A DNA stretch of 64,000 nucleotides from Paramecium sonneborni (taxonomy: Eukaryota > Ciliophora > Oligohymenophorea > Peniculida > Parameciidae): the NCBI GenBank assembly GCA_905182985.1, contig CAJJDN010000128.1, positions 116,413-180,412 on the forward strand. Direction: 5' to 3'. Made by a program: the position numbers and the translations under genes. The notes under the pieces were generated by a model. That model saw nothing but the letters and a program-made list of their open reading frames with translations, was not told the origin of the DNA and searched no databases. Shown here one piece after another: positions 1 through 64,000 of this stretch (position 1 is the stretch's first letter; each line of letters starts with the position of its first letter).

Positions 1-2254
1 CACCTCCAGTTTATCCATCTCCTTCTTCTCCAGTTTATCCATCTCCTTCCCCTCTAGTTTATCCATCTCCTTCACCTTCTTCTTCATGAATTGTATCTTT
101 AATATTCATTTACTTAGCCTAAAATACTCTATTTTCTTTAGATTCTAAACTTTCATCTAAATCTCTTTTATTTTTTACTGTATCTAACTCTTCTCCAGCA
201 CAATTCTAATATTCTTCAGAAGGTGGTTCTGGTTCACTTTTTTCATCATTTTATTCATCTTCTTTTGGTGGTAAACTTGATTTTCCTCCTACTTTACTAG
301 CTTTTTATGGTACAATTATTTCTTCTTCAACTGTTTCTTCAGTTGTTTCTTCAGGTTTAGCTTCTTCTTCTGGTTTAGCTTCCTCTTCAGCTTTTGCATC
401 TTCTTCAGCTTTTGGATCTTCCTCATCTTTAACACCTTCATCTGAAGTTTAGATTTTGACATTCTTAGAATCTTATTGGGATTTTAATTAAGTTGTTCCA
501 TCCACATCAACTTTATTTTTAACAGTATCATTTTCTTCACCTCCTGGACAATCTTCCTCAGGTATTACTTCATGATTTTCTACTTCTACTTCTTCATCTT
601 TCTATTCTTCTTATTTTTCTTATTCTTCACCAACTTCCTCATTTTCTTCACCCTCTCCTTCTTTTTTCAAACTTTCAGGATCATTTGCATCTAATTCTTC
701 TTCTCCATCATCATCATCTTATTGAACTGCTTTTTCATCTGCTTCTCCTTTTATATCTGTTTCTTTATCAAGATCAATCACGTTTTTTACTATGTAATTA
801 AATAACTTTTCAATATCACCAACTTCTGAATTTTAACTATAAAGAACATAAAATAAGTATTATCCTTCAGATAAATTTGAAATTTATATTATAGACTTTC
901 CATTCTCTTCATAAAATGATACAATCTCATTCTTTTCTTCTAGAATTAATAATCTATTCATAGTTCCTTCATTATTAGAATTTGTTAAACTGAAACCTTA
1001 ATAGTTTTCTTATGTAAACATATCAATTCTTTCAAAATCTTCATTATTTTTTTTCATTTATATTTTAATCCATTCTTTATCCTTTACTTAAGTTCCTAAN
1101 GTTTACCCATTATTCTAACTATCAGTCTATCCATCAGTTTCATCAGATTTTTCTTCACCTCCAGTTTATCCATCTCCTTCTTCTCCAGTTTATCCATCTC
1201 CTTCCCCTCTAGTTTATCCATCTCCTTCACCTTCTTCTTCATGAATTGTATCTTTAATATTCATTTACTTAGCCTAAAATACTCTATTTTCTTTAGATTC
1301 TAAACTTTCATCTAAATCTCTTTTATTTTTTACTGTATCTAACTCTTCTCCAGCACAATTCTAATATTCTTCAGAAGGTGGTTCTGGTTCACTTTTTTCA
1401 TCATTTTATTCATCTTCTTTTGGTGGTAAACTTGATTTTCCTCCTACTTTACTAGCTTTTTATGGTACAATTATTTCTTCTTCAACTGTTTCTTCAGTTG
1501 TTTCTTCAGGTTTAGCTTCTTCTTCTGGTTTAGCTTCCTCTTCAGCTTTTGCATCTTCTTCAGCTTTTGGATCTTCCTCATCTTTAACACCTTCATCTGA
1601 AGTTTAGATTTTGACATTCTTAGAATCTTATTGGGATTTTAATTAAGTTGTTCCATCCACATCAACTTTATTTTTAACAGTATCATTTTCTTCACCTCCT
1701 GGACAATCTTCCTCAGGTATTACTTCATGATTTTCTACTTCTACTTCTTCATCTTTCTATTCTTCTTATTTTTCTTATTCTTCACCAACTTCCTCATTTT
1801 CTTCACCCTCTCCTTCTTTTTTCAAACTTTCAGGATCATTTGCATCTAATTCTTCTTCTCCATCATCATCATCTTATTGAACTGCTTTTTCATCTGCTTC
1901 TCCTTTTATATCTGTTTCTTTATCAAGATCAATCACGTTTTTTACTATGTAATTAAATAACTTTTCAATATCACCAACTTCTGAATTTTAACTATAAAGA
2001 ACATAAAATAAGTATTATCCTTCAGATAAATTTGAAATTTATATTATAGACTTTCCATTCTCTTCATAAAATGATACAATCTCATTCTTTTCTTCTAGAA
2101 TTAATAATCTATTCATAGTTCCTTCATTATTAGAATTTGTTAAACTGAAACCTTAATAGTTTTCTTATGTAAACATATCAATTCTTTCAAAATCTTCATT
2201 ATTTTTTTTCATTTATATTTTAATCCATTCTTTATCCTTTACTTAAGTTCCTAA
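1..2254. repeat. Gap-flanking direct duplication (1-1099 = 1156-2254)
   Basis: The same sequence occurs at offset 1155 on both sides of a single N at 1100. Reading frame and sequence are identical in the two copies. The pattern fits two overlapping contig ends placed side by side, not a biological tandem repeat. Positions 1101-1155 belong to the right-hand contig only, since their left-hand counterpart lies before the window. Confidence 0.85.
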
Positions 2255-2585
2255 AAAGACTAAATTTTGTGTTGTTTCTGTGAAATATTAAGATTCAGGA
2301 CCAAAGGCATTAGTCTTCTTAACTTCCCCACCTGTTAATTCTATATTCTATTTATGGTTTGTAGAAAAAATCCAATTTTAATAGCTACTTTTATATTTAG
2401 ACTTACTTTTTGCCTTAATCATTCTTTTATACTCCTAATAAAACATCACTTGAAATTTCAGTCTCTTAAATAAACTTCTCCAAAGATTAAATATTCTTTT
2501 AAACCCAATCATGAATATTAGTGACATCTTTAGCAAAGATGCCTAGTGTTGACAAAATGAACAACAAAACTCTGAACTTCATCAT
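1..2585 (-). CDS. Secreted Glu/Asp-rich protein with GDGQTG repeats (3' part off window)
   Basis: Unrecognised protein. The ATG at 2585 opens a clear signal peptide (MMKFRVLLFILSTLGIFA) followed by about 200 ordinary residues and then a long acidic tail rich in E, D, Q and P, ending in repeats of the type GDGQTGEE. A 22-nt intron (2385-2406, GTAAGT...GTAG) is needed: without it the signal-peptide frame reaches TGA at about 2290. Many internal TAA/TAG codons are read as Gln. Positions 1-1099 repeat 1156-2254 exactly because of the unclosed gap at 1100, so the real gene runs from 2585 down to 1101 and continues beyond the left edge. Probably secreted or in the secretory pathway; no catalytic motif is visible. 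The exon calls are firm; the function is unknown. Confidence 0.75.
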
Positions 2586-2790
2586 ATATTTAGATAAAAT
2601 ATTAAAAACGAATTTTAAGATAAAATCATTTCGAAGAGTAATTCGAATTAATTACAGAATTAAATATAATAATTATTATTATAGCTTTTACAAAGATAAT
2701 AACATCATATATAATAAATACATGATGATAATATGCTAATGATTATTAGTTTGTTTTTTTATATAATGTACTATTAATATTTTATGATCA

Positions 2791-3290
2791 TCATTTTCCA
2801 ACAAAACCTTTAAGATAAGTTTCCTTTTAAGCTCTTATGACTTCTCTCTTGTCTGTTTTTCTTGACATATAAATCTTTGTTTTTTCTGATCCTCTGGTCT
2901 TCTTTAATTTTGATTTGACTTCTTTCCAACCTTTTCTGCTTCCATCTCTTTTAGGAATTATTCCTCTTCTTCTCAATCTGAATTTTGGTTCAAATTTAAG
3001 CAAATACCTAAAATATTAAATTATTGCTTATACTATTAAGTGTCATAAATTAGAGCAAAACCTGTTGTTCTGTTACCTCCAAATTATGTTCTGAGACCAT
3101 AAACAACAACATTTCTTTCATCAGCTTTATATTTGCTAGCCAATTCTTTGACAACTGATTCTTATGATGGAGTTGCCTTATTTGGATGGAGTAATTCAAC
3201 ACTCTTTTATTTATTATATTAACTTACTAATTATCTTCTATTCAAGAGTTTATTTAATAGAACTTTTCTTGTTTTCACGATGAATGTCAT
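2791..3290 (-). CDS. RPS24: 40S ribosomal protein eS24
   Basis: Component of the small cytosolic ribosomal subunit. After removal of two introns (3204-3227, 24 nt; 3008-3033, 26 nt) the protein reads through in one frame from ATG 3290 to TGA 2791-2793. Family landmarks are clear: the N-terminal strand VKTRKVLLNKLLNRRQ, the block LLHPNKATPS, the signature YGLRTQFGGNRTTGFALIYD, and a basic tail with FRLRRRG and a run of Lys/Arg. The family in animals has [20 protein letters not shown] at the same place. It is somewhat longer at the C terminus than the human protein. It lies on the same strand as the upstream secreted-protein gene, about 200 bp away. Confidence 0.95.
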
Positions 3291-3665
3291 ATGAACTTTA
3301 TTTTAATTCAAAATAAATTAAATCTTTTTCTTTATTTTATGAAATGAAAAAGTTTATAATATATTCTTCAAACAGATCACAAAATTTATTTTCTAATCAA
3401 AAAGTGAATAAAAATTATTAGCAATTTTTTTAAAGAATAGGAAAAAGATTGAATAAGAATTGTTTTCAATTCTAATAGTCATTTAAAAAATTAACAAACT
3501 GTAGAGTTGAAATTTTTCACATAAATTTTTGATTCATTCAAATTTAATGAGAATCAAAAAAAATAATACAGATATAAAATAGAATGATGTTTATAAATCA
3601 TATATACTTCGATAAAATTAATAAACCTATTTATTTCACTTTAATTCATAAAACGCTTTCAAAAA
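3291..3665. other. Intergenic AT-rich region
   Basis: No frame gives a convincing protein and no RNA structure is evident. It separates the start of the eS24 gene (minus strand) from a small plus-strand ORF and probably holds the promoters of both. Confidence 0.5.
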
Positions 3666-3935
3666 ATGAATAATATTAATAACAATATGGGAAGCAAACC
3701 AAATAAAAACACGAATTATTAAAATGACAAAGGTCATCTTCATCCAATTAATAATCAAACAAGACCAAGATCAACTCCTATCTGTCCATATAATCCATAT
3801 TGTATTTATAATAAATAATTTAAAGCTTCTCAAACTTAATTTAATGTGACAATAAATAATGTTTTATTCTTAGTGGTTAACCCTCCAGAAGATAACGACA
3901 CTATTACCATGGCTGAAAATTTTGATGAACTTTGA
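3666..3935 (+). CDS. Small hypothetical protein, 89 aa
   Basis: Intronless frame from ATG 3666 to TGA 3933-3935, with three TAA codons read as Gln. It begins MNNINNNMGSKPNKNTNYQ, continues with a Pro/Asn/Thr-rich stretch (RPRSTPICPYNPYCIYNKQ) and ends in a short hydrophobic patch (VLFLVVNPPEDNDT). Composition is less AT-driven than the flanking spacer, with Pro and Cys codons present, which argues for coding. There is no signal peptide and I recognise no family. It lies convergent with the histidine kinase gene, 181 bp away. Because only TGA stops translation in this organism, an ORF of this length can occur by chance. Confidence 0.4.
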
Positions 3936-4116
3936 AAAAATTGAAATATATTATATTTTATTTTTGACAAGAATTATTGTTCATTTTTATTTCTAATTAG
4001 TTAAAAAATTTTAATTGTTTGCAAATTAAACTAGATAATATATTTGAAAGAAAAATTATACATATACAAAATAATTAATACTATTAGTATAAGAAGTAAA
4101 CAAAATAATACATGAA

Positions 4117-6835
4117 TCAATTAAATAACTTTATTAAAACTTGCTTTAACTAATTTATATTTAAAGGTTTTGTCAACACATCTCTCATTCCAACTTCTAA
4201 ACATTTGTTAATATCTTATGTAGAATTAAATGCAGTTAATCCTATAATTGGAATATCTGGCACAATTTTGTCTCTTATAAGATCCATTAAAACTTTTGTA
4301 GTTGTCCATCCATCCATTATCGGCATTTAACAATCCATTAAAATAAAATAAAACAATTTACACGATTCAGAACACTTTTCAGTATTTTAAATTAATTCAA
4401 CAGCTTAAAATCCATTATATGCCTAAAAATTAAAAAAAAATTACTATTAATAATCTAAAACCCATTTATCTTATGATGACTTATAAGGCTTTCTAATTAA
4501 AAAGATCATCATCTACAGATAATATTCTTGAGCATTAACAAGGAAACTATAAATTCTCGAACTTCTCTTCCATTTCTATTTCCTATTCTTCTCTTTAAAT
4601 TAATCTTGAAATTAATGTATTTGGTCTATTGTTTTATGCTATATCTAATTCTGAAATACTAAAGGAAGATTTTTTTCTTCTCTTAATTTATTTTTCTTTT
4701 GAATCTTTATTATTTATAAAAATAGAAAATGGTTTGTTAGTTACATTTAATTTAAGTAAATTATCTTAAAGGTGACCTCTTAAAGTGATTTCATCTTAGA
4801 GAAGATCGGTTTCTTATTATACATACTAGTTTAACAGTCCTGTAGATTATTAAGGTCTAAAATAATTAGCTATTGATGAATGATGTCTAATTGGAATTTA
4901 TTATATTTATTTATCAACTATGATATTATCGCATTTTGGATTATTAATAATTAATAGACCTTAAATCCCCATACATAGATCTGGTACTGTGTATGCAGTT
5001 CTTAAACTTTATCTTTTAATAGTACCTCCTAATATTTATGTATTAGAAGATTGAGTTGTTCTGATTTTAAAAGAAATTTAAGTTCCTTCTCCTTTACCAT
5101 TAGAGTGTATTCTTAATTAAGTTTTATTTAAAGGGGCTAATTTAAATAAATTCATTTGACTTACAAGTAATCCTAAACCTTACCATTCATCATGACATGA
5201 AAAATCTCTATTTAAATTAAAAGATTTTAAGAATTCTTAAATTTTCTCCAATTAATCATTTTCTATACCAGCACCTTAATCTTTTACACAAAATGTTAAA
5301 GTGTTTTCATAACATGATATTTCTAAGGTAATCAATCCTCTTTCAGAAAATTTAATAGAATTAGAGAGGATATTTACTAAGATCTACATAATTCTATCAA
5401 AATCTGAATATATCAATGGAGGGACTGAATTTTTAACATTTATATGTAATCCAAGATTTTTCATTTATAGAATTGGTCTAAATATACAATTTACTTCTTC
5501 AACAATATCTTCAAAATTAAACTCTTCAAATTTATATCTGATTACCTGAGAATGAAATTATGTAAAATCTATTATATCTCTTATTAAATATGCTTATAAT
5601 TTTAATGCATTTATAGCAGGATAAATAAAATTATATTTATGATTTTCATCTATGCTAGGATCATTAATTAATCCATCAAGAAATAATTTGGCACTATTAA
5701 GAGGAGTTCTTAATTCATGAGAAAAAGAATCAATAATTCTAACTTAAAATTTTTCTCTTGTTTCTAATTTTTATAAATAACTTTAAAGTGAAATATCATC
5801 CATTATAATTAAATATTCATGATCATTTTAACCACAAAAAATCTTACATTAAATATTTCTTGTATATTCCTCCTCATGAAATGACACTTATTTAGTTTTT
5901 GATAATTAAGCTAACAGTTCTAAATTATTCTCTTTTGAATAAAATTAATCAAGATTTCCATTTTAAAGTTCTAATAATATTTCATTTAATGTATTTGGTA
6001 GTTTTTAATTACTTAACATTTTGTTACAACTAAAAAATTACGGAGCATTACTCTATTATTTTGGAGATTGTTAAGGTAATTTTATACTTGTCTCTTTAAC
6101 CTATTTCCTTTTTCTTTTTATTTATAGTTTAAATTATAATTCATTCATTAAAAATTTAGGAATATCTCTTATACCATTAAACATTTACAGTAGAGATTGA
6201 TTTTAAAACATAATTTAAAGATTATCTTTTTTTACAATCATAATCCCTACTGGAATGTTTTATAATCTTATTAACCATGAATTACTAATTGAATCTTATA
6301 TTAAATTGATAATCTCTGAATTTCTCTATGTAGGTTTTGTTATTTATTAAGGCAATTCTAATTCTTGATTTTGTTCCATAAAGACACAACTTTTTAATTT
6401 TAACATCTATATCGTACTATAAAGAGTGATTATATATAAAATTAAATTTTCTTTATGAATTATGAATAAAACAATAAATAAAATGTTATAAAGAAGATGA
6501 AATATTAAGGTTTTTGTTTTTGTTTATTTTTTAACCATTGTCATTTCTTGTGTTTTCAATAATATATAAGCAATTCGAGATAAATCTCTATCTAAAAAAC
6601 AGCAATACGATATATGAACACTTAATGTAACACTCATAAACCATCTAATATATTTCTTTGGAATCAATTTTCTTTTTTGAATGATCAGCAAACTAATAAG
6701 TAATATTATTCCATTCATAATCAATAGTACAAGTGATAATATTAAACTAACATCATATAAATATAAAAGCAGTCCAATCGTAACATTCATAGAGCTTGTT
6801 GAATAGAACTAAATTAATTTCCAATTTAATTGCAT
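4117..6835 (-). CDS. Membrane-bound hybrid histidine kinase
   Basis: Predicted sensor kinase of the multistep phosphorelay type, 898 aa. Reading from ATG 6835 (an internal ATG at 6790 is an alternative), residues 1-130 hold about five hydrophobic segments, for example LILSLVLLIMNGIILLISLL. The DHp box SHELRTPLN has the phospho-accepting His at about residue 373. The ATPase domain follows with the N-box (ILVNILSNSIKF), G1 (DQGAG) and G2 (WQGLGLL). The C terminus is a receiver domain with the acidic pocket VDDD, the phospho-acceptor Asp at about residue 827 in MDCQMP, and the conserved Thr/Ala and KP positions (GLTA, TKP). One 22-nt intron (4423-4444) sits inside the receiver domain. No HPt domain is in the window, so the partner is unknown. 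Confidence 0.9.
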
Positions 6836-7247
6836 TATATTTATAATAGTTTTAATGCATTATATTTATAATAATAATTAAATTGCTAATCTAAATTCTA
6901 TAGTAGAGAGATGATAAAAACATATTAATCCACTATAATTACATTTAAAAAATATTAAATTTTTGTAATTAAGAAGAAAATGGAAATCATACTAAGTAAA
7001 TTGAGTTTTAAATATTTCATTTAATAGAGAAATAATGAATTTAATATAATATTTAAATACCTAATATACGATAATTTGAAACAGAATAATGTAGATAGCC
7101 ATATGTAGAATGGCTAAACTTTCAGGTAATGATAAAAAAAGCCTAAAAGATAAACTAAATTTTCAAAAAAAATGTTCACTTAATATTTATATAATATATT
7201 TTGCTCATAAGAGCTATATTATCTGGTTTTTTTCTTCAAAGTCGTCA
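6836..7247. other. Intergenic region upstream of the kinase gene
   Basis: About 410 bp between the start of the histidine kinase gene and the TGA of the next minus-strand gene. A plus-strand frame from 6990 is open across this region but overlaps a much better minus-strand protein, so I treat it as a chance ORF. Nothing else is visible. Confidence 0.5.
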
Positions 7248-8176
7248 TCAACAACAACTCTTATTTAAATGATTCGTTATCTTTTCAGCTGCTTTAGCAG
7301 CAAATGGATGATCATTATTTCGCAGATTAAGACGTTGCAAAGCTAGATTTAAATGTTATTAACGTTCTTCTTAACTTAAAACCTAAGCAAGTTACTATAA
7401 GATTTAATCTGGAAGAAGCATAATTTTATAGGTTTCCTAAATATTAGATAAAAGTTGTTTATTGTTAATATTTGTAGCAAATTTTTGGATAAAATTTAAT
7501 GCCCTTTGTTTGGCTTATTTTTCAACATCATATTCTACCATTAGATATGCTAATATAAATTTTTAACTTTAGCAAATTGATTTATTCTATTAGGAAGTAA
7601 CTTATGAGTGAGAATTGGAATTTGAGGATAGCTACTATTATGATTGTTAATTTGAAGAATTATTAATATTATTTTAATTTTTTAATTGATTATTAAGATT
7701 CTAAATTTGTTTTTTATTACTTTTTTCTAATTTTTTTTCTTTTTTGTTTGATTTACCTATGGATCCTTGTCCAAGCACCTGAATGGCAATGCCCTTGCCA
7801 TTTTAAAATTTTGTATTATGAATTTTAGAATATACCAAATCATCATCGACTCTTTCATTGACAATATTGTCTATATTCAAAATAGGTTATTTTATATCAG
7901 GTTAAGGTTTAAAACTTGTAATTTTTTCTAATGTTTAAATTGGAATAATGGACTATTTTTTTAAATGCATAAACATACATTGTTCGAAGAAATGGAGGAC
8001 ATCTCCCATTCATCTGGGAGTTCTTCTTAATAAGATAAATCACTTTCTTAAAAATCTTAACTTCTTTCTTCATCAAAGAATGATTCATTTGAATCTAATT
8101 GTGTTTAATTGTGTATGAAATCATATTCATGACTTAATTTTCTTAATTTTTATATAGGTTTCTCAATAGTTGACAT
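7248..8176 (-). CDS. Unknown protein, 300 aa, Gln/Asn-rich centre
   Basis: ATG 8176 to TGA 7248-7250 with one 26-nt intron (7953-7978); 903 coding nt remain. The N terminus is acidic (MSTIEKPIQKLRKLSHEYDF, then DEERSQDFQESD). The centre is a low-complexity stretch rich in Asn, Gln and Ser (NNSSNQQSQQQLSSNSNS). The last 100 residues are helical and charged, for example VEYDVEKQAKQRALNFIQKF and EERQQHLNLALQRLN, and end in CC. No signal peptide or membrane segment is present. The helical C-terminal part looks like a real domain, but I do not recognise the family. The gene is divergent from the cytidylyltransferase gene, sharing a 95-bp promoter interval. Confidence 0.7.
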
Positions 8177-8271
8177 ATTAGTTTTGTTGATTATATTAAT
8201 TATTTATTGATTAATAAAGACCTCTGTGTTATAATGTTAATGAAAGAATTAATATAAAGAAATTAAATAAA

Positions 8272-9616
8272 ATGGATTAAAATAACCTGCATACATTGTT
8301 TTTTATTGATCATATTCTTAAAAATGAGTAAGCATAAAAGATATAGTAACTTGCTAAAGAATAAAGTGCATAAAATGCTCATATAAGAGAGGTAGCTAAA
8401 GAACAGGCTGATATATTTTTATCGTAACTTCCATCTTCAAATTACGGTGAAGAGAAAGTCAAAAGATTATATTTTGATGGTTGTTTTGATTTAATGCATT
8501 CTGGTCATTTTAATGCACTTCGTTAAGCTAAAGAGTTATGTGAAACTTTAGTAGTAGGAGTAATTAAATCAGATGCAATAGCTAAAGCAAAAGGACCTCC
8601 AATAATGACTGATGATGAAAGATTATCATTAGCTAAGGCATGCAAATGGGTTGATGAAGTAGTTGTTTAAGAAACATATGATCCAACTATAGAATAGATA
8701 GATAGACATTAATGTTCACATGTTGCTCATGGAGATGATTTAGTATAGACTGCTGATGGCAAAGATGCTTATTAACCATTTAAAGATGCTAAGAGAATGA
8801 AGTAATTTTAACATTCCATATTATCTTAGAATCTTTAAAAGAACTGAAGGAATCAGTACTACTGATATTGTTGGAAGAATGTTATTAATGACTAAAGAAG
8901 TTATGTGGGAAGAAAAAGTAATTATTCATCTCAATATTTTAGAAAGTCTTTTAAAAGTAAACCATTGTTGAAGCATCTAATATTAATTCTTTAGAAATTG
9001 ATCAAGCTTCTATTGAATAAACTTTAAATAATAAAATACTTAATACAACTAGAAGAATTATGCAATTTAGTAATAATATAAAACCTAAATCTGGTGATAA
9101 AATTGTATACATCGATGGATCATTTGATATTCTACATTAAGGTCATGTTGATGTCTTAAGAAAAGCAAAAGAAATGGGTGATTTTTTATATGTTGGAGTT
9201 TATGATAATGAAGTATATATAAATTCCTATATTTCTAGACTATTAATTAAATTAAAGGAAAGAATTATCCTATTTTAAATTTGTAAGAACGAGTCTTAAA
9301 TTTACTTGCTATTAAATATGTTGATGAAGTTATCATGGGTGTACCTTATAAAGTAAATGAACAATTAATCAAAAATTTTAAAATTGATTTAGTCGTTGAA
9401 GGAAGTTGTTCATAAAAAACATCTGAAGATCCTTATGAATTACCAATCAAATTAGGAATCTATAAATAAATCAAGGCTATCAATTAATAGACTACTGATG
9501 AGCTAATTGAAAGAATAGTTAGCAATAGATTAAGATTTTTGGAAAAGTATAATTCGAGGAAAAAAAAAGAAATCAATTTCTTTGAAAATCATGATTACAA
9601 GGTAGAAGAAATATGA
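8272..9616 (+). CDS. PCYT2: Ethanolamine-phosphate cytidylyltransferase
   Basis: Converts phosphoethanolamine and CTP to CDP-ethanolamine in the Kennedy pathway for phosphatidylethanolamine. Three introns (8802-8829, 8918-8942, 9213-9238) leave 421 codons. Two nucleotidyltransferase domains in tandem are visible, the hallmark of this enzyme as opposed to the single-domain choline enzyme: YFDGCFDLMHSGH with HSGH at residues 76-79, and YIDGSFDILHQGH with HQGH at 271-274. The block RTEGISTTDIVGRML closes the first domain. Intron 1 restores that block exactly, which confirms its borders. An N-terminal extension of about 60 residues rich in Gln is ciliate-specific or of unknown role. It is convergent with uL6, 70 bp away. 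Confidence 0.95.
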
Positions 9617-9686
9617 TGTATATATATTCGTCTATCCACAACAAAAATAGAAATATATGTCATAATGTACTTTATAATACTCACTA

Positions 9687-10329
9687 TCAAACTTCTAAAC
9701 GCTTTTCTGAAACATAAATTCCATCCAAGAATTATCTGATATCTTTATTTTTAACAGCACAAGCTTAATGAATTAGAGCACAAGTTAATGATACATTGTT
9801 AAGGTCATTACCAGTAAGAGTTAAAACATCTATTATTTTTAATAATTTATTCTACTCTTTTCTTCTGCTTCATTTCTTGTGATCACAACTCCTGGTAAAC
9901 ATTTAATTGTTCTAATAATTTTTTCTCCCAAAAAATTCTTTATTTCTATACCTGCTCCCTTTTCTAATAAATTAATAATAATTGGAAAGTGAGCATATGC
10001 TAAAACCATTTTGAATTTATATCCCGAAGTTACACCTCTAATCATATTCTTTATTTAAGAAGCAACTGAGTTCACTTAACATTTTTGTTTTCTGTATGAT
10101 TACCACATTCTTATGCTAACTCTAGATTTCTCCTTCTTTGTTTATTTGTTCTATTTCTTTTAAACTTTGATATCCAATGATGCATGTTTGAAATTTCTGT
10201 TTAATATTCCTCTTGGTCCTGAAATGATTAATCAACATCAGTACCTTTAACTTCGACTTTCTTTGAATTAACCTTAATCTCTATCTTTTCAGGAATATCT
10301 ACATGCTCTTCTGTCAGAATATATTTCAT
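9687..10329 (-). CDS. RPL9: 60S ribosomal protein uL6
   Basis: Large-subunit cytosolic ribosomal protein, 196 aa. ATG 10329 gives [18 protein letters not shown], which aligns with the family start. Two 26-nt introns (10219-10244 and 9830-9855) restore [14 protein letters not shown] and the join into [20 protein letters not shown]. Other landmarks are [37 protein letters not shown], and the C-terminal [19 protein letters not shown]. The length matches the family (about 190 aa). The stop of the next gene upstream lies only 37 bp away. Confidence 0.96.
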
Positions 10330-10366
10330 ATCTTTTAATTAAAAAAAATTTAATAAATATATATAT

Positions 10367-11435
10367 TCATTATTAAAGTGATATACCATACTCACTTGAT
10401 TCTCCACATTATTTTGATTTGAATTACACAACTACCCATCTATCCTTTTAATCTATCTATTACAGTAAGTATTATTCATAGAGTTCCACATATTCTTTAT
10501 TAAATATTTACTTAATCATTTAAACTGAATACTAATAATCATGAGGAAAGTGTAAATAAATTCTAAGATTCTCATTTGTGCAATCCTCACTAATTATTTA
10601 TCTATAATCAAATTTTCTCTAAACTTTATAAAAGTTTATTGTGCCTTGATATCCTAATTATACTTAAGTTGTCTGCCAAATGATATTTATTTTTGAAACT
10701 CTGATTCCAGCTTTATCAATTTGAATACTGTTGTCATCAATTTCTAATTCAAAATCAGAAAACTCTTGATTGCTGTATGACAATTAGAAATATGACATTT
10801 GTAGCTATTCAGGTAATTTAATTAAAGTATTTGTAACTTTTTGTCCTTTAAATAAAGTAATTATTTTATCTAAATTAATTAATTACTTTTCTTAGCTGCT
10901 AAAACAAATTTTACTATTTGTTCCAAAACTAGTATATAGTTTTTAAGGATTAATTAATTCTTTGATTAGTTTAAAAACTGTATGAAATTCTTTTTTATAT
11001 CCTTAGGCTAAACCAATTAAATACCAGGTATCATCATTTAAATGATAAGATTTTTGAGTCTAAAATATACTTAATAATTACGTTACATTAAATACAGGTA
11101 TAAGTCTTAGATCTACTATCTAAATGAGAGCAATCTTCATCTGATATTTGCAATAAAGTTTTTGCTTTTTTATTTTTATTTAATAATGGTTCTTCATTTT
11201 TACCAAGTGCCTTATTCTCATCACTTTTTTCTGCATTGTTTCTTGCTTAATGTTTAAGATTAGGTTCATCTATTTCATTAGCTTTAGACATATCTCTTTT
11301 AGTGGTATCTTTATTTTATGGTTTAATAAGTGAATCACTATTATTAACATTATTTTATTTATTAGCAGCTAATGCTTATACTTTATATTAAGATTATTTA
11401 TTTTAATTTTATTATGGTACTTCTTATTCTTATTC

Positions 11436-11479
<44 letters not shown>

Positions 11480-12796
11480 CATTTTCTTTTTTATTTTATT
11501 ATTTTATCTCCTCATTATTTTTATCTTTATTTTATTTTTTTTTATTTTTATTCTTATTCTTATTTTTATTTTTCTTCAAACCCATTTATTTTAATTTTTC
11601 ATCTTATATTTTTTTATTTCTTTTTTGTCTTCCTTATTCTCTTAAAGACTTAGCAAATGCAATTCCAGAAGAATCCATTTAATCCTTGTCTTCAGGTGTA
11701 CTTCTTCTTGGATAATCATCAACATCTCTAGTAGTATCTCTAATTTATGGAGATCCATTAATATTTCCTGGTCGATATTTAGGATCCTACATAGCTCTTT
11801 CTTCTCTATTTCTTTTATCATTAATTCCTCTATTTTAAGAATATTAATCAAGATCATGATAGATATGAAATTCTTCAATTCTTGGTTATTAATCATCAGA
11901 TTCTTTTGATGAATATCTTCTTCTTCTATTAATATCTCTTTTTGATTTATTCAATTCTCTAGCAATTTTGTCTTCTTCTAAATCTTCATCATCTCCCCAT
12001 TCCTTTCTTCTACGATATGGTTTTCTAGAAGATCTTGGATCATAATCATAATTATAATCATCATCATCATTATATCTTCTTCTTCCTTCCGAATTTCTAT
12101 TTTCTCTATTATATCTATTTGAATATCTATAATCTTCCTATCTATTATCATCATAATCATCATATCTTCTTCTTCCATAATGATCTTATCTTCTTCGATC
12201 ATATTCATCTGCATATGGTTATCTTCTTTAATAATAAGGAGGATAATCATTTCTTCTTTGATACCTATCTGGAATTCCATCACCATCTCTATCTTCATAA
12301 TAATCCTCATCATATCCATATTCATCATATTCATCATAATAATAATCTTCATCATGCCAATCTTCTCTATGTTTATGTCCATATGGTTTACCATCTCTAC
12401 CAGTTTTATAAGGCCTATCATCATCAAAATCAGGAGGACGATGAAATTCATCAGGATTCATCTATTAATAATCTCCTCTTTCCTCTTATTACATTTTATT
12501 ACCCTATATTACTTTAAGAATTGGATTTTAATCATCTACATATTCATTATTACCAAAATAATTAGATTTATCTGGATTAAAATTAGGTAAAGATCTTGGA
12601 TCATTGTGATCTAATCCTTACATTTATTATGCTTTTTTTCTACCAAATTTACCAATATCTCTTGGAGTAATAAATTCTTCATCTGCAAATTCAAAAGGTT
12701 GACTATCTGAACTTTTTCTTTATTAAGGTACTTCCCCTGGTATAAATTCCTCTTAATCTAAAGTTGACGATTCTTAAAAAGGACGATAAATAGATG

Positions 12797-12828
<32 letters not shown>

Positions 12829-15548
12829 CCATGACCAGAAACTTATTAATTATGATGTTGTGTTCTTTTTTTCCATTCACTAACCAATGAATGTATATCA
12901 TCTGGTGTTATTTAATCTAGTAGATCTTCTGGAGTGTTACATTATTTTAATTTAGAATATGGACCTTATCCAGGTAAATAAAATAAAGGGTTTTTCATTT
13001 ATAAATATATCTATGATCTCTCAAAATGAGTAGTTGTAAAAATGATATTTCTTGGATCATAAGGATCATAATCTGGGTGATGAGGATCATAAAATCTTGG
13101 ATCAATTAATCTACTTATCAAATATTCTATCTCTTCATCAGGTACTTCTTCCCAATTAATCCAAGGCTGTTATAATTATTCATCTTAAATTACTTAATCA
13201 GTTTATTCTGTATTATCAATTTGATTTTCATCACCAACTTATTCTTACTCCTATTATTAATCTTCTACAGGTTCAACTTCATTGGTTTCATTCTCTGTAA
13301 TTTTTGTTTCTTCTCCATTTACTCCTTCTTGTTAATCTTCTTATTAAATACTTTCATCTGATTAAACATCTTTATCTTCAATATTACTTTCTTCTGTATT
13401 AATAGTTGCATTTTCATCAGCATTAGCTTCTACATTTTCTTCCCCTTTTGTTTCTCCACTAGGATTATCTTCAGGTAATGCTTCACCTATTGTTTCACCT
13501 ATTGCTTCACCTATTGCTTCTTCTGGAATAGCTTCTCCTCCTTCTTCAGGTTGTACATTTCCTGATCCTTCTTCTGGTGCAATTTCTATTACACCTTCTT
13601 CAGGGATGACATCTTAATTTTAATTTCCCTCTTCTGGAGGAACTAGTTCTTCATTTGGAATCTCTTAAGCATACTCTTCATTCACAATCTCTTGTATTGG
13701 ATCTTCTAGAGGAGGCTCATATAATTGATATTGATGTTGAGGTACTTCTCCTGTGTAATATCCTTAATAATAATATGGACTCCTTGTGTGATCTTACACT
13801 GTATGTATATTAGGATAAAGAGGATCATTTGGATAATGGAAACTATCTCTATTTATAAAATGCTTTTCATTTCTATATTTATGATATAATTATTGCTATT
13901 TATATTATTCTGCTTAAGTTTCATCAAATTAAATATTTATTGATTACATTTATACTGGATCAAGCACTATGTTTATTGATTACATCTCTGCATCTCCTTA
14001 AACTATATTTATTGATTAAGCTACATCAGATTTTAATTCTGTTTATTATTAAGGATTTCCTTATTTATAATGAAAATACGGATCTTTGTTTACCTTTTTT
14101 TCTCCATAAATATTATATTTGTCATCTTCATTAATTGGATTAAACATCTCATGAGGAATTATAGGTCTATTCTAGTAAACCATTTCTTCTGGACGGAGAG
14201 GAATAAATTATTATCCATCATTTACATAAATATCATCTCTATGTTAAGGATTAAATAAATCATGAGGAATATATCCACCATTTTAAATAATCTCTTCTAT
14301 TGGATCAAAAGGTATTTAAGGATTTCTAAATAATTCTCTTGGACCTGGTTCAAAATCTTATTATTATAAACTATCTTCCATTATTTACTCTTAAGTATCT
14401 TCTAATTATTCTTAATCTTAAGTATCTTCTAATTATTCTTAATCTTAAGTATCCTCTAATTATTCCTATTCTTAATTATCTTCTAATTATTCCTATTCTT
14501 AATTATCCTCTAATTATTCCTAATTATCCTCTTATTATTCCTAATTATCCTCTAATTATTCCTAATTATCTTCTAATTATTCCTAATTATCTTCTAATTA
14601 TTCTTAATTTTCCTCACCTTATTGAGAAATAAAAAAATCATCTAATCTCATGGTATATTACTTGATTTTTTATTTATTATGGTTTTGTATTTCTTAATCG
14701 TTAAGAATATGCACTTAATTAACTGGTATAATATCAATAGGATTTAATTAATTGTTATTCTTAAATTTGGGTTCTTTTCTTAATATAATTTAATATTCAA
14801 TAGGTACAGATATTTATTCTTAATGTGGAATAGTTTCTTCATTTAATTATTCTAGATCTTATAATTCTTCAACTAATTGTTCAGCTTCTCCAATATCTCC
14901 ATTTCTGATTGGATCAAGTGAGATATTAAGTTCTTCTAAAAAGACTTATTCAATTTCCATTTCCATATTAGCTCTAATAGAAAGTTCATATAATTTTTCA
15001 AGTGGAATTTAAATAGTTTCATCAATGATCATAGCTAATATATCTTTTAATCTTGATATAACTCTAGTTCTGTTTGAACGCATTTCGTTTTTTAAGATTT
15101 GGAGTAGAAGATCAGGTTATTCTTCAGGATCTAATTAAATAAGATGATCAATAATTTAATTGTATAAACGATCATCATCCTACCATCCAACTTTAAATAC
15201 TGATTCTTCAGCTACTATTTATTTCATTTATTATATTTTTTCATCTAATTTAGATGCAGCATTAGAAGATGGTGGATCTCTACTAGGATCCATCTTTAAT
15301 TTAGTTGGATACTCTCCTAAATGTGGAATAGGTTCTAAATCAGCAGCTACTCTAACTTCATGTTCTAATTTATCATTAAAAGAGCTTGCCGTTTTAGCTG
15401 CTGCCAAAAGATCATTATCTGCAATTTATGAATCCATAAACCTTTACATCCAAGGAGGATTATATGTAGATATTCTATCTGTTTGTATAAGTGATTAGAT
15501 AACAAACTAAGCATGTGTACAATACAACAGTGTTATAATTAAATACAT
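10367..15548 (-). CDS. Large Gln/Asp/Glu-rich protein with signal peptide and repeats, 1,719 aa
   Basis: Single frame from ATG 15548 to TGA 10367-10369 with one 22-nt intron near 11060-11082; the remaining 5,160 nt are exactly 1,720 codons. Residues 1-15 (MYLIITLLYCTHAQF) look like a signal peptide. A helical region follows (about 35-300), then seven-residue repeats EQLEDNQ (14393-14612), three QSINI repeats, Glu/Pro-rich segments, a Tyr/Asp/Arg-rich region, two poly-Gln runs made purely of TAA codons (13 at 11439-11477, 10 at 12798-12827), a Lys/Asn tract, and an ordered C-terminal domain of about 250 residues. I recognise no family; a structural or secreted matrix role is a guess. Alternative start: ATG 15449. 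If the intron is wrong, the last 248 codons could be a separate gene starting at 11140. Confidence 0.75.
11439..11477 (-). repeat. TAA microsatellite encoding poly-Gln (13 codons)
   Basis: Thirteen in-frame TAA codons on the minus strand inside the large Gln-rich gene. In this code the repeat is translated as glutamine, not as stops. Confidence 0.85.
12798..12827 (-). repeat. TAA microsatellite encoding poly-Gln (10 codons)
   Basis: Ten consecutive in-frame TAA codons in the same gene, preceded by GHG and followed by SSIYRP. Pure repeat, therefore likely to vary in length between strains. Confidence 0.85.
14393..14612 (-). repeat. Tandem 21-nt repeat encoding EQLEDNQ
   Basis: About ten copies of a 21-nt unit whose translation is EQLEDNQ or EQLEDTQ, with a few copies carrying an extra two-residue insert (EQ or DQ). 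The copies stay in frame. This is an internal coding minisatellite of the large Gln-rich protein. Confidence 0.8.
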
Positions 15549-15553
15549 TTAAT

Positions 15554-16297
15554 ATGAAATACCTAATTGTGTTAGTTCTGTTATTCAATTTGAATCAATG
15601 TATTAGCTTCTATGCCAAAGAAGGAGTTGAAAAGTGCTTCTCAGATGAAGTACCAAGTCAAACTGTATATACTTCTATATTCAATTTAGATTGTTGTAAT
15701 CTATCACGAATTGATGTCTGAAGGTGTGGCCAAAAATGAAAAAAGAGGTATTAATTCAATTATCTTTAGATATGCCAAAAATGATCAAAGATGGAATCAC
15801 TCTCAATGTATATGGACCTGATAGTAATATAGTAAAAACTGCTAAAACAGTGGAAGGAAAGAACAAATTGTCATTCACTGCAAAAACAAGTAATTATTAT
15901 TGTTATTATTTTAAGTGGGTAGATATAAATTCTGTGTTATTAAACCCAAATAATTTTGGAGTGTTAATGAATATAAATACTCCATTAAAATATAACAAGG
16001 TGTAGATCATAATCTTTAAGATGCTGCCAATAAGACTCATGTTGAATCTATTAAAGGTATCATCTATATAGATTTATTTATCTAGATAGAATCTCTGCTT
16101 TAAAAAATAGAACTGAAGATTTCATTTCTCTTTAATAATTGAATCGAGAATAAGAAGATAAATTAACAACTTAATCTATTGATATAAGCAGAAGAGTCAC
16201 TTAAACAACCATTCTATAAATCGTCGTCCTTCTTGCCTCTGGAGTTTATTAGATTTGGAGTCTCAAGAAGTTCTTTAAATAGAGATTCTTGATGTGA
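15554..16297 (+). CDS. p24/EMP24 family GOLD-domain cargo receptor
   Basis: Type I membrane protein of early secretory vesicles, 213 aa. Four introns (15665-15689, 15748-15769, 15890-15915, 16057-16085) leave 214 codons. Signal peptide MKYLIVLVLLFNLNQCIS; mature start FYAKEGVEKCFSDEV has the family's first GOLD cysteine; the second is in YKFCVIKP. A coiled stretch (RISALKNRTEDFISLQQLN) leads to a single C-terminal membrane segment (TILQIVVLLASGVYQIWSL) and the short cytosolic tail KKFFKQRFLM, with the FF and basic residues typical of COPII/COPI sorting signals. Its ATG is only 5 bp from the ATG of the divergent Gln-rich gene. Confidence 0.92.
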
Positions 16298-16440
16298 TGT
16301 TTATTTTATTAAAAAATTAGATGCTTTTAAATAAGGGAATTTATAAACATTAATACTGTCTATCCCATCATTCTAATCCAGACCCTATCAAAATCATATT
16401 TCATTTTGAAGAATCACAACCCATTTCCCCACTTATCAAA

Positions 16441-16776
16441 ATGCCCTTCCAAAAAATTTAGTGGTTATAAACCAAATTCCCTTCAATCAAAAACAAAAAT
16501 CAAAATAATCAACCATAAACACAAAAACAAAAAGTTAATTTAAAGAAATATCATTCCAAAATGCCAACTCAAGTTCAATCCACTCCAACCTCTCCATTTA
16601 CAATCATTTTGAGAACTAATAATCGATCTCCTATTGAATTTGATAACTCCAATACTAAAACAGTACGCTATGAATAATTTCAACACAAATAATACTTAGT
16701 AAATAAATATTTAGCTCCAAGAAAGTTAGGCTTGCATAAAGAAGCAAATCTATTTAAATTTGGAATTTATAAATGA
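16441..16776 (+). CDS. Small hypothetical protein, 111 aa
   Basis: Intronless frame from ATG 16441 to TGA 16774-16776. The N-terminal 45 residues are basic and rich in Lys, Asn and Gln. The C-terminal part has more even composition: TPTSPFTIILRTNNRSPIEF and YLAPRKLGLHKEANLFKFG. There is no signal peptide, membrane segment or known motif. A second ATG at about 16561 would give a 71-aa protein. The run of Cys/Pro/Thr/Arg codons contrasts with the AT-only spacer after it and supports coding. The family is not recognised. Confidence 0.45.
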
Positions 16777-17797
16777 AACATTTCATTACCTTTTATTCCA
16801 CAAATTAATAAATTCAATTCCCATTCATTAGTATGACTTATTTAAATTCATCCTCCAAATAAACTCTGTTAGTAAAATTTAATTTCATGATATTAAATTA
16901 TTTTTATAATTTTAGATGTTCAAGCACTTTTTAGAGTCTGTAATAATTTCAATAGTTTAATAATTTTCTTATTCTTTCTTCCAATACTTTTTAATACACT
17001 ATTGATAACTATTTAAATTACACACATTGATTTTTTTAATTATTATATTTATTTCAGATTTTAAAAAGTGTATAGCTAGTTATCTATTTGTTATATAACA
17101 ATAAATAATAAGGTCCTTTTGTAAAATTCAATAGTTTAATCTTCAATGAAGATTGTTTTAGAACATCAACTAATTTATTTTTTTAGTTTAGATATCCACT
17201 TGTATATCAATTTATCTATGATAAAATGAATTTCCCTTTTAGTAATACTATAGAATTGATTTTCCAACATAAAAAAAGCATCTTTTATTATAATATTTTG
17301 TTATTTGCATAGATAAAAGATCTTATTTTTAGATGAAGGAGAATTTTCTGAAGATTTCAACTATGAATCAACTTGAATTCATTTTATTGCTTTAAATAGA
17401 ATTAAAATATTTTTAAAATTAAAAGAGAAGATAGTATAATAATAAAAACAGAAAAATAAAATTAATTTTATTTATTAAAAAATACAGGATATATAATGAA
17501 ATATAAAATTAGATTATTATGTTTTTGATTGTTTAATATTGTTTTAAAAAATGCAAATAAAATCATATGATTAATATTGACAAAAGGTTTAAACATTAAA
17601 TAGAATACCAAGAAAATCTATGAAAAAGAAAAAGAAATTAAAGTATTAATAAATAAGTAAAATATACAATTCATCAAGGTGATGGAAAGAATTGAAAGAT
17701 TTAACTATGTGGAGTAAATGAATTAGTAATAGAATGGAAAACAAGTTTAGATTGATAAATATTATATATATATAAATAATATTAAGATAATATTTTA
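16777..17797. other. AT-rich non-coding stretch upstream of the MORN gene
   Basis: About 1 kb (repeated as 17945-18947 through the gap duplication) without a convincing gene on either strand; TGA codons break every frame into short pieces. The length is unusual for the compact Paramecium macronuclear genome. It contains the site where the two contig copies differ by a 26-bp insertion. Confidence 0.5.
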
Positions 17798-19016
17798 ATG
17801 GGAACTTGTAAAAGTTGCGAAACTCCTTAAGAAGATAAGAATTTACATGCATTGCCTAGTGATTCANNNNNNNNNNNNNNNNNNNNNNNNNNNNNNNNNN
17901 NNNNNNNNNNNNNNNNNNNNNNNNNNNNNNNNNNNNNNNNNNNNCCATTCATTAGTATGACTTATTTAAATTCATCCTCCAAATAAACTCTGTTAGTAAA
18001 ATTTAATTTCATGATATTAAATTATTTTTATAATTTTAGATGTTCAAGCACTTTTTAGAGTCTGTAATAATTTCAATAGTTTAATAATTTTCTTATTCTT
18101 TCTTCCAATACTTTTTAATACACTATTGATAACTATTTAAATTACACACATTGATTTTTTTAATTATTATATTTATTTCAGATTTTAAAAAGTGTATAGC
18201 TAGTTATCTATTTGTTATATAACAATAAATAATAAGGTCCTTTTGTAAAATTCAATAGTTTAATCTTCAATGAAGATTGTTTTAGAACATCAACTAATTT
18301 ATTTTTTTAGTTTAGATATCCACTTGTATATCAATTTATCTATGATAAAATGAATTTCCCTTTTAGTAATACTATAGAATTGATTTTCCAACATAAAAAA
18401 AGCATCTTTTATTATAATATTTTGTTATTTGCATAGATAAAAGATCTTATTTTTAGATGAAGGAGAATTTTCTGAAGATTTCAACTATGAATCAACTTGA
18501 ATTCATTTTATTGCTTTAAATAGAATTAAAATATTTTTAAAATTAAAAGAGAAGATAGTATAATAATAAAAACAGAAAAATAAAATTAATTTTATTTATT
18601 AAAAAATACAGGATATATAATGAAATATAAAATTAGATTATTATGTTTTTGATTGTTTAATATTGTTTTAAAAAATGCAAATAAAATCATATGATTAATA
18701 TAGGAGAAAAGGGATTTTTTAATATATTGACAAAAGGTTTAAACATTAAATAGAATACCAAGAAAATCTATGAAAAAGAAAAAGAAATTAAAGTATTAAT
18801 AAATAAGTAAAATATACAATTCATCAAGGTGATGGAAAGAATTGAAAGATTTAACTATGTGGAGTAAATGAATTAGTAATAGAATGGAAAACAAGTTTAG
18901 ATTGATAAATATTATATATATATAAATAATATTAAGATAATATTTTAATGGGAACTTGTAAAAGTTGCGAAACTCCTTAAGAAGATAAGAATTTACATGC
19001 ATTGCCTAGTGATTCA
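16821..19016. repeat. Gap-flanking duplication (16821-17866 = 17945-19016, with one indel)
   Basis: Both sides of a 78-N gap (17867-17944) carry the same sequence. The offset is 1124 up to 17574/18698 and 1150 afterwards, because the right copy has 26 extra bases. The left copy includes the first 23 codons of the MORN gene (17798-17866). Best explained as overlapping contig ends. Confidence 0.85.
18699..18724. mobile_element. Probable retained internal eliminated sequence (IES), 26 bp
   Basis: The right contig copy has 26 bp absent from the left copy. The insert begins TATAGGAG and ends TTAATA, and is followed by TA (18725-18726). The left copy has a single TA at the junction (17575-17576), as expected after precise excision between two TA dinucleotides. 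The start matches the known Paramecium IES end consensus TAYAGYNR at all but one position; the other end, read inward, is TATATTAA. Length 26 bp is the classical minimum and lies in the most abundant IES size class. It is in non-coding DNA about 220 bp upstream of the MORN gene. Origin from Tc1/mariner-like elements is established for IESs in general, not shown here. Confidence 0.8.
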
Positions 19017-19868
19017 AGAAGGCCAAAAAGTGTTGAGATTATAGCTCCATTAACAAGAGAAACAGATGTTACTAGAGATAAAAGAGGAGCATTTACTTAT
19101 GAAAATGGAGCAACATATACTGGAGAATGGTACAACATTATTTAATATTTTGTTTTGGATTGGTATATGTCGTGATGGTTTTGGTACTTAAGTTTGGCCA
19201 GATGGGGCTTAGTATGAAGGATAATGGAAAGATGATAAAGCTTAGGGAAAAGGTATCTTTAAACATGCTGATGGTGATATATGTAATATTTTAAAACTAA
19301 TATTAAGATGATGGAGAATGGGAAAATGATAAAGCAAATGGTTATGGTACCTATATTCATGCTGATGGTTCTAAATATGAAGGTTTATGGAAGGATGATA
19401 AATAACATGGTTATGGAACTGAAACTTGGGTAGATGGAAGTAAATATGAGGGAAACTACAAATATGGAATGAAAAATGGATCTGGAACCTATTATTGGCC
19501 AGATGGAAAAATTTATTAGGGTTTGTGGTTATAAAATAAAATGACAGGATATGGTGTATGTCATTGGAAAGATGGAAGATGTTATATAGGTGAATGGTTA
19601 GATAATAATATGCATGGTCATGGTAAATACACTACTCCAGATGGCAAATAATATGAAGGAGATTATTATTTTGATAAAAAACATGGATTTGGAACTTTCA
19701 CATGGCCTGATGGTAAAAAGTAATCTATAATTTATATTATAAAGGTATTCTGGAAATTGGAAAAAGGGTAAATAACATGGCAAAGGCAAAATTATAGTAG
19801 ATAAAATTGAAAAGCATGGAATGTGGGAGGATGGTAAACGTATTAGATGGATTGAGGATGAAGATTGA
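18948..19868 (+). CDS. MORN-repeat protein, 280 aa
   Basis: ATG 18948 to TGA 19866-19868, three introns (19130-19157, 19283-19307, 19720-19744), 281 codons. After a Cys-containing N terminus ([13 protein letters not shown]) about ten MORN repeats fill the protein, for example YEGQWKDDKAQGKG and [19 protein letters not shown] proteins act as membrane- or cortex-associated scaffolds and are common in ciliary and cortical structures. The first intron keeps frame and repeat spacing only if it ends in TG instead of AG (last bases TTTTG at 19157), which is odd and may be a sequence error. The N-terminal MGTCKSC could be a lipidation site (inference). A truncated copy of exon 1 at 17798-17866 comes from the gap duplication. 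Confidence 0.9.
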
Positions 19869-20776
19869 TTCTATTTATTTTTTGTAATTAATGATTTTCG
19901 ATTTTATTTATTTATAAATTTATTATATTTTTTATTTAAAATGATTTTTTTAAAATTCAATTCATTTCATTTCTAGTTTTCCTCCTAATCACACTCCTAA
20001 TCTATTTATTTACTCTAATTTACATTTTTTTTTATTTTGCATTTAATAAAATTTACTAGACTTCAATTAAAATCTTCCTGAAAATTTATATTATGATTGT
20101 TTGTTATCTAGGTACCAATATTGATGATTTCAAAAATTGCAATAAACAATACTATTGATCTAACTAAAAGTGATTAGAGGATTTTCTTTAATTTTAAATT
20201 AAAATAATAATAACTTGAAATTACTATTACTATTCAGGTACATTAAATCAAAAATTTTAAATATATGAAATAAGTTTTTTATTCATTTTTTTCTTCATTA
20301 ATATTTTTGGTCAACTTCAACCTTTATTTTATTACTAAAACTATTAATAAACTCTTTAATTATATTTATATAAAGTTAAATATCATTGACAAAAAAATTC
20401 TAAAATCCCTTGATTCCATAATTTGATACAAATTTAGCAACTTTGAAAGAATTGTTAATTTATTTTCAGACTGAGATATTCAGAATTTCTTAATTGAAAC
20501 GAAATGTTCATATATTTTTTTTTATTGTAACATCCTTAAACTTTCCTCATTTCACCCAGTATTTTTGTAAGATTATTCTATGATAAATATCAAGAGGATA
20601 TATTTAAAATCGTCTGTTTAAAAATATTCGATATCTTTCTTCAATTATCCTAATCTAAATTAAAATTTTCCTTTTTCTACTATAACAAATTATTAAAATT
20701 AGAGAGCTTTTGAACTCCTTAATTCTTTTTGTTTAGTTAATATAATAAAAATTAAATATATATTTATATATATAAA
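19869..20776. other. Long intergenic region, possible gene relic
   Basis: About 900 bp without an intact gene. On the minus strand between about 20690 and 20290 several protein-like pieces in different frames are broken by TGA codons (for example YHRIILQKYWVK followed by TGA). This could be a decayed gene; I do not see enough to name it. Confidence 0.35.
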
Positions 20777-22820
20777 ATGTCTAACCACCGCAATTTGAAG
20801 GATTTATTTCCCTCAAAATTGAATTATATAAAACCAAAAATTGTATTGATTGTATTTATATTGCTAGGAACAACAATGCGAAACAACAAAATAAACTCAT
20901 AAATCTCCATTAGGTTTAAGTTAATTTACAAGTTTTTTCCAATTAGCTCAATTATCATAGAAAAATAAAAACAAATAATCCTAATAGAGAAGTGTTACAC
21001 CTTAAAAAATAAAAATAGTTTAAGTAAATATACAAAAACAGGATCAATCATAAATATAAATTTAATCTAAGCACTCACGAAATTAAAGTGCTTCAAATAT
21101 TAATAGTAGTAGAAGTAGTTCATTTTTTAAAGAAAAATAAGATTATTTATTCTAAAATACAAGTTCTCGGAGTCCTATTTAAACATTCTTGAAATAGGAA
21201 TTAAAGTCATCAAAATTATTGATCAATTCTTAATTAAATCATTAATAAGCATTAAATATTGATTAATAAAGTAAATCTAAAGATTAATCACCAATTATGA
21301 AGCCAGCATTTTTGGATAATTTAGATATAATAAATAGAAATACAGGTAGAAATAATTCCTAATCTCCAAATACATCAATATAAAAAATATCTCCATTTAT
21401 TAATTTAAAATAAGGAAGTTGTCATAACATCAAATATCCAGAGAATCAATTTAAATAATAAAATAGTTTGGTAAAAGAAAATAAGCCTGCTGAAAAACCA
21501 TATTAACTAATTAATAATGAGATTCCTCATATTTAGATAAAAAAGTAGGAGTTTTAGGTGCTCAATTAATATAAATAAAATAAAGGGTTTGAAAATCTGT
21601 TTAATTCTATGTTAAATATTTAACATATATCTCATATCTCGAGAAATGAAAATTAAAAGAGTATTATAAGATAATAAGAAAAGTATTAATCAAGTGACGA
21701 AGAGGAAACTTTGATAGTGGATTGTAATATCTAAATAAACAAGTATAGTTTTTAATTTCATTATGTGATTGGTAAGGGAGGTTTTGGGAAGGTTTGGAAA
21801 GTTGAGATGAAAAAGAGTAAATAGTATTATGCAATGAAAGAGATGTCAAAAGCAAAGATAATAGCTAAAAGAAGTGTAAATTCAGTAATGAATGAGCGAA
21901 ATCTTTTGGCATAATTTAAACATCCATTTTTGATTAATATGAATTATTGTTTTTAAGATAGAGAGAATCTATATTTAGTAATGGATTTATTAACAGGAGG
22001 TGATCTTAGATATCATATTGGTAAGATGAGAAGATTTAAGGAACATTAAACTAAATTTTTTATTGCTTGTGTATTTCTTGCATTAGAATTCTTACATAAT
22101 AATAATATAATTCATAGAGATTTAAAACCAGAGAATTTAGTTTTAGACAAATAAGGATATGCAAGGTTGACAGATTTAGGAATTGCAAGAGTTTGGAAAT
22201 AAGAGAATTCTTAAGATACAAGTGGTACACCAGGTTATATGGGTAATATATAATATTAAATGAATTAGCACCTGAAGTAATGTGTAGATAAAATCATACC
22301 ATAGCAGTTGATTATTTTGCCTTAGGAATAATGGGTTATGAATTTATGTTAGGGAGAAGACCATATAATGGAAGATCAAGATAAGAAATTCGTGATTAAA
22401 TTTTAACAAGATAAGTATAAATAAAAAGATCTGAAATTCCTGATGATTGGTCGGTAGAAGCAGCAGATTTTATAAATAAACTTATTTAAAGAAAACCTGC
22501 AAATAGATTAGGATTTAAAGGACCTGATGAAGTAAAAAATCATCCATGGCTTCGAAATTATCCCTGGTAAAAATTATTGAATAAAGAAATTGAATCACCA
22601 TATATTCCAAAAGTATATTTTTATTAGTAAGAAGTAAATTGATGATAATGCGGAATATCTGAATTAAATTAGTGAAGATAATGATAGTTAAGATGAATTA
22701 ATTAAAGAAAATAAGTTATTACTAAAAAAGAATTCAGTCTAAAATTTATTCAGTGGCTATAGTTATGAATATGTCTCAAAATACACAAAGAGTACGTCTA
22801 GTACTCTTTTTCTAGGATGA
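20777..22820 (+). CDS. AGC-type Ser/Thr kinase, STK32/YANK-like
   Basis: 656 aa, three introns (20843-20867, 22243-22268, 22613-22634). A Gln/Ser/Asn-rich N-terminal region of about 300 residues precedes the kinase domain. Visible motifs: Gly loop [12 protein letters not shown]-binding Lys in YAMKEM, the αC region ending NERNLLAQFKHPFL, hinge [16 protein letters not shown], catalytic [11 protein letters not shown], metal-binding TDLGIAR, SGTPGYMAPEVM and the αF motif [12 protein letters not shown]. The [14 protein letters not shown] block is characteristic of the STK32 (YANK) branch. The magnesium motif is DLG instead of DFG, an accepted variant. No C-terminal AGC hydrophobic motif is obvious. 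The third intron could be 19 or 22 nt; 22 fits the size range. Confidence 0.88.
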
Positions 22821-22852
22821 CTTTATTATTTTATATTTAATAATCTAAACAT

Positions 22853-24619
22853 ATGTATAGACGAATTTCAAATATCGATAAGCTAAAATAATAAATGAAA
22901 TTGAATCAACAAGTCAAAGAACTACTGCAAAGAGGAGAAATTGATATTGAAAATCCATAACACTTTGAAGTAATGCTTTATAAAATTAGATCATAATTGA
23001 GATATTATCTAAGGATCAAAAATAAAGAAATTCAAATGACTTAAATGTGCTAGCTTCAGCACTTTCAACTATAAAATATTTTAATGAAATGATGAAGACA
23101 ACAAGTTTAGATGAAATGCTGAATTTATACAAAGAGTTGCAATACATTAATTTACCTGCTCGTAGGACACTTTTTAAATGCGGTGATATTGGCAAAAACT
23201 TTTATATAATATTAAGAGGTAGTGTTTGGGTAAGAAAATAATCTATTATCTAAGGTGTTAGTTAGAAAAAATGGGCTTGGAGATGAGAAATTGGAAAAGT
23301 AGGAAAAGAAATCTGATAAGAAGTTTGATAAGAAGTAAGAAAAGAAACATCATCTAGGAAAAGAATTTGATGAAGGAGATGAATCTGTATTATCAATAAC
23401 TTATTTAGGATGAAGATTTATTCGAAGATCTAGATGATGAAAAAATGCTTGAAAATAAATATTAAAATATGATGAAAGTTGGTAAAATAGAGTAAGGAGG
23501 TAGTTTTGGAGAAATAGCCTTAACTAATTCATTACCTAGGTAGGCTACTATTGTATGTGCAGAAAATTGTTAATTTATTAAATTATCAAGAGAAGCTTTT
23601 AATAAATTTTTATGTAATTTATTTTACTACACATCTAGCTGAGTATTATACAAGAATTTAAAATAAAAATTTCATGTTTCTCAAATCAATTAACATTTTT
23701 AATGATTGGTCAGATGCTGATGTCGGATTAATTTAATATCATCTTTAAAATTTTGAATACTCTATGAATACACTTATATTTAGAGAAGGAGAATTAATCA
23801 AGGGTGTTTATTTCATTGTTTCGGGAATGGTTGAAATTCAACAAAAAAGCAAATAAGATACTAAAATCAAAAAAAATTAGTTGATTCATAAATAATAGAT
23901 TGTTCTCAATAGATATTCTACAGGATAAGTTTTTGGATTTATGGAAATTATATAAAATAAATAATTAAGAGAAACTAAGGCTGTTTGTCTAACTGAAAAA
24001 GTTAAGGTACTATTTTTAGATGAAGATGTAATAATTTTTTTTTTAATTTTAGAGATTTATATTATATTGTTGTTAAGGATAGTCTATGAAAGTATTAGAA
24101 AAAATGACAAAATAGATGGAAAAAACTTTTGAAAAAGCAAATTTGATTTATTAAGATGCATTAAAATAATCTAATCAATATCTATCATTGAATCTTGCAG
24201 AAAGTGACAGTTATTTATAAAGATTAAAAACAGAAAATTAACCAATTTGTAAAACCAATAGAAGTAAAATTGTTTAAAGATCACTTGACATATTAGGTAA
24301 TATATCTCATCAATCTTCAAAAATTTTAAGTTATTGTGAATGTGTATCTGCTTTTAGTAAAGATAATAATTAAGAGAAATTAAATCTGAATAATCCACTT
24401 ATTTTAATTGAACCTAGTAAAAGAGTAAAAATGTAATAATTACAATTTTAACAACTCTATTCACCCAGTTCACCTCAATCCTCAAGAGTTACTTAATTTT
24501 CTAGTAGGGATTCTAGATAAGCCATTCTTAGATAATTAAAATTGCCAAGCATATTCAGTAAATAATAATCAGAATAAGATGATCGAATAGCTATAAGATA
24601 ATTAGATCCTATTGTTTGA
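22853..24619 (+). CDS. Protein with two cyclic-nucleotide-binding domains, 549 aa
   Basis: Five introns (22970-22989, 23230-23254, 23387-23408, 23614-23638, 24028-24052) leave 550 codons; the first is only 20 nt. The first domain shows RRTLFKCGDIGKNFYIILRG and the phosphate-binding cassette GGSFGEIALTNSLPRQATI with its Glu and Arg intact, so it should bind cAMP or cGMP. A Lys/Asp/Glu-rich insert splits it. The second domain has TLIFREGELIKGVYFIVSG but a degenerate cassette (GQVFGFMEIIQNKQLRET) without the usual FGE, so binding is doubtful. There is no kinase domain and no PKA docking sequence; the Ser/Gln-rich tail is unordered. It lies 32 bp after the kinase gene on the same strand. A regulatory cyclic-nucleotide sensor is the reasonable inference. 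Confidence 0.88.
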
Positions 24620-24702
24620 ATTGAGGAATCATCATAAATTTTTATAATAAATACTTAATTTTCCTGAATAATTCGAATCGTTATATAATAAATCTAAATT
24701 TT

Positions 24703-26025
24703 TCATTCCCAATATTCACTATTTTCATCTACATCTACATTGTCCATATTTTTATATTGATGATATATACTTATAAGTTTAGATTAAACATCAAAAAATT
24801 CCTATTCATCGATTCCTTCTTAAGTATATTTATACATATAAGCTTTTGGAATTAGCATTTTCCCCAATTTTTCTTCCAAATTTTTCAATGAATCTGCTAT
24901 GCTTGATGAATTAATAATCGAACTACCCATAAATTCATAATTTAATAACTTTTTTTTACAAATATTAGTTAAAAACAGATTTCCTCCTTCTGCTTTTTTT
25001 CCGAAACATCTTTAACTTCTTTTATATTATGTTTCAAGAAAATTTTCAAAATGAGAATTGTATAAATCAACTTTTTTATTCGATATTTCTCCTCTTAGAC
25101 TTAATGCAGCTGCCAGAAACCAAACATTTTAATAATTTGTACTTGCTTAATTGTGATCTGTTGACATTAATTCTTTAAAAATTTAATATTCATCCATCTT
25201 TAAATATTCTTTATAGTAATCACTATATTGATTATTTGTCAAACTGCATGTAAATAATTTTTAGTCTGGATAGGGAGTTAAATTTGCTGAAAGTTTTCTC
25301 ATACTTGAATTTATATCTCCAGGATTTCTAAATGGAGAAGAATTACAACATATTGTTTAAGAAACAAGAAGATTTGCATCATCATAATTGAATTAAATTC
25401 CTAATCTATTTAAATTTTATTAAAGTCCTTAATTATCATAAAAAATTAATTATTCTGCAGAATCCATTAGCATATCAAAGCTTAAAGAAGAATTATAAGG
25501 AGAAACAACACATAAATCGTCTTATTTTATTGAAGGAACCAGTAGGTTGCATTATGTGATTACATTACTATATTCTTCTTTTAATTTTTGGGACAAAATA
25601 GCAGATAACCCAGAACCTGTACCTCCTATAATAGATGCAAATATTTAAAATCCTTAAAATGAATCACACTATTCTATTTCTGATCGTATACTATCTAAAA
25701 GAATATCAATAATTTCATTTGAGCAATTATTTTTTACAAATCCAAAATTATTACCAGAAGAATAATTAAATGAAAATTGATTACATGGATTAAAATCCAT
25801 ATTTGTATAAGGTAAATCTTGCCCTAAATCAACCTAAAGACACCTAGGAAATGCCTTCTTTTCGTGTAAATTATAATACACAAGATTAGAAGTATTAAGT
25901 AAATGATTGTTACTTTAAATGACTTAATCGTTACAAAAATCACTATCCTTTAGCATTTCTTCCCAAAAATTCATTCCCATTTTAATTCCGAAACCCCCTA
26001 ACTATAAAACAAAAATTTCCCTCAT
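24703..26025 (-). CDS. Divergent tubulin-superfamily protein, 440 aa
   Basis: Intronless frame from ATG 26025 to TGA 24703-24705. It starts MREIFVLQLGGFGIKMGMNF, matching the tubulin N-terminal nucleotide loop, and contains SIIGGTGSGLSAILSQKLKE, the tubulin signature with one Gly of GGGTGSG missing. Other aligned parts are PFRNPGDINSSMRKLSANL (RFPG region), WFLAAALSLRGEI (T7 loop area) and a C-terminal helix region. Length is that of tubulin. Several canonical positions are changed (QLGGFGIK instead of QCGNQIG), so it is not alpha, beta or gamma; it could be one of the minor basal-body-related tubulins known in Paramecium. The acidic tail (NVDVDENSEYWE) is short. GTP binding is plausible, polymerisation uncertain. 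Confidence 0.82.
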
Positions 26026-26157
26026 TGATTTTCAAGAATTTAATAATAGGAGAGATTTCCTTAAAATTATTATAATTTAAATGATGAAATGATGATAAAA
26101 TGATAAATATTATTTTTAAATGAATTGAAACACTTATTAAATTTTTTCTCAATAAGA

Positions 26158-26406
26158 ATGCAATTTCAAGCTCTTCTCCTCCACTTAATTTTAAACTTTA
26201 TTCTTAATAACTTGACTTACTTTTCTATTTGACAAATCCTTCCAATTAATGATAGAGATAAAAGTTATAAATGAGATAATCTAAAAAGAGATGTAAATCC
26301 TTTGCATTTTTATGAAAAACTTAAAATATTTATATCGAAATATCAAGAGTGGAGATAGAGGGAAGCTATTGATGAATTACTGAATGATAAATTTATTCAT
26401 TTTTGA
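26158..26406 (+). pseudogene. Small ORF interrupted by two in-frame TGA codons
   Basis: One frame runs from ATG 26158 to TGA 26404-26406 (83 codons) but contains TGA at 26230-26232 and 26272-26274. The N terminus is hydrophobic (MQFQALLLHLILNFILNN) and the part after the second TGA looks strongly coding (RDVNPLHFYEKLKIFISKYQ, then EWRQREAIDELLNDKF). No GT...AG pair of plausible size removes the stops and keeps frame. It may be a decaying gene, a gene fragment, or contain sequence errors. No family recognised. Confidence 0.4.
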
Positions 26407-26501
26407 TTTTATTACTTTAATGGATTGCAGATTTAAAAATAATGAGTAGTAATTTGACTAATATAAATAATTCCATCATTAATTTAAAGTTAACAGAATA
26501 G

Positions 26502-28878
26502 TAAATAGTTTGCCTTTGTAAAATGATAATAAAATAATTTAAAATGTTTAGAAATTCAAGATTGATCAAAGGAAATATAATTGAAAAACAGTAAAAATTT
26601 AGATGCATCAATTTTACAAAATAATTGTATAAAAATAAGATTAAGTAGATGTTGTGTATAAATATTGTAATGATGGTATGAATCATTTTTTAATAAAGGA
26701 TGCTTCTGCTAAGATTTATTTATTTATGAAGGGGGAGTTAACTATCTTGCTTTTTTAATATTATTATTGACAAAATTCTTTGATAAATCAATAAGAGACG
26801 ATTGTTATATGAGAGATCTACTTAAATGAGTATCAATAGAAGAATGTTTGATTTGAGGTGGTACATATCTTGGTAAGAATTCCTTTAATGATGTATGACC
26901 TATAAGGTAATAAAGATTGAAGTACCAATACATCTCAACAGTTTGAATGGTTAATTTGCATTCTATAGGTGTAAATGAAATCACAAAGGTAGTTCCTTCT
27001 CTTCCATAAGGTTCTAGATCACCCACTTTAGGTATGATAGAAAATTCTGCATCTGAATCTGGAGTAAAACCTGCAAAGAATTTGGCATAATTTTTAGTTT
27101 TATTCGTTAATTTAAATGAGACATTAGTAGTTTTATTTAAAGGTGAGTTAATAATTATAACATCATCTTCATCTGGTGGTGTTGCTTCTAAAATAATTTT
27201 GTATCTAAAATTAATTATAATATATAAATAATACTTCCATCTACCACCACTTTATCTTAATACAATGAATTCTAGACTTCTTTAAAAGGTTTCATAGGTG
27301 AAAAACGTACAGCATAGTGAAGATTTTCAGGAGGATTGTTTAACTAATTTTTAGTACATTTAACACTAAAACATTTTAAAATCATTTAATGTAAATCAAC
27401 AGGTACACTACCTAATTCAAATTTATCATCAGCTTATAAACTTTAATCAATTTCTTATAAGCCAATTTTGATTTCATCTTCCCATTTATCTCTACATTTA
27501 GATTTGAAATGAAATAGAGTTTAAGTAGAAATACTTTCAGTAACACCTTTGATTGGAAAGATCCAAGATATCTTCTCATTCATTTAAACAATAATTTCTG
27601 AATAACAACTAGTAATTTCTCTAGGAACAAAAGAATATGGAATTTAAAGAACATTCAATCTAATCTAATGATGAAGGAGTATTTCTTATNTAAATAGTTT
27701 GCCTTTGTAAAATGATAATAAAATAATTTAAAATGTTTAGAAATTCAAGATTGATCAAAGGAAATATAATTGAAAAACAGTAAAAATTTAGATGCATCAA
27801 TTTTACAAAATAATTGTATAAAAATAAGATTAAGTAGATGTTGTGTATAAATATTGTAATGATGGTATGAATCATTTTTTAATAAAGGATGCTTCTGCTA
27901 AGATTTATTTATTTATGAAGGGGGAGTTAACTATCTTGCTTTTTTAATATTATTATTGACAAAATTCTTTGATAAATCAATAAGAGACGATTGTTATATG
28001 AGAGATCTACTTAAATGAGTATCAATAGAAGAATGTTTGATTTGAGGTGGTACATATCTTGGTAAGAATTCCTTTAATGATGTATGACCTATAAGGTAAT
28101 AAAGATTGAAGTACCAATACATCTCAACAGTTTGAATGGTTAATTTGCATTCTATAGGTGTAAATGAAATCACAAAGGTAGTTCCTTCTCTTCCATAAGG
28201 TTCTAGATCACCCACTTTAGGTATGATAGAAAATTCTGCATCTGAATCTGGAGTAAAACCTGCAAAGAATTTGGCATAATTTTTAGTTTTATTCGTTAAT
28301 TTAAATGAGACATTAGTAGTTTTATTTAAAGGTGAGTTAATAATTATAACATCATCTTCATCTGGTGGTGTTGCTTCTAAAATAATTTTGTATCTAAAAT
28401 TAATTATAATATATAAATAATACTTCCATCTACCACCACTTTATCTTAATACAATGAATTCTAGACTTCTTTAAAAGGTTTCATAGGTGAAAAACGTACA
28501 GCATAGTGAAGATTTTCAGGAGGATTGTTTAACTAATTTTTAGTACATTTAACACTAAAACATTTTAAAATCATTTAATGTAAATCAACAGGTACACTAC
28601 CTAATTCAAATTTATCATCAGCTTATAAACTTTAATCAATTTCTTATAAGCCAATTTTGATTTCATCTTCCCATTTATCTCTACATTTAGATTTGAAATG
28701 AAATAGAGTTTAAGTAGAAATACTTTCAGTAACACCTTTGATTGGAAAGATCCAAGATATCTTCTCATTCATTTAAACAATAATTTCTGAATAACAACTA
28801 GTAATTTCTCTAGGAACAAAAGAATATGGAATTTAAAGAACATTCAATCTAATCTAATGATGAAGGAGTATTTCTTAT
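26502..28878. repeat. Gap-flanking duplication (26502-27689 = 27691-28878)
   Basis: Identical sequence at constant offset 1189 on both sides of a single N (27690), inside the large ciliary gene. Overlapping contig ends; the exons shown twice exist once. Confidence 0.85.
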
Positions 28879-31800
28879 ATTAACTTTTAAATAATCGTAA
28901 GGTTGTATTATTAATTCATCAGGTAATATATCAAAATTAGTAGGATTGCTTATTCTACAATATAAATTAATCTTTTATTCTGATGGATTCTCCAATAGAA
29001 CTACTTATTGTTCTACTTTTCCTAAAGAAGCCCTTAAAATATTTAATTTAATGATAGGATATTCTTCACAAGTCAATATAAATTCATACCATACTTCCCC
29101 TAATTATCTACTACACTTCCTCTCCATCTACCTACTTTTAATGGTGCAAATGTCAATTCATATAAACCTTCTTTATTAGCACCAATTGCAAATTAATCTT
29201 TTCCTAACAATCCATCACCATTTATTATAACTTCATAAATAGCTGTCTCTGAAAGTGGATTTGATAATGTTAATTATATTACTGTTGCTTATCTAATCAA
29301 ACATTATAAATCTAATGTCTGTAATGATTTTGGTGATTCTGTATTCATAAATACAGTATACCTTAGATATCTTCCATTATCCTCTGTAAATGTTATTGAA
29401 CCTGTATATTATCCAGATAATATTGGCTATACTATTAATTAATAAATCCCTTTTTTCCCTGCCCCTATTCTTATCTAATTGGACCTGTTGCATAAATCGA
29501 ATCGGTCTCTACTTTATAAATTATCTCCTTATCTGTCAAGTTTCTTAATTCAATATCTCTTTTTAATGCTTTCCTTGCATTACAATTTAATATTATATGT
29601 TCCTCTGCTACTGATTCTTCTCCTATCTCTACCAAATCATATTCAAATACATCATTTGTTAATAGATTATTCAATATTAATTTAGCTTCAATCTATGCTA
29701 TCCATAAAGGATGAAATGTTATTGGAAATTATCCTGTTGATTTCTTTTTTATTATAAATTCCTTATTTGGACATTAAAATAAATTATCTCCACTCTAATT
29801 CAATTAAATATTTATCGTCCAATCTTTATCTGAACCATTAACTATTTGAGTCTCCTATATCACCTATTATCTAGCTGGTATTCTAAATTCTAAAGTTGCT
29901 AATACTTAAGCAGTTAATTTATATCTTCTAATACNNNNNNNNNNNNNNNNNNNNNNNNNNNNNNNNNNNNNNNNNNNNNNNNNNNNNNNNNNNNNNNNNN
30001 NNNNNNNNNNNNNNNNNNNNNNNNNNNNNNNNNNNNNNNNNNNNNNNNNNNNNNNNNNNNNNNNNNNNNNNNNNNNNNNNNNNNNNNNNNNNNNNNNNNN
30101 NNNNNNNNNNNNNNNNNNNNNNNNNNNNNNNNNNNNNNNNNNNNNNNNNNNNNNNNNNNNNNNNNNNNNNNNNNNNNNNNNNNNNNNNNNNNNNNNNNNN
30201 NNNNNNNNNNNNNNNNNNNNNNNNNNNNNNNNNNNNNNNNNNNNNNNNNNNNNNNNNNNNNNNNNNNNNNNNNNNNNNNNNNNNNNNNNNNNNNNNNNNN
30301 NNNNNNNNNNNNNNNNNNNNNNNNNNNNNNNNNNNNNNNNNNNNNNNNNNNNNNNNNNNNNNNNNNNNNNNNNNNNNNNNNNNNNNNNNNNNNNNNNNNN
30401 NNNNNNNNNNNNNNNNNNNNNNNNNNNNNNNNNNNNNNNNNNNNNNNNNNNNNNNNNNNNNNNNNNNNNNNNNNNNNNNNNNNNNNNNNNNNNNNNNNNN
30501 NNNNNNNNNNNNNNNNNNNNNNNNNNNNNNNNNNNNNNNNNNNNNNNNNNNNNNNNNNNNNNNNNNNNNNNNNNNNNNNNNNNNNNNNNNNNNNNNNNNN
30601 NNNNNNNNNNNNNNNNNNNNNNNNNNNNNNNNNNNNNNNNNNNNNNNNNNNNNNNNNNNNNNNNNNNNNNNNNNNNNNNNNNNNNNNNNNNNNNNNNNNN
30701 NNNNNNNNNNNNNNNNNNNNNNNNNNNNNNNNNNNNNNNNNNNNNNNNNNNNNNNNNNNNNNNNNNNNNNNNNNNNNNNNNNNNNNNNNNNNNNNNNNNN
30801 NNNNNNNNNNNNNNNNNNNNNNNNNNNNNNNNNNNNNNNNNNNNNNNNNNNNNNNNNNNNNNNNNNNNNNNCTACACTTCCTCTCCATCTACCTACTTTT
30901 AATGGTGCAAATGTCAATTCATATAAACCTTCTTTATTAGCACCAATTGCAAATTAATCTTTTCCTAACAATCCATCACCATTTATTATAACTTCATAAA
31001 TAGCTGTCTCTGAAAGTGGATTTGATAATGTTAATTATATTACTGTTGCTTATCTAATCAAACATTATAAATCTAATGTCTGTAATGATTTTGGTGATTC
31101 TGTATTCATAAATACAGTATACCTTAGATATCTTCCATTATCCTCTGTAAATGTTATTGAACCTGTATATTATCCAGATAATATTGGCTATACTATTAAT
31201 TAATAAATCCCTTTTTTCCCTGCCCCTATTCTTATCTAATTGGACCTGTTGCATAAATCGAATCGGTCTCTACTTTATAAATTATCTCCTTATCTGTCAA
31301 GTTTCTTAATTCAATATCTCTTTTTAATGCTTTCCTTGCATTACAATTTAATATTATATGTTCCTCTGCTACTGATTCTTCTCCTATCTCTACCAAATCA
31401 TATTCAAATACATCATTTGTTAATAGATTATTCAATATTAATTTAGCTTCAATCTATGCTATCCATAAAGGATGAAATGTTATTGGAAATTATCCTGTTG
31501 ATTTCTTTTTTATTATAAATTCCTTATTTGGACATTAAAATAAATTATCTCCACTCTAATTCAATTAAATATTTATCGTCCAATCTTTATCTGAACCATT
31601 AACTATTTGAGTCTCCTATATCACCTATTATCTAGCTGGTATTCTAAATTCTAAAGTTGCTAATACTTAAGCAGTTAATTTATATCTTCTAATACACCCA
31701 ATTATTAATCTTTAATTTTATTAACTCCTCAGCTATATCATATTTATTCTTTAAAGTTAATATTACATTAAAATCTTTTGTTGCATTCTTAAATGCATAA

Positions 31801-34800
31801 GTTATTACCAATTTACTATCATAATATCTATCTAATGATTTCTTACTACCATCTGCTACTGTAAGAGTTGCAGGCACTTAAACATATTATGTGCTTGGAA
31901 ATAAATCCTATTCATATGTCAATTAATCTAAATTACCTCCAGGAAAATTTAAATTATTCTAAAAATTATTAGATGAACTTGTTTTATCAGCCACATTTTA
32001 TTATTTAATCTTTTATTTAAATTACATTATTTATTATATTTATTATCTTGCTTTTACAATCTATTCATTTTTAAAAGAAATCTAATAAGAAATCTAAATT
32101 GTTTATTCTACATAAGGCAATTTCTCTGGTTTAAATTCTCCTGATAAATTAGGTAATTCTACTGTTCCTTATAAATCATGTTAAAATTCTCCCACTTAAG
32201 GATCTGTAAATACTATATAACATTTATGGGTTTCCATTGTTAATGGAATATATTATAAAATTAAGTTTATTGTCTAATTCTTATGTATTCTTACCCTTTC
32301 TTATTAGCAAAAGAATGCAGGGAATTCTTCTTCTTATGATTATTGAATTTATTATTATACTACTTATTTTCCTTTCTTTTTTTATTATTCCTATTATTTT
32401 TTCTCCTGTTATATTAATATTTAAAAATCACCATCAAATAAAAAATTTATTAGTTATCTAAATTTAAAAATCAAAGATTTCATATAAAATAGAACTCACA
32501 TTCCATTATTTCTCAGATTTCCTTCCAGTTATGGTTGATTTTAATTCAAAAACTAAGGCTGCTGCCTAAACATTTGATTCTTTTTTATTTATAAATATCA
32601 GCCTTCCTGTTACAGGTTATGAAATACAAGATGTAAATTTAATCCTATATTAATATGGTACATCTGGTTCTATTTTAATAGTTTTATCTCCATCTAATTG
32701 AAAATCTGGATGGCCTTCTTACTTAACCCAATAACTAATAGGTTTTTGAGTTGGATTCTTGAGTTCAATACTCTTGATTACTTCCTCTCCCAAAATACAT
32801 GAAAAAAATATTGAATCTTTTTATGGAATATAATAAGGTAAAGCAAATAATAATTAAACAAGCATCATTAACATTTCTCGACAATTTGGATGATAAATAT
32901 CTTATGGTATCAAATGAGATTATAATCCAAAATCTTATAATGCTGGGAATAGTTTTTCTGTATTATGTTTATAATCATCCTCATTGTTACATACATTCCT
33001 TAAATTGACAAAGAATTTAGACATCGATGGTCCAATGAAAGTAGTTAAAGCATTTGATATAAAGATTGAATCTTTAAAATCAAGATCTAAATTCTTTATT
33101 CTTTTTTATGCAGAATGTTGAATCTCATAACAAATCTCATAAAAATAAAGAAGAATTCCTTCAGATTAAGATATTACATTAGATCCTTCTAAGTAATATT
33201 CAGGAATTGTTAATTTATTTTGAGTAATTCCTGATAATGCTTTAAAGGATTTTATTGTGATCCTATTTAAATAGTAAATCTTTAATATTTAATAAAATAG
33301 TGAAATCCAAGAATCATATATAATTATATTTAGTGAGATTTAATCTGAGAAGATTTTCTGGAATATTCTCATATTTAGAAGAAGGTTAATTTTTAAGCCA
33401 AGCTAAATAATCTTAATAACCTAACAAATATTCAGATCTGATATGATTTAATAAAGCTCCTTCAATTTTAAGTTATCTAATTAATTCATCATATTGTTTA
33501 TAGAGAACATCTGCTCTTTAAGATTTCTTCCAATTAGGATCAATAATTTATTTATAGGGAAATGTAGTTTTACCAGTTAAAAAGGTAATTAATTTCAAAA
33601 ATTTATTACCCGTAAGAATTTATAACATCCTCTGGATATGTATTTATACTAGTTGTAAGAATCTGACAATATAATCATTAGCTTATCCTAATAAATCTCT
33701 TCTAATTGGAGTATATCCCAAATTAGCAGTTCCTTTAGAGGATGTAGTAGATTTAACAGAAAAATTATGTTTTGGATTTTTTTCATTATCTGAATCTAAA
33801 TTATCATCTTCGACATATTAGATTGGCTTTTTATCTTCAACTTCTAATTGATATCTGCCCATTCTTCATAAAAAGCTTTGATTTGTAAAAATACAATTAT
33901 CTGTAGTACCTGATATATTGATAATATAAACTTTAGCTTCATCAATAAATTCAACTCTTGTTGTAAAACTTATTGGTTTTTTATTGCTGAATACAACTTC
34001 AACAGTTAATTTATTTTTAGCAACACCTAAAGTTGAACCTTCAGGAAATCTGAATTCTAGATTGAAATTACTAATTTCTTCAGCCCAGTTATATTTAAGA
34101 TTTAAATTTTCATAGCTATCATTAATGACCCTAAAATAGCATTTAGATTATATATTAAGAGGTACAACAGGTAAGATTACTTCTTTTTTGTCAAATAGTA
34201 ATCTTAGATAAGCTCCTGATCCGCTCATAGTAATTTCAACATAAGGTAATGTTGAAGGAATTTCAGGATCTTCCAAAATATACAATTGTATTGTTCCATT
34301 GAAGGATCCAGGACCATAGAGATTAAATTTAACTCTAATATTAATTTATTATCCACTTGGAACAACACCTTCATTAGGTTCAATTGCAAAGATTTTTTCA
34401 GATTTAAGTGATTGACAATCAATTTTCCAATGAACGTCTTTTCTATCTGGATTTGATAATTTAATTTCTTCAACAGTTGGAAAACATTTATCTGGAGATG
34501 TGATGATTTTCTTTTTAAATTCAAATAATTGTGGTTCTACCAAAAATTTAGGTTTAAGTCCTCTACATTTGACTTTCCTCATTAATGAAGATAATGGACC
34601 ATATCTAGCCAATGTAATAGGAATATCAAAAGAATATTATTTAACATCCTTAGGTGAAAATCTCATATGAAATTAAAGAGTTTTACCACCTGCAATAGTT
34701 ATATTGTATTATTTGAATTATTTTGATTCAATTTGAATAGGTTCTGAATTATCAGAGACATTAGCATTATCATCTAAAGGATCTTCTTCTTTAGGTTCAT

Positions 34801-37800
34801 CTTCTTCTTAATCAGGATGTATAGAATGTATAAATTTTTCTTCTTCATCTTATGGTTTGATTTCTAAACATTCAATTCCATCNAAAAAGGTAATTAATTT
34901 CAAAAATTTATTACCCGTAAGAATTTATAACATCCTCTGGATATGTATTTATACTAGTTGTAAGAATCTGACAATATAATCATTAGCTTATCCTAATAAA
35001 TCTCTTCTAATTGGAGTATATCCCAAATTAGCAGTTCCTTTAGAGGATGTAGTAGATTTAACAGAAAAATTATGTTTTGGATTTTTTTCATTATCTGAAT
35101 CTAAATTATCATCTTCGACATATTAGATTGGCTTTTTATCTTCAACTTCTAATTGATATCTGCCCATTCTTCATAAAAAGCTTTGATTTGTAAAAATACA
35201 ATTATCTGTAGTACCTGATATATTGATAATATAAACTTTAGCTTCATCAATAAATTCAACTCTTGTTGTAAAACTTATTGGTTTTTTATTGCTGAATACA
35301 ACTTCAACAGTTAATTTATTTTTAGCAACACCTAAAGTTGAACCTTCAGGAAATCTGAATTCTAGATTGAAATTACTAATTTCTTCAGCCCAGTTATATT
35401 TAAGATTTAAATTTTCATAGCTATCATTAATGACCCTAAAATAGCATTTAGATTATATATTAAGAGGTACAACAGGTAAGATTACTTCTTTTTTGTCAAA
35501 TAGTAATCTTAGATAAGCTCCTGATCCGCTCATAGTAATTTCAACATAAGGTAATGTTGAAGGAATTTCAGGATCTTCCAAAATATACAATTGTATTGTT
35601 CCATTGAAGGATCCAGGACCATAGAGATTAAATTTAACTCTAATATTAATTTATTATCCACTTGGAACAACACCTTCATTAGGTTCAATTGCAAAGATTT
35701 TTTCAGATTTAAGTGATTGACAATCAATTTTCCAATGAACGTCTTTTCTATCTGGATTTGATAATTTAATTTCTTCAACAGTTGGAAAACATTTATCTGG
35801 AGATGTGATGATTTTCTTTTTAAATTCAAATAATTGTGGTTCTACCAAAAATTTAGGTTTAAGTCCTCTACATTTGACTTTCCTCATTAATGAAGATAAT
35901 GGACCATATCTAGCCAATGTAATAGGAATATCAAAAGAATATTATTTAACATCCTTAGGTGAAAATCTCATATGAAATTAAAGAGTTTTACCACCTGCAA
36001 TAGTTATATTGTATTATTTGAATTATTTTGATTCAATTTGAATAGGTTCTGAATTATCAGAGACATTAGCATTATCATCTAAAGGATCTTCTTCTTTAGG
36101 TTCATCTTCTTCTTAATCAGGATGTATAGAATGTATAAATTTTTCTTCTTCATCTTATGGTTTGATTTCTAAACATTCAATTCCATCAGGGCTTTAGGAT
36201 TATCTTTGATGTTCTTAAATCTAAGATTAACTCAACACTCACAGGAGATGAATTAATAAAGGTTAAGGGAATTTAATTACTAGTTCCAAGAGTAGTAACA
36301 TTTCCAAAATCAAAAATATCTTATTCAATTTCTATTTTTGGTATAATAGATGTAGCAGAGAATGGAATATTAATTATTTTACCACCTCTAATTTGAATTA
36401 CAATATCTCCCTTTATAGTCTTCTCTTCTTTGCTAAAGAATTTAACTTAGATATCTTTAGTTTCATCAGATAGAATCTTACCTTTCATTGGTATTATTTC
36501 TAAACATTCAATTTTATGATTTAATTAAAAATACTGCAGTAGATTTCGAATAATTTTTTGTACAAATTAATTTAGACTCAGGCTTACATAATATAATATC
36601 CTTGAAATCTAACGAACCTTATTTAACTGTAACATTTTGGTTCTGTTACCATACCAATACATTTGACACTTTAATCAATACTTTCCTCTGTTTTTAATAT
36701 TATCTTTTCATCTTCTGTTTTTGTTATTGCTGCTGTATATTATTATTATTATTATCCTGTTATTTATTGAATATATTATATATCTCCTCCAAAAGATGGA
36801 CAATAAAATATCTAACATTCCAAATATTTGCCAGATGCTACTATTCCTTCCTCTGGTTCAACATAGAATAGCTTCTTTTCTGATGTTATCCATTTAAATT
36901 TTGCCTCTGCATTCCCATTATTATTTAATCTCAATATTTCAGATGTCTCCATTTCTGCGTTATCTATGTAAATGTTAATTTCAATTATTATCTACTCATT
37001 TCTAAAAATACTTTTTCAATGATTGCTCCAAACTAAAGTTCAAAAATGTGTTTTTCATTTATAATATATTTTAAATGTGATTTAAACATCCCTAATTGTT
37101 TAGAGCATATACAAATATCAAAACCAGCTGTTTATCCACTTGGAATAATTTAAGGTTTCATATATGAATATGCTAAATCTTCCTTATCCGAATAGATTCT
37201 AGCAGATATACAATTCCGCAATTCATTTCGTACTTAAAAATACTTTATTGCCATAGATTTTACAAATATATTACCAAATTCCAATTTAACTGGTCCTGCA
37301 CAAATCTTTAGTAATGTTTAAGAATTCAATTCCTAAGTTGTATCTCTTATTTCACTATGTGTTTTTGGTTCACTTGGAAATTTCTTTTTTGGAACTGTTT
37401 TTGGATCAGGATGAAAAGCTTTTATAACATTACCTTGGTTTAGTTACAAATAATGATTCATTTCCATCTGGTAAATTTAGATCTTATTCATAAACATCTT
37501 CACGCATTCCTACTGCAAATTCATAATCTATTGGTGGATCAAGTTTATCTTCTATTGTTGTTTATTATTTCTTTTTCTTCAAAATTAATGATTCATTTTT
37601 TTATCTGATTCATCCTCTCTGTCATCTACTTAATTTTTTTTTTATTTACTAATCCTTGTCCTTTTTTATTCTCTATGCTATTTTAAATACTCATTATATT
37701 TATCCTTATTTAATCGTTTCATCTCTTCAATCTTATCCACACCTATTAAGATAATGAAACTAACGATTTAAGACATTTCAAATGATTATACTAGTATTAA

Positions 37801-39458
37801 TTTAATTTATATACATTCAATATTTAATGAATCCATTATACTTAATCTGTTGATGTTTTAATGATTCCAAAGATAGAACGATCTTTAGAAATTTCTAATC
37901 AGCTCCTTTTCTAAATTATTGTTTTAGGTAATTAACATTTATGAACATATTCCTGTAACTTTAATTGGAATTTTAAACACGCCTCCTAATAGTTCAGCAT
38001 TAAGAACATTTGAAAATTAACCAACATGTTTTGGTCTAAAAGTTACCCAAAAATTGATTTTTTCATTGATAGCTAATTTTTTCAATTAAGGATTGACTGA
38101 AAAGTAAGGAATAGTTGGAAATCCAATGAGTATAGATTATACTTTAGACATATTTGAAACTTCAAATACAATATCTTTAGTTTAATTAGCTATACACTAC
38201 CCAAATTATAAAGTTTAAATAGGAGGAAATTTAATTTGTGGACAAATACAATGAACAGTAAGATGATTAATGGTTCATCATCATTAAAGTCAAATATTGC
38301 TGAATAATGAAATTCTTCTAATTCGATTTTTTTATCTTGATTTAATGCAAATTAACGTGTTTTCATCTACAATTCTTCATTAACTTTAGGTTTACATTTA
38401 AATATTATTGTTACCTATGAATATTATTCAATAACACCTTCTTCTGGCCAACATTCCATAATTCTCTCTGTTTATTCAAGACCTAACTCTGCTGGTGTCT
38501 ATAACTTTAACGTTTCTTCTCTTTCATGTAATCCTTATTTCAATTTTACCTTAAATTTCTATTATCTAGGTGTATTATTTATTAAATAAGCTTCAATTTA
38601 TTTTTGTTATCCATAAAACATGGTGCCAAAATGAAAGGTATTACTTTAAGTACCATTTTAATCAATTAAAAATCTTGTAAATTATATTGATGTTGCATTA
38701 ATTTCAATAGGATTTTTTAAGTTTAATCCACTTTATTAACCTTCTGCAAATACTTCAATAATTCCTCTAAATATTCCTGCATCTCTTGGTTTGTAAAATA
38801 CAGTTACAGTAAATTCTTATCCTGGAATGAGAGTAAATGAATTTGGTTCTATTCTGAATTCTACAATTTTATCTAATTTCAATTCTACTCTTCCTGCTGC
38901 TTTTCCTTCGTTTTAAAAATGTATTTTATCCACTTTCTCTTTTCTGACTCTCACAAATCCTAAATTTATGAATGGCTCATAAATTATCCTTATTTATTAT
39001 ATTGGAATACGCTGCTTATGCTGGAAATGCATGTAATGGAATATTTATACTATACTAACCATCAGTTACAATCTTTAGTTAGTCTGTAAATGAATCTAAA
39101 GTGGCTGTTTCAAATGTTACAATTAATTTCATTGAAAGTCCAGCAGCTATTGCACTTAATTAATTATCTATATTATTTACCCTTGCATTTCACATCTAAA
39201 ATGAGAATGAGGTTGAAATACTCTTATTCTACGTGCATTTTATGTTAAATTTCGTATATAAACAGCAATCTCATAAGTCTAATTTATCTATATATCCTTG
39301 AATATAATTTCATTAGGAACAACTTCTATTGGTGCTCCTGAAGATAATAGCTTGATTTTAGATAACTCAAGCTGCTTTTATTCATTAATATAAATTTTAA
39401 TTATTGCATTAATACTACATTTTATTTCATTTAGTATGTCATATATAAATCTATTCAT
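26556..39458 (-). CDS. CFAP47: Very large ciliary ASH-domain protein, CFAP47-like
   Basis: Gene on the minus strand from ATG 39458 (MNRFIYDILNEIKCS) to a TGA at 26556-26558; its three internal gap duplications make it look longer. Without them about 8.6 kb remain, or roughly 2,850 aa, near the size of animal CFAP47. The N-terminal immunoglobulin-like ASH/MSP modules are clear: VVPNEIIFKDIQINQTYEI, EPFINLGFVRVRKEKVDKI, FHFGTMFYGQQKQIEAYLI. Mid-gene a segment resembling the CFAP47 calponin-homology region occurs (QLKIEGALLNHIRSEYLLGY). Introns include 26 and 22 nt near the 5' end. The role is a motile-axoneme protein. I did not resolve every exon; about 37700-37950 is unclear and there is an apparent 1-nt frameshift near 38270. 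HYDIN is the main alternative. Confidence 0.7.
29111..31695. repeat. Gap-flanking duplication (29111-29934 = 30872-31695) around 937 N
   Basis: Constant offset 1761. The sequence right of the N block starts 824 bp before the point where the left contig ends, so no sequence appears to be missing and the 937-N gap is artificial. Confidence 0.85.
33579..36187. repeat. Gap-flanking duplication (33579-34882 = 34884-36187)
   Basis: Constant offset 1305 across a single N at 34883, again inside the CFAP47-like gene. Both copies hold the same exons, including the region before the calponin-homology-like segment. Confidence 0.85.
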
Positions 39459-39486
39459 AATTTCATATTTACATATCTAAAATTAA

Positions 39487-40326
39487 ATGAGAAATCTGTA
39501 ACCAATCTAAAATGTATTTCTAAGATAAGATTACAATGTCGGAAAAATAAATTTAGTTGTCTTACATGGGTTATTGGGTTCAAAAACTAATTTTAAAAAT
39601 TTAGTTAATAGTACTCAAATAAGTAAATATCTGAAATCTGCTTACTTGTTAGATGTCAGGTATAATATATTTAAATATTTTAGGAATCATGGTGATTCTC
39701 CAAAAACATAAACAATGAGTTATGAAGAGATGGCATGTGATTTAAAACACTTTATTGTTAATCATAATCTTAAAAATGTAGTTTTTATGGGACATTCAAT
39801 GGGAGGCAGAATAATATTTTCATATTTGGAGAATTTTCCAAATGATTGGCCACTTGGTAATGTAATAGTAGATGTTGGACCAGGTAAAAGTGATGGCAAA
39901 AATTATATTAAGAAATTATAAGAAATTGATCTTAAAAACAAAAATCTAAAAGACATAGAGTAAAATATATATGAAGTAGTTAAGAACAAGGTAATGACTC
40001 AATTGATTATAACAAATCTTACATCCACAAATAAAGATGGAATAAATATTAATTATGACTGGAGATTGAATATTGATTCAATATCATAGTTTTCAAATTA
40101 AGGTCATAAAGAATTTAGAAGTAATTATAATGGTCCAGTATGTGTTATATGCGGAGAAAAATCAGAATATGTGAATTATAATGATAGAAATCGCTTTTTA
40201 CAAATATTTCCAAAAATAGACATCGATAAAGATATACATTTTATAGCAGGAGCAGGGCATTGGGTCTAAGTGGAAAAACCAAGAGAATTTATTAATTTGA
40301 CAAGCCAATATTTATCTTAATTTTGA
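39487..40326 (+). CDS. Alpha/beta hydrolase, ABHD11-like, 271 aa
   Basis: ATG 39487 to TGA 40324-40326 with one 24-nt intron (39660-39683), 272 codons. Landmarks of the ABHD11 branch: INLVVLHGLLGSKTNFKNL (oxyanion HGL), DVRNHGDSP, MSYEEMACDL, nucleophile elbow VVFMGHSMGGR with the Ser, the acidic-residue region with VCVICGEKSEYV, and the catalytic His in HFIAGAGHWVQVEKP. ABHD11 is a mitochondrial serine hydrolase in animals; here there is no obvious targeting peptide (start MRNLQPIQNVFLRQD), so the compartment is open. The gene starts 28 bp from the divergent start of the CFAP47-like gene and ends 13 bp before the convergent next gene. Confidence 0.9.
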
Positions 40327-40339
40327 AAATTATTAAAAT

Positions 40340-40900
40340 TCATTTCTTATGTTTCTTTCTAAAATTCATGCCACTCTACTTTTTATTTTATTTACTCTTT
40401 TTATCATTTTTTTAAGATGTCTATGGTTGTTCTCTTTCCTATTATTTTACCATAACACTTTAAACTTCTTCATTTTGATCCTCAACCTATTCAATTTTTA
40501 GAAATTCTTCCTCTCCCAAATCATGTACTTAAAAATTATTTGGATTATTCTTCTTAATATTTTATTCTGGTTCATCAGTATCATAATATTCATAGATACT
40601 AATCACATCCTCATAACAGTCTTCTGGGATATCATAATTATCAATAAGTCTTCCTAAATCCATCTAATGGCCTAAGCTCAATTCATCTGGATAGTCATCA
40701 TATTCATAAATGGCGTCTTCATATTCTTAAGAAATTTCTACAATATATTTCTAGAGTACCTTCAAACCATCTATCTTCTCCTTCAATCACTTTTTTGATT
40801 ATTTTGGACTCAATACTTTATAAATGATATTTGTACTTTGAATAGTTGAACTGTTCGCAAAAAATACACAAAAAATTAAGACAACTAAAACGAATTTCAT
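40340..40900 (-). CDS. Small secreted acidic protein with an in-frame TGA
   Basis: ATG 40900 begins a good signal peptide (MKFVLVVLIFCVFFANSS). The remaining sequence is acidic in the middle (EYEDAIYEYDDYPDELS) and basic at the end (KSKQNKKQSGMNFRKKHKK), stopping at TGA 40340-40342. Codon 38 is TGA (40787-40789). Either a 36-nt intron (40781-40816, GTATTG...TGAAG) is removed in frame, giving 174 aa, or the gene is interrupted, or the base is wrong. 36 nt is longer than all other introns I placed. The unknown protein is probably secreted; no enzyme motif seen. Confidence 0.55.
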
Positions 40901-41019
40901 TTTGTAATTATTGTTAAATGTAAGAAAACTTAATTCAAATTGACTTTTCATAAATCGAAGGTTTGGATCCATGTATATAAGGAGGATATAAGATAATTTT
41001 CAATTAAGAAATCCCTTTC

Positions 41020-41632
41020 ATGATAAAATTTCCAGACTAAGAAGATTAAAGCATTGTTGAAACTATTCGTGTTAGAATAATGATTTTAGTATGAATATTG
41101 AAAATATCAAATTAGGGTAATGGAAAAGATTTATAACAATTAACTTTGGAGTTGTCAAGTGAAAATGATTTATTTTTCTATTACTTTCACACAGTGGATA
41201 AAGACAATTTTCAAGTTGTTAAAACAAATTAAAAGCTTAACACAGATTTTTTTGGGTATCCAGAAGTATGTGTAAAAACATTTAGGAGATGTTAATTAGA
41301 ATAATAGCAGTATATAAATTGATTTATATGTGAAAAGTTTTGCACCGATATTATATATTTAACAGAATGCAAGAGCGTAAGTGAGTATTGTTTAAACATT
41401 GGAGTATAAGGAATTAACTTTAATAACATTTGAAATGATAGCAGGAGATGAAGAAATCATTAAATAGCATGTCTACTATAAACATGGAGCAGTGAAATCT
41501 AAGTTTTAGATATTAAATGCTAAAATAAAGGATGTAAATAAATTTATTGATTTTGTATTTTAGATACATGAATTAGTAAAAGTGAAGAATCCTTAACTAT
41601 TGCTTCATTTATAAAAATACCTTCCTAATTGA
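41020..41632 (+). CDS. SAS6L: SAS6-like (SAS6L) head-domain protein, 169 aa
   Basis: Four introns (41089-41115, 41266-41285, 41310-41337, 41377-41404) leave 170 codons. The protein follows the SAS-6 N-terminal head: ETIRVRIMILGNG, TLELSSENDLFFYYFHTVDK, FGYPEMLIRIIA, ITFEMIAGDEEIIKQHVYYK and KVKNPQLLLHLQKYLPN. In canonical SAS-6 this head makes the nine-fold cartwheel and is followed by a long coiled coil; here translation stops right after the head. That architecture is what defines the SAS6-like paralogue described in several protists, where it marks apical or basal-body-associated structures. The gene sits 64 bp upstream of the CDPK gene. Confidence 0.85.
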
Positions 41633-41646
41633 TGATATATAATATA

Positions 41647-44449
<2,803 letters not shown>

Positions 44450-44591
44450 ATTAATAATAGAATTCATATTCTATAATATAATTAAATTTATTTTTTTTTA
44501 TTTCATTTCTCTATTCATAATTTCAAATAAAAAGACCAAATAAAAATGTTTATATATTATACACATTTTTTATATATATTTTTTTAGGGTA

Positions 44592-47500
44592 TCATAAATA
44601 GTAAGCTGCCTTCATTACTAATTATTTTGTAATCAACTTTGCTTTGCTGTTCTCTTTGCATAATTATTCAATTTATGGTTTATAATCTCCAACTTCTCTG
44701 AACGATAATAAAATAATCAAACTAAATAAAGCAGCTCCTTTGATATTATGTTCAGGACTTTTACAAAACTCAATCAATGATTTTATGTAAGTCTTATATT
44801 ATTTATTATTAACTATACATTTAAATGTTCTTATTCTAAATTTATACTCATTATCATAATAATTTTCTCATTTTCATCTAAATGTGACATCTCAAATTCA
44901 CTTTCAATTTCATTATTAGATAATTATCTAAAATATTTTAATCTAATTACTTTAATAATGGGGCTTTAAGTAAATTCCCAATTGGTTCCAAGGCCAATTT
45001 GCATACTTATCTCACTTAAACACTTTCATCTAATAAATGAAGCATCACTGATACTAATGCTTGTCTTAAATATGACATAATTTATTCATTCATTATTTCC
45101 TCTACAAAACAAGTATTACATAATTTTGAGAAAAGAGAAAATGCTGAAATTCTAATCTTAGTCATCGTCTTCTCAAAATTAGCTGTTGTTGTAAATATCA
45201 ATTAAGGTATATAGGCCAAAAAGTCTGTTTTTGAATCAACTAAATTTTATAAACTGATCATAGCACTTCTAACACATATTTCTTATTAATCATCCAATAA
45301 ATTTATTAGACATTCAATAATTTCTTATTAGAGTTCTTTATCAATTTTTTCATCTGCTTTTAAATAATATGACAATCCTCCCAATCCAAAAGCAACCTAA
45401 GCTCTTACATTGTCACTATCATCTTCTGCTGATTCTAATAGAGTTTTCAATAAATTCTCATAAACATTCTATTATGCATATTCTTTCTTATAACTTCTAA
45501 TGAATTAATTAATAACAACAATTGCACCTAATCTATATGATGCTTATTCTTTTTTAGTAAATCCTTCTATAAAATTAAAGAGTTTCTATTAATCTTAAAA
45601 TGAAGCTCCTTTACAATATATCATGACAATCTCTTAGACTCCATCTTCAACTTCTTCTTCTATTAATAATTTCTTAAACACATGCTATGATATTCCTTCG
45701 ATATTGCAGATAGTCAATAGATTTTGAAATGCCCATATAGCAGTCTATACAGATTAAATTGAACCTGATAATTTTGGATCATGGCAAGTCATAAATCTTA
45801 ATAAGAAGGTTCCTAAAATACTTGCCATCGATTTAGGTAACATCTCACTTAAGATTTTATTTTCATCAATTAACAGTTATCCTATAAATAAAGATGCATT
45901 AACTAAATAATTTCCAATATCTCCAGTGATAACTACAAAATATCATAATTTTTTTACTTCCTTCTGGATTATTTAAAACATCAGTTAGAAATTTAAAACT
46001 CTATATCATAAATGGTTTCTTCTAACTAACACAATTTAGAAAAAGTTTTGGAAATATTCCTACTGGAAATTCTGATTAATTATCTAAAAGTATTTTCAAA
46101 GAATCACTTAAATTATTTTAAGCCAACAAATCCATTGCTTTGCTTATATTAGAATTACTAAATAATTTAAATACTATCTTACATTTATTCTTATGAAGAT
46201 GATCCCACTCCTTACTGACAAATTGATTACAATAGACCGAAAATTCTATTTAAATCACCATAGTCACTTTCATATATGCACTAAATCAAAGAGACAAATC
46301 CATGTAATGATTCTACAATAGGTTCATTTATTAAATTCTATAATTCTTACATTAGTATTGATAATTCGTTATGATGTAATTTCTCTCTTAAAGATTTTAT
46401 CAATTAAGAATTGAATTCATCATCAGTTTTTTAATAAATATCTAAATAAACTCCCAAAGACAACATAACCTTTTCTAAAATCAAAACAACAGACCTTTTT
46501 GCATTAGTATTACGATATAAAATAGAAAGCAATGTCAAAATTACTTTAAAATAATTCTTATGGTTTTATTCCATTTTTAATTTTACTCTCTATATACTTC
46601 TCTGTAGAATTTCAATTAATTAATCATTGTCTTTGATTGATTTAATTAGATACAATAGAGATTACCAAACAGAAATAGGCTGAGAGTCTTCTTCTAATTT
46701 AATTGTTCCTAAGAACAACAAAAAACAATTTTAAAATGTAATATTGACTTATTCTATTGATAGATCATATTTGGATTCTAAATGTTAACTCAATAATTAT
46801 TAAGCTTTATTGTATTCAATAGATGCTAAACGATATTATAAATTAATTGTATTAAGATTTCTAAATATATTTCCTCTTGTGATATTTTTTTGACAATGAT
46901 TCAAAACTTAGTCTCTATATTTCTAATAACTCAATAAGAATGAGGATGCTGCTGCTTCATCAGTATTTTCAATTGATCTTTCAATAGCTTTGCTTATGGA
47001 TTCCAAAGAAATTTAGAGAGAGTTGAATAATTGGTCATGTCCAATAAATGGCATAACATTAGGTAGGATATTTTTCTCTAAAATTTCTAAGGAAACTTAT
47101 TTAGCTAAACAACCATAGGCAATTAATAGTGTAGCACGAAAAGAAGCTAAATATTCATCACCTCCACTTTTTTAAAATATGGATAAAACACTTTCTTTAA
47201 AAGAGCCTGTATTTTTCTTTTGTATAACTTCACAATTTAAGATAGATTTGACCTTATCTAACACTAATTGAGTATGCCTCTCTCCTATGTAACCAAAACA
47301 TTCAGCTACACAAAGTCGAAGATTGAAATCTGGTTCTTATACTGGAACATTTAAATTAAGTGCTTGATTAGTGTATTCTTAATGACATATACTAAATAAC
47401 TTGTCTAAATTATATTTGATTGTTTCTTGATTCGTAAGAAAACTCATTAGTGTTGCTTACATTTTCATAATTGGTAATCTCAAAGCTTGTGAATTTAAGT

Positions 47501-49505
47501 ACATACTGAGTTAAACTTGGAAATCTTCTTCTATTTAAGAGAGTTCTTTGCTTTAAATGAATAATGATAAACAAACCTTCCATATTTATTATACTTTTTC
47601 TTCATAAAATTCATCCAAAGGTTTTTTGTTTATCAAATATTATTTCAATGCCTCAATATTTTAGTGAAAACTACTTGATACTTTTAAATCAAATGTTTTC
47701 ACTAAATAAGGCAAAAAGTTCACTGCTTCAGATCCTAAATTTGGAAAGAAATATGGAATTTAAATTAGTAATAACATTCTTACAACTATAACATGTTGAG
47801 CAACAGGAGAATTGTGAGTAATATTATTTAATTTTTGTAAGATTTAAGTATAACATTTAAAAATATGAGATAATCCAGGGGAAAACTTTTGATTATTAAT
47901 AATTTCTAATCCCATGGGCCATAATAAATCATAAAAATATTAATCTTATGCAAGTGTTGTTAATATTTTTTATGCTCTACTCTTCAATAGCTTTCAAAAT
48001 ATAAATTTGATTCTTACTTCTAATGTTGTTTCAAACGGGGCTGCTCTTTATTTTCCATACTCTTCCAATTCTTTATCGTGAATTGAAACTTGATTAAATA
48101 GATAAAAAAGTAATGCTTTCACATCCAAATAAGTTTAATTGATTGGTTATTCTTCATCTTTTAATTTATAATATATTTATAAGATGATTTCACAAATAGC
48201 ATATCTGACTTCACAATCCTATTCGAATTATAAATTTAATAATTATAAAACCAATTATCTTTTATATGGTTCTGAAATCTACTTAAAATTTCTCGATAAA
48301 ATAAAATTACAAATCCAAAGACATGATACTCTTTCTATAGAGTCTTTACTCTAAAAAATAAATATATATATATACATTAATTCTTCCAATAAATAAATCT
48401 AAACAATTATCGATATTGAATTTGGATACCGTCTATAAAAGAGTTAATAAATCGTTTTTATATTTTAAAGCATTTGGATCAAAAGGATAATTAGGGGAGA
48501 AAATAGGATTTTTATAAAATTCATACAATGATACCATGATTGATTTAATGATTCCTTCATATCCAATTCTATCTAATTAATATAATCTCTCTAAGAATTT
48601 GTTAAAACCTTCAAATAATGGTCTCAATTAGTTATTTTTCTATTTCAAGACACTCAAATATACAGACGTTAATCTTTCTAAACTACGTTCCAATCTTTCT
48701 CTAGATATAAATTAACTCATGAATCCTACTAATGATAAAACTTAAAGTTATGTAGTTGTCTACATCCAATCTTTAATAATTTAATCAAATATAAGCCAAC
48801 TCACATTTTATACCTATTCTTAATTTATTTAAATCTAATTCTCTTCAAAATGATTGAGTGTTTTATATATCGATTACAATAAGGAACAATAATCTAATCT
48901 ACATTGATCTGTTTTTACAAGAGAGAGAGATGATAAAATCTTTTATAAAATTTCATATGAAAATTGTCTAAAGTATTCTTTACCTAACAAACTTAATTAA
49001 AACTTTACTTTATGATTCAAAAATCTATTAAATGATCTTTAAAATAACTATTTCAGGAACACGTCCTGATTCAAAAAAATCAGATATATGATTTATGATC
49101 AATTCATCAAATACATCCATTAATTTGATATGGATATCAGTAAGCAATTAATTTAATTCTTCTGAAATTTATGGTTGACTGAGTATTCGATTAATAATTC
49201 GTTTTAACACATGTGTACATTAAATGACTGCTAATTTGGCATCCTCTGTTTTACTTAACAATCCTGCAACTTAGAGAGTTAATCTTAATACTCTAGTGTA
49301 TTCATTATTGATTTCAGCCATCTAAAATACATTTAATAAGTACTTCATCTAAAATCTCAGAACATTTACACAAGTAGACAACAGGATGTTTTTACATTAC
49401 TTAACGACTAATTTGTTCACTCTGCTTTTCGTCTCCTTCTTTTATAAATTGTTAGATTAAGCCTAAGTATAAGTTAAACAACTTACTTTCAAGCAGCTAA
49501 CTCAT
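44592..49505 (-). CDS. Large HEAT-repeat protein, possibly MROH-like
   Basis: From ATG 49505 (MSQLLESKLFNLYLGLIQQF) to TGA 44592-44594, about 1,600 aa after small introns, of which a 22-nt one near 49328-49349 is clear. The whole length is helical with repeats such as NVRAQVAFGLGGLSYYL, ECLINLLDDQEICVRSAM and TKIRISAFSLFSKL, i.e. HEAT/ARM solenoid units. Size and style resemble Maestro heat-like repeat proteins (MROH), but importin-beta or another solenoid scaffold cannot be excluded. No membrane or catalytic motif. I did not place every intron, so internal borders are approximate. It is convergent with the CDPK gene (142 bp) and divergent from the phosphatase gene (243 bp). Confidence 0.65.
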
Positions 49506-49748
49506 TTTCAATTATTAATAAAAAAATATAAATACCACTTAAAAAAACTTATTTAATTCATTTCTCATTAATTTAATGACATAAACTTCAATTATACACA
49601 TTTACATACCTCATATTCTAAATTTAACTCTCTATAATATTAAATATCATATTTTAGATTGTGAATGACGATTTTCTGAATGAAGAAAATATAAAGAGAT
49701 TATATTAAATTAAACAGACTTTTTTTAATTTAACAATATTTAAACAGA

Positions 49749-51510
49749 ATGCAACGAGTACCACAATATGTTCAAAGACCTGTAGTATAAGACTCTTTTC
49801 GTTAATCTTTCAAATAGACACCTGATAAAGAGAACTCATATGCATAATTGCAAAAACGAAAACCAATACAAGCTTATCCTCAATATCAATCTACTTAGAC
49901 CCTCCAAAAACCAGAAATGCGTCCTAGTTCTTCTTAACCTAGACAACCATCTGTTTAGGCTATCCAAAGACCATCTTCAGCATCTAATGATAAGAGAGCT
50001 TTTTCTAATCAAAAATAACCATCCAGATGCTCATTCAAAGAATTAAAGAACTCTACATACATTCAACCATAATAAGCTACGCCTTAATCAAGATATTATT
50101 CATTAAAATAAGTTCCAGATAATAGTCTTGTCAAATCTTAATCTAATTAACAGTTGGCAAACAAATAAATTGATTAATCAGAATATAAAAAATTACACGA
50201 AAAATTATTATTTTTAGAAAATAAGATCAACAAAATTAAATCCAATATTGAAATCAGTAATTCATAATTACAAAAATAATCAGAAAGAACTAAACAAAAA
50301 CCTGTTGGTTTGGCAGCTAAATTTTTCTAAAAAAAAGATTAAGAAAATTGTTAACCCAAAGAAGCAACTACCCCAAAGGAATTAACAAAATGTGCCACTG
50401 CTCTAAATCTATAACTTAATAAGGCTTTAAAATAGAGTTAAATTGGAAAAGAAAAATAATCAAGCATAAATCTAGATTAATTTGTTACATAAGTTAAGCA
50501 AATAAAAAAGCCTATCCAACCACAACAATCCTAATTAAGTAGACATTAATCTTTAGAAATCAATTAAACCACTGTTCCAGTTACTAAAACTATTGTTAAT
50601 GAAAAATCATATTCATCACAAAAACCAAAAAAGGATGACAATGTAATTTAAACCATTTTACTTTAGTTTATATATTATATTTCAAGTGTCGTTAGAGCAT
50701 TAGTCTAAGAATAAGTTAGCAAAAATGATGAAGTTGTCAGGGATCACATTGTGCAAACTATTTAAGTAAACATTTATATTATTATAAACTAGGGTTTAGA
50801 ATATGCTAGAAATTTACAATTGCAATTCTAAGAAGATAAAGTTGTGAATCTACCAAAATCTAATCATCTCAAAACTTTAGTTTTTGATTTAGATGAAACT
50901 TTGATTCATTGTAATGAAAGCATTGCTGTTCCAGGTGATATTGTATTACCCATTACTTTTCCTACTGGAGAAACAATTTAAGCATCAATCAATATAAGAC
51001 CTTTTGCTTAATAAATTCTTTAAACTTTATCTCGACATTTTGAAATCATTGTCTTTACAGCTTCCCATTCATGCTATGCTAATATAGTATTAGATTACTT
51101 AGATCCAAAAAAACAATGGATCAGCCATAGGTTATTTAGAGATCATTGTTTATAAACTGAAGAAGGAGCATACATCAAGGATTTAAGGTATTTAAATTAT
51201 TCATTTCTAGAGTCTTAGGCAATAGAAAATTATCTAATATTCTCTTGATTGATAATGCCAGTTACTCATTTGGGTAATAAATTGATAATGGAGTACCTAT
51301 TATTGCATATTATGATAATAAATAAGATTAAGTAATCTTTTATTTTAAATTTAGGAATTATTATACTTATAAAATTATTTAATGAAATTTAGAATGGTCA
51401 CTGATGTTAGAGAACTCAACTCATAATCATTAAAAATTAACTCTTATACAAATTATTAAGATCCTATGAATTTAGTTTAAGAGCTATTCCCTGATTCATT
51501 ACCAAAATGA
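49749..51510 (+). CDS. SCP/FCP-type HAD phosphatase (NIF domain), 554 aa
   Basis: Four introns (50643-50666, 50766-50792, 51188-51210, 51332-51354) leave 555 codons. A Gln/Pro/Ser/Lys-rich N-terminal half of about 300 residues (with coiled stretch KLHEKLLFLENKINKIKSN) precedes the catalytic domain: HLKTLVFDLDETLIHCNE has the HAD nucleophile and acid-base aspartates, followed by NIRPFAQQILQTLSRHFEII, VFTASHSCYANIVLDYLDP, RLFRDHC and ILLIDNASYSFGQQIDNG. This is the small CTD-phosphatase (SCP/NIF) fold that dephosphorylates Ser in proteins such as the RNA polymerase II CTD. Substrate here is unknown; SCP-like families are expanded in ciliates. No BRCT domain. Confidence 0.92.
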
Positions 51511-52389
51511 TTAATGATTAGTTGTACTTTCATTTATTAAGAAATAACATTATAAAAATCAATCTATCTATCAATTTTTTTTAATTTTTATTATTTCTTT
51601 TAAATTTTGATATTTTTATTACAGATAACATCCTTAAATCAAAATAATGACTTGCACTACTATTAAAAATATTTACATGTTAAATATATTGAATAACTTT
51701 AATGAGATATTTAAATGTATCAATCAAATTAACATCAAAATAATTTAATTAATTTTATTCACTCTTCTTAAAATTATTTCTCTATTAAAAATCTAACTCT
51801 CTATATTAAGAAATTATACATTTAAAATTACAATATATTACATAATTAAGCATATCATAAATTAAAATTTTGATTAATAAATATTTGATAATATAACATG
51901 AACATATTAGCCCTTATTAAGAATTACCTAATTGATTTTATATATTTTTAATAGTATATAATATTTGTCATTAATAACTATTTATATATATAAATAAATT
52001 AATGAAGGATCATTTAAGCAAAAATAAAAATTAAACGAATTTAATGTTTGAAATATAAAAATTAATGAAAATTTTCAGAAATTAATTGTTATAATAAAAT
52101 ATATAATATCGTTTAATCATGTGCATAGTATATTTATGATTTAATTTTAAGATTTATACCAGAATAGTAATGTTATTAATTCTTCTATAATATCTGGATA
52201 ATAATATTTTATGTTTCTAAATTGCGTTATAATCAATTTCTTATTGAGATACAGTAAAATAAATGAAATGATTAAAGTGTTTCATTAAACTTGATATTTT
52301 TGTGTAATTTTGCTACCATATAAAACTTTAGAATAGAAATTTAGTTAGTATTTAGTAACTAAGAAAATAAAAAATTATGTTATAAAAAT
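51511..52389. other. Extremely AT-rich spacer between convergent genes
   Basis: About 880 bp between the ends of the phosphatase and TTLL genes, made almost entirely of A and T with scattered TATATA stretches. No frame reads as protein and I see no tRNA-like or other fold. Long for convergent gene ends in this window, where others are 13-180 bp apart. Confidence 0.5.
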
Positions 52390-53915
52390 TCATAAAATAC
52401 AATTTGTTTAAATCAGATCATTATAAGCCTTTGAATCTTTCAGATTTTTGTCAATAATTTTTCTAAATAGATTTTATGGGCTAATAGGGAATTCAGGCTC
52501 AAGTTTATCCTTGTAAGCTTCTTTAAATTCTTTCTCAAATTTTTCAATAGTTGAATTGCTTGAAAGAATCTTTTTTATTAATGATCTCAATCTAACATAT
52601 TTACTTCTCAAATATGCTATTTATATTTCTATAATATCATTAACTAATTTTGTATTTTATTTAATTCTATCTGGAGTAGTTTTCAATAATTATGGATTTG
52701 AATTAACTTCTAATACATAAATTTATAAATCATCCGTTAGCATAAAATCAACACCAAAGAATTCTGATAATTTACTATCCTTATCATAAAATTATTAAGT
52801 GCTCATTATTAAATGCTATATTGTATTGTGTATTTTGGGATAGAGATAATTATTAAGCCAATTTTTGTTCTTTATTTTTTTTTATTGTAAAAGCAATTCT
52901 TGTAAATAATCCAATTTCCAATTAATAAAAAATTGTTCATCTACTTATAAATCTTCAGCTCCAATTTTTTTTTTTACTATCGCTGTATTACAAACATGAG
53001 AAGATTTCTCTAAAGAAAATTTATTAAATGGCATAGCACATCTTCTAATTAATGAACTATCATAAGCATAAACAATTAAAGGATATGTTGAAGCTATTAT
53101 AAAATATATTCTAAATTCTATTTTATGTCCATTAAATAAATAAGGATTGTTAATATATTTTTAAGCAATTGTGTATTTAGAAATTTCCCCACAATTTTAA
53201 CCATTTTAGTAGTCTTTAATTAATTATTTTGTTTCTTTTTCAAAAAGCATTGTAATACCTGCACCTCTATGTACTTCTAATCCTAATTTACTAATAAATT
53301 GAGGTCCAAATTTTTTGTACTTCTATTAGTATTCTGTTGTATTAATGAGTTAAAAGAATGATTAACATTCATCTTTTAACCATAATCTATAAGATTTTGG
53401 TATATATGTAACATTTTATGAACATACAGGAGGCATAGTTTTCAATTTATCAACATATAAATAATAATTATTTAGTAATTCGTTTTTGTATGCTAATTAT
53501 TATCTCCCTCTCATATGGTTATGCTTTTAAAACAAACACATAGCAGCTAGTTTATTTAGATATAAAATATACATAATCCAGTATTTGATCTGGTTAGATA
53601 GGAATCATAATAATTAAAAGGAATAGTAAGTGTTTCAGGAAGGATAGTCTTATTTTTTTTATTTTCTTAAGAGACATCAGGTATTGTTATAAAACTTATT
53701 GTTTGAACAATTTCTTAAGTTAAATCGTTGGTTTCTCTTGTTGTATAGATATCTTTCAATACAATATCAGGATGATAAAATTTTAACACATCTGATTAAT
53801 TGCAGTAACTTTCATTCAAGTCAATTTCAGATTTCGATAAATCAAATCGAAATCTTCTTGTATTTGAAAAATATTTCCTATTGTTGTAAAAGTTAGTGGT
53901 GGCTAATTAATTCAT
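52390..53915 (-). CDS. Tubulin-tyrosine-ligase-like (TTLL) enzyme, 499 aa
   Basis: ATG 53915 to TGA 52390-52392 with one 26-nt intron (53547-53572), 500 codons. ATP-grasp TTLL landmarks: MPPVCSQNVTYIPKSYRLWL, GAGITMLFEKETKQL, YINNPYLFNGHKIEFRIYFI, and the metal-site block FGVDFMLTDDLQIYVLEVNS followed by NP. Such enzymes add tyrosine, glutamate or glycine to tubulin tails. The intron restores the frame between YDSYLTRSNTGL and KHNHMRGRQQLAYKNE. Sequence alone does not tell glutamylase from glycylase. The kind of modification and target are open, but an axonemal or cortical microtubule role is expected. Confidence 0.88.
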
Positions 53916-54047
53916 TTATCTTAGAATATCTTTAACTTAATCATATTAGTTGTAAATCAAGGTATTCTAGATGAACCACCTCAATAAAAATAAGATAAAT
54001 AGAGATGCCAATAATATTTATTAGGTCATTAAATTAAAATAATTATA

Positions 54048-54118
54048 GGGCCATTAGTATAGCGGTAGTATGGATGTTTCGGGTACATCAGATATGGGTT
54101 CAACTCCCGTATGGCCCC
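54048..54118 (+). tRNA. tRNA-Pro (anticodon CGG)
   Basis: Cloverleaf with acceptor GGGCCAT/ATGGCCC, anticodon stem GATGT/ACATC around loop TTCGGGT (anticodon CGG at 54080-54082), and T stem ATGGG/CCCGT with loop TTCAACT. The GGG next to the loop and position-37 G fit proline tRNAs. No intron and no encoded CCA. It reads CCG codons, which are rare in this AT-rich genome. A T run follows directly. Confidence 0.93.
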
Positions 54119-54119
54119 A

Positions 54120-54125
54120 TTTTTT
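54120..54125 (+). terminator. RNA polymerase III terminator of tRNA-Pro
   Basis: Six T residues directly after the tRNA 3' end, the standard Pol III stop. Confidence 0.75.
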
Positions 54126-54405
54126 AATAAATCATCTGATTTTATATATAAATAATGCTACTTCTTATTTTTGCTCACATTTAGTGCATTTTTAATTATA
54201 CAATACAGATAATAATATGTATAATATTCACTCATTTACTATTTAATCAATATTTTTGATATTTTTTATAGATTTAAACTTTATTTATAACATGACATGT
54301 TAATCATTAACAATGTATATTTAAATTATTTTATCATGATAATCATAAACATATGTATTTCTTCACTAAATTTTTAATTACTATTTATTTTTTTTAATTT
54401 TGTAA

Positions 54406-56640
54406 TAATAATATATTATTAATTGTTCCTTTTTTTAACAAAAATTTAATGTTCTTTTATCTATTCTTTTATATTTATCATTATATGGTAATAGATACAA
54501 AATAAAGGGCTTCTTAAATTGTTTTCTTATTTCTTCTTTTTTTTCTATTACCTTTTGATATGATTGAATTAAATGAATTCCGTCTTAAACTTCATCATAA
54601 GAATATTTTCATGTTTGCATTCATATCGCTTTTTGAGTTTACAATAATATTTATAATTTTACTTTCCTGGTATAAAGAAATGTATTGAAAAGTTTTCTGG
54701 GCTTTTATAGCCATATAAAAATATAAATATTTCAATTGAACTTTTAAAATATATGAGTAATAATTTCACTACTTAAATTTGAGTTTCTATCATTGGAAAA
54801 TGAATAACAAACCTTTTGTTGTTTTCTTTTATTATTTTTTTAACTTTCATACTTAATTTTTATAATGATCTCTTATTTAAAGCTGCTATAAAGATTTCAT
54901 TAGTACGTAAATGTGAGGTATCCATATATATCTTTTTTCTATTCAAATTCTAAAGCTTGTTTTGCAGCATCAAAAATCTTATCATCTACCCATGCTCCAA
55001 AGACTCATATAATTTGTGAAGGAAAACGTTAAATATTTAGTTGAATTTTCATTCTTAAATACTTTAGGATACCTACACCTTAAAATATTCAAATAGTATC
55101 GATTGATTTTACATAAGTTTCTACTGGTATCATATAACTTTTCAATTTTTATACAAGTTCACAAGCGATTAAATTAAGTAAAATCCTACATAATTTAAGC
55201 TATTTCAATTAACATCAAAGAAGCCTACTATAATTTTGATTCTTGATAATCTAAATTTGGGTAATTTAGAATCGCTCTTTTAACTTGATATAATCTTTTT
55301 TTTTTAGTTTTTTTTCCTTTTTAAGGTTATTAAATCACTGATTCTTGTTAAATAGATATAAGGATTATTAAAAATTCAATAATACACAAGAAGTTCTAGA
55401 TCAATTTTGGATATTTTTTAAAATCTCAAAGAAAGCCGTAATACAATAAAATGTTCAATATCTAACAAAATCATATAATTATATTCCTGTATATGAATAA
55501 ATAGTTTATTGACAGAGTGAAANTAATAATATATTATTAATTGTTCCTTTTTTTAACAAAAATTTAATGTTCTTTTATCTATTCTTTTATATTTATCATT
55601 ATATGGTAATAGATACAAAATAAAGGGCTTCTTAAATTGTTTTCTTATTTCTTCTTTTTTTTCTATTACCTTTTGATATGATTGAATTAAATGAATTCCG
55701 TCTTAAACTTCATCATAAGAATATTTTCATGTTTGCATTCATATCGCTTTTTGAGTTTACAATAATATTTATAATTTTACTTTCCTGGTATAAAGAAATG
55801 TATTGAAAAGTTTTCTGGGCTTTTATAGCCATATAAAAATATAAATATTTCAATTGAACTTTTAAAATATATGAGTAATAATTTCACTACTTAAATTTGA
55901 GTTTCTATCATTGGAAAATGAATAACAAACCTTTTGTTGTTTTCTTTTATTATTTTTTTAACTTTCATACTTAATTTTTATAATGATCTCTTATTTAAAG
56001 CTGCTATAAAGATTTCATTAGTACGTAAATGTGAGGTATCCATATATATCTTTTTTCTATTCAAATTCTAAAGCTTGTTTTGCAGCATCAAAAATCTTAT
56101 CATCTACCCATGCTCCAAAGACTCATATAATTTGTGAAGGAAAACGTTAAATATTTAGTTGAATTTTCATTCTTAAATACTTTAGGATACCTACACCTTA
56201 AAATATTCAAATAGTATCGATTGATTTTACATAAGTTTCTACTGGTATCATATAACTTTTCAATTTTTATACAAGTTCACAAGCGATTAAATTAAGTAAA
56301 ATCCTACATAATTTAAGCTATTTCAATTAACATCAAAGAAGCCTACTATAATTTTGATTCTTGATAATCTAAATTTGGGTAATTTAGAATCGCTCTTTTA
56401 ACTTGATATAATCTTTTTTTTTTAGTTTTTTTTCCTTTTTAAGGTTATTAAATCACTGATTCTTGTTAAATAGATATAAGGATTATTAAAAATTCAATAA
56501 TACACAAGAAGTTCTAGATCAATTTTGGATATTTTTTAAAATCTCAAAGAAAGCCGTAATACAATAAAATGTTCAATATCTAACAAAATCATATAATTAT
56601 ATTCCTGTATATGAATAAATAGTTTATTGACAGAGTGAAA
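54406..56640. repeat. Gap-flanking duplication (54406-55522 = 55524-56640)
   Basis: Constant offset 1118 across a single N at 55523, indel-free. The two copies share all breaks of the decayed gene they contain, so those breaks are not random base-call errors of one contig. Confidence 0.85.
54406..56640 (-). pseudogene. Decayed protein-coding gene (frameshifts and TGA codons)
   Basis: On the minus strand clear coding pieces lie in all three frames: YQVKRAILNYPNLDYQESKL, then KSYMIPVETYVKSIDTI, VFGAWVDDKIFDAAKQALEF, YMDTSHLRTNEIFIAALNKR, NKRFVIHFPMIETQI and KPFILYLLPYNDKYKRIDKR. They are separated by TGA codons (for example 55005-55007 and 55089-55091 on the left copy) and by at least one frameshift at an A6 run (T6 at 54933-54938). 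Several TGA codons sit where Trp would fit. The locus is seen twice because of the gap. I could not name the family. It lies beside the tRNA gene; the whole fits a gene that has lost function. Confidence 0.6.
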
Positions 56641-57238
56641 CATTTTATAAAAGTTAACATAATTTAATTATTGAAAAAATTAGTAAAGCCTAAAATTGTT
56701 TCAAAAGCAATATTTTTAAAAATTAAAAAGTTATTAATCAAGATGGGGAATAACTTCGAAAGACTACCGTATGGCTAATTTTGAAAAATGTTCTTATGAT
56801 AGCATTACATTTTATAATAATTATATATATAATAAAAATGAATTCAATAAATTAATAAATAATGATATTTATTCTTATTATTTCTAGAAAATACAAATTT
56901 ATTTCAAGACAGTTAAGAGGAATAGATAATTAATAATTATATGAGATTTTTTAAAATGATATAAAATAAAAAAAGAAATGAGAATAGATCATGTTTCACA
57001 ATAAAATATTTCAAGATAATTTATGACTTGTTATTTAAACTCTGCAACCTTAGATTAAATAATTTTTGATCAGAACATTAATTAAAAAGTTTATTTTAGT
57101 TACGAAGTTATTGATTATTCGAAATTTAAAAAACATGGTTAGCTTCAATATTTTTTAATCCATAAGTACTTCTTCGGTTTTTATTGAATGAATCGATTTG
57201 TGAATATTATTTTAATTATGTAATCTCCAAATGTCAGG
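56641..57238. other. Intergenic region upstream of the channel gene
   Basis: About 600 AT-rich bases between the decayed gene and the channel gene. Short frames only; the channel promoter is probably here. Nothing specific is visible. Confidence 0.45.
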
Positions 57239-60200
57239 ATGAAGCATCCTTCTAAAACCATTGTTATCAAAAAAAACACCTTATTGCTTTAATCTGCAGA
57301 TAATGGATTCCAGAAATAAAGATCACAAAGATTAAGCAAATCAATTAGAAGAAGAAGAGGAAATGTTTTAGATAAATAGGAACTTTGTTAAATTAATAAA
57401 TTTGCTTTAAAGCTCTAAGCTAGTTCTGATTCAGAATCTGATAGTGATGTTTCAATAAGAAAATCAGGATAATCTGGAAGCTCTAATTCAAGCATAAAAT
57501 CTGTAAAAACAATTAAATCACGCTCTTCCAAAAGAATTAGAGGAAATCTAAGTTAATACACTTAAGACCTATTTTCTACAATAATAAGAAAGACAGAAAG
57601 CCAAAGAGATTAGCAAAAGTAGAAATATTAGAAAATGTATTTAGGGAGGAAATTTAGTAAAAATTATTTGAAAGAATGGCTGATTAGGCTACAGCTGAGA
57701 ACTATTTACTCCACTAAAAATTAGAATAGTTTGATCAGTCCTATAAGATTAACAATTTATTATAATAAGATGAAAAAGATTCGTAGCATTATTCTCAAAT
57801 TTTTTCTAACCTTTCAAATGAAGATAAATAATCAGATAATTCAGATACAAGTGTTTAGATCTAAGAGGATTAAGATATATTGAGAATTTAATAAGAAATG
57901 GAAAATAATTGTCATAGTCCCAATATGTCCATTTTAACTCCTATAGCTGAAATGAGTGTAAACCAATAATTTTAATAAGTCAACCTATTTAAAACCCAGA
58001 CTCACAAATTTACGTATCTCGCTCGCTGGTTTTAGCCCTTTAACAGTTACTGAGTAATCTTCATCTTCTATTGATGTATTTTAAATAATCATCTATTAGG
58101 AGGATTACGATTATTAAAAAATATTGTCATATTAATTTGACAAAATTTATTAAAAATTAAGTTATATTAATGGGGCCTAATTTATCAAGTATAGAAAACT
58201 AGAAAGTTTCCGTAAATATCATTTGATATATGTAATAATAAAAAATAATTGAGAGTTCATATATAGATAATTACATGATGTTAAAATTTAGAAAAATTTT
58301 ACTTTATATTTATTTAATTACAAGGAGACTTTCTAAAATTATTGTTAGATCTAGATTATATTAATTTATATTGACTTTAGTAACATTAGGAAACATAGCA
58401 ATTTTTATATCGGAACATCTTGTTGATGAGGATAATAAATATTAAGAATATAGTTTTAGTAAATATTTTATTTTGAGAGTTAGCTTTTTTATAATTTTAT
58501 GTGGTAGATATATTTTTACAACTTTTGGCATATGGAGTGTTTCGTACTAAATTCATTTTTCTTTCTAGAATAATTGATGCTTTTTTAATTATTCTGTATT
58601 ATTATCATTTGACTTATTCTCAAACAATTATAGATATATCTCCATTAAGAATGATAAGATTATTGAGGCACTTAGGGGCCATTTTTGAAGGTACATAAAT
58701 TTTGATAATATGAAAGGATTATAGAAAATGATTGAAGCATTAATAGAATCTTTGAAATTTATTTTAGAATCAACAGCGATTGTAATTTTATTTGTTTTAT
58801 TTTTTGCATCTTTAGGAACATCATTATTTATGGGTTTATTTAATGAAAGATGTTTACCTTCAGATGAATCAGATTGGATATAATGTAGAGAAGGCTATTG
58901 TTCTGATGGGACAATATGTTAGGTTACAAGTAAATCATATAATATTCCAACAAATTTTAATAATATAATTTATTCATTTGGACTTATTTTAAAGACTGTT
59001 ACAATGGATGATTGGAGTTGGGTTATGTATTACACAATTAGAGCATTTCATCCTATTGTTTGGATTTATTATGTTTTAATTATATTTGTTGGTGGATTTT
59101 TTGGATTCAATCTTCCAATAGCTGTATTTAAGACACATTTTAGTGAAATGTAATTTAGAGAAAATTAATATACAGAACAAGAAGAGAATGTAATTAGTAA
59201 ATCAAATTTAAATCGGATTGGTTTTCATCAAATAATTATTTAAATGAATCAATTTTTATTTTCGAATTCTCAAGATATCTTATTAAATGAACCTAGAAAT
59301 AGAAAATTATCATAATCTTAAAATCCATAGCTTAGAATCTTATTAGGGAGTGTATTAAATGAAAATAGAATTAACACAAGCAATTTTACTTAATTAAAAA
59401 ATTAGATTAAAAATTTTTCATTAAAATTCTTTCTACTTCCTAAATTATCAATTCTTTAAAAGAATTTCCTTATGTTGGATCTTAAAAAATTTACTCAAGA
59501 TTAAAAAATTTAAGTTATAATAAAATAATTTAGTAGATCATCTTTTTTACTAGAAAAGTTTATAGACTATAAATATTAATATATTTAAACTAGTTAATTA
59601 GATATTTTAAGAAAGTCCCTTTTTCAAGTGTTAAAAAAAACAGAAAATTAAAATTGTTAGAGTGAAAAAAAAAAATTATTCTATTACAAGCTAATTTAAA
59701 AGAAAAAAACCTTAATATAAAGTTAGCGTGTAAAATCATGTAAATCAGAATAGTTAGGAGTTTCTCCTTTAAATAATTAGAAATCTCAAGCTTAATTACC
59801 AATGAAAACATCAAAAAGAATGAAAAGAGATAATTTAAATCATTCTGAGATTCATGGTTAAAAATCAAGTTCAGAATCTTCTTCTTTAAATTAAGGGTTG
59901 TTACATAATAAAGAAATAGAAAAATAGAGAAGAAAGTTTCCTTATTTTATGAGTGGATAATAATATATTCCAAAAAAGTCTGTATGTAAACCTTTCACAA
60001 TATATAATTGTGGTGAATTAAAAGTACTTTTAAATGGGACATATTTAGATTATTAGGATATAGAGAAAAGGATAAATTCAAAAATAGTAAATAAAGCATA
60101 AGATAAACCTAGATGTTAAGAGAAATTTATAAAAATAAAGAGAAAAGAGTTTTAAAAAAGATTGATAAAATCAAGGCATTGGTCTGGAAACAATGTATTA

Positions 60201-63200
60201 ACAAATAGTTTATCTTTGATAAAGAAATTTGATGATATATTTTAAGAATTGAATGTAAGAGATATAGAAATTTGGCATAGATCTTTTAGTGGAATATTGA
60301 AGACTTTATGGAAGTATGCTTTTAGAATAATACATTTTAAATTAACAAAATTATTTTTTGATCTTACAATTTTGATTAATACATTATTTTTAGCTTCTTA
60401 GGGTTTAATAGAAAGATATATAATTGATAAAGTAGAAGATATAGCAACGATATTATTATCAACTGAGATTATTTTATAATTGATCGTACATAAGCCAAGT
60501 AATAAATTATAAAGATATTAGGAAGTCTAACAAAAAATAAACATCATGTTATAGAATTGCTGATAGTAATATTAAGTTTAATAGAGTTTGGATTTAGTAA
60601 CTATTTGAATGTAAGTGAATAATATTTAAGATTGATGAGATCTACAAAATGTTTATTATTTTATAGATGCATAGGATATATATAAATGGCTCGAATAATT
60701 GGTGCAATAGCATAAATAACATATAAATCATATATATATTTGGCATTTTTAATGTTCTTTATGATTTTGACATTTGGATTAATTGGAATGGAACTATATG
60801 CTCATAGATTTAATCAATATCATATGGAAGGATATATGCATTCATTTGATGATCCAGCAAAAGCATTTATGACAGTATTTAATATAATGACAAATGATGA
60901 TTGGTTTGGAGTTTATAAAATTGGAACAGAAGTGTAGACAGAATTATCAATTACTTATTCTATTGGATTAGTGTTTACATTAAACTATTTTATTTATGGT
61001 ATAATGATGGCAATCTTATTGGATGGATTTAGTTAATATTTAGAAAGAGAATCTACAAATGAACATAATGAATTCTTAAAAAACAAGATTAAATAAATTG
61101 ATAAACTTAATAAATAATTAGATTCTGAACATTCTGATAATGATTCAGAATCTGGATCAGAATCCAATTCATGTTCTTCATCTGATCTATAATATTAGGA
61201 TTAAGTTAATAATCAATAAGGTTTTATCAATAAATTTAATGATCGAAATTAAAGCATGTCTCCTGAAAATTTACAAGCATCATCCAGTAATTTTAGAGAT
61301 TATCATTAAAATCTATATTTGTAAAGGGATAGTAATTTTACAGAAAAGATATTTCATTCACTTTAATTTCCAATAGCTAAAACTAGAAAAATGGAATTAT
61401 AGGATGAATAGAAAAAGAAAATTAAAGATGACTTTAGAAGATTAAAGAGTAAAATCAATATGATTAAATTGAAGACTAATGAATCTAAAACTATTAAATA
61501 TCTTTAAGAAAATGTAGAATAGATCTTTAAGAAAACCTTTAGACACAATCATAAATTATATGCTGGAGTTGAATGTATGTAATCCTATTATTGTTTTAAA
61601 AAATCAAATCCCTTAAGAAAAATTTTCTTCAGAATAAGCTTTAGCATTTATACAAAATATTTTATTGATTTCATTTTATTTCTTTCTATTATCTATTTAG
61701 CACTTCCAAAGAATATTTAATAAACACCATTATTAGTAACAATATTATTTATTTTGAATTCAACTATTTTTATAGAATTTTTAATAAAATCTATTGCATA
61801 AGGGGTGTTTTTAGATAGGGGATCATATTTAAATGTAAATATTTTTAATATAATAGTATACTTGGAAAATAGTTGATTTAATTTACATCATTGTTTATTA
61901 TGTAGAATTTTTTAATATTGTTTATTTGCCAATTTTTGTAGTTATTGAGACATTTTTATTTTTTAGACCATTAAAATTATTATATAGAATAAAATGGGTT
62001 GCTAGAATAAGAGCAGCTTTAACTCAATCTTTATTTGATATTATAAATGTGTTTGTAGTATTACTTTTAGTATGGTTAATGTTTGCTGTATTTTCAATGA
62101 TGTTATATGCAGGTAAAATGGGATTTTGTGAGGAATAAATAAATTATGATATAGGATAAGAAGAATGTATAAGATAAGGTAAGGAATGGAGAGTGTATAA
62201 ACATAATTTCGATAATATAACAACTGCTTTACCTGTTTTATTTATAATATCTACATTTGATGGATGGGGTTCAATATTATGGGTATCATAAAATAGTAGA
62301 GAAGCATCTGATGGTCCACATCCTTATTATAGTTAGATTCCAACTTATATCTTTTATTCAGCATTTTGTACTGTTGGATCTATGTTTTTCTTATAGTTAT
62401 TCACTGGTGTATTATTTATTAATTTAAAAGCTAATTCAAAAGAAATGGAAAATTAATAATTAACATAAGCTTAATTAGAATATATAAATGTTTCAGAAAT
62501 CATTTTACATGATCATCCTATTAGAGCATCATTACCAAAATCAGAAGTAAGAAGGTTTTTAAATATATTAATTATGAATAAATACATGGATTTATGTATG
62601 TTTACTATTTTATTAGTAAATTGTGTTACAATAATGATGATTCATCATTCAGCTGATGATCTTTATAATGGTAGAATTAATTAAATTCATCATACTTGTA
62701 CTATAATATTTGCCACTTGGTTATTGCTTTAATTAATAAATTTAGGAATCAATAGATTTAAAGATAATTTATGGAGACTCTATATATCTTTAGTAATTAT
62801 TTTAGGAGTCATTGATTTAATTCTTGATTATAAATTTAATTGGTTTGAATTCTATTGTAATTCGACATAATTAAGTGAATTTTATTAATTATTAAGAATC
62901 TTATATACACTTAGAAATTTAAGAATCATAATAATATTTTAAGGTTTGTAGAATTTATAAAGATTAGTAAGAGTTATGTCATTTGCATTACCATTTATGC
63001 TTAAGATTCTATTCATTCTTTTAACAATAATGATTGTATTTGCATTTTATGGTGTAATGCTATATGGAACAATAGATAAAGGTGAAGTTATTAATGATTT
63101 AATAAATTTTTCTAATTTTTGGTTAGCTATGCTTACACTTTTTAAATGCGTTAGTGGAGATGATTTTAGATCTATTATGAATGATTGTATGCATCATAAT

Positions 63201-64000
63201 CCATATTGTTCTGAAAATCCTAAATATTGTGGATCACCATATGCTTAAATCTATTTTATATCTTTTATGTTAATATCTAATTATGTTTTATTAAATTTAT
63301 TTGTCTTAGCTATGATAGAATAATTTGAATTTTTCTTTAATAATTAAGATTCTATACTTTAAACATATGTTGAAAATATAGATACTTTCAGAAAAACATG
63401 GTTCAAATATTCAAGATAGAATGGACAAGTATTAAATATTAGATCCCTACCTCATTTATTAATTGAAATCAAAGAACCATTAGGATGTAAAACTTATGAT
63501 AATTTATGGGATGCTGCTAAAATGAGTTCAAAATTTAATTTATTTTGTGATACTGGAGATAATATATCTTATAATTAATTATTATACGAGATTTTTTATC
63601 ATAGATACTAAAATCAAATATTTGAATAATGTTCTGAAATGGCTGCTTAAAAGATGTCTTAATTTCATAAAACTATGCTTTTTAGATTAGCTTATTATAG
63701 AAGAAGTTTAAAATAAAGAAGAACAAATATTGGACCATAACTTCAACTAGAAGGCAATGGTAATATCTTACATGTTTTATTAATGACATTAATTACTTTC
63801 AAAGTTTGGAGATCCTATACATAACAGATCATATCTAATATCATTACTGATTAACAATATTTATCAGAAAGAACTTTCAAAGATACTGAGCCAATCAAAC
63901 ATTCTATTACATTAAAAAGCATAGAAAGTTAAGAATCTAGAATCAAATTAAATGATAATCCTGTTTATTAAAAAAAAAGAATGGGAAGAATGAAAAGAGT
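57239..64000 (+). CDS. Four-domain voltage-gated cation channel alpha subunit (Ca-type), 3' end off window
   Basis: From ATG 57239, a long cytosolic N terminus (introns near 57499-57530, 57959-57980, 58079-58102) leads into four six-helix domains. S4-like segments: PLRMIRLLRHLG (I), RPLKLLYRIKWVARIRAAL (III), LLRILYTLRNLRIII (IV). Pore signatures: TVTMDDWSWV (59007 on), IMTNDDWFGV (60896), ISTFDGWGSI (62259), CVSGDDFRSI (63159). This is the plan of voltage-gated Ca2+ channels, with Asp in all four filter positions instead of Glu. After IVS6 the ENIDTFRKTWFKYS region matches the EF-like start of the CaV tail. In Paramecium such channels sit in the ciliary membrane and drive ciliary reversal (family knowledge). 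An apparent 1-nt frameshift in IS2 at about 58500-58506 may be an error. NALCN-type is the alternative. Not all introns were placed. Confidence 0.88.

Follow-up and report, generated by a model that had tools for sequence, protein, structure and literature searches.

A 26-bp TA-bounded insert distinguishing two overlapping contig ends of a Paramecium assembly is probably a leaky short IES

Results

Two overlapping contig ends differ by a 26-bp insert

The window, that is, the whole stretch of 64,000 nucleotides analysed here, covers positions 116413-180412 of contig C128 in an assembly of 91.5 Mb and 289 contigs. It contains seven runs of N, each lying between overlapping copies of one sequence, with the left copy stopping at the gap and the right copy starting there. 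At one of these joins the two copies differ by 26 bp. The features of the locus, in window coordinates, are as follows.

16821-17866, + strand: copy A, the right end of the left contig, insert absent
17867-17944: scaffold gap of 78 N separating the two overlapping contig ends
17945-19016, + strand: copy B, the left end of the right contig, insert present
18699-18724: 26-bp insert, candidate IES, with the second TA at 18725-18726
18948-19868, + strand: MORN-repeat gene downstream of the insert, its ends judged by eye from the reading frames and a paralogue
1100, 27690, 29935-30871, 34883, 42813 and 55523: the other N-runs of the window with overlapping flanks

Deleting 18699-18724 from copy B yields copy A letter for letter over its full length, which bears out a preliminary description of this DNA according to which the copies are identical except for the 26 bp. 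The "17.87 kb gap" of that description is a slip: the gap is 78 N long, and 17.87 kb is its position, not its length. In copy A the insertion site lies within ATTAATATTGAC, near 17575. Because of a shared ATAT, the insert can be placed in five equivalent ways, and only 18699-18724 begins with TA and has TA next. Placed there, it is bordered by TA on both sides and copy A retains a single TA, as had been described and as at the borders of an IES. The insert ends read TATAGGAG and, on the opposite strand, TATATTAA. Each matches four of the five informative inner positions of the IES end consensus TAYAGYNR, in inverted orientation, so that the likeness to this consensus previously pointed out for the insert start holds for both ends. 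One end is TATAG; the right end, TATAT, has no G at position 5. The length of 26 bp, already recognised as the lower limit for IESs, is the same minimum that is given in passages of PMC3464196. Together with its second TA, the insert occurs at one place in the whole 91.5 Mb assembly when up to two mismatches are allowed, and is thus single-copy as far as the assembly goes; the forms with and without the insert are each present once.

The genome is that of a Paramecium with piggyBac-family transposase genes

The genome is that of a Paramecium: the Paramecium surface-antigen domain PF01508 gave 150 scored matches from 1,269 first-look candidates and was found in none of 14 control genomes. The piggyBac transposase family PF13843 gave nine matches above the cut-off on seven contigs, one of them spanning the full profile, again with none in the 14 controls. 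Many PF01508 matches contain TAA and TAG, and the PF13843 matches have internal TAA and TAG and no TGA; this stop-codon use fits the ciliate code (code 6), in which the reading frames near the insert were taken. From the family and the genus, we infer that the PF13843 genes correspond to the PiggyMac genes that serve IES excision.

Unmerged contig ends are common and mostly identical

We scanned C128:1-340000, which is this one contig up to its last 3,055 bases, for duplicated ends, scoring an overlap at an N-run when exact 25-mers were shared within 400 bases of the gap. Overlapping flanks were found at 17 of the 20 N-runs, with sizes from 134 to 1,304 bp and 17,930 bp in all, counted in the left copies; at the other three, no overlap was found by the exact 25-mer criterion in the 400 bases around the gap. 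Fifteen of the 17 overlaps are identical and nevertheless unmerged. The remaining two differ by three substitutions and by the 26-bp insert, respectively, the insert being the sole length difference across the 17,930 bp of duplicate contig ends. The substitutions, at the overlap at C128:33947, are C/T, C/T and G/A in 1,095 bp, two of them no more than three bases from the overlap ends.

The preliminary description had proposed that the insertion itself may have kept the assembler from merging the two ends. The 15 identical overlaps lead us to reject this: identical ends were left unmerged too, and the merge failure is therefore a habit of the scaffolding. The recipe by which the assemblies of PMC8354472 were made (Newbler contigs, SSPACE scaffolds and GapCloser) would fit the scaffold type seen here.

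The same joins bear on whether the difference is an artefact, in that the assembler or gap filling added the 26 bp, or that the duplication and its difference are a real tandem repeat. The abundance of unmerged ends (17 of the 20 N-runs) and the one other overlap with substitutions lend this some weight. Against it, no other source for the insert exists in the assembly at up to two mismatches, and the insert borders precisely on TA. A real tandem repeat is further opposed by the fact that both copies end exactly at the gap edges, as in 15 of the 16 other overlapping joins. We consider an error of this kind very improbable.

The unmerged overlaps duplicate whole genes or gene pieces in the assembly. 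Equal-score match pairs 1.1 to 1.4 kb apart (for example C43:306015/307215, C54:90015/91157 and C116:157653/159027) suggest that other contigs hold unmerged overlaps too. A scan of C128:1-340000 for telomere-type repeats, taken as two units of CCCCAA, of CCCAAA or of their complements, found none. In an assembly of this kind, the overlaps left unmerged can be mined for TA-indels without recourse to reads.

Random segments seldom have such ends

We drew 200,000 random 26-bp segments of C128 and dropped those near N, which left 195,418. A TA-bounded placement was possible in 6.6% of these; 0.026% were TA-bounded with at least eight of ten consensus matches, and 0.016% were TA-bounded with at least four of five matches at both ends, as the insert is. 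This end-consensus test was prompted by the preliminary description, which had named TAYAGYNR, and the background is itself depleted in such segments, so that the chance rate appears somewhat lower than it would otherwise. The scanned contig has 5,672 TA-to-TA segments of exactly this length, counting the insert; 17 of them (0.30%) had at least four of five matches at both ends.

These figures bear on a second alternative, in which most copies carry the 26 bp as ordinary macronuclear DNA, and copy A derives from copies in which the excisase removed them by mistake. Such cryptic TA-indels, in which the major macronuclear form has the segment, are distinguished from residual TA-indels, in which the segment belongs to the minor form and is missing from the major one. 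Low-frequency TA-indels are common: passages of PMC3464196 count 1,090 of them in P. tetraurelia against 739 residual ones, and suggest that the 1,090 reflect excision of macronuclear DNA. According to parts of PMC4132734, cryptic TA-indels peak at about 26-30 nt and show a weak preference for TATNR ends, and macronuclear segments of 26-30 nt bounded by TATAG are excised more often than those with other end types. Insert and contig have the same G+C content (23%), which would also suit ordinary macronuclear DNA. On the other side, the ends of the insert are nearer to the IES consensus than those of nearly all random segments. Taken together, these points leave mistaken excision of macronuclear DNA unlikely, though it is the alternative to which we give most credence.

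Segments of the insert's length with good ends are depleted genome-wide

In the whole assembly, TATAG...CTATA segments number 385 at 26-30 bp, compared with 1,071 at 20-24 bp and 942 at 34-38 bp, a shortage of roughly 2.6-fold. Controls with the reversed pattern are flat (1,880 at 26-30 bp, 1,974 at 20-24 bp and 1,894 at 34-38 bp). The shortage is a footprint of excision with a length preference of 26-30 bp, good substrates of the insert's length having been depleted. For the macronuclear genome of P. tetraurelia, PMC4132734 gives the number of TATAG-bounded segments in the first IES length peak as about one fifth of that expected, and the shortage reported there recurs in the present assembly.

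The effect is slight for the pair of ends that the insert itself has, TATAG and TATAT. This pair occurs 3,120 + 3,414 = 6,534 times at 26-30 bp and 3,370 + 3,726 = 7,096 times at 20-24 bp, a ratio of 0.92 set against the 20-24 bp class alone; the corresponding controls number 5,119 + 4,643 = 9,762 and 5,077 + 4,588 = 9,665 (ratio 1.01). All segment counts include the duplicated contig ends and are somewhat inflated in every class. We read the slight shortage as that of a weak substrate, in agreement with excision that is incomplete. Alternatively, the pair may hardly be recognised and the insert may barely be a substrate at all, which would count against an IES and in favour of cryptic excision.

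The insert lies upstream of a MORN-repeat gene

Downstream of the insert, and separated from it by 223 bp, is the likely ATG (18948) of a gene with a MORN domain (PF02493, 1e-40, six stretches). A Pfam scan of six ORFs near the site gave two with a match, both to MORN and both downstream of the insert. One of these ORFs, open in code 6 (18457-19311), crosses the insert; long chance frames are common in a code with a single stop. The best other match to the gene is a paralogue at C87:157439-158359, 93% identical. We considered this paralogue as a test of the insert and set it aside as uninformative, since its upstream DNA gave no alignment at the insertion site. Between two matching stretches, the paralogous locus has about 4.4 kb (C87:152978-157392) where C128 has about 0.7 kb.

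The reading frame of the MORN gene shifts at 19134-19175 of the window, where the C87 paralogue is nearly identical. No GT...AG stretch of 15-69 bases that restores the frame was found at 19134-19175. In a more distant paralogue on C36, removing a 26-base GT...AG stretch restores the frame. A count of GTA...TAG spacings over the raw contig, with genes and non-genes pooled, gave no clear intron peak and is uninformative.

The position of the insert brings to mind a developmental switch. An IES in the mtA promoter has a role in mating type. By analogy, the insert might be a facultative IES upstream of the MORN gene, its retention or removal serving as a heritable switch, and it could in principle influence how the gene is regulated. 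PMC4232520 includes the mtA promoter IES as a maternally controlled one. In a limited literature search, we found no paper combining somatic IES, retention, promoter and intergenic. We regard a switch of this kind at the present locus as highly improbable.

Discussion

The insert is probably a residual TA-indel: a short intergenic IES with imperfect excision, kept in some macronuclear copies and removed from others. The domesticated piggyBac excisase would cut at both TAs during macronuclear development and take out the 26 bp, leaving one TA. With the preferred TATAG at one end and TATAT, which has no G at position 5, at the other, excision would be expected to be less than complete. Both forms would then persist in the polyploid macronucleus, and each of the two overlapping contig ends would have captured a different one. 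We infer the presence of the insert in the germline, the action of PiggyMac at this site, the weak end as the cause of the leakiness and the share of copies that carry each form.

The "retained IES" of the preliminary description stands in part. An IES is the best reading, given the genus, the TA borders, the length of 26 bp, the ends, the occurrence at one place in the assembly and the genome-wide footprint; an assembly alone, however, is not sufficient to establish one, and passages of PMC3464196 caution that TA-indels are not to be counted as IESs without further experimental support. Removal of macronuclear DNA, or a cut at another boundary, would leave the same picture in the assembly. 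How one chooses among a residual TA-indel, a cryptic one and a shortened IES depends on prior expectation and on how good the ends are. The last of these supposes that the true IES extends beyond the 26 bp and that copy B holds a remnant left after a cut at an alternative inner boundary. According to parts of PMC3464196, 689 of the 739 residual TA-indels in P. tetraurelia are located at an IES, which favours an IES here too; as a precedent for a remnant, 134 of these 689 (19.4%) are shorter than the IES. Yet 26 bp with two near-consensus ends already make a standard IES, and there is no sign of missing sequence; we think a remnant of this sort improbable, more so than cryptic excision. PMC4132734, in the portion that bears on this, names the same kinds of excision error as PMC3464196.

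If the insert is a leaky IES, its discovery in one join calls for no special explanation. Taking an IES density of 0.57-1.05 per kb, the range for aurelia species in Table 1 of PMC8354472, and a mean IES retention of 0.8%, the value for P. tetraurelia as quoted in passages of the same paper, about 10-19 IES sites would have been compared across the duplicate contig ends. On the rough assumption that each contig end is a random draw of one copy, 0.16-0.30 discordant sites are expected, with a probability of 15-26% for at least one. A single discordant site is therefore unremarkable. Incomplete IES excision has already been documented genome-wide in Paramecium, with roughly a few hundred incompletely excised IESs in standard cultures (parts of PMC8467633), and this single site in itself matters little.

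Three known classes of sequence invite comparison. With the residual TA-indels of P. tetraurelia, as treated in passages of PMC3464196, the insert shares TA-bounded presence or absence with one TA left, the IES length class and the end consensus; those TA-indels were found from reads against an assembly and checked on germline IESs, whereas the present one is known from two contig ends. With cryptic or low-frequency TA-indels, as described in part in PMC4132734, it shares the size peak and the TA borders. Cryptic TA-indels result from mistaken excision of macronuclear DNA and have a weaker end preference; the insert is known here from one copy of each form. The third class is that of the short IESs of the first size peak, which in P. 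tetraurelia has its maximum at 26-28 bp and holds 35% of IESs (passages of PMC3464196): the insert has the 26 bp, the TA borders, the TAYAGYNR-like ends and the one place in the assembly in common with them, and differs in that its second end has T for G at position 5 and that its germline limitation is putative.
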